64,000 nucleotides of DNA from Bradyrhizobium sp. NFR13 (GTDB lineage Bacteria; Pseudomonadota; Alphaproteobacteria; Rhizobiales; Xanthobacteraceae): contig NZ_FOTP01000004.1 in the NCBI RefSeq assembly GCF_900114605.1, positions 248,001-312,000 on the forward strand, read 5' to 3'. Within the stretch, counting starts at the first letter, position 1, and each line of letters starts with the position of its first letter. The position numbers and the translations under genes are program-made. The notes under the pieces were generated by a model. That model had not been told where the DNA came from and did not search any database. It saw only the letters and a list, made by a program, of their open reading frames with translations. This document shows positions 1-64,000 of the stretch, one piece after another.

Positions 1-675
1 CAGGGCGCCCCGGTCGATCTGGTGTTCCAGTCCATCGCCGGGACAGAGGCCACCAATAAAAGCTTCGGCATCGATCTGGCTATCCTGAAAGAGGCCCATA
101 ATGCCGGCCTGTCGCTGAAGCGCGGTACGCTCGGCCAGAACGTCATGTATTTCGAGACCGGGCAGGGCTCGGCTCTGTCGGCCAATGCCCATCACGGCGT
201 CGATCAGCAGACTTTGGAGGCGCGCGCCTATGCCGTGGCCCGCGCGTTCGACCCATTGCTGGTGAACAGCGTCGTCGGCTTCATCGGCCCCGAATATCTC
301 TATGACGGCAAGGAGATTATCCGTGCCGGGCTGGAGGATCATTTCTGCGGCAAGCTGCTCGGCCTGCCGCTCGGGGTCGACGTCTGTTACACCAACCATG
401 CCGAAGCCGATCAGGACGACATGGACAATTTGCTGACGCTGCTGGCGGCAGCGGGTGTGACCTTCGTGATGGGCGTCCCGGGCGCCGACGACGTCATGCT
501 GAACTACCAGTCGACGTCGTTTCATGATGCGCTCTATATCCGCGACCTGTTTGGGCTCAAACGCGCACCGGAATTCGACGACTGGCTGCAACGGGTCGGG
601 CTGTCCGGAGCCGACCTGCGCATTCAGGACCGGGGCGGTCTGCTGCCCGATCTGGCGGCGCGTCTGATCGCCTGA
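1..675 (+). CDS. eutB: Ethanolamine ammonia-lyase large subunit, 3' part (cut by window edge)
   Basis: The frame is open to the left edge, so only the last 224 codons of a protein that is usually about 460 residues are visible. EutB forms the catalytic TIM-barrel subunit of the adenosylcobalamin-dependent enzyme that splits ethanolamine into acetaldehyde and ammonia, together with EutC. Segments typical of the family are SIAGTEA at visible residues 11-17 and GVDVCYTNHAEADQDD at about 126-141. The partner gene eutC is not directly next to it. It lies 1.8 kb downstream at 2501, with hpnP inserted between, although the two subunit genes are normally adjacent. No carboxysome-like eut shell genes are visible in the window. 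The family call is firm; the true start is outside. Confidence 0.95.
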   Translation, partial: QGAPVDLVFQSIAGTEATNKSFGIDLAILKEAHNAGLSLKRGTLGQNVMYFETGQGSALSANAHHGVDQQTLEARAYAVARAFDPLLVNSVVGFIGPEYLYDGKEIIRAGLEDHFCGKLLGLPLGVDVCYTNHAEADQDDMDNLLTLLAAAGVTFVMGVPGADDVMLNYQSTSFHDALYIRDLFGLKRAPEFDDWLQRVGLSGADLRIQDRGGLLPDLAARLIA

Positions 676-822
676 CGTCAATAAACCGTCATGCAGGCTA
701 GCGCTCTGTGCGCACTTGCGCGGAGCTGGTCACGACCTTGTCACCGCTCGCCACAATCTTGAAGAAATTCTGGCCCAGATTCCGACACCGTGATTAGATC
801 GGGGGAAGAATTCGGCAGGAGC

Positions 823-847
823 GGAACGGTTTTATCTGGGCGACGTT
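823..847 (+). promoter_or_regulatory. EcfG-type general stress promoter upstream of hpnP
   Basis: GGAAC (823-827) and CGTT (844-847) are separated by exactly 16 bases, matching the alphaproteobacterial EcfG consensus GGAAC-N16/17-CGTT. It lies 54 bases before the hpnP ATG, in the 225-base eutB-hpnP gap. EcfG control of hpnP has been reported for Rhodopseudomonas palustris TIE-1, which supports the reading; the assignment here rests on the motif and spacing. Confidence 0.8.
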
Positions 848-900
848 ATTGAAGGTTCAGCGCTTATGGGGATCGCTGATGCATTCACAGAGGAATTTTG

Positions 901-2484
901 ATGAGAGCTGAGGGCAGGCAGACAGTCCGACGGGTTCTGTGCGTTTTTCCGCGATACACGTCTTCATTTGGCACGTTTGAATATTCCTATCCTCTCACCG
1001 ACGGCGTTCAGGCCTTCATGCCTCCCCAGGGCTTGCTGCTGATCGCCGCCTACATGCCCGAGAACTGGGAAGTCCGCTTCATCGACGAGAATATCCGGCA
1101 GGCCACGCCGAACGATTTTTTGTGGGCCGAGGCCGTGCTGGTGTCAGGCATGCATATCCAGCGCACGCAGATGAACGACATCTGTTTCCGCGCGCACAGT
1201 TATGATTTGCCTGTGGCGATCGGTGGACCTTCGGTCTCGTCATGCCCCGATTACTACCCGGCTTTCGATTATCTCCATATCGGCGAACTCGGTGATGCCA
1301 CGGATCAACTGATCGATATCCTGGAAAAGGATACGTCGCGCCCGGACCGGCAAGTCGTGCTGAAGACCGCCGATCGCCTGGACATGACCAAGTTTCCGAT
1401 TCCGGCCTATGAGCTGGCCGAGATCCCGCGCTACTTCCTGGGCAGTATCCAGTATTCCAGCGGTTGCCCGTATCAGTGCGAATTTTGCGACATTCCCGGG
1501 CTCTATGGCCGCAATCCGCGCCTGAAGACGCCGGAGCAGATCACCGCCGAGTTGGATAAGCTGCTCGCATGTGGGATCATGGGATCGGTCTATTTCGTCG
1601 ATGACAATTTCATCGGTAACCGCAAGGCTGCCCTCGATCTGCTGCCGCATCTGGTCGCATGGCAGAAAAAAACCGGTTACGTGCTGCGCCTGTCCTGCGA
1701 GGCGACGCTGAACATCGCCAAGCGTCCCGAAATTCTCGAACTGATGCGCGAGGCCTGGTTCGGCACCATCTTCTGCGGCATCGAGACGCCTGATCCCGTC
1801 GCCCTCAAGGCGATGAAGAAGGATCACAACATGATGGTGCCCATCATGGAGGCAATTGAGACGCTGAACCGTTTCGGCATGGAAGTCGTGTCCGGCATCA
1901 TTCTCGGCCTCGATACCGACAAGCCGGAAACCGGACAGCATCTGCTGGAGTTCGTGGAGACGTCGCAGATTCCGCTTTTGACGATCAATCTGCTTCAGGC
2001 GCTGCCACAGACGCCGCTATGGGACCGTTTGAAGAAGGAAGGGCGCCTGAACGAGGATGAGGGGCGCGATTCCAACGTCGACTTCTTGCTGCCTTACGAT
2101 GACGTGGTGAAGAGCTGGCGGCGGGCCATGGGCAGTGCCTATGTGCCGGAAAAGCTGCTCGAGCGTTTCGAATATCAGATCCGCAACACTTATCCCAACC
2201 GGATCAAGCCGCCGATCGGGGCCATGCTGACCTGGAAGAGCATCCGGCTCGGTCTGGTGATGTTACGCAACATCTTCTGGAAGGTCGGCGTGCTCGGCGA
2301 CTACAAGCGTGCCTTCTGGAAATTCGCTTTGCGGCGGCTGGCGCGAGGCGAGATCGAGTATCTGATCAGCGGCATCATGGTGGCGCATCACCTGATCAAT
2401 TTTGCGCGCGATGCGTCCGGCGGCCAGACCAATGCGTCCTATTATTCACTGAAGCTGCAGGATGCTGCCGTTCCGGCCGAATAA
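901..2484 (+). CDS. hpnP: Hopanoid C-2 methylase HpnP (B12-binding radical SAM)
   Basis: This 527-residue protein has the class B radical SAM methylase layout: an N-terminal cobalamin-binding Rossmann-like part (about residues 10-150), then a radical SAM barrel with the 4Fe-4S cluster motif C189-x3-C193-x2-C196 (SSGCPYQCEFC), then an extended C-terminal region. HpnP methylates C-2 of the hopanoid A ring to give 2-methylhopanoids. The ATG at 901 is chosen over the TTG at 898 because AGAGGA (889-894) sits at the right distance from it. The gene is between eutB and eutC; eutC starts 16 bases after its stop, so the two are probably cotranscribed. An EcfG-type promoter precedes it. Family identity is by overall sequence; other B12-radical SAM methylases are the only alternative. 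Confidence 0.93.
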   Translation: MRAEGRQTVRRVLCVFPRYTSSFGTFEYSYPLTDGVQAFMPPQGLLLIAAYMPENWEVRFIDENIRQATPNDFLWAEAVLVSGMHIQRTQMNDICFRAHSYDLPVAIGGPSVSSCPDYYPAFDYLHIGELGDATDQLIDILEKDTSRPDRQVVLKTADRLDMTKFPIPAYELAEIPRYFLGSIQYSSGCPYQCEFCDIPGLYGRNPRLKTPEQITAELDKLLACGIMGSVYFVDDNFIGNRKAALDLLPHLVAWQKKTGYVLRLSCEATLNIAKRPEILELMREAWFGTIFCGIETPDPVALKAMKKDHNMMVPIMEAIETLNRFGMEVVSGIILGLDTDKPETGQHLLEFVETSQIPLLTINLLQALPQTPLWDRLKKEGRLNEDEGRDSNVDFLLPYDDVVKSWRRAMGSAYVPEKLLERFEYQIRNTYPNRIKPPIGAMLTWKSIRLGLVMLRNIFWKVGVLGDYKRAFWKFALRRLARGEIEYLISGIMVAHHLINFARDASGGQTNASYYSLKLQDAAVPAE

Positions 2485-2500
2485 GCGATAGGCTGGCGTC

Positions 2501-3286
2501 ATGACAGATCGGAATGACATGACGCCACCTTTGCGGCGGCGCTCTCTCGCGGAGCTGCGTGCACTGACCCCGGCGCGTGTCGGGCTCGGCCGGGTCGGAG
2601 CCAGTCTGACGACACAGGCCCTGCTTGATTTCACGCTCGACCATGCCCGCGCACGTGACGCGGTCCATGCGCCCTTTGAGGTTGAAACCGTCGCAGCCGG
2701 ATTGGCCGGGCAGGCGACGAGCGTGCTGGTTGTAATGAGCCAGGTCGCGGATCGTGCCGATTACCTTAAGCGCCCTGATCTCGGCCGCCGACTGTCTCGC
2801 GAGTCGCGGGAGCTGCTTGAAGGGCGCAACAGCGCCGCGTGCGATCTGGTGATCGTGATCGCGGATGGTCTGTCTCCGGCTGCCGTGAATGCGCATGCAC
2901 TTGGCTTGCTGAACGCGTTGATGCCCAAATTGGCTGGGTTCGGGATCGGCGCCGTTTTGGTTGCAGGCGGCGCCAGGGTCGCGCTTGGCGACGAGATCGG
3001 TGCATTGCTGAAGGCCCGGATGACGATCATGCTGATCGGCGAACGGCCGGGTCTGTCGGCGCCGCAGAGTCTCGGTGCCTACCTGACCTTCGCACCGCAG
3101 CCGGGTCTCACTGACGCCGCGCGCAATTGCGTGTCGAACATCCAGGCTGCCGGCCTTTCGTTCGAGGAGGCAGCGAGCAAGATTGCGTGGCTGGCGCGTG
3201 AAGGGTTGAGCCGCGGCATGACCGGTGTGGCTCTGAAGGACGAAAGTGGCCTGCAACTGGCGACATCTCTCGCTGCGCCCGCCTGA
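2501..3286 (+). CDS. eutC: Ethanolamine ammonia-lyase small subunit
   Basis: The 261-residue protein fits EutC in length and in its N-terminal segment [23 protein letters not shown], shortened here to the key run [11 protein letters not shown] at about residues 23-33. EutC completes the adenosylcobalamin-binding site of the EutB6C6 lyase. Further matches are the segment with [23 protein letters not shown] (residues about 75-97; key part YLKRPDLGR) and a C-terminal region where the family binds nucleotide. It follows hpnP by 16 bases, not eutB, so its transcription may depend partly on the hpnP promoter. About 215 bases without a gene separate it from the next gene. Assignment is by family resemblance and by the eutB gene upstream. 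Confidence 0.92.
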
Positions 3287-3500
3287 GACAACAGCCTCTG
3301 CGCTCTATTTTGTGACCTGAAACGCAACCTGCGCGCGCGCGCCGCCTTGCGATATGTCATGCAGACCTGCTACATCTGCGCGCGCCAAATTTACCGCATG
3401 TTTTCAAGGGCTAGCGCTGTTCGGTACCGCCGATTCCAGCCTTACTGCTGCCCGCGACGCTTGCTAGGCAGACGCCGTCGACGACAGGACTGGATAAGGC

Positions 3501-5870
3501 ATGCACGATAAGGTTCCCCACGACGCGGATACGAATAAATTGCGAAAGGGGCCGGTCAGCATCGCCTTTGGGCTCGAACGCATCGGTCTGATCGCGGTGA
3601 AGGCGCCGGTACTATCCTGCGTGATTCTGCTCGCGCTGGTGATCGGTGCGATTTTCGGCATCCAGCGCATCAAGATCGACGATTCGCTGAGCCAGCTGTT
3701 CCGCTCCGACAGCAAGGAATATCGGCAATACGAGGAAGTGACCAAGCGCTTCCCGTCCACCGAGTTTGACGTGCTCGTCGTGATCGAGGGCAAGACGCTG
3801 CTCGCGCGCGAGAACCTCGAAAAGATGCGTGACCTCGTCACCGATCTGCAACTGGTCGATGGCGTCCGCGGTTTGATCTCGATTTTCTCGGCACGTCAGA
3901 CACCGGCCCCTGGCAAACTGCCGGCTGCATTGTTCCCCAATGAGCTTCCTCAGGGCGCCGACTACGACAAGTTCATCGAGACGGTAAAGCAGAACGAACT
4001 CATTCGCGGCAAGTTGTTGTCCGACGACGGAACTCTGGCGCTGGTGGTTCTGTCACTCGATCCGGCCGTGGTCAGCAACAACAAGCTGACAGGCGTCGTT
4101 GCCGATATCCGCAAGACCATGAACGACGATCTGGCCAATAGCGGTCTGACCAAGGAACTGTCGGGCGTGCCGGTGATGCAGCTCGAAATCCGCAATGCGG
4201 TCGAGCGCGACGGTCTGATCTATAACATCGCCGGTATCCTGGCCGGCTGCATCATCGCCATCATCTTCTTCCGGAAGGTCTCGTTCATGATTGTGGCGGC
4301 GTTCCCGCCGCTGCTCGCGATCCTCTTGTCGCTCGGCGTGCTCGGCTGGGCCGGCTTCAGCCTCAACATGTTCCTCAACGTGATGACGCCGCTGATCATG
4401 GTGATCAGTTTTGCCGACTCGATGCAGCTCACTTTCGCGGCGCGTGACCGGCTGATTGCAGGCGAGGACAAGTATTCGGCCTTTACGAATGCGGTCCGTG
4501 TCGTGGGTCCGGCTTGCGTCCTGACGCATGGCACCGCCGGCATTTCCTTTCTCGCCTTGCAGTTCTCGGATTCTGATCTGATCCGCGCCTTCGGCGAAGC
4601 CGGGCTCGCGGCGACCATCATTGCACTGCTCGCCGTGTTGTCGCTCGTGCCGGTGTTCGGCGTGCTGCTGGTGCGCAACGAGAAGATTTTCGCGCAGAAG
4701 TTCCAGACTGCCGACGCCGGTGTGCAGGCGCTGCGTGCGTTCTGTTACTGGATCGCGGTCCGCATGGTCGGTCGTCCCGGCCTGTTCAGTCTGATCTCGC
4801 TGATCGTCGTCGTCGGATTGGGCGTGGTCTATGCGAATCTCGAACCGCGCTATCGACTCGCCGATCAGGTGCCGGACAAGGAGCAGGCGGTTGCGGCCAG
4901 TGGGCGCCTCGACGCCAAGCTGACCGGCGCCAATCCGATCGATGTGCTGATCGAATTTCCGAAGGGCGCCGATCTGTATTCGCCGGACACGCTTCAGACC
5001 ATCGCCGAAGTCCACGCCATGGTCGAGAAGCAGGCCGGCGTGGGTAACGTCTGGTCGCTGGAGACGCTGCGGCGCTGGCTGGCGGAGAAGGCCGGCTCGA
5101 CCGATGTCGCGACGCTGAAGGAATATGTCAGCGTGATCCCCGAACATCTGGTGCGCCGCTTTATCTCGGCAGATCAGACGGCGGTGGTGGTGTCTGGCCG
5201 TGTGCCCGACAGCGATTCGAGCCAGATCCTGCCGGTGGTCGACAAGCTCGACACCGCGCTGAACGCCGTCCGCACCAAGCACCCCGGCTATGAGATCGCG
5301 GTGACTGGTCTCTCGGCTATCGCGGCGCGCAACAGCGCCGGCATGATCGAGAAGCTCAATCACGGCCTGACCATCGAATTCGGATTGGTCGCCGTCTTCA
5401 TCGGCCTCGCATTCCGCTCATGGGTGGTGATGCTGGCCTGTATCCTGCCGGGCATCTTCCCGGTGGTGCTGGCCGGCTTTGTCTTGTGGCTGCTCGGGGA
5501 GGGGCTGCAATTTGCCAGTGTGGTGGCACTGACGGTGTCCTTCGGCCTCGGCCTCAGCGCCACAATCCACTTCCTCAATCGCTTGCGTCTGGAAGACACG
5601 CCGGGCACCGATCCCGCGATCGCCGTCGAGCGTGCGACTGTGCTCGTTGGTCCCGCGCTGATCCTGACCACGGTAGTGCTGGCCTGCGGCCTCGTGGTGA
5701 CGGTGTTCTCGGATCTGCCGTCGCTGCGGCTGTTCGGCTGGCTCAGCGCCTTCTCCATGGTGGCAGCATTGGTCGCCGACCTGTTCATCCTGCGCCCGAC
5801 CGCCATGTGGCTGATCAATCTGCAGCAGCGCCTCACGGGCAGTTCCGTTCTTGCGAAGCAAGAGAAGTAG
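3501..5870 (+). CDS. RND superfamily (MMPL/HAE3-type) exporter
   Basis: A 789-residue inner-membrane protein with the duplicated RND layout. One membrane helix at about residues 33-55 is followed by a large periplasmic loop (about 56-235), then a block of five helices (about 240-395), then a second unit with a helix at about 430-450, another periplasmic loop, and a final helix block (about 625-770). Relatives of this length are proton-driven transporters of lipids and other hydrophobic compounds, and work without a dedicated adaptor. It is distinct in sequence from hpnN at 15804, which is 862 residues. Position between the hpnP-eutC pair and hpnC suggests a link to hopanoid or envelope lipid movement, but that is inference. 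It ends 31 bases before a two-way terminator. Confidence 0.85.
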   Translation: MHDKVPHDADTNKLRKGPVSIAFGLERIGLIAVKAPVLSCVILLALVIGAIFGIQRIKIDDSLSQLFRSDSKEYRQYEEVTKRFPSTEFDVLVVIEGKTLLARENLEKMRDLVTDLQLVDGVRGLISIFSARQTPAPGKLPAALFPNELPQGADYDKFIETVKQNELIRGKLLSDDGTLALVVLSLDPAVVSNNKLTGVVADIRKTMNDDLANSGLTKELSGVPVMQLEIRNAVERDGLIYNIAGILAGCIIAIIFFRKVSFMIVAAFPPLLAILLSLGVLGWAGFSLNMFLNVMTPLIMVISFADSMQLTFAARDRLIAGEDKYSAFTNAVRVVGPACVLTHGTAGISFLALQFSDSDLIRAFGEAGLAATIIALLAVLSLVPVFGVLLVRNEKIFAQKFQTADAGVQALRAFCYWIAVRMVGRPGLFSLISLIVVVGLGVVYANLEPRYRLADQVPDKEQAVAASGRLDAKLTGANPIDVLIEFPKGADLYSPDTLQTIAEVHAMVEKQAGVGNVWSLETLRRWLAEKAGSTDVATLKEYVSVIPEHLVRRFISADQTAVVVSGRVPDSDSSQILPVVDKLDTALNAVRTKHPGYEIAVTGLSAIAARNSAGMIEKLNHGLTIEFGLVAVFIGLAFRSWVVMLACILPGIFPVVLAGFVLWLLGEGLQFASVVALTVSFGLGLSATIHFLNRLRLEDTPGTDPAIAVERATVLVGPALILTTVVLACGLVVTVFSDLPSLRLFGWLSAFSMVAALVADLFILRPTAMWLINLQQRLTGSSVLAKQEK

Positions 5871-5900
5871 TCAGCTGCCCCACAGCGAGGATCATCAAAT

Positions 5901-5937
5901 AAAAAAAAAAGCCCCCGGATCGCTCCGGGGGCTTTTT
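5901..5937. terminator. Bidirectional intrinsic terminator
   Basis: Perfect 9-bp stem GCCCCCGGA (5911-5919) with TCCGGGGGC (5924-5932), four-base loop, T5 on the plus side and an A run of ten or more on the other side. It ends the RND gene on the plus strand and the convergent small secreted protein gene on the minus strand. Confidence 0.93.
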
Positions 5938-5959
5938 GTGAATGGTGTGGAAGCTGGCG

Positions 5960-6460
5960 TCAGCCCTTGACCATGTTGATCGAGACGCCGCGAATTTCAC
6001 CCTTGGAGCTGATCGACACCGACTGCTTGTTGCCCCGGGTTGTCAGCGTGATGTTGGCCGCAAAGCCTGCGGCCTCGACGAAGACATCGATCTGGCCCCC
6101 GCCGGCCTTGCCAACCAGATTGCCGTAGACATTGCGGCTGGCTTCGCTCCAGCTGCCAGACACGTTGTTGCCCTGGCTGGTGACATTGCTGGAGAGGTCG
6201 AACTTGTAGCTGTCGCTGGCGCAGCGCAGCGTCTGCGCCAGAGCGCTGCCACCGCCATCCACCTTGTAGGTCGCCCGGCAACGAATGCGCTCCGACGACC
6301 CGTCCGACATCGACACCGTTCCGGTACCGCTCCAGGCCCCGTCGAAGCCGGCAAACGGTCCGGACTGGGCATGGCTCGCGGATACCGACAGCAGCAGGAT
6401 CGCGCCAGCGCCGGCAGCCTTGAGGGCGTGCCCGAACCGCTTTGCAGAATGGAATGTCAT
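5960..6460 (-). CDS. Secreted protein of unknown function
   Basis: A 166-residue protein with a clear Sec signal peptide: a basic start, a hydrophobic stretch AGAGAILLLSVSA, and a probable cut after ASHAQ (about residue 32). The mature part is glycine/serine rich with two Cys (about residues 61 and 80) that could form one disulphide, and it is predicted to be mostly beta strand. The sequence GAWSGTGTV at the mature start resembles small periplasmic proteins common in Bradyrhizobium relatives. No enzymatic motif was seen. It runs convergent to the RND gene and shares its terminator. GGGAAAA lies just upstream of the ATG. Confidence 0.75.
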   Translation of the reverse strand: MTFHSAKRFGHALKAAGAGAILLLSVSASHAQSGPFAGFDGAWSGTGTVSMSDGSSERIRCRATYKVDGGGSALAQTLRCASDSYKFDLSSNVTSQGNNVSGSWSEASRNVYGNLVGKAGGGQIDVFVEAAGFAANITLTTRGNKQSVSISSKGEIRGVSINMVKG

Positions 6461-6943
6461 GTAAGTTTTCCCAAAATAGCGCTGTGTGTAACCGAGCTAT
6501 GCCGCGCCTCATCGAAGCTTAAGTGTCGCTGCACACCTTTAGGTTCAATGGATCAATCATAATTAGACGATTGTAAAAGTAACATGTCACCGCTCACAAG
6601 CTGAAGGTTCCCCGACACGGAACACGGTGGTGGATACTATCGTGACGTCGTTGCTGAGATCCCGGGCCGCTACCGCGCGGGTCGGACTAATTGTCCTAAA
6701 ATACTGTTTTTATGCTGCGGGTTGGGCAGGATCGGGCCGGGCGCCGATACGTGAACAGGTGCAAGTTTTGGCCGCATTTGTCAGCGCTTGTCGTGGCAGC
6801 GGAGCTCTGTGTCTTGATTGCATCCATCGCCTCGAATTCGCCGATGTACCTGAAGATAAGGCCTTTCCTGACGATGCGAATGTTTCAGTTTATGCTATGC
6901 ACCACGCGGGCTGTGAATCTCGCCACCATATTGAAGGAAGACA
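6461..6943. other. Intergenic stretch, 483 bases, no gene seen
   Basis: This gap separates two divergently read secreted-protein genes and probably holds both promoters. It is more AT-rich than its flanks around 6540-6720. Short open frames in it have no start signal or recognisable product, and no repeat, RNA or hairpin with a T run was found. Confidence 0.5.
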
Positions 6944-7186
6944 ATGCGTAAATTTCTCCTGGTACTGTCCGTGCTTTCCGCATCTGCCTCGACCGGCGCA
7001 TTGGCCCAGCAAAATCAGCCCCGCAGCGGCACCGACGCGGAGCAGAAGGCCTGCACCCGCGACGTGCAGAAGCTCTGCCGCAACGTGATGGATCAGGGCG
7101 ACCTCGTGGTTCTGTCCTGCCTCAAGGAAAACCGCCCCAAGATCAGCAAGGCCTGCAACGACGTGCTGGTCAGCCACGGCCAATAA
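6944..7186 (+). CDS. Small secreted cysteine-rich repeat protein
   Basis: An 80-residue protein with a signal peptide (hydrophobic LLVLSVLSASAS, probable cut after GALAQ at about residue 22) and a mature part with four cysteines spaced CTRDVQKLC...CLKENRPKISKAC. This matches the short cysteine-rich repeat family (the GLG1-type repeat, Pfam 00839) often found as single-repeat proteins in rhizobia. The function is unknown; two disulphides in the periplasm are likely. AAGGA lies before the ATG. It is read in the same direction as the hopanoid operon that begins 230 bases downstream, which is the only hint of a link. Confidence 0.75.
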   Translation: MRKFLLVLSVLSASASTGALAQQNQPRSGTDAEQKACTRDVQKLCRNVMDQGDLVVLSCLKENRPKISKACNDVLVSHGQ

Positions 7187-7417
7187 ACCCGCCCCGATGC
7201 GAGATTTCGGGCTCGTGGCGCCGTTTTGGTCTCGCCGCGAGCCCGCTAAGACGTGATCCGGCCCGGCGCTGGCTGCGGCCGAAAGTGGCATATTGGCATT
7301 GGTTTCACCGGCCAATTTGCCCTATATGGGGGCTCGCGGCCGACCCCGCCTGCCGGTATTACCGGACCTTGGCGGCCCCCGAGCCACCCCGTTTAAATCC
7401 AACGTAGCCAGTTCTGG

Positions 7418-8299
7418 ATGACCCCTGCGAGCGAACTGCGATCCGGCAAGACCGATCGTGACGAGAATTTTCCTGTCGCGTCGTGGATTATCCATCCGCG
7501 CCACCGGGCGCTGATTCTTGCCTTCTATAATTTCGTCCGGACCGCCGATGACATTGCCGATCACGCGCTGCTCGATGCCTCGAGTAAGCTTGCCATGCTT
7601 GACGAGCTAGAGACTGGGCTGCTTGGCAAGCATGACGAGCAGCCCGAGGCCGTCACGCTTCGAGAGGCGTTTGCGGAACGCGGCATGCCGCCGCGTCATG
7701 CGCTCGATCTGCTCACCGCGTTCCGTATGGACGTCACCAAGCTGCGCTACGCCGATTGGGACGAGCTGATCCACTATTGCTCGTTTTCGGCCATGCCGGT
7801 CGGACGTTTCATGCTCGAAGTGCACGGCGAGGATAAAGCGACCTGGCGGGCGTCTGACGCGATCTGCGCTGCGCTGCAAATTAACAATCACTTGCAGGAT
7901 TGCGGCAAGGACTATCGCGATCTCGACCGTGTCTATCTCCCGCAGGATATCATGCAGCGCCATGGCGTCAGCGTCGAAGCGCTCGAACAGCCGAAATCGT
8001 CGCCGGCACTGCTCGGGTGTCTCCGCGAGATCGTGGCCCGCAACGAGGCCCTGCTGCGCGAGGGCGACAGCCTTACGGCGCATATCGCGGATACGCGGTT
8101 TGCCTGCAACATTGCGGTGATCGAGAAGTTCGCCTGGGAAATCTCAAAGCTGCTGCGGGTGCGCGATCCGCTGGTCGAGAAAGTGCATCTCTCCAAGTCG
8201 AGCATGGCCGGTTATGCGCTCGCGGCGATCGCGGGCTGCCTGTGGCATCGCACGACCACGAGCGCGCCGGTACCTCGTTCGACGACGCCAGGCGCATGA
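7418..8299 (+). CDS. hpnC: Squalene biosynthesis enzyme HpnC (hydroxysqualene synthase step)
   Basis: A 293-residue all-helical prenyl transferase of the squalene/phytoene synthase fold. In the HpnCDE route HpnD makes presqualene diphosphate from two farnesyl diphosphates, HpnC turns it into hydroxysqualene, and HpnE reduces that to squalene. The first Asp-rich motif is ADDIAD (residues 43-48) and the second lies in NHLQDCGKDYRD (about 156-167). It is the first gene of the hpnCDE-shc-hpnG operon, and its stop overlaps the hpnD start by four bases (ATGA at 8296-8299), pointing to coupled translation. Confidence 0.95.
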   Translation: MTPASELRSGKTDRDENFPVASWIIHPRHRALILAFYNFVRTADDIADHALLDASSKLAMLDELETGLLGKHDEQPEAVTLREAFAERGMPPRHALDLLTAFRMDVTKLRYADWDELIHYCSFSAMPVGRFMLEVHGEDKATWRASDAICAALQINNHLQDCGKDYRDLDRVYLPQDIMQRHGVSVEALEQPKSSPALLGCLREIVARNEALLREGDSLTAHIADTRFACNIAVIEKFAWEISKLLRVRDPLVEKVHLSKSSMAGYALAAIAGCLWHRTTTSAPVPRSTTPGA

Positions 8300-9150
8300 A
8301 CCAGATGACCAGCCAGGTGAATAATAGCGAACCTCAGAGCGAGGTTCAGGGCGTTGCTGCCGGCAGTTCGTTCTATGCCGCAATGCGCATTCTGCCGCGT
8401 GCCCAGCGCGATGCGATGTTCCAGATCTACAGCTTCTGCCGTCAGGTTGACGATATCGCGGATTCCGATGGTCCGCGCGACGTCAGGCTCGCTGATATGC
8501 AGCAGTGGCGCGCAGATATTGATGCGCTCTATGCAGGCAATCCGCCGGCTCGTGTGCGCGACTATGTCGGACCGATCAAGCAGTTCGGGATGCGCAAGGA
8601 GGATTTCATCGCCGTCATCGACGGCATGGAGATGGATATCCCCGCGGATATTCGCGCGCCCGATGACGCAACGCTCGATCTGTATTGCGATCGTGTTGCC
8701 AGTGCCGTCGGCCGCCTGTCGGTGAAGGTGTTCGGCATGCCGGACGAGGACGGTATCCTGCTTGCGCATCATCTCGGCCGTGCGCTGCAGATCACCAATA
8801 TTCTGCGCGATATCGATGAAGACGCCGGCATCGGCCGTCTCTATCTGCCGCGTGAACTGCTCTATCACGCCGGCATCACGTCGAGTGATCCGGACGTGGT
8901 GCGAGCCAGCCCGGCATTGCCGAAGGTTTGTGTGCCGCTGGTGAAGCGGGCGCAGGCGCATTTCAAAAAGTCCGACGAGATCATGGCGCGCAACAAGCGC
9001 CGCGTGGTGCGCGCGCCACGGATCATGTCGAAATATTATCACGCTATCCTGGAATTGCTGGTGGCGCGCGGCTTTGCTTTGCCACGCGACCCCGTTCGTC
9101 TCGGCAAGGCCTCCAAGATAGCGATTCTGCTGCGATACGCGATTATCTGA
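8296..9150 (+). CDS. hpnD: Presqualene diphosphate synthase HpnD
   Basis: A 284-residue squalene/phytoene synthase family enzyme that condenses two farnesyl diphosphates to presqualene diphosphate. Asp-rich motifs are VDDIAD (residues 51-56) and NILRDIDED (about residue 176 on), and RLYLPRELL follows as in phytoene synthases. The start is placed at the ATG overlapping the hpnC stop; the same open frame extends upstream inside hpnC but has no family sequence there. Its TGA shares one base with the hpnE ATG at 9150. A cytoplasmic, membrane-associated role is expected. Confidence 0.95.
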   Translation: MNQMTSQVNNSEPQSEVQGVAAGSSFYAAMRILPRAQRDAMFQIYSFCRQVDDIADSDGPRDVRLADMQQWRADIDALYAGNPPARVRDYVGPIKQFGMRKEDFIAVIDGMEMDIPADIRAPDDATLDLYCDRVASAVGRLSVKVFGMPDEDGILLAHHLGRALQITNILRDIDEDAGIGRLYLPRELLYHAGITSSDPDVVRASPALPKVCVPLVKRAQAHFKKSDEIMARNKRRVVRAPRIMSKYYHAILELLVARGFALPRDPVRLGKASKIAILLRYAII

Positions 9151-10400
9151 TGCAAAAGACCGCTCATATTATTGGTGCCGGCGTTTCCGGCCTGTCGGCT
9201 GCCGTACGTCTCGTCAATGCCGGCTTCAAGGTCCACCTCCATGAGGCGACGCAGCAGGCCGGTGGCCGCTGCCGGTCGTATTTCGACGCGCAGACCCAGC
9301 TCCAGATCGACAATGGCAACCATCTGGTTCTGTCGGGCAACAGCCACGTCGTCGCCTATGCAAAGTCGATCGGCACCGAGGCCGGGCTGGTCGGTCCGCA
9401 GCGGGCGCAATTCGCATTTGCCGATGCCAAGACTGGCAAGCGCTGGCAGCTCGATCTCGGCGATGGCAAGATCCCGACATGGTTGTTCGACAAGACGCGC
9501 CGCGTCCCGGACACGGGCGTCGCCGACTATCTCGCACTGTCGCCGCTGATCTGGTCGTCGAATAGTCGCCTGGTCGGCGATGCCATTCGCTGTGAAGGCG
9601 TTCTCTACGATCGTCTGGTGCAGCCACTGTTGCTGGCCGCGCTCAATGTCGATCCGCCGGAAGGTTCGGCCGGCCTCGCTGGCGCCATCGTGCGCGAGAC
9701 GCTGCTGGCAGGCGGGCAGGCTTGCCGCCCGCTGATCGCGCGCGCGGGTCTTAGCGATGTTCTGGTCGAGCCTGCGATCGAATTGCTGCGCGCCAAGGGC
9801 GCCGGGGTTCATTTCGGCCATGAACTGCGCGGTTACACCATGAGTGGTGATCGTGTCACCGAGCTGAAGTTTGGCGCTGACGACGTCATCGCTATCGGTC
9901 CTGACGACGCGGTCGTGATGGCTGTTCCGCCATGGGCCGCGAAGTCGCTATTGCCTGGCGTGAAGACGCCGACCGAATTCCGCGCGATCGTGAATGCGCA
10001 TTTCAACTACGTTCCGCCAGCAGGCCACGCGCCGCTGGTTGGCGTTGTCGGCGGTGTGGTGGAGTGGCTGTTTGCTTTCCACAATCGCTTCTCGATCACG
10101 ATCAGCAATGGCGACCGTTTTGTGAACACGCCGCGCGAACAGTTTGCGCAACAGATCTGGGACGAGATCTGCAAGATTTCGAATATCCAGGCGCCACTGC
10201 CGGCGTGGCAGATCGTGCGCGAGCGTCGTGCCACTTTTGCCGCCACACCAGCGCAAGATGCCCTGCGTCCGGGCGCGGTTACGGATTTCAAGAATCTTTT
10301 TCTCGCGGGCGATTGGACCGATACCGGTCTGCCGGCGACTATTGAAGGATCGGTGCGGTCGGGTGACCGCGCGGCCGATCTCGTCCTGGCGATGTGCTAA
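9150..10400 (+). CDS. hpnE: Hydroxysqualene dehydroxylase HpnE (FAD-dependent)
   Basis: A 416-residue FAD/NAD(P)-binding amine oxidase-like protein that reduces hydroxysqualene to squalene. The N-terminal dinucleotide motif G9-x-G11-x2-G14 (IIGAGVSG) is followed by the FAD-contact EA..AGGRCRS, and the C-terminal FAD motif LAGDWTDTGLPATIEGSVRSG is present (key part GDWTDTGLPATIEG). The start at 9150 is the first Met that gives the Rossmann motif at its usual place, and it overlaps the hpnD stop. It ends 42 bases before shc. Confidence 0.95.
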   Translation: MQKTAHIIGAGVSGLSAAVRLVNAGFKVHLHEATQQAGGRCRSYFDAQTQLQIDNGNHLVLSGNSHVVAYAKSIGTEAGLVGPQRAQFAFADAKTGKRWQLDLGDGKIPTWLFDKTRRVPDTGVADYLALSPLIWSSNSRLVGDAIRCEGVLYDRLVQPLLLAALNVDPPEGSAGLAGAIVRETLLAGGQACRPLIARAGLSDVLVEPAIELLRAKGAGVHFGHELRGYTMSGDRVTELKFGADDVIAIGPDDAVVMAVPPWAAKSLLPGVKTPTEFRAIVNAHFNYVPPAGHAPLVGVVGGVVEWLFAFHNRFSITISNGDRFVNTPREQFAQQIWDEICKISNIQAPLPAWQIVRERRATFAATPAQDALRPGAVTDFKNLFLAGDWTDTGLPATIEGSVRSGDRAADLVLAMC

Positions 10401-10442
10401 CCGTCGCGCAGCCGGACGATCATTCACGACGAGTACGGAGAT

Positions 10443-12416
10443 ATGGCGAGCGAGATGCATTCGGTCAGTCCAGAGATCACAATTCAGAACGCGGCGCTCG
10501 AGACGAGCATCGCTTCGGCGAAGCAGAGCCTGCTGAAGTTCCGGCAGCCTGACGGCCATTGGGTATTTGAGCTCGAAGCCGACGGCACGATCCCGTCAGA
10601 ATACGTCCTGCTGCGGCATTATCTCGGCGAGCCTGTCGATGCCGAGCTCGAAGGCAAGATTGCCAACTATCTTCGCCGCACCCAGGGCAAGCATGACGGC
10701 TGGGCGCTGGTGCAGGACGGCGACTTCGACATGAGCGCCAGCGTGAAAGTGTATTTCGCGCTGAAGATGATCGGCGATTCGGCCGACGCGCCGCATATGA
10801 TTCGCGCCCGCGAGGCGATCCGCTCGCGCGGCGGCGCCGTCAACGTCAACGTCTTCACGCGCTTCCTGCTCGCGATGTTCGGCATTATCCCCTGGCGCGC
10901 CACGCCAGTGCTGCCAGTCGAGATCATGCTGCTGCCGATGTGGTTTCCGTTCCACCTCAACAAGATGTCCTATTGGGCGCGCACCACGATCGTGCCGCTC
11001 ATGGTGCTCGCAGCGCTGAAGCCGCGCGCGCAAAACAAGAAGGGCGTCGGCATCGACGAGCTATTCCTGGAAGATCCATCCAGGGTCGGCGGCATCAAAC
11101 GTGCGCCGCATCAGAGTCGCGCGATGTTCGCCTTCTTCACCGGCATCGACATTCTGCTCCGCGTCGCCGAACCGTATTTTTCAAAGAAGCTGCGCGCCCA
11201 CGCGATCGCGAAAGCCGTCGAGTTCTGCGAGGAGCGCCTGAACGGCGAGGACGGTCTCGGTGCGATCTATCCGCCGATGGCCAATATGGTCATGATGTAT
11301 GAAGTGCTCGGCTTCCCGGCCGATTATCCGCCGCGCGCCGTCCAGCGCCGCGGTATCGACAAGCTTCTGATTGTCGGTGAGGCCGAAGCCTATTGCCAGC
11401 CTTGCGTATCGCCGGTGTGGGACACCGCGCTGACCGCGCATGCGATGCTGGAAACCGGCGGCGATGAAGCGTTCGGTCCGGCGAAGAAAGGTCTCGACTG
11501 GCTGGCGACGAAGCAGGTGCTCGACGTGAAGGGCGACTGGGCAGTGAAGCGGCCGGATCTGCGTCCGGGCGGCTGGGCGTTCCAGTACAACAACGCGTAT
11601 TACCCGGATCTCGACGACACGGCCGTGGTGATGATGGCGATGGACCGCGCACGCCGTCAGACCGGCGGCAAGGAATACGACGTCGCGCTCGATCGCGGCC
11701 GGGAGTGGATCCTGGGCATGCAGAGCAGCGACGGCGGCTTCGCGGCGTTCGAGGTCGACAACCTCGAATATTATCTCAACAACATCCCGTTCTCGGACCA
11801 TGGCGCGCTGCTCGATCCGCCGACCGAGGACGTTACCGCGCGTTGTGTCTCGATGCTGGCGCAGCTTGGCGACACCGTCGGGACCTCGAAGCCGCTGGCG
11901 GACGGTGTGGAATATCTGCGCCGTACCCAGCTCGCCGAGGGCTCATGGTATGGCCGCTGGGGCCTGAACTACATCTACGGCACCTGGTCGGTGCTGTGCG
12001 CTCTGAACGCTGTTGGCATCGACCACCAGGATCCGGCGTTCCGCAAGGCGGTGGCGTGGCTGCTGTCGATCCAGAACGAGGACGGCGGCTGGGGCGAGGA
12101 TGCGGTCAGCTACCGACTCGATTACAAGGGATTCGAGGCGGCTCCCAGCACGTCGTCGCAAACGGCATGGGCTTTGCTTGCGCTTATGGCGGCAGGCGAG
12201 GTCGATCATCCGGCTGTTGCCCGTGGAACGCGGTACCTGATGGACACACAGACGGAAAAAGGACTCTGGGACGAGGCCCGTTACACCGCCACCGGCTTCC
12301 CCCGTGTGTTTTATCTGCGTTATCATGGCTACTCGAAATTCTTCCCGCTCTGGGCGTTGGCGCGGTTCCGGAATTTGAAGAGCACCAACAGCAAGACCGT
12401 AGGGGTTGGGATGTGA
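10443..12416 (+). CDS. shc: Squalene-hopene cyclase
   Basis: A 657-residue type II terpene cyclase, a monotopic inner-membrane protein that folds squalene into hopene or diplopterol in one step. The catalytic acid motif is D389-L-D-D392 (DxDD), which protonates the terminal double bond. Several QW-type repeats are visible, such as QSSDGGFAAFE, QLAEGSWYGRWG, QNEDGGWGED and QTEKGLWDE. The length matches the family. GGAG lies just before the ATG. It is the fourth gene in the operon, and its last bases overlap a GTG start for hpnG. Confidence 0.97.
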   Translation: MASEMHSVSPEITIQNAALETSIASAKQSLLKFRQPDGHWVFELEADGTIPSEYVLLRHYLGEPVDAELEGKIANYLRRTQGKHDGWALVQDGDFDMSASVKVYFALKMIGDSADAPHMIRAREAIRSRGGAVNVNVFTRFLLAMFGIIPWRATPVLPVEIMLLPMWFPFHLNKMSYWARTTIVPLMVLAALKPRAQNKKGVGIDELFLEDPSRVGGIKRAPHQSRAMFAFFTGIDILLRVAEPYFSKKLRAHAIAKAVEFCEERLNGEDGLGAIYPPMANMVMMYEVLGFPADYPPRAVQRRGIDKLLIVGEAEAYCQPCVSPVWDTALTAHAMLETGGDEAFGPAKKGLDWLATKQVLDVKGDWAVKRPDLRPGGWAFQYNNAYYPDLDDTAVVMMAMDRARRQTGGKEYDVALDRGREWILGMQSSDGGFAAFEVDNLEYYLNNIPFSDHGALLDPPTEDVTARCVSMLAQLGDTVGTSKPLADGVEYLRRTQLAEGSWYGRWGLNYIYGTWSVLCALNAVGIDHQDPAFRKAVAWLLSIQNEDGGWGEDAVSYRLDYKGFEAAPSTSSQTAWALLALMAAGEVDHPAVARGTRYLMDTQTEKGLWDEARYTATGFPRVFYLRYHGYSKFFPLWALARFRNLKSTNSKTVGVGM

Positions 12417-13147
12417 TTTTGGGCGATGGGGGCATTTCGACCGCGGGCGATACAATCGACCCGCGGCCGGTATTGATCGTCACGGGGCTGGTCCAGGAGG
12501 CGAAGATCGCTGCCGGGCCGGGAATGACCGTCATTTGCAGTTCAAGCGACCCCGTTCAGCTCCGCAGTCTGCTGGCTGACTTCGACCCCATGACCATCCG
12601 CGGCGTCGTCAGCTTCGGTGTTGCCGGTGGCCTCGATCCCGATCTCAAATCAGGCGCTGTCGTCGTGGCCACGGAAGTGGTGGCCGGCAACAGCCGCTGG
12701 TCGGCTTCTGAGGCCCTTAGCGACGAACTGATCGCCGGCGCCGGTGTCGGCCGCCAGAAAGTGTTTCGCGGCGGTCTGGTCGGTGTCGAGAAAGTCGTGA
12801 CGGGGCAGGCCGGCAAGGCCGCGCTGCGTTCGGAATTCGGTGCCGCCGCCGTCGATATGGAAAGCCACATCGCCGCCGAGTTCGCTGCCATGGCCGGACT
12901 TCCCTTCGCCGCACTGCGCGTGGTCAGCGATCCCGCCCATCGCGCACTGCCGGAAATCGCGACCACGGCCATCAAGCCAAATGGCGATGTCGATCTGCGC
13001 AAGGTGCTGCGCGGCATCGCACGCAATCCGCTGGTGATTCGTGCCTTGGTCTCGACCGGGCGCGACTTCAATCGCGCTCTGCGCAGCCTGCGCGACTGCC
13101 GCAGTTATCTGCTCGGGCACACCAACCTGGCTTCCGCGGACGTCTGA
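12413..13147 (+). CDS. hpnG: Hopanoid-associated phosphorylase HpnG
   Basis: About 244 residues of the nucleoside phosphorylase fold. HpnG removes adenine from adenosylhopane (made by HpnH) to give phosphoribohopane on the way to bacteriohopanetetrol and aminotriol. The conserved start VLIVTGLVQEAKIA, the glycine-rich GVVSFGVAGGLDP and the nucleoside-binding AAAVDMESHIAAE are visible. The start is set at the GTG at 12413, which overlaps the shc TGA by four bases; a TTG at 12419 is possible. The open frame continues upstream inside shc, but that part is unrelated. It ends 53 bases before a two-way terminator. Confidence 0.9.
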   Translation: MILGDGGISTAGDTIDPRPVLIVTGLVQEAKIAAGPGMTVICSSSDPVQLRSLLADFDPMTIRGVVSFGVAGGLDPDLKSGAVVVATEVVAGNSRWSASEALSDELIAGAGVGRQKVFRGGLVGVEKVVTGQAGKAALRSEFGAAAVDMESHIAAEFAAMAGLPFAALRVVSDPAHRALPEIATTAIKPNGDVDLRKVLRGIARNPLVIRALVSTGRDFNRALRSLRDCRSYLLGHTNLASADV

Positions 13148-13200
13148 GCAAGCCTCTGAGGGGCCTTACCGGTCATTCTGCACTAACATCGCTACAAAGA

Positions 13201-13232
13201 AAAAAGGGCGCGATTTGCATCGCGCCCTTTTT
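13201..13232. terminator. Bidirectional intrinsic terminator between hpnG and hpnH
   Basis: Perfect 14-bp stem from AAAAAGGGCGCGAT (13201-13214) and ATCGCGCCCTTTTT (13219-13232) with loop TTGC. A and T runs on the two sides let it stop transcription from hpnG and from the convergent hpnH operon. Confidence 0.95.
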
Positions 13233-13252
13233 GATGTCCGATCTGAAATCGC

Positions 13253-14422
<1,170 letters not shown>

Positions 14423-14464
14423 TTCGTATTTTCTCTCTGCGCATCACATCGTGACGAAGGTGGA

Positions 14465-15409
14465 TCAAACCGCGGTCAGTTCGGCGGGTAGCTTGAATTC
14501 GATATTCTCTTCACGTCCGGGCAACACCGACACCGCAACCGGTCCGATCCGCCGCAAGGTCTCGATCACGTCATCTACAAGCACTTCTGGCGCGGATGCG
14601 CCAGCCGTGATGCCTACGGCACGCGCGTCCTTCAACCAGACGGGGTTGAGTTCGCTGCCATCGGCAATGAGGTAGCTCGGGACACCGACTTCGGTGCCAA
14701 TTTCGCGCAACCGGTTCGAGTTGGAACTGTTGGTCGCCCCGACGACCAGAATGACGTCCACGAGCTTGCTGAGGTCTCTTACCGCAGATTGGCGGTTTTG
14801 TGTTGCATAGCAGATATCGCGGGTATCGGGGCCCTCAATGTCACTGAAACGCTGTTCCAGGGCCACAATGATGTCCTTGGTGTCATCCACGCTGAGGGTC
14901 GTCTGGGTAATATAGGCGACCGGTTCCTGCGGTGGCAGCGTCAGTGCCTTGACGTCTTCGACGCTCTGAACAAGGTAAACGGGGCCGGGCACCTGTCCCA
15001 TGGTACCGTCAACCTCCGGATGGCCTGCGTGGCCGATCAGGATGACCTTGCGACCCTTGGACATGTATCGCTTACCCTGGTTGTGGACCTTGGTGACAAG
15101 CGGGCAGGTTGCATCCAAAACAGGCAGGCCACGGGCGGCCGCTTCCTCCTCGACGCTCCGGGCGACGCCATGGGCGCTGAAGACGGTCATGGCGTTCGGC
15201 GGCACTTCGGAGAGTTCCTCGACAAAGATGGCGCCCTTGGCCTTCAGGCTCTCGACCACGTATTTGTTATGGACGATCTCGTGGCGGACATAGACCGGTG
15301 CGCCGTAGCGCTCGAGAGCACGCTCGACGATCTCGATGGCACGCACGACGCCCGCGCAGAAGCCGCGCGGCTGAGCCAGGAAGATTTCAAGGGGACGACG
15401 ATCAAGCAC
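14465..15409 (-). CDS. ispH: 4-hydroxy-3-methylbut-2-enyl diphosphate reductase
   Basis: The last enzyme of the MEP pathway, a 4Fe-4S protein that yields IPP and DMAPP. The three cluster cysteines lie in [18 protein letters not shown] and [11 protein letters not shown], and the substrate motif GHAGHPEV is present. The GTG at 15409 ([12 protein letters not shown]) gives a normal 314-residue protein. The open frame continues about 70 codons upstream; an ATG at 15472 is the main alternative, but that extension has no family sequence. The gene precedes hpnH by 42 bases, so isoprenoid supply is coupled to hopanoid elongation. Many rhizobia have a second ispH elsewhere; that cannot be checked here. 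Confidence 0.94.
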
Positions 15410-15803
15410 GTGGTACAAAGTCCATAATCGATTCCGGTACAATCCGTAATTCTGTACCACAATCAGGCACATATCCAGCCCAACTGGATAATTGAGGCGT
15501 TCTGTGTGACAAAAATCACTCAGTATGCAATCACGAACCGAAAACGTGGTTTGCGACAACTCGCCGGGTTGCGGTAATATCTTGCGGTTGCGCCCCAAGA
15601 ACCTGAAAACTCTCACTTGTTCGTCACTTTACGGCGCGACGAGGCGTCGCTAACACGGCCGTTGCTACGGTGATCAGCACGTTTTATGCCATCCCATCAC
15701 ATTGCTGAAAGCAGAGCGCATCCACTGCGAAAGTAATGGTTTGCGGAACCCTCCCTCGTGAACCGCATTCTTTGCGAGCCTCGTCCAAATAGAAAGAAAA
15801 AGC

Positions 15804-18392
15804 GTGCTGACAAGAGTTGTCGTCTCGATCGTGAACTTCTGCACCCGGTTTGCCCTGCCGGTGGTGCTCGTTTGTGTGCTTCTTTCGATTGGCGCGAGCT
15901 ATTACACGGCGAAGAATTTCTCGATCAATACTGACATCAACAAGCTGATCTCGCCCAATCTCGATTGGCGTCAGCGCGACATCGCCTTCGACAAGGCTTT
16001 CGATCAGGAGCGCCTGATTATCGCGGTGGTTGAGGCGCCCACGCCCGAATTCGCCAATGCCGCAGCCAATGCGATGGAAGCGAAGCTGGTCACCAACAAG
16101 ACGGATTTCGACTCGGTTCGCCGGTTGGATGGAGGAGCGTTCTTCGAGAAAAACGGCTTGCTGTTCCTGCCGACCAAGGAAGTTGCGCAACTGACGGGCC
16201 AGTTCCAGCAAGCTGCTCCGCTGATTGAAATCATGGCTGGCGATCCCAGTTTGCGCGGTCTCACCGGTGCGCTGGAGACCGGCCTCACCGGCATTCGCCG
16301 TGGGCAGCTTCAGCTTGACGCTGCAGCGCCGACCTTCAACGCCGTCTCGCAGACCATCGAGGACGTGCTGAAAAACGGCAAGGGCACCTTCTCATGGCGC
16401 GGGCTGGTCAGCGACAAGCCTCTGACGGATGGCGACAAGCGTGGCTTCATCGAGATCAAGCCGATCCTCGACTTCAATGCGCTTGAGCCCGGCAAGACCG
16501 CGACCGATGCGATCCGCCAGGCTGCCATCGACCTGAACATTGCTGGCGAATACGGCGCACGCGTACGGTTGACCGGTCCGGTCCCTATAGCAAACGAGGA
16601 ATTCTCCACCGTACAGGATGGCGCTGTCGTCAATGGGATCGGCACAGTTCTGATCGTGCTGGTGATTCTCTGGATGGCGCTGCACTCGGCCAAGATCATC
16701 GGTGCCGTGTTCGCAACGCTGTTCGTGGGCCTCGCCACAACGACCGCTGTCGGCCTCATGATGGTGGGTTCGCTGAACCTGCTGTCGATTGCATTTGCCG
16801 TGTTGTTCGTCGGCCTCGGTGTCGATTTCGGCATCCAGTTCAGCGTCCGTTACCGCTCCGAGCGCTACAAGAACGACAATCTGCCGCTAGCTTTGACGAA
16901 GGCTGCTGAATATTGTGCAGTACCGCTGTCGCTCGCCGCTTTCGCAACGGCTGCCGGTTTTCTGTCGTTCCTGCCGACCGATTACAAAGGCGTGTCTGAA
17001 CTCGGCAAGATCGCCGGCGCCGGCATGATGATCGCGTTCCTGACCAGCATCACCGTTCTGCCGGCGTTGCTCGACCTCTTGAATCCCGCAGGCGAAAAGG
17101 AGCCCGTTGGTTATGCGTTCCTGGCGCCCGTTGACCGTTTCCTGGAAGAGAAGCGCTTCTGGATTATCGGCATCACACTGGCGCTCACGATCGCCGGTCT
17201 GCCGTTGCTCTACTTCCTGAAGTTCGACTTCAATCCGATCAACCTGCGCAATCCGAATGTCGAGTCGATCGCGACTTTCCTCGATCTGCGCAAGGATCCG
17301 AACACTGGCGCCAATGCGGTCAACATCATGGCGCCAAACGAGGCCGCTGCGAAGCAGGTCGAAGAACGTCTTTCCAAGCTCCCGGAAGTGGCTCGTACGA
17401 TTTCGCTCGCCAGCTTCGTTCCTGAGGATCAGCCTGCCAAGCTGAAGGCGATTCAGGAAGGCGCGAAGATTCTCGAGCCGGCCTTGAACCCCGAGTCGAT
17501 CGACAAGGCGCCGACCGATACGGAAAACGTCACTTCCCTGAAGGACTCTGCGGCGAGCCTGCGCAAACTTGCGGGAACGCAGACCAGTCCCGGCGCCGTT
17601 GCCGCCAAGCGTCTGGCGGATGCATTGGCCAAGACTGCTGATGCCAGCCAGCCTGTGCGCGATCAGGTGCAGGCGACCTTTGTGGTGCCGCTCAAGCTCG
17701 CGCTGGGGCAGCTGCGTAATCTGATGCAGGCGAGCCCGATCAGTTTGCAGACCTTGCCAGCCGAACTGGTGAATTCGTGGAAGACCAAGGATGGTCAGAT
17801 CCGCGTCGAGGCGCAGCCCAACGGCGATCCGAACGATAACGACACATTGCGCAAGTTCGCCGATGCCGTGCTGAAGTCCGAGCCGCTTGCCGTCGGTGGC
17901 CCGATCTCGATCCTGAAGTCGGGCGACACCATTGTCACCGCCTTCATTCATGCGGGCATCTGGGCGCTGCTTTCGATCTCATTGTTGCTGTGGCTGGCTT
18001 TGCGGCGCATCAGCGACGTGTTGCTGACGATCGTTCCCTTGCTGGTGGCGGGAACGGTCACGCTGGAGATCTGTGTGTTGATCGGCTTGCCGCTGAACTT
18101 CGCCAACATCATCGCGCTGCCGCTGTTGCTCGGCGTCGGTGTGGCGTTCAAGATCTACTATGTGACGGCCTGGCGGGCAGGTTACAAGAACCTGCTGCAG
18201 TCATCGCTGACCCGCGCGATTTTCTTCAGCGCGCTGACGACGGCTACGGCGTTCGGCAGCCTGTGGCTGTCGAACCATCCGGGCACCGCGAGCATGGGTA
18301 AACTGCTCGCGATGTCCTTTGTCGTGACGCTGGCGGCCGTGCTGCTATTCCAGCCGGCTCTCATGGGTAAGCCGCGCGAGACTAGTGAGTGA
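15804..18392 (+). CDS. hpnN: Hopanoid transporter HpnN (RND superfamily)
   Basis: An 862-residue RND/MMPL-type inner-membrane transporter known to move hopanoids from the inner to the outer membrane. A first helix at about residues 15-38 is followed by a long periplasmic loop, a helix block at about 270-420, a second half beginning with a helix near 450, another loop, and a final helix block at about 715-855. The GTG start at 15804 places MLTRVVVSIVNFCTRF at the N terminus; AGAAAGA upstream could act as the ribosome site. Its 3' end overlaps the convergent DUF2147 gene by 11 bases. No adaptor gene is nearby, as usual for this family. Confidence 0.93.
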   Translation: MLTRVVVSIVNFCTRFALPVVLVCVLLSIGASYYTAKNFSINTDINKLISPNLDWRQRDIAFDKAFDQERLIIAVVEAPTPEFANAAANAMEAKLVTNKTDFDSVRRLDGGAFFEKNGLLFLPTKEVAQLTGQFQQAAPLIEIMAGDPSLRGLTGALETGLTGIRRGQLQLDAAAPTFNAVSQTIEDVLKNGKGTFSWRGLVSDKPLTDGDKRGFIEIKPILDFNALEPGKTATDAIRQAAIDLNIAGEYGARVRLTGPVPIANEEFSTVQDGAVVNGIGTVLIVLVILWMALHSAKIIGAVFATLFVGLATTTAVGLMMVGSLNLLSIAFAVLFVGLGVDFGIQFSVRYRSERYKNDNLPLALTKAAEYCAVPLSLAAFATAAGFLSFLPTDYKGVSELGKIAGAGMMIAFLTSITVLPALLDLLNPAGEKEPVGYAFLAPVDRFLEEKRFWIIGITLALTIAGLPLLYFLKFDFNPINLRNPNVESIATFLDLRKDPNTGANAVNIMAPNEAAAKQVEERLSKLPEVARTISLASFVPEDQPAKLKAIQEGAKILEPALNPESIDKAPTDTENVTSLKDSAASLRKLAGTQTSPGAVAAKRLADALAKTADASQPVRDQVQATFVVPLKLALGQLRNLMQASPISLQTLPAELVNSWKTKDGQIRVEAQPNGDPNDNDTLRKFADAVLKSEPLAVGGPISILKSGDTIVTAFIHAGIWALLSISLLLWLALRRISDVLLTIVPLLVAGTVTLEICVLIGLPLNFANIIALPLLLGVGVAFKIYYVTAWRAGYKNLLQSSLTRAIFFSALTTATAFGSLWLSNHPGTASMGKLLAMSFVVTLAAVLLFQPALMGKPRETSE

Positions 18393-19089
18393 CCTTGTTG
18401 ATCTCGGGCAGCAGGCAGATATCGCCGATATCAGCCGGCTGTCCCGGCACCGTCGCTGCAGCGTTTTTCTGACCGGCAGGAGCGGCGGCCTTGGGGGCGC
18501 CGGCAGCGGGGGGCGGTGCAGCCTTGGGTGCAGCAGCAGCCGTCGGAATAGACGCTGGGGCCATCTTGCCGCCGGTGGCAGCGCCCGCCTTGGGCAGGGC
18601 GCCCTTGGCGGTGAGGTTCGAGGGGCTCGACGGAATCGACGGACCTACGCGCGTCCAGGTCTGGCCGCCGCACAGGAAACCAAGGACGCATCCTTCGATT
18701 TCAAGTTCGTCAGCCGTATCACCGAGCTTGATCGTCGATTTATAGAATTTTCCGTCCTTGGCATTGTAGACCTGACCCGCCCACTTGTCGTTTGCGGCAT
18801 TCTTTTTCATGTCCAGCAATGTCACGATGCCCAGAGTGGGGCGCGTCTTCTTGGTGGCATCGGGATTGTTCTTGTCGATCCCGCCGGGGGTCTTTTCCCA
18901 GGCTACGGCCCCCCACATGCTGCCGCCGCATTCGGCAACACGAATATGCGCGACGCCGTCCTCGACCTTCCAATCGCCGGTCGGGTCTGCTGCAAATGCG
19001 GGAGCCAGCCCTGCCGAAAACAAGCCTGCCGAAAAAAGGATTCCGCAATATGTAAGAGTACGCGTAGTAATGCGTGGGCGCTGCAACAT
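18382..19089 (-). CDS. Secreted DUF2147-type protein with Ala/Pro-rich tail
   Basis: About 235 residues counted from Met at 19089; an in-frame Met at 19140 is less likely because it puts a charged stretch before the signal peptide. The signal sequence (CGILFSAGLFSAGLAPAFA) is followed by a DUF2147-like domain starting DPTGDWKVEDGVAHIRV with GAVAW..., LDMKKN...W.G.VYN..DGK.Y and four cysteines. The C-terminal third is a low-complexity Ala/Pro/Gly linker (about residues 150-225) that ends in DICLLPEINKVTH. Function is unknown; an envelope role is likely. It overlaps the end of hpnN by 11 bases in convergent orientation. Confidence 0.8.
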   Translation of the reverse strand: MLQRPRITTRTLTYCGILFSAGLFSAGLAPAFAADPTGDWKVEDGVAHIRVAECGGSMWGAVAWEKTPGGIDKNNPDATKKTRPTLGIVTLLDMKKNAANDKWAGQVYNAKDGKFYKSTIKLGDTADELEIEGCVLGFLCGGQTWTRVGPSIPSSPSNLTAKGALPKAGAATGGKMAPASIPTAAAAPKAAPPPAAGAPKAAAPAGQKNAAATVPGQPADIGDICLLPEINKVTH

Positions 19090-19188
19090 GTTTAGACCTA
19101 TGCTTAAGTAGCGGTTCTCGGCGAAGTCAAATCGCCGCATTTACGGTTTTCAGTTGACGAAGCGACCATCAACCGACGTATGTAACTC

Positions 19189-20580
19189 ATGGTATATCCG
19201 AATCTAGACGTTTCCGAGATGTTTGTTGAACGGGAGGCGCAGCGTAGCTCGATGCATACGCGCCATCTTAATGAACAGCTCGTTCGAGTCCTCAAGACCA
19301 TCGGATATGACGTTGGCTTTCAGCGAGGCACCGGCCAGTATTTGTTCGACCGGGACGGCGCCCGCTATCTCGACCTACTGAGCGGATTTGGCGTTTTTGC
19401 GATTGGCCGGAACCACCCGGTGATGCGGAATGCGCTCAAAAGCGTGCTCGACGCCGATATGCCCAATTTGGTGCAAATGGACGTCTCCACACTCGCAGGT
19501 ATCCTCTCCGAGAAGCTGCTGGAAAATGTCCCCTATATGGACAAGGTGTTTTTCGCGAACTCTGGCGCGGAAACCGTCGAAGCGGCGATCAAATTCGCCC
19601 GCAATGCGACCGGCCGCGATGGGATCGTATATTGCGATCACGCCTATCACGGACTGACCTATGGCGCGCTGTCGCTGACCGACGACACCAATTTCCGCAC
19701 AGGCTTCGGCCCGCTGCTCTCGGGCTGCACCACGGTGCCGTTCAACGATCTCGAAGCGCTGGAGAAGGCGCTGTCGTCCAAGCAGGTTGCCGGCTTCATC
19801 GTCGAACCGATCCAGGGCAAGGGCGTCAACCTGCCCACCGATGAATTCCTGTCGGGCGCCGCTGCGCTGTGCCGCAAATACGGCACGCTGTTCATCGCCG
19901 ATGAAATCCAGACCGGCCTCGGACGCACCGGAAAATTTCTGGCGATCGAGCACTGGAATGTCGAGCCCGACATGATCCTTCTCGCAAAGGCCTTGTCGGG
20001 AGGTCATGTTCCTGTTGGTGCGCTGCTGACGCAAAAAAGCATCTTCGACAAGATCTTCAATCGGATGGATCGCTCGCTGGTCCATGGTTCGACCTTCGGC
20101 AAGAACGATCTGGCGATGGCCGCCGGTATTGCTACGCTGGAGATCATGAAGCATGAGAAGCTGGTCGAGAACGCGGCCAAGCGCGGTGCCGAATTGCGGC
20201 TCGCTCTGCAGAACATGATTCCCGAATTCGAGCTTCTGAAGGAAGTGCGCGGCAAAGGTCTCATGATCGGTGTCGAATTCGGCCCGCCGAAGTCGCTGCG
20301 CCTCAAGGCATCATGGAACATCCTGGAGTCGGCCAGCAAAGGCCTGTTCTGCCAGTTGATCACCGTGCCGCTGTTCAAGGAGCAGAAGATTCTGACTCAG
20401 GTCTCCGGCCACGGCAGTCACACCATCAAGCTGCTGCCGCCGCTGGTGGTCACCGAGGACGACGGAAAGTGGATCGAGAACTCGTTCCGTACCGTGATCG
20501 CCGATAGCCATAAGGTTCCTGGTGCGATCTGGTCGCTCGGCAAGACGCTGGTCGACAACGCCGTGCGGAAGTCAGCCTAG
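19189..20580 (+). CDS. hpnO: Class III aminotransferase HpnO (aminobacteriohopanetriol)
   Basis: A 463-residue PLP-dependent class III (ornithine/acetylornithine type) aminotransferase. In hopanoid clusters this family, HpnO, aminates the ribosyl-derived hopane aldehyde to 35-aminobacteriohopanetriol. The PLP-binding lysine is K267 (LLAKALSGGHVPVG); the DEIQTGLGRTGK segment carries the PLP-ring Asp, and FANSGAETVEAA binds phosphate. It is the last hopanoid gene in the window and is monocistronic, converging on the sigma/anti-sigma operon only three bases away. Confidence 0.92.
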   Translation: MVYPNLDVSEMFVEREAQRSSMHTRHLNEQLVRVLKTIGYDVGFQRGTGQYLFDRDGARYLDLLSGFGVFAIGRNHPVMRNALKSVLDADMPNLVQMDVSTLAGILSEKLLENVPYMDKVFFANSGAETVEAAIKFARNATGRDGIVYCDHAYHGLTYGALSLTDDTNFRTGFGPLLSGCTTVPFNDLEALEKALSSKQVAGFIVEPIQGKGVNLPTDEFLSGAAALCRKYGTLFIADEIQTGLGRTGKFLAIEHWNVEPDMILLAKALSGGHVPVGALLTQKSIFDKIFNRMDRSLVHGSTFGKNDLAMAAGIATLEIMKHEKLVENAAKRGAELRLALQNMIPEFELLKEVRGKGLMIGVEFGPPKSLRLKASWNILESASKGLFCQLITVPLFKEQKILTQVSGHGSHTIKLLPPLVVTEDDGKWIENSFRTVIADSHKVPGAIWSLGKTLVDNAVRKSA

Positions 20581-20583
20581 GTT

Positions 20584-21336
20584 TCAGCTCGCTCCCGTTG
20601 CAAGTTCGACCTTGCTGCCGAAATCAGCAAGTTCATCGGCATTCAAATCGCTGACCGCCCAGTAGGTCAGGCCGCGCTCGCTCCAGTGGCGAATGTTGAA
20701 GCCCTGAACGGTCTCGATCCTGGCCACGCGTGATTCTGCATTTGTCGTCTGTGCAACGAACAGATTGATCACATGGGTGCGCCGTCGGTAGACGATGGCA
20801 CCGATCGTTCGTCCATTGACATAATCAAGCCGCCCGCCGATGAGCGTGAAACCTTGCGCGGTGAGATCGACAACCGGCGGCGCCACGTCAAGCCGACCGT
20901 TGAACCAGGGCTTCACCGTGTGCTGATCGGTGGAGAGCACATCGGTGAGGTGTCCGGCCTGCAGCGCGCGCAGATGCGCCGACACCACCTCCGAAAGAAT
21001 GCGCTGCTCGTCTTCATGGCGAAGCACGACCACGACGAGGCCGGTCGCAGCCACGGCGGACAACACCGATCCCATCGCGAAGCCTTTCAGCACGGCGCGA
21101 CGATTTGGCGTGTGAGCCTTGGGGAGCGCCACCTCGATGCGCTGGCGTAGCTGTGGAGGCGCCGTAAAATGCAGATCGCTGGCGGCCATTGCGGATCGCA
21201 TGTCGCGATAGGTGTTCAGTTGAGCAGCGCAGCGTTGGCACGTGGCAATGTGCGCCTCGACCTCACGGACATGCCCGGCGTCGAGCTCGTCATCGAGCAA
21301 TGCGTGAAGAAGAATCTCGGCCTCGTCGCAGGTCAT
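20584..21336 (-). CDS. Membrane anti-sigma factor with zinc-finger domain
   Basis: A 250-residue protein with an N-terminal ZAS-type anti-sigma domain: H29-x3-C33-x2-C36 plus C3. One membrane helix follows at about residues 84-104 (AVLKGFAMGSVLSAVAATGLVVVVL, key part SVLSAVAATGLVVVV), and then a periplasmic domain of about 140 residues. Such proteins hold a partner ECF sigma factor at the membrane until a signal, often redox or metal, releases it. Its start overlaps the sigma gene stop by four bases, a standard sigma/anti-sigma pairing. Confidence 0.9.
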   Translation of the reverse strand: MTCDEAEILLHALLDDELDAGHVREVEAHIATCQRCAAQLNTYRDMRSAMAASDLHFTAPPQLRQRIEVALPKAHTPNRRAVLKGFAMGSVLSAVAATGLVVVVLRHEDEQRILSEVVSAHLRALQAGHLTDVLSTDQHTVKPWFNGRLDVAPPVVDLTAQGFTLIGGRLDYVNGRTIGAIVYRRRTHVINLFVAQTTNAESRVARIETVQGFNIRHWSERGLTYWAVSDLNADELADFGSKVELATGAS

Positions 21337-21896
21337 TTGTGTGGCTCCTCTTCAGCCATCCATGCGATCCGGAGCATCGCGCGTGCGCGGGCGAGGCGTG
21401 ACATCACGGTGCCGATGGGCGCGCCGACGATGTCGGAAATCTCCCGGTAAGACAGGTTTTGCATTTCTCGCAGCACGAGGATTTCCCTGAATGGTTCGGC
21501 AAGCGTGCTCACAAGACGTTGGATCGTCGTGGCATCGCGACGTCGAAGCAATTCGGCTTCCGGTGAAGCTTCTGCCTCATGCCAGAGCGGCGCCGCTTCC
21601 TGCGACTCTGCCTCGGCGATTTCGGCGATCGCGGTTGGTGAGTTCATGCGACGGGCGAACTCCGCATGGCAGATATTGCGCAGGATGGCGAACAGCCATG
21701 GTTTGATTGCAGGGCCACGATAGCTGTCGAAATGTTTCAGCGCGCGCAGATAGCATTCCTGGACGGCGTCTTCGGCGGCGTCAGCATCGCGCAGCAGATA
21801 GCGGGCCAGCGTATAGACGTCGTCGAGGCATGGCAGCGCGGCGTCGCGAAAACGGCGCGTCCTTTCGCCATCGTCGTCAGCTCTGTGCGCTGGCAT
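21333..21896 (-). CDS. ECF-family RNA polymerase sigma factor
   Basis: An extracytoplasmic-function sigma factor. Region 2 contains DAAEDAVQECYLRALKHFDSY (key part AVQECYLRALKHF), and region 4 has the HTH LREMQNLSYREISDIVGAPIGTVMSRLARAR (key part LSYREISDIVGAPIGTV). The ATG at 21896 is preferred because AAGGA lies seven bases before it; ATGs at 21950 and 21983 would add 18 or 29 residues and, for the last, overlap the cupredoxin stop. It is cotranscribed with a phosphoesterase and a cupredoxin upstream and its anti-sigma downstream. The signal is not known; the cupredoxin suggests copper or redox. Confidence 0.92.
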   Translation of the reverse strand: MPAHRADDDGERTRRFRDAALPCLDDVYTLARYLLRDADAAEDAVQECYLRALKHFDSYRGPAIKPWLFAILRNICHAEFARRMNSPTAIAEIAEAESQEAAPLWHEAEASPEAELLRRRDATTIQRLVSTLAEPFREILVLREMQNLSYREISDIVGAPIGTVMSRLARARAMLRIAWMAEEEPHK

Positions 21897-21975
21897 CGAC
21901 TTGTCCTTGCCGGCCGATGCCCGGCTGCCGGGTTTCCAGAGGCCGGGCATCGTTGTGATGCCTTGGTTTTGGTTG

Positions 21976-22305
21976 CTACTCAACCTTGATCATCCCCGTC
22001 ATATGCGGATGCAGCGAGCAAAAATACGCGTAGTCACCTGGTGACGTGAACGTGAAGGAATAGCTGTCGTCAGTGTCGAGCGTTTTCGACCTGAATTTTC
22101 CGGCTGAGACCACGGCGTGCGGGATGTCGTCTCGGTTCTTCCAGGTGACGGTCGTGCCGACCTTGATGGTGAGCTGCGCCGGCTCGAAGGTGAAGTTGTC
22201 GATCATCACCGCGAGGTCTTCGCACCGCGCCGCTGTCATGCAAGCGGTCATGACGGCAAGAACGGCGACACGGATGCAGATGTTGCGTAAGGCGACGGAT
22301 GTCAT
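21976..22305 (-). CDS. Cupredoxin (amicyanin/plastocyanin-like copper protein)
   Basis: A 109-residue periplasmic blue-copper protein with an N-terminal signal peptide (hydrophobic VAVLAVMTACMTA). The copper ligands fit the amicyanin spacing: H63 (DIPHAVV), then C96, H99 and M102 in YFCSLHPHMTGM. The mature beta-sandwich is about 80 residues. The gene is third-to-last in the phosphoesterase-cupredoxin-sigma-anti-sigma operon, so it may be a target or part of the signal path of the sigma factor. C10 and C22 lie in the signal region; a lipobox is not convincing. Confidence 0.9.
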   Translation of the reverse strand: MTSVALRNICIRVAVLAVMTACMTAARCEDLAVMIDNFTFEPAQLTIKVGTTVTWKNRDDIPHAVVSAGKFRSKTLDTDDSYSFTFTSPGDYAYFCSLHPHMTGMIKVE

Positions 22306-22317
22306 GTTGCGATGCCC

Positions 22318-23274
22318 TCAGCCTTGCAACGGGGTATCGATGATGGCGAGGCGTTCATCGCCGGGTTTGAAGATGATGCTGGCGATGCCCAGCAGGCCGC
22401 GTAATTTGTCGTCGGCCACCTTCATGGGGCCGGGTGAGGGCGCAGTCCCCGGTGCCGGTTGTGGGAACGCAGTTGAGCGTGCGGTGTGGAACGTGACGTT
22501 GCCTTCCACTTTCTGCATCACCTGATGGATATGGCCGTTCAGCACCGTGACCGAGCCAAAGCCCTTGAGGTAGTCCAGCGCGCGTGCTCCGTCTTCGGTG
22601 CCCCATCCCCAGGTCGGATAAACCGTCCAGAGTGGAATATGCGCAAACACCACGATAGGTGTCGATTTTGATCGGCCGCGAAGATCGTCCTCCAGCCACG
22701 CGAGTTGCTCGGCGCCGAGGTTTCCAAGTCCGCCCGCTTTGAGATCGACGACGTTCACAAGCCCGATGAAGTGTACGCCGCTTGCGTCGAAGGAATACCA
22801 GCCGGAGCCCTTGGTCCCACGTCCGTAGCGCTCGCGGTAGAGCTTGACCTCCTCGTCGATGAAATCATGTTCTCCCGGAACGTAATGCACATCGAGCCGC
22901 GCCTGCGAGATGATGCGGTCGGCATCGTCGAATTCGGAGGCCTTGGAGAGGTGGCTGATATCGCCGGTATGGATCATGAACGACGGCTTCACCGGCATGG
23001 CTTTGATCCGGCCGATGGCTTCCTCGAGCGTACCGATGGCGTTGGGATTGGCCGGCTTGTCGAAGCCGATATGGCTGTCGCTGATCTGCAGGAAGGCCAG
23101 GCCGGTGGGCTCTGCCGCTTGTGCTGAATCAATGAGTCCAAGGGCGTGCGGGACGCCACCGGAAATGCTCCAGAGCACGCCGGTGCCGGCCCAGGTCATG
23201 CACTCCAATACCTTTCGACGGCTAAGTCTCGGGTCGTCCTGGGAATGATCGTGATCGAATGCACTCATCGCCAA
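22318..23274 (-). CDS. Tat-exported metallophosphoesterase
   Basis: A 318-residue calcineurin-like phosphoesterase with metal-binding motifs in order: D-x-H (ISDSHIGF), GDIS (HTGDISH), GEHD (VPGEHDF), FAHIPLW and GHIHQ. A twin-arginine signal (SRRKVLE, residues 18-24, then a hydrophobic run to about 50) points to export of the folded enzyme. ATGs at 23274 and 23268 are both possible starts. It is the first gene of the operon with cupredoxin, sigma and anti-sigma. The substrate is unknown. Confidence 0.88.
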   Translation of the reverse strand: MAMSAFDHDHSQDDPRLSRRKVLECMTWAGTGVLWSISGGVPHALGLIDSAQAAEPTGLAFLQISDSHIGFDKPANPNAIGTLEEAIGRIKAMPVKPSFMIHTGDISHLSKASEFDDADRIISQARLDVHYVPGEHDFIDEEVKLYRERYGRGTKGSGWYSFDASGVHFIGLVNVVDLKAGGLGNLGAEQLAWLEDDLRGRSKSTPIVVFAHIPLWTVYPTWGWGTEDGARALDYLKGFGSVTVLNGHIHQVMQKVEGNVTFHTARSTAFPQPAPGTAPSPGPMKVADDKLRGLLGIASIIFKPGDERLAIIDTPLQG

Positions 23275-23309
23275 TCTCCATCGCCCTGGATTGGGCTATG
23301 GGGACTGGA

Positions 23310-23334
23310 TCGACGAAGGCGGAAATTTATTCCC
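23310..23334 (-). promoter_or_regulatory. Possible ECF-sigma promoter of the phosphoesterase-sigma operon
   Basis: On the minus strand GGGAATAAA (23334-23326) resembles the -35 box of several ECF sigma groups, and GTCGATCC follows. It lies about 40-60 bases before the first gene of the operon, where an autoregulated promoter is expected. Spacing to a -10 box is ambiguous, so this is tentative. Confidence 0.3.
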
Positions 23335-23345
23335 GCCAAATGAGG

Positions 23346-24965
23346 TTATCGCGAATCCGTGATGATCATTGATGCGCCTTTTTCCGCGATCATTGCGGTC
23401 GGCGTGTTGGTATTGCCCGACGTAATTGTTGGCATCACCGACGCATCGACGACGCGCAATCCGGCGATCCCGTAAAAGCGGAGCCGCTCGTCCACCACGG
23501 CCATCGGGTCCGAGGCCGTGCCCATTTTCGCGGTCCCGACGGGATGGAAGATGGTGGTGCCAATATCGCCGGCGGCCTTGGCCAGCGATGCCGCATCGTC
23601 GCCAACCGATGGCCCCGGCAGATATTCTTCGGGACGATAAGGCGCCAGCGCGCTTTGCTTCATCAGTCTGCGCGTCACGCGGATTGCATCGGCGGCAACC
23701 TGACGGTCGTCGTCCGTCGAGAGGTAGTGAGGGGCGATGGCCGGGGCGTCATCGGGCTTCGCCGAGCGCAGTTTGATTTCGCCGCGCGATGTGGGCTGCA
23801 GATTGCAGGCAGCAATGGTGATCGCCGGAAAGCGATGCAGTGGATCGCCGAATTTGTCGAGCGAGAGCGGCTGCACGTGAAACTGGATGTTGGCGCGTTC
23901 GCGATGAGCATCGGAGCGCGTGAAGATGCCGAGCTGCGATGGCGCCATGGTGAGCGGCCCGCGGCGGCGAAGCGCGTAATCGACGCCCATCCAGCCACGG
24001 CGGAACAGATTGTAGTAGGTCTCGTTCAGCGTGCGCACGCCGGAGACTTTGTAGATCGCACGCTGCTGCAGGTGATCCTGCAGATTACGGCCGACGCCCT
24101 GGCGGTCGAGCGTGACGTCGACGCCAGCGGTGGACAGCCACTCCGCGGGCCCAATGCCGGAGCGCTGCAACAGATGCGGTGAGCCGACCGCCCCAGCACA
24201 AAGGATGACTTCGCCCTTGGCACGTGCCTCCATCTCCTGGCCGTTCTGGATGAAGCGCACGCCGACCGCGCGGCCGTTTTCGACGATCAGGCGATCGACC
24301 ATCACTTTGGTTTCGAGCCGCAGGTTCGGGCGGTTCAGCGCGGGCTTGAGAAAGCCACGGGCCGACGACCAGCGGCGGCCGCGCTTCTGGTTGACGTGAA
24401 AATAGCCGATGCCTTCATTGTCGCCGGTGTTGAAATCGGCGGTCTTGCGAATGCCCATTTCGGCCGCTGCATCGCCGACGGCGTCGAGTACTTTCCAGGA
24501 CAGCCGCGGCTCTTCGATACGCCAACCGCCACCCGCGCCGTGATGTTCGCTAGCGCCGAGGAAATGATCTTCCAATTTCTTGAACGCCGGGAGCACATCG
24601 TCATAGCCCCAGCCATTGAGGCCGAGCTGGCGCCAGTGGTCGTAGTCGGCCGCCTGACCACGCATCGAGATCATGGCATTGATCGCAGAGGAGCCGCCGA
24701 TCACCTTGCCACGCGGATAGGCCAGTGCGCGGCCATTGAGGCCGGGCTCGGGCTCGGTGCGAAACATCCAGTCGGAGCGAGGATTGCCGATGGCGAAAAG
24801 GTACCCGACCGGGATGTGAAACCAAATCCAGTTGTCGTTGCCGCCGGCCTCCAGGATGAGGACGCGCTTGCTGGGATCTGCCGAAAGGCGATTGGCGACG
24901 ATGCAACCGGCGGTACCCGCACCAACCACGATATAATCGAAATCACCCTCGAGCCGTGTCGTCAT
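23346..24965 (-). CDS. GMC-family FAD-dependent oxidoreductase
   Basis: A 539-residue glucose-methanol-choline oxidoreductase, closest in style to choline/alcohol dehydrogenases. It has the FAD motif VVGAGTAGC near the start with EAGG after it, GMC signature 1 around PRGKVIGGSSAINAMI (about residues 83-98), signature 2 GAVGSPHLLQRSGIGP (about 256-271), and the C-terminal catalytic His in FHPVGTAKMG. The substrate cannot be told from sequence; no betaine genes adjoin it. It is read divergently from the M20 amidohydrolase with a 165-base gap. Confidence 0.9.
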   Translation of the reverse strand: MTTRLEGDFDYIVVGAGTAGCIVANRLSADPSKRVLILEAGGNDNWIWFHIPVGYLFAIGNPRSDWMFRTEPEPGLNGRALAYPRGKVIGGSSAINAMISMRGQAADYDHWRQLGLNGWGYDDVLPAFKKLEDHFLGASEHHGAGGGWRIEEPRLSWKVLDAVGDAAAEMGIRKTADFNTGDNEGIGYFHVNQKRGRRWSSARGFLKPALNRPNLRLETKVMVDRLIVENGRAVGVRFIQNGQEMEARAKGEVILCAGAVGSPHLLQRSGIGPAEWLSTAGVDVTLDRQGVGRNLQDHLQQRAIYKVSGVRTLNETYYNLFRRGWMGVDYALRRRGPLTMAPSQLGIFTRSDAHRERANIQFHVQPLSLDKFGDPLHRFPAITIAACNLQPTSRGEIKLRSAKPDDAPAIAPHYLSTDDDRQVAADAIRVTRRLMKQSALAPYRPEEYLPGPSVGDDAASLAKAAGDIGTTIFHPVGTAKMGTASDPMAVVDERLRFYGIAGLRVVDASVMPTITSGNTNTPTAMIAEKGASMIITDSR

Positions 24966-25130
24966 CGTTTCCCTGCCGCATCCGTTTCACGGTCTCACCT
25001 GCCGTGCCGAAAGGGATTAACGAGGCGGCGGGCGTCTGTACAGCGTGTGATGGGGCCGGTGGGGTGGGCCGTTGGCACGCGACATGCTAGACAAGGATAT
25101 CGCCGTTCCACCGCATCGAGACCTTGACCC

Positions 25131-26303
25131 ATGCCCATCATCAATCGTGTCGCCGATCTGCAACCGGAAATCATGGCCTGGCGCCGTGACCTGCATGCCC
25201 ATCCCGAGCTGATGTATGACGTGCACCGGACCGCGGGCTTCGTGGCGGAACGACTGAAGGAGTTCGGTTGCGACGAAGTTGTGACGGGCTTGGGACGGAC
25301 CGGTGTCGTCGGCGTCATCAGGGGCCGCAAGCCGGCCTCGGGCGAGCACAAGGTCATCGGGCTGCGCGCCGACATGGACGCGCTGCCGATCGAGGAAGAG
25401 ACCAATCTGCCTTACGCCTCGAAGACCCCCGGCAAGATGCATGCCTGCGGTCACGATGGCCACACGTCCATGCTTCTGGGCGCGGCGCAATATCTCGCCG
25501 AAACACGCAATTTCGCGGGCGATGCCGTCGTCATATTCCAGCCGGCCGAAGAGGGCGGTGCGGGTGCGGCGGCGATGATCAAGGACGGCCTGATGGACCG
25601 TTTCAAGATCGATCAGGTCTATGGCATGCACAACAATCCCGGCATGCCCGTCGGCTCCTTCGCGCTGCGTCCGGGTCCGATCATGGCGGCGATGGACCGC
25701 ATCTCGATCCAGATCGAGGGCAAGGGCGGCCATGCCGCCTATCCGCACAAGACCATCGATTCCGTGCTGGTCGGCTCGCAGCTCGTGATGGCCCTGCAGA
25801 CGATCGTGTCGCGCACCGTCAATCCGCTGGAATCCGCGGTGCTGTCGATCTGTGAATTCCATGCCGGGCATGCCAGCAACGTCATCCCGGCGACCGCTGA
25901 ACTGCGCGGCACCGTGCGAACGTTGAACGCCGAGGTGCGTGATCTCATGGAGAAGCGCATGAACGAGGTGGTCAACGGCGTCGCGCTGCAGACCGGCGCG
26001 AAGATCGTGCTCGACTATGAGCGCGGCTATCCCGTGGTGGTCAACCACCGCGCCGAGACCGACATGGCGGTGCGGGTCGCCAGCGAAATCTCCGGGGCTG
26101 AGAAGGTCAATATCGACATGCCGCCGGTGATGGGCGCCGAAGACTTCGCCTATATGCTGGAAGCGCGCCCCGGCGCCTTCATCTTCTGCGGAAACGGCGA
26201 CAGCGCCGGGCTGCACCACCCCGCCTATAATTTCAACGACGACGCCATCGTCTACGGCACGTCCTATTGGGTGAAGCTGGTGGAGACCACGCTGGCGGCC
26301 TGA
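25131..26303 (+). CDS. M20 family amidohydrolase (hippurate hydrolase-like)
   Basis: A 390-residue M20D metallopeptidase/amidohydrolase. Metal-binding segments are visible as RADMDALPI, MHACGHDGHTSML and PAEEGGAG, with the dimerisation domain in the middle (about residues 185-295) and the late ligand region PPVMGAEDFAYML. Family members hydrolyse N-acyl amino acids such as hippurate or N-acyl indole conjugates. The length is typical. The substrate is not predictable from context. Confidence 0.9.
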   Translation: MPIINRVADLQPEIMAWRRDLHAHPELMYDVHRTAGFVAERLKEFGCDEVVTGLGRTGVVGVIRGRKPASGEHKVIGLRADMDALPIEEETNLPYASKTPGKMHACGHDGHTSMLLGAAQYLAETRNFAGDAVVIFQPAEEGGAGAAAMIKDGLMDRFKIDQVYGMHNNPGMPVGSFALRPGPIMAAMDRISIQIEGKGGHAAYPHKTIDSVLVGSQLVMALQTIVSRTVNPLESAVLSICEFHAGHASNVIPATAELRGTVRTLNAEVRDLMEKRMNEVVNGVALQTGAKIVLDYERGYPVVVNHRAETDMAVRVASEISGAEKVNIDMPPVMGAEDFAYMLEARPGAFIFCGNGDSAGLHHPAYNFNDDAIVYGTSYWVKLVETTLAA

Positions 26304-26350
26304 CAGCGGGCGTCCACGCAATGATTTTTAATAGTTGCGTCACAACCTCA

Positions 26351-26375
26351 GGAACAAGACACAACAGGTGACGTT
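26351..26375 (+). promoter_or_regulatory. EcfG-type general stress promoter upstream of the YciF-like gene
   Basis: GGAAC (26351-26355), 16 bases, then CGTT (26372-26375) matches the EcfG consensus exactly and lies 41 bases before the ATG at 26417. It is the second such site in the window, the other being upstream of hpnP. Confidence 0.8.
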
Positions 26376-26416
26376 GAGCCGCGGGAAACAACCCCTGGCT
26401 TAACGGAGTGCGCGTC

Positions 26417-26914
26417 ATGGCGACTAAGGACAAAGACCTCAACGACCTCTTTCTCGATACGCTCAAGGATATCTACTTCGCGGAAAAGCAGATCCTGAAA
26501 GCCCTGCCGAAGATGGCCAAGGCCGCAACCTCGGACAAATTGCGCGCCGCTTTCGAAAAGCATCACGACGAAACCGAAGGCCAGGTCGAGCGCCTGGAAC
26601 AGATATTCGAGCTGCTCGACAAACCCGCCCGCGGCAAGACCTGCGACGCCATCCTGGGTATCCTCGACGAAGGCAAGGAGATCATGGACGAGTACAAGGG
26701 GACGAGTTCGCTCGATGCCGGCCTGCTTGCTGCGGCACAGGCCGTCGAACACTATGAGATCTCGCGCTATGGCACCTTGAAGACTTGGGCCACTGAACTC
26801 GGCATGAAGGACGCGGTGCGGCTGCTCGACGAGACGCTCAATCAGGAAAAGAAGACCGATGAGTCACTGTCGGTGCTGGCGAAATCGGCAGTCAATCTGG
26901 CTGCTGCGGCGTAG
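26417..26914 (+). CDS. Ferritin-like DUF892/YciF family stress protein
   Basis: A 165-residue four-helix protein of the YciE/YciF (DUF892) ferritin-like family. The family signature LNDLFLDTLKDIYFAEKQILKALPKM is at the start (key part DTLKDIYFAEKQILKALP), followed by Glu/His metal-type ligands (EKHHDETEGQVERLEQIF). The ATG at 26417 follows GGAG by eight bases and is preferred to the GTG at 26408. The EcfG-type promoter upstream fits the role of such proteins in general stress. It appears monocistronic. Confidence 0.9.
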   Translation: MATKDKDLNDLFLDTLKDIYFAEKQILKALPKMAKAATSDKLRAAFEKHHDETEGQVERLEQIFELLDKPARGKTCDAILGILDEGKEIMDEYKGTSSLDAGLLAAAQAVEHYEISRYGTLKTWATELGMKDAVRLLDETLNQEKKTDESLSVLAKSAVNLAAAA

Positions 26915-26950
26915 ACTAATTTGCATCGGTGGCGCTTGCTTAACCGCTCT

Positions 26951-27072
26951 GCGCGGGGAGAGGTCCGCGTCTTCGCGGCGGGTGAGGGGCATGGCAAGGT
27001 GCTCACCTCGACTACACAATTTGCGGATCGCAAGAGCCCCTCACCCCAGCCCTCTCCCCGCAAGAGCGGGGC
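26951..27072. repeat. Palindromic intergenic repeat (GGGGAGAGG/GGGTGAGGGGC type)
   Basis: The left half carries CGCGGGGAGAGG and GGGTGAGGGGC; the right half carries the complement GCCCCTCACC and CCTCTCCCCGC, so the unit folds into a long imperfect hairpin. Related copies are at 47320 and 59647. It occupies most of the gap between the YciF-like gene and gcvP. Confidence 0.75.
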
Positions 27073-27106
27073 GAGGGTGCTTGAGGCCGTCGCTTGGCGT
27101 TGAACT

Positions 27107-29971
27107 TTACTCTGCGGCCTGTGCGTAGTCTTCCATCGGCGGACACGAACAGACGAGGTTGCGGTCGCCATAGACGTTGTCGACGCGGCCGACTGGGCAC
27201 CAGTATTTATCGGTGCGCGAGGTCCCCGCCGGAAAACAGCCTTCAGCGCGGGTGTAAGCGCGCTTCCAGTCGTCATCCGCGATATCGTGCACCGTATGCG
27301 GCGCATGACGCAGCGGCGAGGCTTCGACAGTCCAGCGGCCGCTCTCGATATCCGTGATCTCCTTGCGGATCGCGATCATCGCCTCACAGAACCGATCGAG
27401 TTCGAGTTTCGATTCCGATTCCGTCGGCTCGATCATCAGCGTCCCCACGACAGGAAAGCTCATGGTCGGCGCGTGGAAGCCGTAATCGATCAGGCGCTTG
27501 GCGATATCGTCGACGGTGACGCCGGCAGACGTCTTGAATGCGCGCGGGTCGATGATGCATTCATGCGCAACGCGTCCCTTTTCGTTGCGATACAGCACCG
27601 GGAAATGCGGATGCAGCCGCGTGGCGATGTAGTTCGCATTGAGGATCGCAAGTTCGGTGGCCGAGGTGAGGCCTGCACCGCCCATCATCAGGATGTAGAT
27701 GTAGGAGATCGTCAGGATCGATGCCGAGCCATAGGGGGCGGCCGACACCGGACCCACCGGCACATCGCCGTTGGCCGAGGGATGACCGGGCAAATAAGGC
27801 GCCAGATGCGCCTTGACGCCGATCGGGCCCATGCCGGGGCCGCCGCCGCCGTGCGGAATACAGAACGTCTTGTGCAGGTTGAGATGGCTGACATCCGCGC
27901 CGTAATCACCCGGACGCGACAGGCCGACCTGCGCATTCATGTTGGCGCCGTCGAGATAGACCTGACCGCCATTGGCGTGGACGATCTCGCAGATCTCGCG
28001 GATATGCTCCTCGAACACGCCATGGGTCGACGGATAGGTGATCATGATTGCCGCGAGATTGGCCGCGTGTTTCTCGGCCTTGATGCGCAGGTCGTTGACG
28101 TCCACGTCACCGCGTTTGTCGCAGGCGACGACAACCACATCCATATTGACCATGCTGGCCGAGGCAGGATTGGTGCCGTGCGCCGATGACGGGATCAGGC
28201 AGATATTGCGATGGCTGTCGCCGCGCGCCGCGTGATAGGCGCGGATCGCGAGCAGGCCGGCATATTCGCCCTGCGCGCCGGAATTGGGCTGCAGCGATAC
28301 AGCGTCGTAGCCGGTGATGTCGCACAGCCACTTTTCCAGTGTTGTGAAAAGCTGGTGATAGCCGGCGGCCTGTTCGCGGGGCACGAATGGATGCAGCGAG
28401 CCCCAGGCGGGCCAGGTCAACGGCATCATCTCGGTGGTCGCGTTCAGCTTCATCGTGCAGGAGCCGAGCGGGATCATCGCGCGATCGAGCGCCAGATCGC
28501 GGTCCGAGAGCTTCCGCATATAACGGAGGAGTTCGGTCTCGGAGCGATGGCTGTGGAAGACAGGATGGGTGAGGAAGGCCGAGCTGCGCTTCAGCGAGGC
28601 GGGCAAGGCATCGCTGACGCCGTGCTCGATGTCGGAATAGCCGAGCTTGCCGCCGAAGGCGCGCCAGATCGCTTCGACGGTTTCCGGCGTCGTGGTCTCG
28701 TCGAGCGCGATGCCGATGGTGCCGTCACCGATGCGCAGGTTGATCTTCTCGGCCTGGGCTGCGGCAATGATGCCGTCGCGCTTGTCGCCGACGGTCACCG
28801 TAATGGTGTCGAAGAACGCTTCGCTCTCCGGCGCGAAGCCGAGCTTCTTCAGGCCAGCGGCCAGCACCAGTGTGCGGCGATGGACCGTGCGGGCGATGTG
28901 CTTGAGGCCCTCGGGGCCATGATAGACCGCATACATCGAGGCAATGACGGCGAGCAGTACCTGCGCGGTGCAGATATTCGACGTCGCCTTCTCCCGGCGG
29001 ATATGCTGTTCGCGGGTCTGCAGCGCGAGGCGATAGGCGGGCTCGCCGCGGGAATCGATGGAGAGGCCGACGAGGCGGCCCGGGATCGAACGTTTGATCG
29101 CGTCGCGCACCGACATGTAGCCGGCATGCGGACCGCCATAGCCCATCGGCACGCCGAAGCGCTGCGCCGAGCCGATCGCGATGTCTGCGCCGAGTTCGCC
29201 TGGCGAGACCAAAAGCGTCAGCGCCAGCAGGTCGGCGGCGACGATGGCAAGCGCGCCCTTCGCTTTAAGGGCGGCGATGGCCGGCTTGAAATCGCGCACG
29301 ATGCCCGTCGTGCCGGGATATTGCAGGATCGCGCCGAACACATCGGCCTTGTCGAGGTCAGTGAGCGGATTGCCGATCTGAAGCTTCCAGCCGAGCGGCT
29401 CGGCGCGGGTGCGCAGCACCGCGAGGGTCTGCGGATGAACTTCATGATCGACGAAGAAGGTTTTGGTCTGAACGTTTGAGGCGCGCTCGGCCAGCGCCAT
29501 GGCTTCCGCAGCAGCGGTCGCTTCATCGAGCAGCGAGGCATTGGCGACGTCGAGACCGGTGAGATCGCAGATCATGGTCTGGAAGTTGAACAGCGCCTCG
29601 AGACGGCCCTGACTGATCTCCGGCTGATACGGCGTATAGGCCGTGTACCAGGCCGGGTTCTCCAGGATGTTGCGCTGGATCACCGTCGGCAGAACCGTGC
29701 CGGAATAGCCCTGGCCGATCAGCGACGTGAACACCGCGTTCTTGGCCGCCATCTCGGTCATATGCGCCAGCGCCTCGGTTTCGCTGAGCGCGCGGCCGAG
29801 ATCGAGCGGCGTCTTCTGGCGAATCGAGGCAGGGAGCGTCTCGCCCATCAGTGCGGACAGGCTTTTCGCGCCGACCGCTTCAAGCATCACACGAATATCG
29901 GCTTGCGAAGGGCCGATATGGCGGCGGACGAAATCGGTGGCGACGTCGCCGGAAGATTTGTTCAGGGTCAT
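27107..29971 (-). CDS. gcvP: Glycine dehydrogenase (decarboxylating), P protein
   Basis: A 954-residue fused P protein of the glycine cleavage system. It decarboxylates glycine with PLP and passes the aminomethyl group to the lipoyl arm of GcvH. Both halves of the fused form are present, and the PLP lysine is about K701 in [13 protein letters not shown]. It is the last gene of gcvT-gcvH-gcvP, 60 bases after gcvH with a strong hairpin in between. Confidence 0.97.
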
Positions 29972-29998
29972 CTGTTGTTCCTCGAACGAATTTCAGAA

Positions 29999-30032
29999 GT
30001 CGTCATGCCCGGCATTCGCCGGGCATGACGAC
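29999..30032. repeat. Perfect hairpin repeat between gcvH and gcvP
   Basis: GTCGTCATGCCCGGC (29999-30013) pairs perfectly over 15 bp with GCCGGGCATGACGAC (30018-30032), loop ATTC. It starts at the gcvH stop codon. There is no T run, so it is more like a REP-type element or RNA-processing hairpin inside the operon than a terminator. Confidence 0.85.
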
Positions 30033-30397
30033 TAGGCGGTGTGGGCTTTGTAGGCGTCGGCATCCATCAGGCCTTCGAGCTCGCTCTTGTCGGCGAGTTT
30101 GAGCTTGAAGAACCACGCCTTGCCGTCGGCATCGGAATTCACCAGTGCGGGCTCGGCTGCGAGCGCGTCGTTGATCTCGACGACCTCGCCGGTGATCGGC
30201 GCATAGACATCGGAGGCGGCCTTGACCGATTCGACCACGGCGGCGGCTTCGGCCTTCTTCAGCGCGCGGCCCACTTTGGGCAGTTCGACGAACACGACGT
30301 CGCCGAGCTGTGACTGCGCGTAGTCGGTGATGCCGACGGTGACGACGTCGCCGTCAATCTGCAGCCATTCGTGGTCTTCGGTGTACAGGGTGGTCAT
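30032..30397 (-). CDS. gcvH: Glycine cleavage system H protein
   Basis: A 121-residue lipoyl carrier protein that shuttles the aminomethyl group between GcvP and GcvT. The lipoylated lysine is K59 in [13 protein letters not shown]. Length and the C-terminal [10 protein letters not shown] match the family. It starts 11 bases after gcvT. Confidence 0.97.
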
Positions 30398-30408
30398 GGG
30401 TCAGTTCC

Positions 30409-31557
30409 TCAACGCTTGTAGCTGTGGGGGACGAAGGGCATGGGTGACACTTTCATCGGCATGCGCTGGCCGCGAAGCTCGGCATAGACGGTGGTGCCGT
30501 CGGCTGCCTGCGCGCTGGGCAGATAGCCCATTGCAATTGGCGCGCCGAGACTGGGGCCGAAACCGCCCGAGGTGACGCTGCCGATCGATTTGGTGGAGGT
30601 CGCATCCGCAAACAGCAACACACCTTCGCGCACTGGCGCGCGGCCTTCCGGCAGCAGGCCGATGCGCTTACGCGGCGCGCCGCCATCGAGCTGCGCCAGG
30701 ATCTTGTCGCTGCCGAGAAAACCGCCGGCGCGGGCGCCGCCGGTCCGGCGGCTCTTCTGGATCGACCAGTTCAACCCGCCTTCGACGGGCGTGGTCGTCG
30801 TGTCGATGTCATGGCCGTAGAGGCACAGCCCGGCTTCGAGACGCAGGCTGTCGCGGGCGCCGAGGCCAATCGGCAGCACGTCGGGATGGTCGAGTAGGGC
30901 AGCGGTCAGCGCTTCGGCCTGATCGTTCGGGATCGAGATCTCGTAGCCGTCTTCACCCGTATAGCCGGAGCGTGAGACGAAGCAGGCAATGCCGTTCACC
31001 TGATGCGGGCCGGCATCCATAAACTTCATCGCCGGTGCCTCAGGGCAGAATTTTGCCAGCACGTCCGCTGCCTTCGGACCCTGCAGCGCGATCAGTGCAC
31101 GGTCAGGCAGGGTTTCGATGATGCATGTGTCGGTGAGATGCGCGCGCAGATGCGCCTCGTCCTCGTCCTTGCAGGCGGCGTTGACCACCAGAAACAAATG
31201 ATCGCCGAAATTCGCCACCATCAGGTCGTCGAGAATGCCACCGGCGTCATTGGTGAACTGAGCGTAGCGCTGGCGGCCAGGCGCCAGCGCCAGAATGTCC
31301 ATCGGCACCAGCTTTTCGAGCGCCAAAGCGGCGTCTTCGAGTTTGCCGGACTTCGCCCGCAAGGTGAGCTGGCCCATATGGGAAACATCGAACAGTCCCG
31401 CCGCCGCGCGGGCGTGGAGATGCTCCTTCAGCACGCCGGTGGCGTATTGCACTGGCATGTCATAGCCGGCGAAGGGCACCATCTTGCCGCCACGGGCGAT
31501 GTGGAGGGCGTGCAGCGGCGTTTGTTTCAAAGTTGAGGGTTTATCGGTCGCTAGCAT
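30409..31557 (-). CDS. gcvT: Glycine cleavage system T protein (aminomethyltransferase)
   Basis: A 382-residue tetrahydrofolate-dependent aminomethyltransferase, first gene of gcvTHP. Family segments include PLHALHIARGGKMVPFAGYDMPVQY (key part GKMVPFAGYDMPVQY) near the start, FDVSHMGQL, SRSGYTGEDGYEI and GLGARDSLRLEAGLCLYGHD (key part ARDSLRLEAGLCLYG). A tandem glycine riboswitch lies in the leader, about 60 bases upstream. Confidence 0.97.
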   Translation of the reverse strand: MLATDKPSTLKQTPLHALHIARGGKMVPFAGYDMPVQYATGVLKEHLHARAAAGLFDVSHMGQLTLRAKSGKLEDAALALEKLVPMDILALAPGRQRYAQFTNDAGGILDDLMVANFGDHLFLVVNAACKDEDEAHLRAHLTDTCIIETLPDRALIALQGPKAADVLAKFCPEAPAMKFMDAGPHQVNGIACFVSRSGYTGEDGYEISIPNDQAEALTAALLDHPDVLPIGLGARDSLRLEAGLCLYGHDIDTTTTPVEGGLNWSIQKSRRTGGARAGGFLGSDKILAQLDGGAPRKRIGLLPEGRAPVREGVLLFADATSTKSIGSVTSGGFGPSLGAPIAMGYLPSAQAADGTTVYAELRGQRMPMKVSPMPFVPHSYKR

Positions 31558-31616
31558 GGTGACGGGTCCTCGCGGTTCCCCGGGACCATTCCCGGAGTGC
31601 CTGTACGAGCCCCATC

Positions 31617-31785
31617 TGTCGCTGTGCCTGAGAGTATTATCCCGTCGGCGGACGCCATTGGCCCATTCGGGCTCAAAGGCATCTCTTTCCAGATGCTAAC
31701 CTGTCACGCGGTCCTTTTGCCTGAGAGTTTCCGGGGCGGTTGCTCCTTCGGCGCCGGCCCAAACGGGCCGGTCTCTCCCGACGTG
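31617..31785 (-). ncRNA. Tandem glycine riboswitch in the gcvTHP leader
   Basis: Read on the minus strand, a first aptamer (about 31783-31711) has GGGAGAGACC, GGCGCCGAAGGAGCAA, CCGCCCCGG and AAACTCTCAGGCAAAAGGAC, all core pieces of the glycine aptamer. A second (about 31691-31619) has GGAAAGAGAT, a linking arm, and ACTCTCAGGCACAG. The two aptamers sit in tandem just before gcvT, as in known glycine-activated gcv leaders. Glycine binding is expected to switch expression on. The expression platform between 31617 and the ATG was not resolved. Confidence 0.93.
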
Positions 31786-32063
31786 ACGTCTTTCAACGCC
31801 GGCACAAGAGCATGCGTTCCCTGAATCTGTCAACGCGGTTCCGGCACCTATCAACGGCCCTGTGCTGCTGCGGCAAGCCCCTGATCCGCTTGAATGATCC
31901 CTTGTCATCCCCTTGCACAGTTTCTGGACAGCCCTAGTCCCGCCGGTCTAAAAGCAACCGGTTGTGGCATTGGCCGGCGGCAAATCTTCAAACAATTTGG
32001 CCGTGGGCGATTTTTAGGCGCCAAGTCTTGAACGTAACAAGTCTTGGGCGCAATGGGACTGAT

Positions 32064-34745
32064 ATGAGCGGCGTTAACGAGATCAGGTCGGCATTTCTGA
32101 ATTACTTCGCGGCGAATGGCCACGACATCGTGTCGTCGTCGCCGCTGGTGCCGCGCAACGACCCCACGCTGATGTTCACCAATGCCGGCATGGTGCAGTT
32201 CAAGAACGTTTTTACCGGCGTCGAGAAGCGGCCTTATCAGCGTGCAACGACGTCGCAGAAATGCGTCCGTGCCGGCGGCAAGCATAACGACCTCGACAAT
32301 GTCGGCTATACCGCGCGCCATCACACCTTCTTCGAGATGCTTGGTAACTTCTCGTTCGGCGACTATTTCAAGGAACGTGCGATCGAGCTCGCCTGGAACC
32401 TGATCACCAAGGAGTACGGCCTCGCCAAGGACCGCCTGCTGGTCACCGTCTATTCCGAGGACGATGAAGCCTTCGCGCTGTGGAAGAAGATCGGCCTGCC
32501 GGATTCCAAGATCATCCGCATCCCGACCTCGGACAATTTCTGGCAGATGGGCGATACCGGCCCGTGCGGTCCGTGTTCGGAAATCTTCTTCGACCATGGC
32601 GACAAGATTCCCGGTGGCCCTCCCGGCTCGCCAGATGAAGACGGCGACCGCTTCATCGAGATCTGGAATCTCGTTTTCATGCAGTTCGACCAGCTGGCGC
32701 CGGGCAACCGCATCTCGCTGCCGAAGCCGTCCATCGACACCGGCATGGGCCTCGAGCGCATCGCTGCGGTGCTGCAGGGCAAGCACGACAATTACGACAT
32801 CGACCTGTTCGTCGCGCTGATCCGCGCCATCGCCGATCTCACCGGCGCCGATCCGCAGGGCCCGATGAAGGCCTCGCTCCGCGTTATCGCCGACCATCTG
32901 CGCGCCTCGTCGTTCCTGATTGCCGATGGCGTGCTGCCGTCGAATGAAGGCCGCGGCTATGTGCTGCGCCGGATCATGCGCCGCGCCATGCGTCACGGCC
33001 AGTTGCTCGGCGCCAAGGAGCCGCTGATGTGGCGCCTTGTGTGGGCGCTGGTGCGCGAGATGGGCCAGGCCTATCCGGAGCTGGTGCGCGCCGAGAGCCT
33101 GATCGAGGAAACGCTGCGCCTCGAAGAGACGCGTTTCCGCAAGACGCTGGATCGTGGTCTCGGCATTCTCGACGACAAGAGCGCGTCGCTGAAGAAGGGC
33201 GACATGTTCGACGGCGAGACCGCCTTCACGCTGTACGACACCTATGGCTTCCCGCTCGATCTGACCCAGGACGCACTGCGCAACCGCGGCATCTCCGTCG
33301 ATATCGCGTCCTTCACCGATGCGATGGAGCAGCAGAAGGCAAAGGCGCGCGCGTCGCGCTTCTCCTCCGGCGAAACCGCGACGGAGGCGATCTGGTTCGA
33401 GCTGCGCGAAAAGCTCGGTGCTACGGAATTCCTCGGCTACGAGACCGAGAGCGCTGAAGGCGCGGTCACTGCGCTGGTGAAGGACGGCAAGGAAGTCGAC
33501 AGCCTTAAGGCCGGCGATACTGGCGCGATCATTCTCAACCAGACACCGTTCTATGCGGAGTCCGGCGGTCAGGTCGGCGACACCGGCGTGATATCAGGCG
33601 AAGGCATGACCTTCCGTGTGACCGAAACCCAGAAGCGCGCCGGCGATCTGTTCGCCCATATCGGCACCGTCGAGCAGGGTACACTGAAAGTCGGCGCAGC
33701 ACTGGCGCTCGACGTCGATCATATCAGACGCTCGTCGATCCGCGCCAACCACTCTGCGACGCATCTGCTGCATGAAGCGTTGCGTCAAGTGCTCGGCGAT
33801 CACATCGCCCAGCGCGGTTCGCTTGTGGCGCCCGATCGCTTGCGTTTCGACTTCGTGCATCAGAAGCCGATCACGGCCGATGAACTGCGCCGCGTCGAGG
33901 ATATCGCCAACAATGTCGTACTGGAAAACGACGCCGTCACCACGCGCCTGATGGCGGTGGATGATGCGCGCGAAGCCGGCGCGCGTGCGCTATTCGGCGA
34001 GAAATATGGCGACGAAGTCCGTGTCGTGTCGATGGGCAAGATGCCGCGCGATAGCGGCAGCAATGCGCTCGGCTGGTCGGTCGAACTCTGCGGCGGCACC
34101 CATGTGAAGCGGACTGGCGACATCGGCATGATCTCGGTCACGGCCGAGAGCGCGGTGGCGTCCGGCGTCCGTCGCATCGAGGCGCTCACGGGCAATCAGG
34201 CGCGTCATCACGCCAATGAGACGATCCAGCTTGCGAAGACCGCGGCGAACGAACTCCGCACTACGCTCGACGATATGCCGGCACGGATCGCCGCGCTGAT
34301 GGATGAGCGCAAGAAGCTGGAGCGTGAACTGTCCGAGGCGAAGAAGATCATCGCCATGGGCGGCGGTGCTGCGACCGGCGCGTTGGCCGCTGGTGGCGCG
34401 GCCGCCGACGTCAAGACTGTCGGTGACGTCAAGCTGATGGCCAAGAGTGTGTCGGGCATCGAGATGAAGGATCTCAAGAGCCTGGCCGATGCCGGCAAGA
34501 AGCAGCTTGGTTCGGGTGTTGTCGCGATCATCAATGTCGGTGAAGACGGCAAGGCCGGTGTCGTGGTCGGCGTCACCGAGGACCTGATCAAGCGCTTCAG
34601 CGCCGTCGATCTGGTGAAGCTCGCCTCTGAAGCTCTCGGCGGCAAGGGGGGCGGCGGGCGTCCTGATATGGCGCAGGCCGGTGGTCCGGATGGCGCGAAG
34701 GCCGATGCAGCACTGGCTGCGATCGAAGCGGCGATCGGTAACTGA
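32064..34745 (+). CDS. alaS: Alanyl-tRNA synthetase
   Basis: An 893-residue class II synthetase that charges tRNA-Ala. The aminoacylation domain (about 1-460) starts [15 protein letters not shown]; the editing domain has HSATH (about residue 564) and CGGTHVKR (about 675) as zinc ligands; the C-Ala/DHHA1 part follows a coiled segment at about 735-770. The ATG at 32064 is chosen because family sequence starts there; the same frame is open for 34 more codons upstream without homology. Confidence 0.97.
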
Positions 34746-34975
34746 TCTTGTCATTCCGGAGGCGTGCGAGCGTCAGCTCGCGCGCCCCCGGAATCCCGCA
34801 ATGTGACTCTAGCATCGAGATTCCTCGCCATTCCTATTGGAATGGCTGAGGCTCGCGCTCTCAGCTACGCTGAGACCGCGCCCGAGAATGACAGTACTGT
34901 CCGCGCAACCCCACCTCGCGATGACGTGACCGGTTGACGCTGCGACCATGAGTAGCCTCTGACGAGGCTGGTATC
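34746..34975. repeat. Palindromic intergenic repeat cluster
   Basis: Contains GTCATTCCGGAGGCG and its partner CGCGCCCCCGGAAT near the start (34749-34796), a smaller hairpin CCATTCCTATTGGAATGG (34828-34845), and GAATGACAG further on. It fills the gap between alaS and the antiporter. The units resemble the element at 46287. Confidence 0.6.
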
Positions 34976-35002
34976 CCATGCGTCCATGCGGCAAAAAGCG
35001 GC

Positions 35003-36691
35003 ATGGAGCACAACACCCCTCTGATTTCGACAGTCGTCGTCGGCCTCGTGCTGGCTTTCATTCTCGGTCTGGTTGCGCAACGCATTCGCGTTTCACCGTT
35101 GGTTGGATATCTTCTCGCCGGCGTGCTGATGGGGCCGTTTACGCCCGGCTATGTGGCGGACCAGAATATCGCCAATGAACTCGCGGAAATTGGCATCATC
35201 CTCTTGATGTTCGGCGTCGGCCTGCATTTCTCGCTGAAGGATTTGCTGTCGGTCAAGAATATCGCGATCCCCGGCGCCATCGTGCAGATCTCTGTGGCAA
35301 CGCTGCTTGGCATAGGCCTTGGCGAGGCACTCGGTTGGTCGTTCGGCGGCGGCCTGGTGTTTGGCCTTGCGCTGTCGGTGGCTTCGACGGTGGTGCTGCT
35401 TCGCGCGCTGCAGGAACGACGTCTGGTGGACAGCGAGCGCGGCCGCATCGCCATCGGCTGGCTGATCGTCGAGGATCTCGCGATGGTGCTGACGCTGGTG
35501 CTGCTGCCGGCGATCGCGGGGTTGCTGAAGGGCGAGGGTAACGGTGCCAGCATGTCGTCGCTGGCGATGCCAGTCTTGATTACGCTCGGCAAGGTCGCGG
35601 GCTTCGTCATCTTCATGCTGGTGGTCGGCCGCCGCGTCATCCCGATGCTGCTGCACTATGTGGCGCATACCGGATCGCGGGAATTGTTTCGTCTCGCGGT
35701 GTTCGCCATCTCGCTCGGGGTCGCCTTCGGCGCAGCGCTTGTTTTCGACGTGTCGTTCGCGCTGGGCGCCTTCTTCGCCGGCATGATCCTCAGTGAGTCC
35801 GAACTCAGCCAACGCGCCGCCAACGAGACGCTGCCGCTACGTGATGCGTTCGCGGTACTGTTCTTCGTCTCGGTCGGCATGCTGGTCGATCCGGCGATCA
35901 TTCTGCGCGAACCGCTGCCGCTGCTCGCCACAGTATTCATCATCCTGTTTGGCAAGTCGGCGGCGGCCTTCGGTATCGTCCGGCTGTTCGGCTATCCGAC
36001 CTCGACGGCGCTGACGATCTCCGCCTCGCTGGCGCAGATCGGTGAATTTTCCTTCATTCTCGTCAGTCTCGGTGTGGGCCTTGGTTTGTTGCCGGATCGC
36101 GGCCGCGATCTCGTGCTCGCTGGCGCAATTATCTCGATCATGCTCAATCCGCTGTTCTTCGCATTGCTCGATCGCTTCCTGGCCGACAAGGACGCGAAAG
36201 CGGCGGCGGCGAGTGAAGCTGCTGCTGTGGACAAGGAGAAAGCGGTCCCGCGCGTCCCGCTCCCGGAAACCCAGCTTAAGGATCACGTCGTGTTGGTTGG
36301 TCATGGCCGCGTCGGCAGCGTAGTCAGCAGAGCGCTCCGTTTGAACAATACGCCATTGCTGGTGATCGAGGACACGCCGGGCGTCGTCGAGCGCCTGCAA
36401 AGCCTGGGTGTTGAAGTGATCACCGGCAATGCCGCGGCGCCGGATATGCTGCAGGCTGCGAATGTGATGGGGGCGAAGGGACTCCTAGTCGCGATTCCCG
36501 ATGCTTTTGAAGGCGGTCAGATCGTCGCCAAGGCGCGCGCCCTCAGCCCCACACTGCCGATCATTGCCCGCGCCCATTCCGAAGAAGAGATCGCGCATCT
36601 CAAGCATCACGGCGCCAATGTCGTGATCATGGGCGAGCAGGAGATCGCCAAGGCGATGCTCCTGCAGATCGGCGCGACAGCGCCTGTTTAG
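35003..36691 (+). CDS. ybaL: Kef-type cation:proton antiporter with RCK/TrkA-N domain (YbaL-like)
   Basis: A 562-residue CPA2-family antiporter. About 12 membrane helices span residues 6-400, followed by a cytosolic TrkA-N/RCK domain from about residue 425 with the dinucleotide motif VLVGHGRVGS. Such proteins exchange K+ or Na+ for H+ and are gated by nucleotide or glutathione-type ligands. The layout matches YbaL rather than KefB/C because of the short RCK linker. It appears to be a single-gene unit. Confidence 0.88.
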   Translation: MEHNTPLISTVVVGLVLAFILGLVAQRIRVSPLVGYLLAGVLMGPFTPGYVADQNIANELAEIGIILLMFGVGLHFSLKDLLSVKNIAIPGAIVQISVATLLGIGLGEALGWSFGGGLVFGLALSVASTVVLLRALQERRLVDSERGRIAIGWLIVEDLAMVLTLVLLPAIAGLLKGEGNGASMSSLAMPVLITLGKVAGFVIFMLVVGRRVIPMLLHYVAHTGSRELFRLAVFAISLGVAFGAALVFDVSFALGAFFAGMILSESELSQRAANETLPLRDAFAVLFFVSVGMLVDPAIILREPLPLLATVFIILFGKSAAAFGIVRLFGYPTSTALTISASLAQIGEFSFILVSLGVGLGLLPDRGRDLVLAGAIISIMLNPLFFALLDRFLADKDAKAAAASEAAAVDKEKAVPRVPLPETQLKDHVVLVGHGRVGSVVSRALRLNNTPLLVIEDTPGVVERLQSLGVEVITGNAAAPDMLQAANVMGAKGLLVAIPDAFEGGQIVAKARALSPTLPIIARAHSEEEIAHLKHHGANVVIMGEQEIAKAMLLQIGATAPV

Positions 36692-36710
36692 TCGCGCCGT
36701 TGCGCGTTCG

Positions 36711-37415
36711 CTACACCGACCGCGTCATGCCGCCATCGACGCGGATATTCTGGCCGGTGATATAGCCAGCGCCCTCCGACGCGAGAAATGCAACGGTAGC
36801 GGCGATCTCCTCACTCTTGCCGTAGCGCTGCATGGGCACGCTCGTGCGGCGCTCCTCGGTGGCCGGCAGACTGTCGATCCAGCCGGGCAGCACGTTGTTC
36901 ATCCGTACATTGTCGGCGGCGAAACTGTCTGCGAACAGCTTTGTGTAGGCGGCGAGGCCGGCGCGGAACACGGCTGATGTCGGAAACATCGCCGAGGGCT
37001 CGAACGCCCAGGCGGTGGAGATGTTAATGATCACGCCGGACTTCTGCTTCTGCATGATCGGCGTCACCAGCCGGGTCGGCCGGACGACATTCATCAGATA
37101 GACATCCAAGCCGGTGTGCCACTGCTCATCGGTAATATCGAGAATGGGCGCACGTGGGCCGTGGCCGGCACTGTTTACCAGCGCATCGATCCGGCCCCAT
37201 TTCTCCAGCGTGCCATCGACAAGCCGCTTCAGATCGTCGTTCGATTGGTTGGAGCCGGTCACGCCGATGCCGCCGAGCTCCTGCGCGAGCGCTTCACCTT
37301 TGCCGGACGACGACAGGATCGCGAGTTTGAAGCCGTCGGCTGCAAGGCGGCGTGCGGATGCGGCGCCCATGCCGCTTCCACCAGCCGCGATGATGGCGAC
37401 TTTGTCGGATGACAT
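36711..37415 (-). CDS. Atypical short-chain dehydrogenase/reductase
   Basis: About 234 residues of the SDR Rossmann fold, with an N-terminal AAGGSGMGAASARRLA dinucleotide motif, NSAGHGP (the NAG motif) at about residue 86, NISTAWA with the catalytic-type Ser, and the C-terminal GYITGQNIRVDGG. The usual YxxxK pair is absent: the aligned place reads SAVFRAGLAAYTK, so a classic hydride-transfer centre is missing. The ATG at 37415 follows AGGGAGACC, a good ribosome site. The enzyme may be inactive, use other residues, or act as a binding protein. Confidence 0.82.
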   Translation of the reverse strand: MSSDKVAIIAAGGSGMGAASARRLAADGFKLAILSSSGKGEALAQELGGIGVTGSNQSNDDLKRLVDGTLEKWGRIDALVNSAGHGPRAPILDITDEQWHTGLDVYLMNVVRPTRLVTPIMQKQKSGVIINISTAWAFEPSAMFPTSAVFRAGLAAYTKLFADSFAADNVRMNNVLPGWIDSLPATEERRTSVPMQRYGKSEEIAATVAFLASEGAGYITGQNIRVDGGMTRSV

Positions 37416-37453
37416 GAGACGGTCTCCCTGAATGTTGTTCGGATCGTATTGCT

Positions 37454-39517
37454 CTAGCGGCAAATCGTTCGGCGTAGAAACGCAAAACCCAGCGCCTGGC
37501 TCTGCGCCTGCTTGGTATTGTCCACCGCGCCGGAGTGTCCACCTGCGACAGTTTCGTTGAACCAGACGGGATAGCCAAGCTCTTCGAGCTTCGCCGCCAT
37601 CTTGCGGGCGTGGCCGGGATGGACGCGGTCGTCGGTCCGGTTGGTGGTGATGAAGATTGGCGGATAGGTCTTGCCGGGCGCGATCAGGTGATAGGGCGAG
37701 AACTTCCGGATAAAGGCCCATTCGTCGGCGATTTCCGGATCGCCATATTCTGCAATCCAGCTCTGACCCGCGAGCAGTTTGGTATAACGCGCCATATCGA
37801 GCAGCGGCACGCTGCACCAGACCGCGCCGAACAGTTCCGGATAGCGTGTCAGCATGTTGCCGACGAGCAGACCGCCATTGCTGCCGCCATGGCAGGCGAG
37901 CTTCTGCGGCGTCGTTACGCCGGATACTGCGAGATCGCGTGCCACCGCAGCGAAGTCGTCATGTGCCAGATGTTTGGTCGCCTTGCGCGAGGCGAGATGC
38001 CAGCCCGGTCCGAACTCGCCGCCGCCACGGATATTGGCGAGCGCATAGAGGTTGCCCTGTTCGAGCCAGAGCTTGCCGATGACGCCCATATAGGACGGCG
38101 TCAGCGAAACTTCGAAGCCGCCATAGCCGTAGAGGATCGTCGGCCGTGGCGCGTCCGATGCTTGGAGGTTCTTGCCGATCAGGAAATAGGGGATCCTTGT
38201 GCCGTCGGCCGCTACCGCGTGGCACTGCTTCACCTGGATGCCGGTTGCGTCGAATGAGCGTGGCGAGGATTTCAGCGGTTCGAGATCGCCGGCGCCATGC
38301 CATAGCGCCGTTGTCGTTGGTCGGTCGAAGCCGGTGACGGTGAGCAGCATATCCTTGCCAAGATCGGGATCGTCTTCACCGCCGAAGGCCGCAACGCTGA
38401 TCGAGGCGTTGTCGGGCAGACCCGGGACGGGAGTCTCGATCCAGCCGTCGCCGGAACGCCTTGTGAGCATGATGCGGGCGCGGACATTGTCGAGGATCTG
38501 CAAGACGACGCCGTGGCGCGTTTCAAGCCAGGATTCCAACGCGCGCGTAGGCGTCGGTGTGAAAATGATCTCGAAGTCGCGTGCGCCGTCGAGGAAGCGA
38601 TCGAGATTGATCACTGCCAGTGCGCCACTGGGGATGACCATGCCGCTCACGGTCCAGTCCTGCTTCGGGCTGACGAGCAGATCGTCGGCATCGCCGGAGA
38701 TGGATACTTCTTCGGGCAGGTCAAGTCGTACGCGCTGTCCGGCATGGGGGCCGTTCTTTTGTTCGACTGATATATGCGAGCGCGTGAAATCCAGCGCGCG
38801 CCAATACATCAAGCGCTCATGGGTCGGTCGGCGGTCGACGCCGAACCAGGCGGCGACGTCCTGCTTCTCGACCTCGAACACCCTCTCGGCCGATGCCAGC
38901 GGCGTGCCGCGCTTCCATTTTCTGACAACGCGGGCGTAGCCGGCTTCTGTGGTGTCGCCAGGATTCTGCGCGCTGCCGAACAGCAGCGTGTCCTGATCGA
39001 GCCAGCTCACCTGGGTCTTGGCTTTCGGGATGAAGAAGCCGTCCGCGACGAAGCTCTTGCTCGGAATATCGAATTCGCGGACTTCGATGGCATCGGTGCC
39101 GTTGAAGGACAGGCTGATCAACGCACGGGTTTTGTCTGGTGATCGTGCGGCGCCGGAGAAAGCCCAGGAGATTCCCTCAGCCTTGTTGAGTGCATCGATG
39201 TCGAGCAGGACGTCCCATTCGGGCTTATCCAGCTTGTAGCTCTCCAACGTCGTGCGGCGCCACAATCCGCGCGGATGACTCGCGTCCTTCCAGAAATTGT
39301 AGAGGTGATCGCCCGATTTGCCGACGAAGGGAATGCGATCATCGGCATTCAGGATCGTCAGTACTGCATCGTAGTCGGCGCGATAGGCGTCGTCGCAGAG
39401 AAAGTCGTCGGTGCGTTTGTTCTGCGCCTCGACCCAGGTGACGGCCTTGTCGCCTTCGATCTCTTCGAGCCAGAGATAGGAATCGTCATGGCCGTCGGCG
39501 GGATTTAGCGCAGTCAT
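37454..39517 (-). CDS. Prolyl oligopeptidase family serine peptidase (S9A)
   Basis: About 687 residues with an N-terminal beta-propeller (about 70-400) and a C-terminal alpha/beta hydrolase domain. The nucleophile Ser is in GGSNGGLLVG, and the catalytic His in AGGHSGAVDN close to the end; NRTDDRVHPGH supplies the Asp. The ATG at 39517 has GAGGTGACCCG before it; an upstream ATG at 39547 lacks such a site. No signal peptide, so the enzyme probably trims short proline-containing peptides in the cytoplasm. It is followed by the atypical SDR 38 bases downstream. Confidence 0.92.
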   Translation of the reverse strand: MTALNPADGHDDSYLWLEEIEGDKAVTWVEAQNKRTDDFLCDDAYRADYDAVLTILNADDRIPFVGKSGDHLYNFWKDASHPRGLWRRTTLESYKLDKPEWDVLLDIDALNKAEGISWAFSGAARSPDKTRALISLSFNGTDAIEVREFDIPSKSFVADGFFIPKAKTQVSWLDQDTLLFGSAQNPGDTTEAGYARVVRKWKRGTPLASAERVFEVEKQDVAAWFGVDRRPTHERLMYWRALDFTRSHISVEQKNGPHAGQRVRLDLPEEVSISGDADDLLVSPKQDWTVSGMVIPSGALAVINLDRFLDGARDFEIIFTPTPTRALESWLETRHGVVLQILDNVRARIMLTRRSGDGWIETPVPGLPDNASISVAAFGGEDDPDLGKDMLLTVTGFDRPTTTALWHGAGDLEPLKSSPRSFDATGIQVKQCHAVAADGTRIPYFLIGKNLQASDAPRPTILYGYGGFEVSLTPSYMGVIGKLWLEQGNLYALANIRGGGEFGPGWHLASRKATKHLAHDDFAAVARDLAVSGVTTPQKLACHGGSNGGLLVGNMLTRYPELFGAVWCSVPLLDMARYTKLLAGQSWIAEYGDPEIADEWAFIRKFSPYHLIAPGKTYPPIFITTNRTDDRVHPGHARKMAAKLEELGYPVWFNETVAGGHSGAVDNTKQAQSQALGFAFLRRTICR

Positions 39518-39543
39518 CGGGTCACCTCGAAAAAGGGTCGTCT

Positions 39544-39582
39544 CCAAAAAGAAAGTCCGGGCGCCTGAGGCAGCCCGGACTT
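39544..39582 (-). terminator. Intrinsic terminator of icd
   Basis: The stem AAGTCCGGGC (39553-39562) pairs with GCCCGGACTT (39573-39582), followed on the minus strand by TCTTTTTGG. It lies 30 bases past the icd stop and before the start of the peptidase gene. Confidence 0.8.
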
Positions 39583-39611
39583 CAACTCATGCAGTCAGGA
39601 GCGGGCGGAAA

Positions 39612-40826
39612 TCAGGCCGCCAGCGCCTTGGTCAGGTTTTCCGCGACCTTGTCGAGGAAGCCCGTGGTCGAGAGCCAACGTTGGTCGGCGCCGACCAGGA
39701 GCGCGAGATCCTTGGTCATGTAACCGGCCTCAACGGTGTCGACGCAGACCTTCTCGAGGGTCTTGGCGAACTTGGCCAGCTCGGCATTGTTGTCGAGCTT
39801 GGCGCGGTGGGCGAGGCCCTGGGTCCAGGCGAAGATCGACGCGATCGAGTTGGTCGAGGTTTCCTTGCCCTTCTGGTGCTCGCGGTAGTGACGGGTCACG
39901 GTGCCATGGGCAGCTTCGGCTTCCACTACCGAACCGTCCGGTGTCAGCAGCACCGAGGTCATCAGGCCGAGCGAGCCGTAGCCCTGAGCCACGGTGTCGG
40001 ACTGCACGTCGCCGTCGTAGTTCTTACAGGCCCAGACGTAACCGCCCGACCACTTCATCGCCGCGGCGACCATGTCGTCGATCAGGCGATGCTCGTAGGT
40101 GATCTTCGCGGCTTCGAACTTGGTCTTGAATTCGGCATCGAAGATTTCCTGGAAGATGTCCTTGAAGCGACCGTCATAGACCTTGAGGATGGTGTTCTTG
40201 GTCGACAGGTAGACCGGAACGCCGCGCGACAGGCCGTAGTTCAGCGATGCGCGTGCGAAGTCGCGGATCGAGTCGTCGAGGTTGTACATGCTCATGGCGA
40301 CGCCGGCGCCCGGAGCCTGGAACACTTCGCGCTCGATCACGGTGCCGTCTTCACCGACGAACTTCATCGTCAGCGTGCCCTTGCCCGGGAACTTGATGTC
40401 GGTGGCGCGGTACTGGTCGCCGAACGCGTGGCGGCCGATGATGATCGGCTTGGTCCAGCCGGGGACGAGGCGCGGCACGTTGCTGCAGATGATCGGTTCG
40501 CGGAAGATCACGCCGCCGAGGATGTTGCGGATGGTGCCGTTCGGCGACTTCCACATCTGCTTGAGGCCGAATTCCTTCACGCGCGCTTCATCGGGGGTGA
40601 TGGTGGCGCACTTCACGCCGACGCCGTACTTCTTGATCGCGTGGGCGGCGTCGATGGTGACCTGATCGTCGGTCTTGTCGCGGTATTCCATCCCGAGGTC
40701 GAAATACATCAGGTTGACGTCAAGGAAGGGGTTGATCAGCTTGTCCTTGATGTACTGCCAGATGATCCGGGTCATCTCATCGCCGTCGAGTTCGACGACG
40801 GGGTTGGCTACCTTGATTTTTGCCAT
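39612..40826 (-). CDS. icd: NADP-dependent isocitrate dehydrogenase
   Basis: A 404-residue isocitrate dehydrogenase of the homodimeric, mitochondrial-like subtype, which oxidatively decarboxylates isocitrate to 2-oxoglutarate in the TCA cycle. The start [20 protein letters not shown] (key part [14 protein letters not shown]), substrate residues in [12 protein letters not shown], and [16 protein letters not shown] near the cofactor site are visible. The ATG at 40826 is the family start; the open frame runs further up without homology. Confidence 0.97.
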
Positions 40827-40893
40827 GGTGGTTCGGGCCTTTAGCGCGTTGCGGGAGGGATGATTTGTAGGGGGGCTATAGCACCGCGCAGGA

Positions 40894-41018
40894 CCCGGCG
40901 AAAGCCGCGGCGTCATGCAGTTTCGGCGCAATTTTCAGCCCAAAACGCAGGCTGTTTTTGCTCAAAATGCAGCCTGCGCCGCGCTGCCCGCCGCCACCTA
41001 CCAGCTCACCGGCAGGCG
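40894..41018. repeat. Scar copy A: relic of the membrane hydrolase 3' end
   Basis: About 125 bases that align at roughly 80 percent with 42935-43058, which spans the end of the intact alpha/beta hydrolase gene. Read on the minus strand it gives SW-stop-VAAGSAAQAAF-stop against VTWYVVAGTATQAAF-stop in the intact gene, so it is a broken remnant. It lies directly after the stop end of the carbamoyltransferase gene. Confidence 0.8.
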
Positions 41019-41027
41019 GCCGTGCCG

Positions 41028-42752
41028 CTACGTCGCGTCGCGCCGGTACAGGCCGCCGGTGGTCACCAGGAAGTCGATCCGTCCGTCGAGCAGCGCGCGC
41101 AGTGCCTCGTCCGGGCTGTTGACGATGGGCTCCTCGTGCACGTTGAAGCTGGTATTGACCAGCACCGGCAATCCGCTGGCCTGCGCAAACCCCTCGACAA
41201 TGTCATAATAGAGCGGATTGTCCGGACGCGCGATCACCTGCGGCCGCGCCGATCCGTCGACATGGACCACGGCGGGGATGCGGCCGCGCCATTCCGGCCT
41301 CACGTCGCAGGCGATGGTCATGTAGCGGCAGGCGCGCGCATTGACGGGATTGACGTCGAACACCTCCGCGGCACGCTCAGTGGTGATCACGGGGGCGAAC
41401 GGCATGAATTCGGATCGGCTCAGCCGTTCGTTGAGCAGGTCGTGGGTGCCGCGCCGCGCCGGATTGGCGAGGATGGTCCGGGCGCCCAATGCGCGCGGGC
41501 CGTATTCCATCCGGCCGTTGTAGATCGCGCCGATCTCGCCCGCCACCAGCCGCTTCACCGCGCCATCAACCGGCGCCTCATCGACGCGGCGAATCCCCGG
41601 GGTGGCAGCGATGCCGGCGTCGAGCCCGGCCTGAAAATCGCGGCCGAGATAGACATCCCCGAGATCGCGGCGGCGGCCCAGCCATGGCACGAGGCCGTCG
41701 CGCTGCATCAGGTAGGACAGCACGCCGCCGATCGGCAGGCCGTCATCGCCCATCGCCGGGAAAATGAAGAGTTCATCGATCGGCAACTGCTCGGCGAGCA
41801 GGCGGTTGAGCTTGACGTTGGCGAACACGCCGCCGGACAGGCCGAGATGTCGCGCCGGATGCCGCTGCAACAGGCGCTGCAGCGACAGCAGCATGGTGTC
41901 TTCCAGCACCTTCTGGATCGACGCCGCAAAATCCTCCCGGCCGGCCTGTTTGGCCAGCCGGCGCATCAAGGCGTTCATCTGGTGATAGCTGCGAAAGCTG
42001 GACTGGATACGTCCGTCCGGGGCTACCGAAAAATACCCGGCGATCGTATCGGCCGCTGTCGGTTTCCCCATGGCCGCGAGCCCGGTCAGCTTGCCCTCGT
42101 GCCGGTTGGGGCGAAATCCGAGCGACTTGGTCGCTGCGCTGTAGGCACGGCCCAGGCTGTCGACGGGATTTGGCAGGAACAGACAGGCGTCGTCGCCATA
42201 GAGCGTCGTCAGGCGGCGGTCGGCGAAGTGCCGGTAGCTGTAATTGACATTGTCGCCGCCGCCATCGGCCGTCACCAGCAGGGCATCCGGCCACGGGCTG
42301 TAGAACAAAGTGGGCAGCGCATGCGCTTCGTGGTGGTTGTAGAAATGGATCGCGGCGTCGTCGCGGAAACCGCCGTCGCGCCGCCACGCCGCGGCATCGA
42401 AGACGTCCTCCGCCCGCTGCGCGCGGTAGCGATGCTGCTCGGCGCCGAGCAGCAGGCGGTCCTTGCCGACCCGGCTGCGATACTGCTCGCGCAGCCAGCG
42501 GAGGCCGCCGAGGCGGGGGAAATAGGCCTTGGGAAACATCGCGCGGCTGGTGGCGACGACGTCGACATCGCGCCGGGTGGCGCCGGCGATCGACAGCACC
42601 TCGTCGATGGCCGCATCGGGGTGTACGCTGCCATCGCTCTTGTGCCGGGTCAGTCGCTCCAGCGCGATGGCAGCCTTCAGATCGTAATCTTCGAAAATGG
42701 CGACGGCGGCGTCATGGACGCCGGAGTGAACGCTGAGGATAAGCTGGGACAT
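41028..42752 (-). CDS. NodU/CmcH-family carbamoyltransferase
   Basis: A 574-residue O-carbamoyltransferase of the NodU/HypF-YrdC-like Kae1 fold. Motifs include the N-terminal SVHSGVHDAAVAIFE, metal/phosphate-binding HHEAHA (about residues 139-144), GDNVNYS, LSGGVFANVKLN (about 304-315) and GRMEYGPRALGARTILA with VNTSFNVHEEPIV in the C-terminal domain. Family members transfer carbamoyl from carbamoyl phosphate to a sugar or other hydroxyl. There are no nod genes nearby, so a surface glycan or natural product target is more likely. It lies between two copies of a duplicated sequence and near a relic of a trmJ-like gene. Confidence 0.9.
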   Translation of the reverse strand: MSQLILSVHSGVHDAAVAIFEDYDLKAAIALERLTRHKSDGSVHPDAAIDEVLSIAGATRRDVDVVATSRAMFPKAYFPRLGGLRWLREQYRSRVGKDRLLLGAEQHRYRAQRAEDVFDAAAWRRDGGFRDDAAIHFYNHHEAHALPTLFYSPWPDALLVTADGGGDNVNYSYRHFADRRLTTLYGDDACLFLPNPVDSLGRAYSAATKSLGFRPNRHEGKLTGLAAMGKPTAADTIAGYFSVAPDGRIQSSFRSYHQMNALMRRLAKQAGREDFAASIQKVLEDTMLLSLQRLLQRHPARHLGLSGGVFANVKLNRLLAEQLPIDELFIFPAMGDDGLPIGGVLSYLMQRDGLVPWLGRRRDLGDVYLGRDFQAGLDAGIAATPGIRRVDEAPVDGAVKRLVAGEIGAIYNGRMEYGPRALGARTILANPARRGTHDLLNERLSRSEFMPFAPVITTERAAEVFDVNPVNARACRYMTIACDVRPEWRGRIPAVVHVDGSARPQVIARPDNPLYYDIVEGFAQASGLPVLVNTSFNVHEEPIVNSPDEALRALLDGRIDFLVTTGGLYRRDAT

Positions 42753-42876
42753 GAAGGCTGCAAGGTCATTCGCGGGAGTGGCACATTACCCGCCCCGTGC
42801 CACGACCGGCAAATCACGAGCCCGCGGCCGGGAACTCGCCCCCATCCGGGTTGTCAGGCGGCAGGCAGGCCGCGGA

Positions 42877-42948
42877 CACGGCAAGGCATCGTCGCCGCAT
42901 GAGAGCGGTACGGTCCGCGGCCTCGCACGCATGTCCCGGCGAAAGCCG
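42877..42948 (+). pseudogene. Relic of a TrmJ-DUF559 gene linker
   Basis: Seventy-two bases matching the linker of the trmJ fusion gene at 45854-45925. The translation HGKASSPHESGTVRGLARM is identical over 19 residues; the five base differences in this part are all at third codon positions. After that it runs into scar copy B. No start or further domain is present. Confidence 0.8.
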
Positions 42949-43058
42949 GGGCGTTATGCGGTTCAGCCCAATTTTGAACCCAAAACGCAGGCTGTTCGCG
43001 CTTAAAATGCAGCCTGCGTCGCCGTGCCCGCCACCACGTACCAGGTCACCAGCAGGCT
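42935..43058. repeat. Scar copy B (3' end of intact hydrolase gene)
   Basis: Counterpart of scar copy A at 40894-41018 in the same orientation. It contains the last 19 codons and the stop of the alpha/beta hydrolase gene plus about 65 bases beyond. The two copies bracket the carbamoyltransferase gene and the trmJ-linker relic. Confidence 0.8.
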
Positions 43059-44732
43059 GCAGATCAGGGCTCCCGGCAGGCTGGACCCGGTCCGCCGCCA
43101 GGTGAAGGTGGCAATCACGGCCACGATGGCCATCAGGGGCACGAACTGGATCGCTACGATGGTGTTGAGCGGCACCGAGGTGATCGTGGCCGGATCGGGG
43201 TCGATCAACTGGCCGTTGAGGAACAGCGCGCCGTACTGGATGCCGAGCAACAGGACGAAACCGAAGGCCAGCGCGGCCATGTTGGTCAGGTAGATCGCCG
43301 GCCGGCTGGCGCTGAGTGTCGAGAAGTTCCGGTGCATCACATGCAGGGCGATCACGAAAAACAGGGTGATCGGGGCGAGATAGATCAGCGCCATGAGCGC
43401 CTGTTTGCCGTTCATCAGCTTCAGCGCCACGATCCAGAACCGGAAATCGACGGTGAAGATCCGGTCGGCCAGCCAGAGCGCCAGATAGCCCGCGGCAACG
43501 GTCGCCACCGCGATGGCGATCGACAGGCCGATGATGCCGCGGCGGCTGGCGCGCTTCGGCGCGAACGGCATCAGCAGCAGCGCGATGGCGGTGTTGATCA
43601 GGGCCCAGACCACGATCTGGTTGGTGATCGCCTGCGGCAGCCAGGGCTGCGCCTTGACGTAGGTCCCGGCCAGCGTGAAGGCGGGATAATAAGTGAGGGC
43701 CGGGATCAGCACCGACAGCGCGAGGGCGCCGAGCCAGCGGCCGCGATTGACCGGGGTCTCGACCGGCCGGGTGCCGTCGGCCGGTTCGGGCAGGATCAGC
43801 CGGGAGAACATCCGGGCTTCCAGCAGGCCGTCGAACATGCCGATCAGGAAGGCGACGAAGCCGAGCAAGGCGATGCCGGTGCCGATCTCCTTGCGGAACC
43901 AGATCTGGTCATTGGCCGGGAGCGGCGTGCCTCCGGTGAGCGTCTTGCCGAACCAGTCCAGCGCATAGCCGATCGCCTCATGGGAGATGTGCTCGGCGGG
44001 ATGGGTGATGGCCGGGGTATAGAGCACCCGGGCGGTGCCGGCGGCGAGGTCGCCATAGACCTTGCCCGGTTCGACCGCCGCATTCGTGCCGAACAGCGCC
44101 CACAGCTTCGGGCTGCTGACGGTGTCGCGGGCCTTCGGCACGCCCCACATCAGGGTGGAGAACTCCTCGTACTTGGCGAACACCAGCGCCAGGTTGCGCG
44201 GCCATGTCGGTGTGCCGTCGGCGGCGAAGGGTTTGCCGGTGGAGGAGCCTTCCAGCACCATGGCCTTGTAGTCGTTGGGCATGGCGGTGGCCGCAGCCAG
44301 CACCGTCCAGCCGCCCATCGAGTGGCCTTCGAGGCCGATATTGGCCTTGTCGACGATGTCCAAGCTGCGCAGATGCGCCAGTCCGTCTGGTCCGCCAAAC
44401 CCGTTCGCGAAAGCGGGCCCGTCACTGTAGCCATGGCCGGTCTGGTCGAGCGCGAGGACGACATAACCGCGGCGGGCAAATTCGATGGCAAAGCCGTCCT
44501 GGGTCTCGCGGGAATTGATGTAGCCATGGACCGCGAGGATGCCCGGCGCCGGGGTCTGCGGCGTGGCGTTGGGCGGGGTGTAGAGCAGGGCGCTCATGGT
44601 GTTGCCCTTGGCGCCCTTGAAGCGGATGTCCTCCACCTTGATGCCGCCCGAGGTCTGGGTGAGATGGGCGAGGAGGCTGCCCGCGACCATCATCACGGCC
44701 CCCGCTATTGCCAACGTCCATCTTGCGCGCAT
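43002..44732 (-). CDS. Alpha/beta hydrolase with C-terminal membrane domain
   Basis: About 576 residues. A signal-anchor helix at the N terminus (WTLAIAGAVMMVAGSLLA) is followed by an extracytoplasmic alpha/beta hydrolase domain (about 30-280) with AVHGYINSRE, nucleophile motif GHSMGGW, and a late His near ITHPAEHISHE. The C-terminal half has about eight membrane helices (about 295-570). The ATG at 44732 follows GGGAGGAATGCG; the open frame upstream lacks homology. The substrate is unknown; an envelope ester is a reasonable guess. The stop region is duplicated beyond the neighbouring carbamoyltransferase gene. Confidence 0.85.
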   Translation of the reverse strand: MRARWTLAIAGAVMMVAGSLLAHLTQTSGGIKVEDIRFKGAKGNTMSALLYTPPNATPQTPAPGILAVHGYINSRETQDGFAIEFARRGYVVLALDQTGHGYSDGPAFANGFGGPDGLAHLRSLDIVDKANIGLEGHSMGGWTVLAAATAMPNDYKAMVLEGSSTGKPFAADGTPTWPRNLALVFAKYEEFSTLMWGVPKARDTVSSPKLWALFGTNAAVEPGKVYGDLAAGTARVLYTPAITHPAEHISHEAIGYALDWFGKTLTGGTPLPANDQIWFRKEIGTGIALLGFVAFLIGMFDGLLEARMFSRLILPEPADGTRPVETPVNRGRWLGALALSVLIPALTYYPAFTLAGTYVKAQPWLPQAITNQIVVWALINTAIALLLMPFAPKRASRRGIIGLSIAIAVATVAAGYLALWLADRIFTVDFRFWIVALKLMNGKQALMALIYLAPITLFFVIALHVMHRNFSTLSASRPAIYLTNMAALAFGFVLLLGIQYGALFLNGQLIDPDPATITSVPLNTIVAIQFVPLMAIVAVIATFTWRRTGSSLPGALICSLLVTWYVVAGTATQAAF

Positions 44733-44957
44733 CGCATTCCTCCCATAATCCGGCGCCTGGCGTTGCTGGCGGTCGGTTTCGCTTGAAGTTTCGTTTCCCT
44801 GTCTCTGGAACGGGTAACCGAAAGCGAACGCAAAGCAAACGGAGTGCACGGGCGCGCCGGACGGTTTATGGGGAAATCTCGCCAAGCCCTGCCAAGCCGT
44901 TCAACCGGCTGGTAAAAACGGGCTCACTTAAAGTGGCCTGTAGCGCCCGGATGAGGT

Positions 44958-45020
44958 GTTGAATCAAAACCTTCAGTGGTTGATTCAAGATCTTCAGAGA
45001 TTGAATCAGAAAGTGAAGTG
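44958..45020. repeat. Three imperfect 21-bp tandem repeats before trmJ
   Basis: Units at 44958-44978, 44979-44999 and 45000-45020 share the pattern TTGAATCA followed by a CTTCAG-like end; the third is the most divergent. They end two bases before the trmJ ATG, and an in-frame TGA at 45014 shows they are outside the coding frame. Confidence 0.7.
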
Positions 45021-45022
45021 CG

Positions 45023-46237
45023 ATGTCCGGTTCAGGCACCGACTCTACCAAGGCGCATACCGACCTGGTCGGCCCCGTTGTCATCCTCGTCGAACCGCAG
45101 CTCGGCGAGAACATCGGCATGTGCGCCCGGGCCATGGGTAATTTCGGCCTGACCCGGCTGCGTATCGTCAATCCGCGCGACGGCTGGCCGAACGTTCATG
45201 CCCGCCGGGCAGCGTCGGGCGCCGATCACATCCTCGACAAGGTCGAGCTGTTCGACACCGTCGAGCAGGCGGTCGCCGATTGCACGCTGCTGTTTGCCAC
45301 CACCGCCCGGGCGCATGATCAGGCCAAGCCGGTGGTCGCCCCCGAGGCCGCCGCCGCCGAGACCATCGCCCATGTCGCCACCGGCGCGACCGCCGGCATC
45401 CTGTTCGGCCGCGAGCGCTACGGGCTGCAGAACGAGGAGGTCGCGCTCGCCAACCGGATCATCACCTTCCCGGTCAACCCGGCCTTCGCCTCGCTCAACC
45501 TCGCCCAGGCGGTTCTTCTCTGCGGCTATGAATGGTTCAAGCAGGCGACCTCCAACGCGCTGCCCTATGCGATGCCGGAGCGCTCCGAGCCGGCCTCCCA
45601 GCACCAGATGTCGGCCTTTTTCGACAACCTCGTCGGCGAGCTCGACAAGGTCGAATTCCTGCGCCCGCCGGAAAAGCGCGACACCATGCTGGTCAACCTG
45701 CGCAACATCTTCACCCGGATGGAGCCGACCAAGCAGGACATGCACACGCTGCACGGCGTGGTCATGGCCATCGCGGAAGGCCGCAAGGGCCCGGCCAAGG
45801 GCGGCGTGCTCGACGGCGAACAGGCCACCCGGCTGCGGGCGCTGCTGGCCGAACACGGCAAGGCCTCGTCGCCGCATGAGAGCGGCACGGTGCGCGGTCT
45901 CGCCCGCATGCTCCGCCGCAACCCGACCGATGCCGAGCGGCTGCTGTGGGATGCGCTGCGCGCCGACCGCCGCTTCGCCGGCCAGTTCAAGCGCCAGACC
46001 CCGGTCGGCCGCCACATCCCGGATTTCGTCTCATTCCCCGAGCGGATCGCCATCGAGCTGGTCAATCCCGGTGAGACCGAGGTGATTGTCAGCGACCGCG
46101 CCGCCCGGAAGACCTGGCTGGAAGAGCGCGGCTACCGCGTGATCGCGATGCGGGCGGACGATGTTATCAGCGACATCGCGGCGGAGCTGGATCGGCTGGA
46201 GGCGTTGCTGGCCAGCGGGATGCCGGGGCAGGGGTGA
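45023..46237 (+). CDS. trmJ: TrmJ-type tRNA 2'-O-methyltransferase fused to a DUF559 domain
   Basis: A 404-residue two-domain protein. Residues 15-260 are a SPOUT (TrmH/TrmJ) methyltransferase with ILVEPQLGENIGMCARAM and the knotted SAM-binding end GRERYGLQNEEV...ASLNLAQAV; TrmJ methylates the ribose at tRNA position 32. Residues about 285-395 are a DUF559/Vsr-like PD-(D/E)xK fold: NPTDAERLLWDALR, FKRQTPVGRHIPDFV, then IELVNPGETEV where the family has IELDGGQH, so catalytic Asp and His are missing. The ATG follows three tandem repeats. The extra domain might bind nucleic acid. Read divergently from the membrane hydrolase. Confidence 0.87.
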   Translation: MSGSGTDSTKAHTDLVGPVVILVEPQLGENIGMCARAMGNFGLTRLRIVNPRDGWPNVHARRAASGADHILDKVELFDTVEQAVADCTLLFATTARAHDQAKPVVAPEAAAAETIAHVATGATAGILFGRERYGLQNEEVALANRIITFPVNPAFASLNLAQAVLLCGYEWFKQATSNALPYAMPERSEPASQHQMSAFFDNLVGELDKVEFLRPPEKRDTMLVNLRNIFTRMEPTKQDMHTLHGVVMAIAEGRKGPAKGGVLDGEQATRLRALLAEHGKASSPHESGTVRGLARMLRRNPTDAERLLWDALRADRRFAGQFKRQTPVGRHIPDFVSFPERIAIELVNPGETEVIVSDRAARKTWLEERGYRVIAMRADDVISDIAAELDRLEALLASGMPGQG

Positions 46238-46286
46238 TCTGAACCAAGGATGATCTGAAATCGGGTGGCGCGCCGCGGCGTATCTC

Positions 46287-46404
46287 GTCATTCCGGGGCG
46301 CTCGCCGCTTGGCGAGCGAACCCGGAATCTCGACATGGGAGTCTCCGGGAGCCAAGCCACTCCGAGATTCCGGGTTCGCGCCAAGAGGCGCGCCCCGGAA
46401 TGAC
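46287..46404. repeat. 118-bp palindromic intergenic element
   Basis: The element begins GTCATTCCGGGGCG and ends with the exact complement CGCCCCGGAATGAC, with a further inner pair around CTCGCC/GGCGAG and AACCCGGAATCTCG/CGAGATTCCGGGTT. This looks like a MITE- or REP-like unit between trmJ and the PEP-mutase family gene. Confidence 0.85.
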
Positions 46405-46488
46405 CGCGTGATGCGACGCGGGTACCACGCTACAATGCAATGACCAGCCGCGATCAACGCGGCGGCCGCAATACAGGGAGACCGTCTC

Positions 46489-47310
46489 ATGCCCCTCTCC
46501 ACCGCCGAGAAGCGCACCAACTTCCGCAAGCTCCACGAGTCCGGCTGCTTCGTGCTGCCCAATCCCTGGGATGTCGGCAGCGCCCGCTATCTCGCGCATC
46601 TCGGCTTCAAGGCGCTGGCCTCGACGTCAGCCGGCTATGCCTGGTCCACCGGCCGTCCCGACAACAAGGTCACTGCCGACGACGTCATCGCGCATCTCGC
46701 TGATCTCTCCGCCGCCACCGATCTGCCTGTCAATGCCGACTTCGAGAACGGCTTTGCCGATGACCCCGCAGGCGTCGCCGCCAATGTCGCCCGCGCGGTG
46801 AAGAGCGGCATAGCCGGCCTCTCCATCGAGAACTCCACCGGCAAACCAGACAAGCCGCTCTATGACGACACGCTCGCTATTGAACGCATCAAGGCCGCCC
46901 GCGCCGCCATCGACGGCGTCGATCCCGCGGTGATGCTGGTCGCGCGCTGCGAAGGTTTTCTGCATGGCGAGCGCGACCTGACAAAGACCACGGCGCGCCT
47001 TGTCGCCTTTGCCGAGGCCGGCGCAGATTGCCTCTATGCGCCCGGCGTCGCTTCGGACGAGGAGATCACCACGCTGGTGAAGGCACTCAGTGGCAAGCCG
47101 CTCAATGTCCTCACCGTGCAGCCGACCATGACCGTGCAGCATCTGGCCAGCCTCGGCGTCCGCCGCATCAGCGTCGGCGGCGCGCTCGCGCGCGTGGCCT
47201 GGGCTGGATTCATGGGCGCGGCGCAGGAGATCGCGGGGCAGGGGACGTTCACCGCCTTTGCGCAGAGCGCGAAGGGCGGGGAGTTGAACAAGCTCTTCAG
47301 CGAGCAATGA
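46489..47310 (+). CDS. Isocitrate lyase/PEP mutase family enzyme
   Basis: A 273-residue alpha/beta barrel of the ICL/PEPM superfamily. Visible are CFVLPNPWDVGSAR near the N terminus, STSAGYAWSTGRPD, the Mg-binding DFENGF (about residues 84-89), and VARCEGFLHG. The family includes 2-methylisocitrate lyase, oxaloacetate hydrolase and phosphonopyruvate hydrolase; the cysteine loop of isocitrate lyases (KKCGH) is absent, so a lyase acting on isocitrate itself is unlikely. The exact reaction is unknown. It is followed by a palindromic repeat. Confidence 0.88.
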   Translation: MPLSTAEKRTNFRKLHESGCFVLPNPWDVGSARYLAHLGFKALASTSAGYAWSTGRPDNKVTADDVIAHLADLSAATDLPVNADFENGFADDPAGVAANVARAVKSGIAGLSIENSTGKPDKPLYDDTLAIERIKAARAAIDGVDPAVMLVARCEGFLHGERDLTKTTARLVAFAEAGADCLYAPGVASDEEITTLVKALSGKPLNVLTVQPTMTVQHLASLGVRRISVGGALARVAWAGFMGAAQEIAGQGTFTAFAQSAKGGELNKLFSEQ

Positions 47311-47319
47311 CGCTCGCTA

Positions 47320-47388
47320 ACCTCTCCCCGCAGCGCGGGGAGAGGTCGCCCGGCGAAGCATAGCGGAGCCGGGCGGGTGAGGGGCATC
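47320..47388. repeat. Palindromic intergenic repeat (GGGGAGAGG/GGGTGAGGGGC type)
   Basis: CCTCTCCCCG and CGGGGAGAGG form a 10-bp hairpin (47321-47345), followed by CGCCCGGC...GCCGGGCG and GGGTGAGGGGC. Same family as the elements at 26951 and 59647. It follows the PEP-mutase gene and borders the lower-GC SMC-like gene. Confidence 0.75.
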
Positions 47389-47673
47389 CACCGGCCATCT
47401 GGCATCCGCGGACTCTCGGATCGCTGTTTGAGCCCCCGCATCGCAGCAACGATTTTCCGATCTGCTCACGGATTGGCCGCAGAACTCCGTGTTCCAAGAA
47501 AGCCTTCCTAGTCCCCCGCTGCGACGCCAGAGGCTGCGCTATCGCAGAGGTGTAGTTTATTATATCAATAAACTACGGCGAGCATGCACCAAGCGAACAA
47601 GCTCGTCGACGCTGACCAAGACGCCGGTCCACGAGTGTCGATGCGTCAGCGGAATGACTATCAAGGGGGCGAC
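47389..47673. other. Leader of the SMC-like gene with inverted repeat
   Basis: No gene is seen in this part of the 363-base gap 47311-47673. It holds an AT-rich spot at about 47550-47578 with a perfect inverted repeat, and the strong ribosome site AAGGGGG just before 47674. Confidence 0.5.
47552..47576. promoter_or_regulatory. Perfect inverted repeat, possible operator of the SMC-S24 gene
   Basis: GTAGTTTATT (47552-47561) and AATAAACTAC (47567-47576) are exact complements separated by ATATC. The site is 98 bases before the ATG at 47674 and is the only AT-rich patch in the leader, so it may overlap the promoter. There is no T run that would make it a terminator. Confidence 0.55.
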
Positions 47674-50600
47674 ATGCCGATCTCGTTGAGCGAAGCGAAA
47701 ACGCATCTGCTAAAAGGCACGCCATTGTTGTGGACGAAGTTCGAGAGCCACAAAGCCGGTTCGGTCGTTCTTGAAACTGCTGGTGCGCGGCGACTGTTCA
47801 AATTCTTGAGCGAGCAGGTTTCGTCAAAGGTCGCGGAAGCCAACGAACAGCTGTTTTCAGGCCTTATAGCTGCATGGGCCGCAACTGATGATCCAGCCGC
47901 AACGCTCATCTCCGCACCGACAGTAGCGGCGGCCGGCGTTTGGAGACTGATGCGCATCGAGGCTCAGAACTTCGGTGGTCTGACGACGTTTGACGGGCCA
48001 CCATTCGACATGATCATTGGTAGCGAAAATTGGTGTCTTGAAGGTCAAAATGGAAGCGGCAAGACCTCGCTAAGTAACGCAATCCTCTGGGCGATGACGG
48101 GAAAGCGTGTTCGAGAACAGGACGGCTTGGTCGACGAGCTTGGCGCACGCGCGCCGGTCAGCAATGCAGCAGGGAAAGAAATCGGAAAGTGGCCATCGGT
48201 CGTTTCCTATCCAAAAACACCCGCCGAACTCGCAAAGAGTGCCGTTGCTTGGGTGCGGCTGACTTTCGAGAATGAGAAGAGCGAGCAAGCCATCGCAGAG
48301 CGGAAAATCACATCGCCTAAAGATGGTGATTCCACGCATGACGTTTCAATAGATGCGCGATTGATCACTGTTCCTCAGTTGATCGAAACAGGTCTACTGA
48401 TGCCTGCGCGCATCCCTCGCATTGGCTTTGGTGACAAGAGTCAGTCTCTTTACGAAGGCGTAAAGCTGCTCACAGGTCTCGATCAACTCGGCGATATCGC
48501 CGACGGCGCAAGTAAATTCGGAAATAAAGCCCAGCGCTTCTACAAGTACGCTAAAGATCAAGGTGTCGACGCTATTGAAGCCACGTTCGCCACGAACATC
48601 GGTAAAGCAGAGATTCACGCAAAGACACTCACAATCGATATCTCTGGGCTTCGAACGCTCGGGCAAAAGGATTTGGACAAATCTCTTGTGGAGGCTGCCA
48701 AATCTGCCGCCGCTCAGGCTAGCGGCCACATCGCAACACTAAAGACCGAAATTGCCGAAGGCCTCGACACGAGCGTTGTAGCCGTACGAACGCAAGTAAA
48801 GCAGGCTGTGCAGAGCGCCCGCGCGATTGCCAGACTGGGAGTTAGCGGAATTGTTCAATTTGAAGCATGGGTGGCGCTAAAGGACGCGTCTACGGATGAA
48901 AAGTTTGCGTTGCTTCCCGGCGCGATCAAGGTCGCGCAAGGAAAGCTTGAAGAAGCGGTTCTCTGGCATAGGCGGCAGTCCGAAGACAATAGGCTTCGTC
49001 TTAAAGCGCTCGCCGCACGCTACTTCGTAGAACCCGAGAAAAACGCGCTAGCAATTTGTCCGCTTTGCGAAGGCGAGCTAACGACCGCGGACCAGAAGAA
49101 GCTTGCCGCCGAACTTGCAGATCTCCGTAAGCACGCCGCCGCTGCCGAAAGGAAAGTCGAGGATGCGTGCGCAGCGATCGACCGCGATCTTCGCGCGTTG
49201 TTGACATCTGAAATTGGAAAGCATTTCGATCTCCTTCGTGCAATGGCTCCAAAAGACGCATATTCGGATGCCGCGCGAGCGCGTTTTTCCGAGAATGAGG
49301 CCTTCAGCGACGTACTGACCGGCATAGCCAAGCTCACAATCGAGATTGTCGATAGCCAGATAATCGCATTGCCAACATTCTCGGCACCTGCGGTGACGGC
49401 GATCCCGTCAGATACGCCGGAAGTAGCGGCCACGCTTTGGAAGACTATGCATTCGCTGCAAACGGTTTGCGAATTGGCGGCGTGGTGGGGAGGAAATGCG
49501 GCCGCGTTTCGTGACGCATGGGCGCAGCTCGTCGGCAAAACCAAGGAAAACGAGGAGCCGCCGGAGCGCTCAATCGCTGGACAGATTCTAAAGCTGGAAC
49601 AAGCTATCGAAAAGGCGGAGCCGCTCGATCAGTTTGCGGCGTGCCTAACCGCTGCTGCGGACGCTGTAGTGAAATGGGAGAAAATCCAGGAACATCAGAG
49701 GGTCCGCGAGGCGATCATTGAAGCTCTGGAACCGCTTAAAGAGCTGCGTCATCTCGTTAGCGCAGAAACAGCACGGTCAATCACGACGCTGTCGGGGCGC
49801 ATCAAGATAGTTCTCGAAAAAATTCGACTTCAAGAGCGATTTACATATGAAGACGCATCGCTCGGTCGCAAAGCGGTCAACGTAGAGGGCAGCTTCGACC
49901 CGGGCGTGCAGATCGACGCCTTGCTTGTCGCAAATACCTCGTGGTTGCGCGCGATCCTCTGGGCATTTGTTTTTGCGTTGCGCGAGGAGACAATTGAGCA
50001 GATCGGCTTCAATCCTATGCCGCTTGTCCTGTTGGACGACCCACAGGTTACGTTTGACCCGCGCAACAAGAGAAAGTGGGCGCAAGAGATAGCGCGCCTC
50101 GCCAATCTCGATGCGGCTGATCCGATGGGAATGCACCTCATCCTCACCACGCATGAACGGCAGTTTTTTCAATATCTCGTTGATGAGTACTTGCTTGAGG
50201 GCCAGCAGGGCTTCGTTTCGCCGCTCAACAAAGCGTCGCCTGTCGTAACCATCGTCAACGGTACGAATGTCGATCGTCAATATGAGAAGGCTGTGGCGAA
50301 CAACGATGATGCCGTCGCCCGGCAATTCATTGCCGCTGTCAGAGTGTATTGCGAGGATTTGCTGAAATGCATGATGCGGGCTGAGAGCCCCGATATTTTT
50401 GATATGAGCCTCGATGCCCTTCGCAACGAACTTAAGCGCCTGCGCGAAGCGCATGTGCAACCGTTCAACCGTCAAGTCTTTAGAGAATTGGTAGATATGC
50501 TGATGGGCGGTGGCGGCAAGGAAATGAATGTCATCAACCAAACGCATCATAAAGATGACGAAACGCTTGGCGTTGCGCAGGCAAAAGACATCAAAAAGTT

Positions 50601-51555
50601 TTGGGACAAGAAACTTCGGCCCAAGCTACATCAAGCGTTCCACGTGTACGCCCAGTTCGAGGCATTTTCTGGAGAGCCTCGGCTGTTTGCTTGGCAGGAC
50701 AACGTCGTCGCTTTCCCAGAGGGGAACGCAGAGGCGATCAAGAAGTTCACGCTTTTGAAAACAGGTGTAGCGGCCGCAGCGAAGACCGACGGTCGAGCCG
50801 GTGATGGCATCGTCACCATCAAAGAATGGGAAGCGGCCAAGCCCATTCGCCTATTTAATCATGACGTCTACCAACTTGCCGCGGGTACCCTTGATCCAAT
50901 CGCCGGAATAGGTGATTTTCTGATCGTGTCTAATTTTGCTCCAGTGACTAAGCATAGCCTTGTGGTCGCGACATTCGGTGAGCAGCTACTGGCGCGGCGT
51001 CACAGTGAAACGGACGTACATCCAGACATGGCGGTTCTAACCGGCCAAACACTCGAACCTCACGATCTTCCTCAGCCAGTGATCGCGCCCAAAGAGAAAG
51101 TGAAGCAAAAGAAAGTAGTTGGAACGCTGTTTGTGTCGCATCTTACTGCGCCACCACCGAAAGTAGCCAATCAGGAGGTTGTAGCGGTAAGTGATCTGTC
51201 GTTGGTGGAAAAGACGTTGGCTAACGCGCGTCTTTTCGAAGTGCAAGGGCGCAGTGCCGAGCCTATCGCGCTAGATACGCAGCTATTGGTCACGCATCCG
51301 GTCAATTTCGGGGCTGAAGCACTGAAGCGCTTGGAAGGCCGTCTCGTTGTAGCAGTAGACGATGCGGGTGAGCGTTATTTCAAGCGGCTCCGTGTGCACA
51401 ATAAACTTGTCGTCCTGGAGAGCCTCAATCCCGATGGCAACACGCCTGCACAATTACTTAGTCTCGACGGATCGAACGGTCTTCCCACGCTTTCAGGCTT
51501 GTTGGAGGTAGTTGGAGTTCTTTTCGAAGTTCCCGATCAAGGTTCAACGGCATGA
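47674..51555 (+). CDS. SMC/Rad50-like ATPase with zinc hook and two C-terminal S24/LexA-like domains
   Basis: A 1293-residue protein. Walker A is GQNGSGKT (124-131), a CPLC hook (C462, C465) lies in a helical middle region (about 290-720), and Walker B is PLVLLDDPQ (DD788-789) with TTHERQ after it. The last 240 residues contain two folds with S24/LexA layout. One (about 1064-1160) has GTLDP, GDFLIV, HSLVVATFGEQLLARR and KVVGTLF. The other (about 1205-1285) has GRLVVAVDD, GERYFKRL, VVLESLNPD and EVVGVLF. The first has Thr and Arg in place of the Ser/Lys dyad; the second keeps the Lys only. The ATG at 47674 follows AAGGGGG and is preferred to one at 47584. GC is lower than in flanking genes, which suggests transfer. 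Function unknown; DNA-damage or antiphage sensing is plausible. Confidence 0.8.
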   Translation: MPISLSEAKTHLLKGTPLLWTKFESHKAGSVVLETAGARRLFKFLSEQVSSKVAEANEQLFSGLIAAWAATDDPAATLISAPTVAAAGVWRLMRIEAQNFGGLTTFDGPPFDMIIGSENWCLEGQNGSGKTSLSNAILWAMTGKRVREQDGLVDELGARAPVSNAAGKEIGKWPSVVSYPKTPAELAKSAVAWVRLTFENEKSEQAIAERKITSPKDGDSTHDVSIDARLITVPQLIETGLLMPARIPRIGFGDKSQSLYEGVKLLTGLDQLGDIADGASKFGNKAQRFYKYAKDQGVDAIEATFATNIGKAEIHAKTLTIDISGLRTLGQKDLDKSLVEAAKSAAAQASGHIATLKTEIAEGLDTSVVAVRTQVKQAVQSARAIARLGVSGIVQFEAWVALKDASTDEKFALLPGAIKVAQGKLEEAVLWHRRQSEDNRLRLKALAARYFVEPEKNALAICPLCEGELTTADQKKLAAELADLRKHAAAAERKVEDACAAIDRDLRALLTSEIGKHFDLLRAMAPKDAYSDAARARFSENEAFSDVLTGIAKLTIEIVDSQIIALPTFSAPAVTAIPSDTPEVAATLWKTMHSLQTVCELAAWWGGNAAAFRDAWAQLVGKTKENEEPPERSIAGQILKLEQAIEKAEPLDQFAACLTAAADAVVKWEKIQEHQRVREAIIEALEPLKELRHLVSAETARSITTLSGRIKIVLEKIRLQERFTYEDASLGRKAVNVEGSFDPGVQIDALLVANTSWLRAILWAFVFALREETIEQIGFNPMPLVLLDDPQVTFDPRNKRKWAQEIARLANLDAADPMGMHLILTTHERQFFQYLVDEYLLEGQQGFVSPLNKASPVVTIVNGTNVDRQYEKAVANNDDAVARQFIAAVRVYCEDLLKCMMRAESPDIFDMSLDALRNELKRLREAHVQPFNRQVFRELVDMLMGGGGKEMNVINQTHHKDDETLGVAQAKDIKKFWDKKLRPKLHQAFHVYAQFEAFSGEPRLFAWQDNVVAFPEGNAEAIKKFTLLKTGVAAAAKTDGRAGDGIVTIKEWEAAKPIRLFNHDVYQLAAGTLDPIAGIGDFLIVSNFAPVTKHSLVVATFGEQLLARRHSETDVHPDMAVLTGQTLEPHDLPQPVIAPKEKVKQKKVVGTLFVSHLTAPPPKVANQEVVAVSDLSLVEKTLANARLFEVQGRSAEPIALDTQLLVTHPVNFGAEALKRLEGRLVVAVDDAGERYFKRLRVHNKLVVLESLNPDGNTPAQLLSLDGSNGLPTLSGLLEVVGVLFEVPDQGSTA

Positions 51556-51590
51556 CGGAGTGAATTGCGGCTCCGACTCGCAGGAGGCGC

Positions 51591-52292
51591 CTACAGCCGG
51601 CGCCGCGGCCCCCTCGGCCGCAGCGCCGGGTGGTCGCGCTCCGGCGGCGTATGCGCGTCCTCCAGCAGGGCCATCGCTTCATCGGGGATGCGGTCGATAG
51701 CGACGCCGCCGCGCCGCATCTCCTTCAGCGCATTGCGGATTGCGGTGTCGCGGTCGATCCAATCCTGGCCGGTGCGCGCCGGCGCATCGGGGCGGCGACG
51801 CGGGCGGCGGTTGCCCATGGCTTCCAGCCGCGCCATCTTCGCCACCTGCATGGCCTGGATCAGCCGGTCGAGGTCGACCGTGGGGCTGTTCCACAGCTCG
51901 GTGACGCAGCGCTCGGCCAGAGCCTGCAGCTTTTCTCTCAGCACGCGCAGCTTCAGCCGGCGGCCGGCGCGGGCGCCCCGCAATGTATCGCTGGCCACAG
52001 GCGCAAAGGGGTGACGCTGCCAGCCGCCCTCGCGAGCCCAGCGCCCGACGGTGCTGTGGGTCGCGCCGGTCCTTGCCGCGATCTGCTTGTAGGTCAGCGT
52101 CGTCTCCTCGATCAGGCGGCGCGCCGCGGCAACCGTGGCATTGGTGTGCAGCTTCTTGCAGCCCTTGGGGCGGCCGCCCGGAACCGGCGGTGGTCCGGGA
52201 TCGGCATCGACCCGAACGCGTGCCACCGGGTCCGCGGAGGAGTCGATGATGCGGATGTTGGAGGGAAACAGAGGATAGGCAGGATAGCGCAT
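51591..52292 (-). CDS. Helix-turn-helix protein of unknown function
   Basis: A 233-residue basic protein. A GRPKGCKKLH motif at about residues 40-49 precedes a homeodomain-like/terminase-small-subunit-like HTH (LTYKQIAARTGATHSTVGRWAREG, key part YKQIAARTGATHSTVGRW). The rest is Arg-rich with helical segments and an RRPRRRP patch. The HTH resembles those that read DNA in transposases or small terminases, but no partner gene is present. The gene converges on the SMC-like ATPase, 35 bases between stops. Function unknown. Confidence 0.65.
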   Translation of the reverse strand: MRYPAYPLFPSNIRIIDSSADPVARVRVDADPGPPPVPGGRPKGCKKLHTNATVAAARRLIEETTLTYKQIAARTGATHSTVGRWAREGGWQRHPFAPVASDTLRGARAGRRLKLRVLREKLQALAERCVTELWNSPTVDLDRLIQAMQVAKMARLEAMGNRRPRRRPDAPARTGQDWIDRDTAIRNALKEMRRGGVAIDRIPDEAMALLEDAHTPPERDHPALRPRGPRRRL

Positions 52293-52457
52293 GCCGACTC
52301 CCTTCAGACCGTGGCCAATCGAGAGTGGAATATATGCCCATTACGGGAGAGCGCAAGCGAGGCGTGGCTGGGTGCCGGACGGGTGCGGCTGGGCTTTGGT
52401 GTCATTCCGGGACGCAAAAGCTCCGCTCGGGCTGCGGACGATTGATCGCCACGCGGA

Positions 52458-53702
52458 TCATTTCACGCCATTTTTCGCCATTTCGTCAGCTACACTTGGC
52501 TTGATGGCCAGCGCTGATGCCAGATCGGCCTCGCTGCCCGTAACGTCGCCCTTACGTCGTTTAGCGACGCCGCGGCCGTATAGGGACGGTGCCAATTTTG
52601 GCTCCTTGCGCAGCGCGGCATCATAGTCGGAGATTGCTGCGTCGAGCGCCCCCATTTTCAGATAGGTGAAACCGCGGCTGTCGAGCATACGCGGATTGCC
52701 CGGCCCGAGACGCAGTGACTCGTTGCAGTTTTTCAGGGCGTTATCGAGATCGCCGACGACGGCTTGGTAGAAGCAAATGTTGTTCGACCAAATGGCATTT
52801 TTCGGATTAAGCTTACGCGCCTGACCGAGGTCCTGCAGGGCGCGTTCGTACTGGCCTTTTTTGCCATAGGCGGTTGCGCGCACAGCAAAACTGAAGGCAC
52901 CTGCCGGTTTTGGATTGAGTTCGATCACCCGATCATAGTCTGCCACGGCGCGGTCCTGGTGGCCCAAGGCTTCATAGGCCGCAGCCCGATTGAATAATAC
53001 GGCAAAGCACCGTGGATCGAGTTTTTCCGCCTCGTTGAAATCCTCAAGGGCGCGGTGATATTGCTGCTTGCCGAGATAGGCTACGCCCCGGTACGTGAGC
53101 GCACGAGCGTTGCGAGGCAGGAGCTGAAGAGCTTTATCGAGATCGGCGATCGCACTGGGATATTCCGACAGTCGGGCGTACATCTCTCCCCGAGCTGTAT
53201 AGGCAATCCAGGAATCAGGATGCAGCGCAGTTGCATGCTGGAAGTCTTCCAGGGCTCGGGTGAGCTCATAGTGCGCATAGTGAGCAGTGCCTCGCGTGAG
53301 GTATAAGGCAGCGTCGTTCGGATTGAGCTTGATAGCATTGTCCAGCAGCTCCAATGCACGCGCATAATTCTCGCCGTACATATGGCTAGCGATCGTTCTG
53401 GTGAATTCCCTTCTTTTTTCCGCTTCGGCACCGAGTTTCGAATCCTGGTCAAAAGGCGTCGGAGACGGCATGCCATGGCAGGCTGACACAACAAGGGTCG
53501 GCTGGGCATCGGCTGCGCGGGCAGGCTGCATGGACGCGCTTGCGATCATGATTTGCACGAAGAGCACCCACGCTCGCCATACCCGGGAATGCAGTAGATT
53601 GTTCGACCTGTTCGGGCTGATGTCGTTCTGTTGGCTGAAATTCACGGTATGCCCCAGCGAAAACGAAAAGTAGTATACTACCTGACTTGCTGCGGCACTC
53701 AA
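52458..53702 (-). CDS. Secreted TPR-repeat protein
   Basis: Up to 414 residues; the start is uncertain. A hydrophobic stretch WVLFVQIMIASASM followed by PARAADA (to about residue 66) looks like a signal peptide, so real starts may be the GTG at codon 20, GTG at codon 46 or ATG at codon 52. The rest is about eight tetratricopeptide repeats (about residues 105-405), with typical NPNDAALYLTRGTAHY- and DPRCFAVLFNRAAAYE-like units. TPR arrays bind proteins; the partner is unknown. Confidence 0.82.
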   Translation of the reverse strand: MSAAASQVVYYFSFSLGHTVNFSQQNDISPNRSNNLLHSRVWRAWVLFVQIMIASASMQPARAADAQPTLVVSACHGMPSPTPFDQDSKLGAEAEKRREFTRTIASHMYGENYARALELLDNAIKLNPNDAALYLTRGTAHYAHYELTRALEDFQHATALHPDSWIAYTARGEMYARLSEYPSAIADLDKALQLLPRNARALTYRGVAYLGKQQYHRALEDFNEAEKLDPRCFAVLFNRAAAYEALGHQDRAVADYDRVIELNPKPAGAFSFAVRATAYGKKGQYERALQDLGQARKLNPKNAIWSNNICFYQAVVGDLDNALKNCNESLRLGPGNPRMLDSRGFTYLKMGALDAAISDYDAALRKEPKLAPSLYGRGVAKRRKGDVTGSEADLASALAIKPSVADEMAKNGVK

Positions 53703-53729
53703 CTGGCTGTGCGGCGGAGGGTCCTCGCA

Positions 53730-55634
53730 CTAAGCCCCTGTCCTGGCCCGTGCCCCCTCGATCCCCAACACCTTCATCCGCGACGCCAGCGTCGTCGGCC
53801 TCACGTCGAGCAGCTCGGCCGCGCCGCCGGGGCCGAACACCTTGCCTGATGTCGCGGCAAGCGCTGCGAGGATGTTGCTGCGTTCGTGATCGCGCAGTTC
53901 GGCTGAGGTCATCACCGCCGGCCGGGCGTCGGACTTCACGCGATGGGAGCCCGCGGCGTGATGCGGGCCGGGCGCATCGGGCAGGTCGATCCGCAGCCGG
54001 CCGTTCTGCGCCAGGATCACCGCGCGCTCGATGACGTTCTGCAGCTCGCGCACATTGCCCGGCCAGTCATAGCGCGACAGCCGCCGCGCATCGCCTTCGG
54101 ACAATCGCAGATCCGATTTCAGTTTCTCGCTGAGCAGGAAGTGCTGCGCCAGCAGGGGAATGTCCTCGCGGCGGTCGCGCAGCGGCACCGACTCCACGGG
54201 AAACACGTTGAGCCGGAAATACAGGTCCTCGCGAAAGCGCCCGCGCGCCACTTCCTGTTTCAGATTGCGGTTGGTGGCGGCGATGACGCGGACATCGACG
54301 GAGCGGGTGCGTTCCTCGCCGACGCGTTCGAAATTGCCTTCCTGCAACACGCGCAGCAGCTTGCCCTGAAGCTCCAGCGGGATCTCGCCGACCTCGTCGA
54401 GAAACAGCGTGCCGCCATCGGCCAGCTCAAACCGGCCGATGCGGTCGCGCACCGCGCCGGTGAAGGCGCCGCGGACATGGCCGAAGAATTCGCTCTCGAA
54501 CAATTCACGCGGGATCGCCGCGCAATTGACGCGGATCAGTGGCCGGTCGCGGCGGCCGGAGGCTTCGTGGATCGCGCGCGCGATCAGTTCCTTGCCGGTG
54601 CCGGACTCGCCGGTGATCATCACCGCGGCCGTGGTCGGCGCCACCAGCTTGACCTGCCGCAGCGTTTTCTGGATCGCCTCGCTCTGGCCGATGATGCCGC
54701 GCGGATTGGTCTCGATGCGGATTTCCTCTTGCAGGTAGGCGTTTTCGAGCTCGAGACGCTCGCGCAGCCGATCGACTTCGGCCAGCGCAGCATGCAGCTT
54801 TTCATCGGCTTCGCGGCGCTGGCTGACATCGCGAAACACGATCACGGCGCCGACCACCATGTGGCGGTCGCGGATCGGGGTGGAGGTGTATTCGACCCAG
54901 ACCGGCGTGCCGTCCTTGCGCCAGAACACCTCGTTGTCGACATTGTGCACGGCGCCGTCGCGAAACGCCGCATAGATCGGGCAATCGTGATCCGGATAGT
55001 GGCTGCCGTCGTGATGGCTGTGATGCACGATGGGGTGGATTTCCTTGCCGACGAGTTCATCGGCGGTCCAGCCCAGCATGCGCTCGGCGGCTGGATTGAC
55101 GAAGGTGGTCTTGCCATCGGCATTGACGCCGTAGATGCCTTCGCCCGCGGCGCGCAGGATCAGCTGGTTCTCGCGTTCGATGTCCTGAAACACGCGCTCG
55201 ACGCGCTGCCACGCGGCAATGCCGCCGCGCATGTGATCCTCGGCCGCGGCATCGACATGGCGGCGGCGGCGCTGTTCGAGATCGCTCATGGTGAGCAGCA
55301 GCAGCGCGCGCTCGCCTTGCGGCACCAGCGATCCCGCATATTCGAGTTGCAACGCTTCGCCGGTGGCGTGACGCGGCGTCAGCGTGTTGGTCCAGTAGGA
55401 GCCCTTGGCCAGCACCGCCTGGGTGAACACGATCAGCGCCGGCAACTGGCCCGCATGCAGCGCGCTGATCTTGATCTGGGGCAGCAGTGCGCGGTCATAG
55501 CCGAGCAGGGTGCAGGCGGCCGGATTGGCGTCGATGATCTGGTCGGCATGGGGATCGAGCAGCAGCGTCGGCTCGACCGAATAATCGAAGGCGATGGTCC
55601 GCAAATCATGCGGCTGGGCCGTTGCAAAATCCAT
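53730..55634 (-). CDS. PAS-domain sigma-54-dependent activator, probably of the cyanate operon
   Basis: A 634-residue enhancer-binding protein. Two PAS-like sensor domains (about 10-120 and 150-280; the second has [21 protein letters not shown], key part [11 protein letters not shown]) precede a short coiled linker. The AAA+ domain (about 310-545) carries GESGTGKE, the sigma-54 contact loop GAFTGA, and a Fis-type HTH lies at the end (about 590-625). The ATG at 55634 is preferred to the TTG at 55640. It is divergent from the cyanate operon, whose -24/-12 promoter it very likely controls through the repeated sites at 55645-55695. The ligand of the PAS domains is unknown. Confidence 0.9.
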
Positions 55635-55644
55635 CGGCAAAACT

Positions 55645-55695
55645 CCGAAAAATCGTAATCAGGCTACGAATTTTCGTGTAGCACGAATTCTCGTA
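55645..55695. promoter_or_regulatory. Repeated activator-binding sites (probable UAS)
   Basis: TACGAATTTTCGTG (55665-55678) and CACGAATTCTCGTA (55682-55695) are near-identical imperfect palindromes with centres 17 bases apart; a weaker reverse copy, CCGAAAAATCGTA, starts at 55645. They lie about 60-110 bases upstream of the -24/-12 promoter, where sigma-54 activators bind. Confidence 0.65.
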
Positions 55696-55753
55696 ATCGC
55701 CAATGCAGGCCCGAAATGCCTGCGGCTATTGGACATTCCTGCGCGCGCCGGGC

Positions 55754-55768
55754 TGGCACACTCCTTGC
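55754..55768 (+). promoter_or_regulatory. Sigma-54 (-24/-12) promoter of the cyanate operon
   Basis: TGGCAC-N5-TTGC (55754-55768) matches the sigma-54 consensus with correct GG to GC spacing. It lies 33 bases before the first gene of the operon. Confidence 0.88.
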
Positions 55769-55800
55769 GTAAATGACCGGAGCGTCACCGAGGAGGTCAC

Positions 55801-57186
55801 ATGTCCACATTCGACAATCCGTTCGATCCCGCCCGCCGCTTGCGCGCCGGCGCCTGCAGTTGCGGTCAGCACGCCAGCCAGTCCGAGCATGAGGCCACGC
55901 TGCAGCTGAGCTGCGACATTCCCGAGACCGAGGACAAACGCTACGAGGGCGTCGTCGCCTCGGCGGTCATGCGGGCGGTGTTTCCGAAAGAGATCGCGCG
56001 CCGTGCTTTCCTGAAGTCGGTCGGTGCGTCGTCGGCGCTGGCGGCGCTGTCGCAGTTCTTCCCGATCAAGACGGCCACCGAAGTCTTCGCGCAGGGCGCG
56101 GGCAAACTGGAAAAGACAGACCTCAAGGTCGGCTTCATTCCGATCACCTGCGCGACGCCGATCATCATGGCCGATCCGCTCGGCTTCTATGCCAAGCAGG
56201 GGCTGAAGGTCGAAGTCGTGAAGACCGCCGGCTGGGCCGTCATCCGCGACAAGACCATCAACAAGGAATATGACGCGGCGCATATGCTGGCGCCGATGCC
56301 GATCGCGATCTCGCTCGGGCTCGGCTCGCAGCCGATCCCGTTCACGGTGCCGGCGATCGAGAACATCAACGGCCAGGGCATTACGCTGGCCATGAAGCAC
56401 AAGGACAAGCGCGATCCGAAGGACTGGAAGGGCTTCAAGCTCGCGGTGCCGTTCGACTATTCGATGCACAATTATCTCTTGCGCTACTATCTCGCCGAAC
56501 ACGGCATCGATCCCGACACCGATATCCAGATCCGCTCGGTGCCGCCGCCGGAAATGGTCGCGAACCTGCGCGCCGACAATATCGATGGCTTCCTCGCGCC
56601 CGACAATATCTGCCAGCGCGCGATCTATGACGGCGTCGGCTTCATGCACATCCTGTCGAAGGAAATCTGGGACGGGCATCCGTGCTGCAGCTTTGCGGCC
56701 AGCAAGGAGTTCATCACGACGTCGCCGAATTCCTTCGCCGCGCTGACGCGCGCGATCGTCGATGCCACCGCCTATGCGTCGAAGGCGGAAAACCGCAAGT
56801 CGATTGCGGAGGCCATCGCGCCGGCCGCCTATCTCAATGCGCCGCCGGTGGTGCTGGAGCAGGTGCTGACCGGCACCTATGCGGACGGCCTCGGCGGCAT
56901 CAAGACCGATGCCAAGCGCGTCGATTTCGATCCGTTCCCGTGGCAGTCCTTTGCGGTGTGGATGATGACCCAGATGCAGCGCTGGGGGCAGATCAAGGGC
57001 GATGTCGACTACAAGGGCGTCGCCGAGCAGATCTATCTCGCCACCGACACGGCGAAGGTGATGAAGGAGATGGGCCTGACGCCACCGACGACGAGCTACA
57101 AGTCGTTCGCGGTGATGGGCAAGACCTTCGATCCGGAAAAGCCGAAGGAGTATCTGGCGAGCTTCAAGATCAGGAAGGCGACGTGA
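55801..57186 (+). CDS. Tat-exported substrate-binding protein of a nitrate/cyanate-type ABC transporter
   Basis: A 461-residue binding protein of the NrtA/CmpA/CynA family. It has a long N-terminal leader (residues 1-65, with the pair C19-x-C21) before a twin-arginine signal at R67-R68 (RRAFLKSVG) and a cut near residue 97 (EVFAQG). The binding domain begins KVGFIPITCATPIIMADPLGFY (key part IPITCATPIIMADPLG). With the permease, ATPase and cyanase downstream, the substrate is most likely cyanate. A 65-residue leader before the RR motif is unusual. AGGAGG before the ATG is a strong ribosome site. Confidence 0.9.
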   Translation: MSTFDNPFDPARRLRAGACSCGQHASQSEHEATLQLSCDIPETEDKRYEGVVASAVMRAVFPKEIARRAFLKSVGASSALAALSQFFPIKTATEVFAQGAGKLEKTDLKVGFIPITCATPIIMADPLGFYAKQGLKVEVVKTAGWAVIRDKTINKEYDAAHMLAPMPIAISLGLGSQPIPFTVPAIENINGQGITLAMKHKDKRDPKDWKGFKLAVPFDYSMHNYLLRYYLAEHGIDPDTDIQIRSVPPPEMVANLRADNIDGFLAPDNICQRAIYDGVGFMHILSKEIWDGHPCCSFAASKEFITTSPNSFAALTRAIVDATAYASKAENRKSIAEAIAPAAYLNAPPVVLEQVLTGTYADGLGGIKTDAKRVDFDPFPWQSFAVWMMTQMQRWGQIKGDVDYKGVAEQIYLATDTAKVMKEMGLTPPTTSYKSFAVMGKTFDPEKPKEYLASFKIRKAT

Positions 57187-57212
57187 GGTGATGACGCGCC
57201 AATTGCTCAGGC

Positions 57213-57331
57213 TGTCGTCCCCGCGAAGGCGGGGACCCATACACACCGTGTCTGTGTGGCGGCAGATCGGTGAGGGCTGCGCTCGATCCGAGAGCCGGAG
57301 GTTATGGATCCCCGCTTTCGCGGGGATGACA
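57213..57331. repeat. Palindromic repeat inside the cyanate operon
   Basis: TGTCGTCCCCGCGAAGGCGGGGA at the left (hairpin CCCCGC..GCGGGG) and ATCCCCGC..GCGGGGATGACA at the right are mutual complements, giving a 119-bp element with terminal TGTC/GACA. It sits between the binding-protein and permease genes and could tune expression of the downstream genes. Confidence 0.8.
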
Positions 57332-57366
57332 GTGGAGTGTGTGGCGATCACCAGAGAGCAGACTAG

Positions 57367-58206
57367 ATGATCCAATCCCTTCGCTTCCGCGCTGCCGTCG
57401 TCTCCATCGCGATCTTCCTCGCCTTCATCGGCGTGTGGCACCTCGCCACGCGGCAAACCGCGTCGGTCGGCACCATGTCGCCGGAATACGCAAAACTGAT
57501 GGGCCTCACGGCGACGTCGGGCAAATCGGCGATGCCCGGGCCGCTCGATGTCGGCGCCAAGTTGTGGGAGCACCTGAAGCGGCCGTTCTATGACAACGGG
57601 CCGAACGACAAGGGCCTCGGCATCCAGCTGGCTTATTCGATCGGCCGCGTCGGGCTCGGCTATCTCATCGCTGTCATCGTCGCCATCCCGCTCGGCTTCC
57701 TGATCGGCATGTCGCCGCTGATGAACAAGGCGCTCGATCCCTTCATCCAGGTGCTGAAGCCGATCTCGCCTTTGGCATGGATGCCGCTGGCGCTCTACAC
57801 CATCAAGGACTCCAGCCTGTCGGCGATCTTCGTGATCTTCATCTGCTCGGTGTGGCCGATGCTGCTGAACACCGCCTTCGGCGTCGCCGCGGTGCGCAAG
57901 GAATGGATCAATGTCGCGCGCACGCTGGAAGTCGGCACCTTCCGCCGCGCCTTCACCGTCATTCTTCCGGCGGCCGCGCCAACGATCCTCACCGGCATGC
58001 GCATTTCCATCGGCATCGCGTGGCTTGTCATCGTTGCCGCCGAGATGTTGGTCGGCGGAACGGGCATCGGTTACTTCGTCTGGAACGAATGGAATAATTT
58101 ATCGATCACAAATGTGATTATCGCGATCCTGCTGATCGGGATCGTCGGCATGCTGCTCGATCAGATATTGGCGCGCTTCACCCGCATGGTCACGTTTCCG
58201 GAGTGA
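57367..58206 (+). CDS. ABC transporter permease (cyanate/nitrate type)
   Basis: A 279-residue permease of the NrtB/SsuC type with about six membrane helices, the first at residues 8-27. The cytoplasmic EAA-type loop that contacts the ATPase is EVGTFRRAFTVILPAAAPTILTG (key part ILPAAAPTILTG, about residues 199-210). It completes the importer with the Tat-exported binding protein and the ATPase. The TGA is followed within six bases by the ATPase ATG. Confidence 0.92.
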   Translation: MIQSLRFRAAVVSIAIFLAFIGVWHLATRQTASVGTMSPEYAKLMGLTATSGKSAMPGPLDVGAKLWEHLKRPFYDNGPNDKGLGIQLAYSIGRVGLGYLIAVIVAIPLGFLIGMSPLMNKALDPFIQVLKPISPLAWMPLALYTIKDSSLSAIFVIFICSVWPMLLNTAFGVAAVRKEWINVARTLEVGTFRRAFTVILPAAAPTILTGMRISIGIAWLVIVAAEMLVGGTGIGYFVWNEWNNLSITNVIIAILLIGIVGMLLDQILARFTRMVTFPE

Positions 58207-58211
58207 ATGCG

Positions 58212-59099
58212 ATGACCACCAAATTCATCTCCATCGAAGGCATCGCCAAGCGCTATCCGGCGGCGGCGGGCGGCAGCACCACGATCTTCGAGGATCTCTG
58301 GCTGTCGATGCCATCTGGCGAATTCGGCTGCATCATCGGCCATTCCGGCTGCGGCAAGACCACGGTGCTGAACATCCTTGCCGGGCTCGATGAGCCCAGC
58401 GAAGGCACCGTCATCGTCGACGGCCAGGCGATATCCGGCACCAGTCTCGACCGCGCGGTGATCTTCCAGAGTCACGCGCTGCTGCCGTGGCTGACGGTCA
58501 TGGGCAACATCGCCTACGCCGTCTCGTCGAAATGGCGCAAGTGGGACAAAACAAAAGTCCGCGCCCATGCGCAGACCTATATCGACAAGGTCGGCCTCAC
58601 GGGCTCCGAGCACAAGCGGCCGTCGGAACTGTCTGGCGGCATGAAGCAGCGCGTCGGCATCGCGCGCGCGCTGTCGATCACGCCAAAGATCATGCTGATG
58701 GACGAACCGTTCTCGGCGCTCGATGCGCTGACGCGCGGCACGCTGCAGGACGAGGTGCGGCGCGTCACGCTGGAGACCGGCCAGACCACCTTCATGATCA
58801 CCCATGACGTCGACGAGGCGATGTATCTCGCCGACAAGATTTTTCTGATGACCAACGGCCCCGGCGCCGTGCTGGCGGAGATCGTCGAGAACCCGCTGCC
58901 GCGGGATCGCTCGCGCATCGATCTGCACAAGCACCCGCATTATTACGCGCTGCGCAACCACATCATCGATTTCCTGGTGACGCGCAGCAAGACCTTCACC
59001 GCCACCACGCCGCACCATGACCCGCGCCATGTGCCGGTGGTCAGGCCCGCATTCCCCGAGGCGCCAACGATGCCGTCTCTTCACAGCGCGACGCGCTAG
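58212..59099 (+). CDS. ABC transporter ATP-binding protein (cyanate/nitrate type)
   Basis: A 295-residue ATPase of the NrtD/SsuB/TauB type. Walker A is GHSGCGKTT, the signature is LSGGMKQRVGIARAL, Walker B is IMLMDEPFSALD, and the switch His is in MITHDVDEAMYLAD. The ATG at 58212 follows GGAG by eight bases; a GTG at 58203 overlapping the permease stop is the alternative. The C-terminal 60 residues extend past the core domain. Confidence 0.93.
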   Translation: MTTKFISIEGIAKRYPAAAGGSTTIFEDLWLSMPSGEFGCIIGHSGCGKTTVLNILAGLDEPSEGTVIVDGQAISGTSLDRAVIFQSHALLPWLTVMGNIAYAVSSKWRKWDKTKVRAHAQTYIDKVGLTGSEHKRPSELSGGMKQRVGIARALSITPKIMLMDEPFSALDALTRGTLQDEVRRVTLETGQTTFMITHDVDEAMYLADKIFLMTNGPGAVLAEIVENPLPRDRSRIDLHKHPHYYALRNHIIDFLVTRSKTFTATTPHHDPRHVPVVRPAFPEAPTMPSLHSATR

Positions 59100-59138
59100 C
59101 CGCGTCACCCGAAGCCTCACGACCGAAGGAGAACCATC

Positions 59139-59627
59139 ATGCTGCGATCCGATCTCACCGAAAAGCTGCTCGACATCAAGCGCGAGAAGGAATGGACCTG
59201 GAAATATATTTGCGAGCAGATCGGCGGCTATTCCGAAGTGCTGATCGTCGGCGCCATTCTCGGCAACATGAAGCTGACCAAGCCGCAGGCGGCTAATGCC
59301 GGCGAGCTGTTCGGCCTCTCGAAGAGCGAGACTGCGATGCTCAACGAGATTCCGATGCGCGCCGAAAACGTGCAGATGCCGCCGCAGGATCCGCTGATCT
59401 ATCGCTTCTACGAGATGGTGATGGTGAACGGCCCGGCCTGGAAGGCGCTGATCGAGGAGGAGTTCGGCGACGGCATCATGTCGGCGATCGATTTCGACAT
59501 GGTGATGCAGCGCATCGCCAATCCCAAGGGCGACCGCGTGCAGATCACGATGTCCGGCAAGTTCCTGCCCTACAAGTATTACGGCGCGACGGGCAATGTG
59601 CCGGAATATGGGTTCAAGGAAGGGTAG
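59139..59627 (+). CDS. cynS: Cyanase
   Basis: A 162-residue cyanate hydratase, active as a decamer. It turns cyanate and bicarbonate into CO2 and carbamate, which breaks down to ammonia. The catalytic residues R89, E92 and S115 keep the exact spacing of E. coli R96/E99/S122. The N-terminal helical domain precedes the catalytic domain YRFYEMVMVNGPAW. It is the last gene of the uptake-cyanase operon. Its 3' 210 bases recur downstream of parDE. Confidence 0.97.
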   Translation: MLRSDLTEKLLDIKREKEWTWKYICEQIGGYSEVLIVGAILGNMKLTKPQAANAGELFGLSKSETAMLNEIPMRAENVQMPPQDPLIYRFYEMVMVNGPAWKALIEEEFGDGIMSAIDFDMVMQRIANPKGDRVQITMSGKFLPYKYYGATGNVPEYGFKEG

Positions 59628-59646
59628 GCGTAGCGGACCTGTTTCA

Positions 59647-59717
59647 CTCTCCTCCCGTGCGAAGCGACCCTTCGCCAGCGGGGAGAGGTCGCGCGCTCTT
59701 GCGCGCGGGTGAGGGAC
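59647..59717. repeat. Palindromic intergenic repeat (GGGGAGAGG type)
   Basis: CGGGGAGAGGTCGCGCGC...GCGCGCGGGTGAGGGAC matches the element family at 26951 and 47320. It lies between cynS and the toxin-antitoxin genes. Confidence 0.7.
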
Positions 59718-59799
59718 GTTGCTCCGGTCTGTGGGCCAACAGACGAGATTGGCAAAGATTGCCAATTGCGATAATCTGCTGTCCAGTGGAGATCTCGCC

Positions 59800-60069
59800 A
59801 TGCCGACACGCAACGTCAATCTGACGGACGAACAGGACGCCTTCGTCGATGAGGTCGTCCGCGCCGGGAAATATCAGAACGCCTCTGAGGCGATGCGCGA
59901 CGCGGTGCGCGGCTTGCAGCATCGCATGCAGGCCGACGAGCTGAAGCTCGATCTGCTGCGTGCGCAGGTTCAGGCCGGGCTCGATGCGCTCGGGCGCAGC
60001 GACTTCACGGAACTGGACGACGCGGACCTCGATGCCGCGCTGGATGACCTCGCCGCGCCCGCGCGGTGA
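59800..60069 (+). CDS. parD: ParD-family antitoxin
   Basis: An 89-residue protein with the ribbon-helix-helix start MPTRNVNLTDEQDAFVDEVV and GKYQNASEAMRDAVR, typical of type II ParD/CopG antitoxins. The acidic C terminus (LDDADLDAALDDL) is the toxin-binding part. The ATG at 59800 is the family start. It is followed by parE after three bases. Confidence 0.9.
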   Translation: MPTRNVNLTDEQDAFVDEVVRAGKYQNASEAMRDAVRGLQHRMQADELKLDLLRAQVQAGLDALGRSDFTELDDADLDAALDDLAAPAR

Positions 60070-60072
60070 CGC

Positions 60073-60426
60073 ATGGCGCGCTATCGGCTGTCCGAACCGG
60101 CCAGGGCAGATATCGCCGGCGCGCTGCGGACCAGCGAGACGATGCACGGGGCGGATGCGCGCCTGCGTTATCGCGCGCTGCTGACGGCGGCGATGCGGCG
60201 CATCGCAGCCGATCCGGTGTCGCCTGTGAGCGTCGATTGCAGTGACCTGTTCGACGGTCTGCGCAGCTACCACATCCGCCACAGCCGCAGCGATGGCCGC
60301 GAGGCGCCGGTCGGCCATCCCGTCCATGTGATCTTCTATCGCGCAGCCGAAGCCGGCGTCATCGAAATCGTCCGCGTGCTGCATGAGCGGATGCTGCCGA
60401 GCCGGCATGTCGAGGGCAATCCCTGA
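60073..60426 (+). CDS. parE: RelE/ParE-family toxin
   Basis: A 117-residue toxin of the RelE/ParE fold with YRLSEPARADIAGALRTSE at the start and VHVIFYRAAEAGVIEIVRVLHERM at the end (key part IEIVRVLHERMLP). ParE members poison gyrase, RelE members cut mRNA; the parD partner favours ParE. It has a 15-residue insert (RSDGREAPVGH) in the middle. It ends about 12 bases before a truncated second copy of cynS. Confidence 0.9.
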   Translation: MARYRLSEPARADIAGALRTSETMHGADARLRYRALLTAAMRRIAADPVSPVSVDCSDLFDGLRSYHIRHSRSDGREAPVGHPVHVIFYRAAEAGVIEIVRVLHERMLPSRHVEGNP

Positions 60427-60437
60427 CGACATCATGA

Positions 60438-60650
60438 GTGGTGATAGTCAACGGCCCGGCCTGGAAGGCGCTGATCGCAGCGGAATTCGGCGACGGCATC
60501 ATGTCGGCGATCGATTTCGACATGGTGATGCAGCGCATCAGTAACCCCAAGGGCGACGGCGTGCAGATCACGATGTCCGGCAAGTTCCTGCCCTACAAGT
60601 ATTACGGCGCGACGGGCAATGTGCCGGAATATGGGTTCAAGGAGGGGTAG
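60438..60650 (+). pseudogene. Truncated second copy of cynS (3' end)
   Basis: About 70 codons that match cynS from residue 94 to its stop at roughly 94 percent. Ser115 is present but Arg89 and Glu92 are missing, so no cyanase activity is possible. Homology begins at the TGGTGAT just after parE and ends at the stop codon. Differences include Glu-Glu to Ala-Ala and Arg to Gly, so it is a diverged allele rather than a fresh copy. Confidence 0.92.
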
Positions 60651-60963
60651 GGCACGTGCGTGCTGGTCTCGGACGCGGTGCAGTAATCTCAGGCGATGCC
60701 TTGGCATCGCCGATATGGTGGACGGTAGGTCCGGGACCAGCGCGGGGCGGCCGTTTTGCTTGCGGCGAATTATGAGTCACCGCGGAGCAGTGTCCAAAGC
60801 AGCCAAGAACCGCCGCGCGAATCAAATGCGATTCGCGTGCGGTCGAGTGGCTGGAATTTGTCCCTATCTAAGTCCTGATAGTGTCGAACTAATTTTAGAA
60901 TAAGTGACAAGAGCAGAGATAACACTAGCCTCCTAACTTCATCGACGCGGATGGAGGCGGAAC
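60651..60963. other. Intergenic stretch, 313 bases, at the edge of the low-GC island
   Basis: No gene seen. It contains the hairpin GGCGATGCC/GGCATCGCC (60692-60711) and CGCGAATC/GATTCGCG (60816-60837), neither with a T run. Composition turns AT-rich after about 60840. A GGAGG ribosome site at its end serves the next gene. Confidence 0.5.
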
Positions 60964-61251
60964 ATGGAAAATATTCTACTATTTCGCCAGCTACTTAAGT
61001 CGCTGGACTTCCTTTGCGCGGTCCATGTTGCGGTTCGTGTCGTTTGCGTGGTGGGCGTGCTTGCCAGTTTAATTTTTTCAGACGCAAATGAGTCTTCAAA
61101 GAAGCAGTTGGAGTTTGAACGAGAAGTGCTTTTGCGGCATTTAGCTGAACTCGAACGGCAGGCGGAGCACAGACGTCTGTTAGATCTCATCGAAGCTATC
61201 AAGCCTCGACGTGACTTGACACTTCCCGCAGAGTTCGACGAAGGGTATTAG
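60964..61251 (+). CDS. Small membrane protein with coiled-coil tail
   Basis: A 95-residue protein. One hydrophobic helix covers about residues 16-38 (FLCAVHVAVRVVCVVGVLASLIF, key part VVCVVGVLASLIF), followed by a charged, Glu/Leu-rich helix (about 45-75) that should form a coiled coil, and a short tail. GGAGG lies before the ATG. It is 55 bases upstream of the SIR2-like gene in the same direction and of similar lower GC, so it may belong to the same unit. No family was recognised. Confidence 0.6.
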   Translation: MENILLFRQLLKSLDFLCAVHVAVRVVCVVGVLASLIFSDANESSKKQLEFEREVLLRHLAELERQAEHRRLLDLIEAIKPRRDLTLPAEFDEGY

Positions 61252-61306
61252 TCTTGCGATAATACGACAGGCTGAACCGTGAGGGCGATCGTCGTGCTGG
61301 TACACC

Positions 61307-62314
61307 ATGACTGATGGCCTTAAAGCTATTCCTGAGATTCCGTCAGTCCTTCGCGACGCGGCGCAGCGTGGAGTTATGATCCCGTTTGTTGGCGCGGGAG
61401 TTTCTGTTTTAGCCGGGTCGCCAACGTGGGGGCAACTCGCAGACGGTGCTTTGCGAGAATGCGTACGAAATAACAAATTCACGTATAGTCAATTGGCTCA
61501 GATCGAACACCTAAGCCCGCGTGTCAAACTATCGATTGCGCGCGGACTAGAGCTTGAACATGGATTTTCAATAGATTTCGCCAGTCTTGTCCAGCCGAAG
61601 CTGAGCGACGAGAAGAAGGCTGTCGGAAATCGCATTTACTCGTTGCTTGGAAGATTGGGAACAACATTCGTTACCACCAACTATGATGACTGGTTAGGTA
61701 CCGAAATTGTCGATATTCCGCTCCGGGTGAATGCTCCCGACGTTCAGCAAACGACAACGGCAAGTTCGCCAACAGTGCGTCGGCAAATATTTGACGTGAA
61801 CGAATTCACGCTAGCGAATCTCGATAATCCGAAAACCGTGTTTCATCTCCACGGGTCGCTCGCTGAGCCGTCCGGCATGATCATGACTACGCGTGAATAC
61901 ATCATGCGTTATCGAAATGATCGATTGAGCAGTGGCGCTGACCGTGAAAATCGAACGCTTACATTTTTGGATTATTTGTTCTCACAGAAGACGGTGCTGT
62001 TTGTTGGGTACGGTCTCGAAGACCTAGAAATTCTTGAATACGTTGTTCAAAAAGCGCGAGTGCCGATGGAAGGTGGGCAGGCCGAGGCAAAACACTTTAT
62101 GATCCAAGGCTATTTTTCGCACGAAGAGGAGCTGATGAGAAGTCTTGCTCAATACTACAGGCAATGCGGTATCCAGCTTCTGCCCTTTCTGCGAGATAGG
62201 AAGGATTGGGCGCAGCTTACAGACGTGTTGGAGGAGTTCGCGCGTGCAATGCCTGCAAAGTCGCCAATGAATCTGGAAATTCAAGCCAACATGGAGGCTC
62301 TCCTGGATGACTAG
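61307..62314 (+). CDS. SIR2-family protein (probable NAD-consuming effector)
   Basis: A 335-residue protein of the SIR2-like family found in bacterial defence genes. The NAD-binding GAGVS (29-33), TTNYDDW (123-129, with the catalytic-type Asn), FHLHGS (H182 is the likely catalytic His) and FVGYGLEDLEI (232-242) all match. No zinc-binding cysteines of the deacetylase subgroup are present, so an NADase role is more likely than protein deacetylation. The last 60 residues are helical. Its TAG overlaps the next gene's ATG by eight bases (62307-62314), which implies a coupled pair. Low GC suggests transfer. Confidence 0.88.
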   Translation: MTDGLKAIPEIPSVLRDAAQRGVMIPFVGAGVSVLAGSPTWGQLADGALRECVRNNKFTYSQLAQIEHLSPRVKLSIARGLELEHGFSIDFASLVQPKLSDEKKAVGNRIYSLLGRLGTTFVTTNYDDWLGTEIVDIPLRVNAPDVQQTTTASSPTVRRQIFDVNEFTLANLDNPKTVFHLHGSLAEPSGMIMTTREYIMRYRNDRLSSGADRENRTLTFLDYLFSQKTVLFVGYGLEDLEILEYVVQKARVPMEGGQAEAKHFMIQGYFSHEEELMRSLAQYYRQCGIQLLPFLRDRKDWAQLTDVLEEFARAMPAKSPMNLEIQANMEALLDD

Positions 62315-64000
62315 CCTCCCCTCCAAGTTGGAGTCCTTCATCGAAACGATGAAGAAGGGTGACGAATTCGCCCACCATGGCTTCGAGCTGTTATCGAAGC
62401 GATCCGAGCCCGAAAAGTATTTCGATGCTCTCAAAAATGCCGGATTCTTCAACGCGGACCGCAACCCAGAAGCAATTCCTTCTCAAGAGCCGGGGTTCGT
62501 TCAGATCCCATTTTGGTCTGCTCTAGTCTATCTAAAAGCAGTCTCCAAGAGCGCCGGGGAGAATGATAACTCGCGGCTTGCAGATAAAATTCTTGCAGTT
62601 GTTCGAGGTGTCACAACGTTTCGGGGGGCTAACGGAAAGTATCGCGACAACTATCGAACATACTACAGTTTTGCGGATATGTTCGGCGTTCTGCCTCTCG
62701 CCAGCATTTCGTTGGATGACATAGCGCTGGTGCGCATCTGGCTCGCATCGCGCTTTGATCGCTCGCTTGTGGCGAGTTCTTTGAGTAAGGGGCTCCTAAA
62801 GCGTCTTCTTTCAGCTGCGCTACCGGAAAATATTGATCGGGCGTGCGAGCTGTTGAAGGAGTGCGTGGCTTTTGAGTGGCGCTCCGAGAAGGATCAAAGG
62901 GGGAGGGAGCTGGTTTCCGCGGTCGATGACTATTGGCTCAAGGAACTTTTAGACGCCCATGCAAGAACGATTGGCGGAAAAGCTGGGCTTCGGGCTGTCC
63001 GGATTTTCGAAGAAGGACTTCGCACAATCTTTTCAGACGTGCGGCGGAGCTATGGGAGTACCCTATGGCGTCCGGCTATCGAAACGAGTGAACAGAACAC
63101 AGAGTTTGGTAGCGTTGAGAATAGATTCGTTGAAGGAATGCGGGAGTCGCTTGGTGGCTGGATAGAGGCTGCGCCATCCGATGCGGTCGGCTACGTAAAA
63201 GAGATATTGACCGACAAGTCAGATATCATCCGGCGCATCGCGGTCAACTCTGTTATAGAGTATTTCGAGCTGCTTAGCGAAACTTTCGAAGAGGTGATTT
63301 CTAAAGAACTCTTCTCGGTGGAGTTACGTCACGAGATGTATCGTCTGCTTAAGCAGCGTTTCAGCAGACTATCGGCGGTGGGAAAGGAAAAGGTGATCGC
63401 ATCATTGCGCGATCTACCTCAGCTAGCTGTGGAGGATTCCGAGCGTCGCCTCCGGTTTACGCAACGAGAGTGGTTGACAGCGATCAAGGATCAACCGGAG
63501 GTAACGGACTGGTATCATGAACTCTTGGCAGACACCACGCTGGGGGCTCCCTCGGACCATCCCGAGTTTCTGAGTTACCACGAAACTCGTATGGGCCCTG
63601 GCCCCGCGCCGTTTGAGCAGGAAGCTATTGTCGCGTTTGCGGAAGATGGTTCGCTTGTTGGCCGCTTGAATGCCTTCGAAGAAACAGACTCTTGGAAGGG
63701 GCCCACGCTACGGGGGTTGATCGATGCGCTCGAGGCCGCTGTAGCGAGCGCGCCGGGAGCGTTTATTTCGCTCTTGGCAGAGTTTAATCAAGCCAAGATA
63801 CCTTTTCAGTACGCACTGATTTCGGGATTCTTGCGCGCATTTGAGATGGTCGATGAAAAGAGAGAGCTCTTCGACTGGAACTTGGCTTGGCCGAGGCTCA
63901 TTTCGTTCTTTGCGGACCGTCTGAATGACCCAGACTTTTGGTTGGAATCGACCGGCGACGAGCAAGGGGGGATGATCGCTAACCGCTCTTGGTTGACGTC
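62307..64000 (+). CDS. Large helical-repeat partner of the SIR2 protein (cut by window edge)
   Basis: An open frame from the ATG at 62307 with no stop to 64000, at least 564 residues. It is mostly alpha-helical with charged surfaces, as in HEAT/ARM-like solenoids. A stretch of the type HPEFLSYHETRMGPGPAPF, then WKGPTLRGLIDALEAAV and ISLLAEFNQAKIPFQYALI (residues about 415-500), looks like a conserved piece of very large defence-associated helical proteins. No enzyme motif was seen in the visible part. It overlaps the SIR2 gene by eight bases. In DSR-type defence proteins a SIR2 head is fused to such a helical sensor; here the two are separate genes. Confidence 0.8.
   Translation, partial: MTSLPSKLESFIETMKKGDEFAHHGFELLSKRSEPEKYFDALKNAGFFNADRNPEAIPSQEPGFVQIPFWSALVYLKAVSKSAGENDNSRLADKILAVVRGVTTFRGANGKYRDNYRTYYSFADMFGVLPLASISLDDIALVRIWLASRFDRSLVASSLSKGLLKRLLSAALPENIDRACELLKECVAFEWRSEKDQRGRELVSAVDDYWLKELLDAHARTIGGKAGLRAVRIFEEGLRTIFSDVRRSYGSTLWRPAIETSEQNTEFGSVENRFVEGMRESLGGWIEAAPSDAVGYVKEILTDKSDIIRRIAVNSVIEYFELLSETFEEVISKELFSVELRHEMYRLLKQRFSRLSAVGKEKVIASLRDLPQLAVEDSERRLRFTQREWLTAIKDQPEVTDWYHELLADTTLGAPSDHPEFLSYHETRMGPGPAPFEQEAIVAFAEDGSLVGRLNAFEETDSWKGPTLRGLIDALEAAVASAPGAFISLLAEFNQAKIPFQYALISGFLRAFEMVDEKRELFDWNLAWPRLISFFADRLNDPDFWLESTGDEQGGMIANRSWLT

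Follow-up and report, generated by a model that had tools for sequence, protein, structure and literature searches.

The window that we analyzed is a stretch of 64,000 nucleotides of Bradyrhizobium sp. NFR13. At its downstream end, two genes on the forward strand overlap by a few bases. The first encodes a SIR2-family protein and the second a helical protein that runs past the window edge. A sequence-only reading had proposed that they form a split DSR-type defence system, possibly a distinct one of two or three genes. The ORFs confirmed the 8-bp overlap, and the four motifs named in that reading (GAGVS, TTNYDD, HLHG and GYGLEDLE) were all found in the SIR2 ORF of 335 aa. With the sequence past position 64000, which the same reading had wished to see, the complete partner comes to 942 aa.

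Table 1. Features of the SIR2/partner locus (positions in the window unless stated otherwise)
Feature	Position	Strand	Remark
95-aa ORF	60964-61251		not counted into the system
SIR2-family gene, predicted NADase effector	61307..62314	+	335 aa; stop codon included
Shine-Dalgarno-like GGAGG	62293..62297	+	inside the SIR2 gene end, 9 bases 5' of the partner start
Start/stop overlap of the SIR2 and partner genes	62307..62314	+	8 bp, ATGACTAG
Helical partner gene, part in the window	62307..64000	+	first 564 codons
End of the partner gene	would-be position 65135		contig C11:313135; gene at L005:2307-5135

The SIR2 protein matched Pfam SIR2_2 (PF13289; E 6.6e-16; 59.1 bits, the cut-off being 24.5) and positions 6-289 of the PADLOC Dsr1 model PDLC04166 (E 2.4e-49), which has 1227 positions. 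Residues G29-A30-G31, T123-T124-N125-Y126-D127, H180 and H182-G183 were invariant across 43 aligned SIR2 rows. The SIR2 family profile also matched the chains of KomC, DSR2, ThsA and FAM118B. The PADLOC models of ThsA, which in Thoeris has a SLOG domain and a ThsB gene next to it, matched the SIR2 part only. From these motifs and profiles, the SIR2 protein is predicted to be an NAD+-consuming effector.

The complete partner matched positions 308-1206 of the same Dsr1 model (E 1.2e-101). It had no Pfam match, and PADLOC gave nothing else at E up to 1. Its homologue L050 (57% identical) has a predicted fold of almost nothing but helices, with a mean pLDDT of 88.9, and by homology the 942-aa partner is predicted to be almost all helical as well. 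The partner profile found nothing better than E 0.98 among PDB sequences. The best PDB folds for L050 were eukaryotic HEAT-type proteins (TM-scores of at most 0.34), and DSR2 was absent from the 50 fold matches listed. As there is no close PDB match in sequence or fold, phage sensing by the partner is proposed by analogy. The partner is likely to be the sensor half of a DSR1-like protein.

Because both proteins matched one Dsr1 profile in order, we regard them as a DSR1-like protein made in two halves, each a polypeptide of its own, which bears out the split suggested from the sequence. DSR1 (PADLOC Dsr1; NCBIfam NF041818; e.g. WP_013028139.1 from Nitrosococcus halophilus), which a passage of PMC10973363 names as a single-gene system, has a SIR2_2 domain at its N-terminus and about 900 residues after it, the same order as here. 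However, it is one polypeptide of ~1200-1290 aa, whereas our two ORFs lie in different frames. The canonical model gave a single open frame of at least 1100 aa in 17 of the 27 matching genomes, eight of the 27 being partial matches left unclassed. Against the NCBIfam equivalog NF041818, with its 1400-bit cut-off, the SIR2 protein scored 22 bits and the partner gave no Dsr1 match. Conversely, a profile of the split partners found eight of 14 long proteins, mostly taken as Dsr1-type (best score 43.8 bits; its E of 6.8e-15 applies to that small set of 14). In the SIR2 and partner trees alike, a long branch separates our proteins from canonical Dsr1. The term 'distinct system' overstates the case, as the pair is one variant among the DSR1-like proteins.

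The two-gene form was also found in dozens of distantly related bacteria, as the sequence-only reading would have it. A genome scan gave 54 loci, in a sample that is uneven because it was seeded by two SIR2 motifs. The same split (site A) was present at 42 of them and, with broken frames, at one more (L069, kept out of the scores); seven were split farther downstream (site B). The remaining four were one fused gene (L096), one SIR2 gene cut short with no partner match (L100) and two distant SIR2 genes (L102 and L103). A Vibrio plasmid (L039) carries the same split at 37% and 25% identity and, together with the 42 scan loci, makes up the 43 scored pairs. A third gene was not supported at our locus. 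For the 95-aa ORF, neither Pfam nor PADLOC gave a match at E up to 1, and a tblastn search of 51 loci (43 site-A pairs, seven site-B pairs and L103) yielded nothing better than E 1.2.

Several known systems resemble the pair in part. DSR2, described in part of PMC10981675 as a SIR2 NADase with a helical C-terminal sensor, has chains that match the SIR2 profile (E 8.8e-16), but it is a single chain, and no Dsr2 model was among the PADLOC matches of either protein at E up to 1. The fused relative L096 is one chain of 1228 aa. DSR2 structures were its first fold matches, with overall TM-scores of 0.18-0.24 among the matches listed, which say little because the middle of the model (about residues 330-730) is poorly predicted. 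The SIR2-APAZ/short pAgo system (SPARSA) is likewise a two-gene NADase system with a separate SIR2 protein; however, our partner matched no pAgo model and our SIR2 protein has no APAZ part. In Kongming, the separate SIR2 NADase KomC works with KomB (E 2.3e-17 for KomC chains against the SIR2 profile), and SIR2-HerA pairs, according to a passage in PMC11514479, also join a separate SIR2 NADase to a partner protein. Both differ from our pair, whose partner is helical and Dsr1-type and had neither a HerA nor a KomB match among the Pfam and PADLOC models.

Taken together, we consider it likely that these two overlapping and probably translationally coupled genes encode a DSR1-like antiphage NADase, in which the partner senses phage and activates the NADase in trans. 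The HEAT-like helical partner, the counterpart of the DSR1 chain beyond SIR2, would bind the SIR2 protein, sense a phage component and turn the NADase on. NAD+ would then drop and phage growth would halt. We infer that translation is coupled, that the two proteins form a complex, that the pair senses phage and depletes NAD+, and that it protects the cell. The sequence-only reading had suggested abortive infection; for DSR1, part of the review PMC10952713 reports that phage replication is inhibited without cell death.

The opposite control might also be imagined, as in a toxin-antitoxin module. The SIR2 protein would then be a constitutive NADase restrained by the helical protein until the latter is lost or titrated. 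A putative toxin overlapping the gene of a much larger partner would suit this, as would the parDE pair that adjoins our two genes. However, the fused relative has both parts in one chain, which fits a sensor and effector better than a labile antitoxin, and the partner matches the C-terminal part of the Dsr1 model. We therefore consider restraint by the partner unlikely.

Few genomes close to the host carry the pair, a point against our main reading. The partner was searched for in 397 genomes of the host's order and had two matches, its own and a weak one; the SIR2 search in 61 related genomes returned its own and two weak ones. The Dsr1 model had no strong match among 398 genomes of the phylum apart from G000. 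No partner locus was found in viral contigs, and neither the partner nor fused L096 was found in phage records. In plasmids, the partner was found in one record and SIR2 in seven, with coverage of at least 80% in one of them. In 274 genomes of another class the partner profile found nothing, in a search run without a positive control.

The locus is variable within the genus. At the same chromosomal site, congener G016 carries a SIR2-APAZ/short-pAgo pair and another congener a three-ORF Dsr1. Seven congener intervals were fetched, two of which were left out of the PADLOC scan; matches were clear or moderate in three and weak in one, and in one there was no match in the two ORFs scanned. Elsewhere, the L086 pair is preceded by hsdM and hsdS and followed by hsdR, a result based on ten hand-picked neighbour proteins. 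Defence genes flank several copies of the pair, and in some congeners they occupy the corresponding site, in agreement with the neighbourhood expected by the sequence-only reading. The neighbour ORFs matched 303 PADLOC families against four for the control, a weak comparison because it counts families rather than genes; we gave it little weight, since single proteins match many families (hsdS of L086 alone 97). It covered 125 of 234 listed ORFs, the two closest on each side within 3.5 kb, and omitted four loci, the type-B loci and ORFs of 1200 aa or more. The 66 control ORFs likewise omitted those over 1200 aa, hence the LmuB-like ORF at 47584. GC content is 0.505-0.534 across 61-64 kb of the window and 0.58-0.68 in most other 1-kb blocks; a second low-GC stretch (0.53-0.56) lies at 48-51 kb.

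These observations bear on whether the SIR2 enzyme and the helical protein might instead serve in housekeeping or signalling and have nothing to do with phage. Our defence reading is itself inferential, which speaks for this alternative. However, the patchy distribution, the low GC, the other defence genes at the variable site in congeners, the restriction genes around L086 and the homology to Dsr1 all speak against it, and we regard it as improbable.

The start of the partner was examined in the 43 scored pairs under one rule, from 30 bases before to 10 bases after the SIR2 stop with ATG preferred, on which the exact overlaps depend. A start/stop overlap was present in these pairs, of exactly 8 bp in 24 of 43, as in our locus. 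The rule gave TTG starts in three pairs and GTG in four, and L074 and L101 were scored with 23-bp overlaps while starts at -8 were available too. A Shine-Dalgarno-like site (at least 5/6 matches) precedes the partner start in 32 of the 43 relatives, compared with 111 of 817 control places. The two genes are probably translationally coupled. Programmed ribosomal frameshifting at the overlap, yielding a fused DSR1-like protein plus a short SIR2 protein, would accord with genes that overlap in different frames and with the existence of fused L096. However, the shift needed varies (+1 in 29 of 43 pairs, +2 in 14), a slippery-like heptamer lies near the SIR2 stop in only two of 43, and a ribosome-binding-like site of its own precedes the partner. 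With no constant frame and slippery-like sites almost absent, we rejected programmed frameshifting as very improbable. That a recent frameshift or assembly error broke a single DSR1-like gene is scarcely credible, and this reading was rejected too. The two ORFs together do resemble one DSR1 in order and roughly in length (335 + 942 aa), and Dsr1 genes can be broken, as in G745 with its two stops in one frame, but the conserved two-gene layout would need an identical error in all those assemblies, both relative frames occur and the partner start has its own Shine-Dalgarno-like site.

SIR2 and partner distances were strongly correlated (Mantel r 0.87, with 0 of 999 permutations as high) among 41 pairs, i.e. 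the window and the 40 complete pairs left after removing L074 and L075, which run off contigs, and L077, whose partner ORF is 309 aa. Four marine genomes take conflicting places in the two trees, a pattern that an exchange of SIR2 between lineages would produce. A single clade of all site-A loci was rejected in the C-terminal partner tree (p-AU 0.021). In both trees L096 is placed among the site-A rows, so re-fusion and repeated fission fit alike.

More broadly, the pair may belong to a branch of DSR1-like systems that is widespread and modular and has no name yet. In it, the free SIR2 NADase would be an interchangeable subunit that a HEAT-like sensor activates in trans, fission would have occurred at multiple sites, the two-gene form would be the usual one and the effector would have been swapped between sensor lineages. 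We rate the chances of this proposal as even. If true, nature would have provided a split DSR whose sensing and killing functions can be separated and re-paired; part of PMC10973363 treats DSR1 and DSR2 as single chains that both sense and act. As the sensor and the NADase are separate proteins, each can be expressed, mutated or re-paired alone, which makes helical control of SIR2 directly testable. Tools that seek one Dsr1 protein may overlook the two-gene form; the Vibrio plasmid record, for example, is annotated only with a 'SIR2 family protein' and a 'hypothetical protein'.

The sequence-only reading had proposed the two genes as a candidate split system of the DSR type, and one PADLOC model of Dsr1 (PDLC04166, 1227 positions) bore this out by spanning first the SIR2 protein (model positions 6-289, E = 2.4e-49) and then the complete partner (308-1206, E = 1.2e-101). 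The window corresponds to C11:248001-312000 in its genome. As had been suggested, we obtained the sequence past position 64000, which completed the partner gene down to its stop codon. The two genes overlap by 8 bases, ATGACTAG. The complete partner matched no Pfam family (E up to 0.01). GC content was 0.505-0.534 across 61-64 kb and 0.61-0.65 directly beyond the pair. Against the NCBIfam Dsr1 equivalog, whose cut-off is 1400 bits, the SIR2 protein scored 22 bits and the partner had no Dsr1 match. Judged by these profiles, the pair is placed within one PADLOC group of Dsr1 and outside NCBIfam Dsr1. A profile built from 40 split partners and that of the window matched 8 of 14 long proteins, a set gathered mostly as Dsr1-type, with a best score of 43.8 bits. 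By this measure the kinship between split partners and Dsr1-type proteins is distant and short of membership.

Coordinates of the SIR2/partner pair, and the loci split at the second point (site B)
Feature	Position or loci	Strand	Basis or description
SIR2 gene, 335 aa	61307-62314	+	ORF; Pfam SIR2_2, E 6.6e-16
Partner gene, 942 aa	62307 to L005:5135 (stretch right after the window)	+	ORF completed in the stretch after the window
Site-B loci, betaproteobacterial	L078, L079, L081, L083, L087, L094, L095		SIR2 + first helical part, ~500 aa; separate protein, ~750 aa

We used two SIR2 motifs as seeds to scan the species-genome collection and obtained 54 loci. The sequence-only reading had proposed a search for conserved pairs, and 42 of the 54 loci have a SIR2 ORF and a partner split at the same point as in the window (site A). 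Both genes are also present on a Vibrio coralliilyticus plasmid (37% and 25% identity), likewise with an 8-bp overlap. The other loci were a site-A pair with broken frames (L069), seven loci split farther downstream at site B, one fused gene of 1228 aa (L096), one truncated SIR2 without a partner match (L100) and two distant SIR2 genes (L102 and L103). By the attached organism names, many of them of metagenome bins, the site-A rows come from Pseudomonadota, Nitrospirota, Acidobacteriota, Planctomycetota, Thermodesulfobacteriota, Myxococcota, Zixiibacteriota and Bacteroidota. We scored 43 site-A pairs (the 42 scan loci and the Vibrio plasmid). With partner starts picked by rule, the overlap was 8 bp in 24 pairs, 4 bp in 10, 1 bp in four, 11 bp in two, 23 bp in two and 14 bp in one. 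Relative to SIR2, the partner lay in frame +1 in 29 pairs and in frame +2 in 14. Only two of the 43 pairs had a slippery-like heptamer close to the stop. Shine-Dalgarno-like sites preceded the partner start in 32 of the 43 pairs, compared with 111 of 817 control places in the same SIR2 genes.

Of 398 genomes of the phylum surveyed for canonical Dsr1 with PADLOC model PDLC02183, 27 had matches (E up to 1e-10). Dsr1 was one open frame of at least 1100 aa in 17 of these 27 genomes; eight matches were partial and left unclassed. Single-chain genes are thus usual in canonical DSR1, whereas they are rare in the branch of the window (1 of 54 loci). In one of the remaining genomes (G745:C3:527548-531360, L042), the frame contains two internal stops and has probably decayed, in contrast to the conserved split. 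In the other (G077:C20:8608-12421), the match is divided between two open frames (879 and 412 aa), which may mark an additional split point. We found no description of a two-gene DSR1 in the titles and abstract openings searched, a set with most subscription journals outside it.

The site-B loci form one clade, and their genes overlap by 4 bp in six of seven cases and by 8 bp in one. A contig from a viral collection (L040) groups with them and ends shortly past the first gene. Across 41 pairs, SIR2 and partner distances were correlated (Mantel r = 0.87, a value reached in 0 of 999 permutations). Four pairs (L084, L086, L090 and L099) clustered in the SIR2 tree with L096 and L097 (support 100). 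Constraining the four with six other gammaproteobacterial rows was rejected in that tree (p-AU = 3.6e-7), as was grouping them with L096 and L097 in the partner tree (p-AU = 1.5e-53); the groups were picked after the first trees had been inspected, so these p-values are not clean. The partner tree grouped the four with the other gammaproteobacterial rows at a support of only 36, and the C-terminal partner tree did so at 92-97. Along SIR2 they were closer to L096 and L097 over the whole length; along the partner, identity was even across about the first 180 columns, and gammaproteobacterial rows were closer thereafter. We read this conflict and identity profile as if the effector gene, SIR2, had been exchanged or replaced at the junction of the two genes or close to it. 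Both trees place the fused L096 among the site-A rows, a position that suggests an origin by re-fusion; alternatively, fission may have occurred repeatedly.

In all 43 aligned SIR2 proteins (window and 42 others), G29-A30-G31, T123-T124-N125-Y126-D127, H180 and H182-G183 are invariant. By motif position, without superposition, we equate N125 and H182 of the window with DSR2 N133 and H171, mutation of which reduces NADase activity according to PMC10981675. The SIR2 profile had 16 distinct matches among PDB sequences (E up to 0.1), the best being KomC (2.3e-17) and DSR2 (8.8e-16), and it also matched chains of ThsA and FAM118B. The partner profile matched nothing convincingly there (best E = 0.98). 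The predicted fold of a partner homologue (L050, 57% identical; mean pLDDT 88.9, pTM 0.60) is nearly all helices with four short strands. Its best PDB folds were HEAT-type proteins, among them CAND1 and importins (E = 7e-6, TM at most 0.34), and DSR2 was absent among the best 50 matches listed. For the fused L096, cut to 1200 residues, DSR2 structures ranked first (E = 1.9e-9), but overall TM was 0.18-0.24; target TM was about 0.7 in rows covering the SIR2 part alone.

In the mechanism we propose, the SIR2 NADase and the partner as sensor would be made by coupled translation. By analogy with DSR2, as presented in PMC10981675, they would assemble as a complex, a phage protein would activate it and NAD+ would then be lost. 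Less probably, the pair acts as a toxin-antitoxin system. According to a review (PMC10952713), DSR1 halts phage without cell killing, so the outcome of the pair's action need not be abortive infection.

A check for enrichment of defence genes around such pairs had been proposed. Neighbouring ORFs matched 303 PADLOC families over 125 ORFs, compared with four over 66 control ORFs; this points towards enrichment, but these are counts of families, which a few proteins dominate. In Colwellia (L086), hsdM and hsdS lie upstream of the pair and hsdR downstream; Bermanella (L099) has the same ORF layout, by layout only. Elsewhere, a DrmD-like helicase lies one gene from the pair in L061, and in L056 the pair adjoins a type IV restriction gene. 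The interval from cynS (cyanate lyase) to an AraC-family gene, where the window pair sits, varies within the genus: it is about 5.5 kb in the window genome and 0.8-4.6 kb in seven congeners, those for which the two flanks were located together. Its contents were scanned in five of them (G008 and G012 being outside the scan). G016 (L118) has a SIR2-APAZ/short-pAgo pair (E = 5.7e-183 and 2.7e-197), G002 (L121) a Dsr1 in three ORFs with overlaps of 4 and 8 bp, G009 (L119) a 1177-aa protein weakly similar to LmuA (E = 2.4e-8), G001 only a weak ZorA-like match (2.6e-5), and G010 no match for the two ORFs scanned. In this genus, the interval appears to be a hotspot for defence genes. The three-ORF Dsr1 (L121, about 458-4066, with a TTG start at ~458 by reading) is canonical-type and perhaps another fission. 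In the window, the last 213 bp of cynS are duplicated at 94% identity (59416-59628 and 60439-60651). A parDE toxin-antitoxin pair sits between the copies. The whole arrangement (59416-60651) resembles an insertion by which the end of the cynS gene was rebuilt. A second low-GC stretch of the window encodes a 1323-aa ATPase (47584-51555) that is weakly similar to LmuB (PADLOC E = 1.3e-11) and may also serve in defence. About 3 kb beyond the pair, a 666-aa protein (L005:8276-10273, minus strand) has weak DrmC-like similarity (PADLOC E = 8.6e-11).
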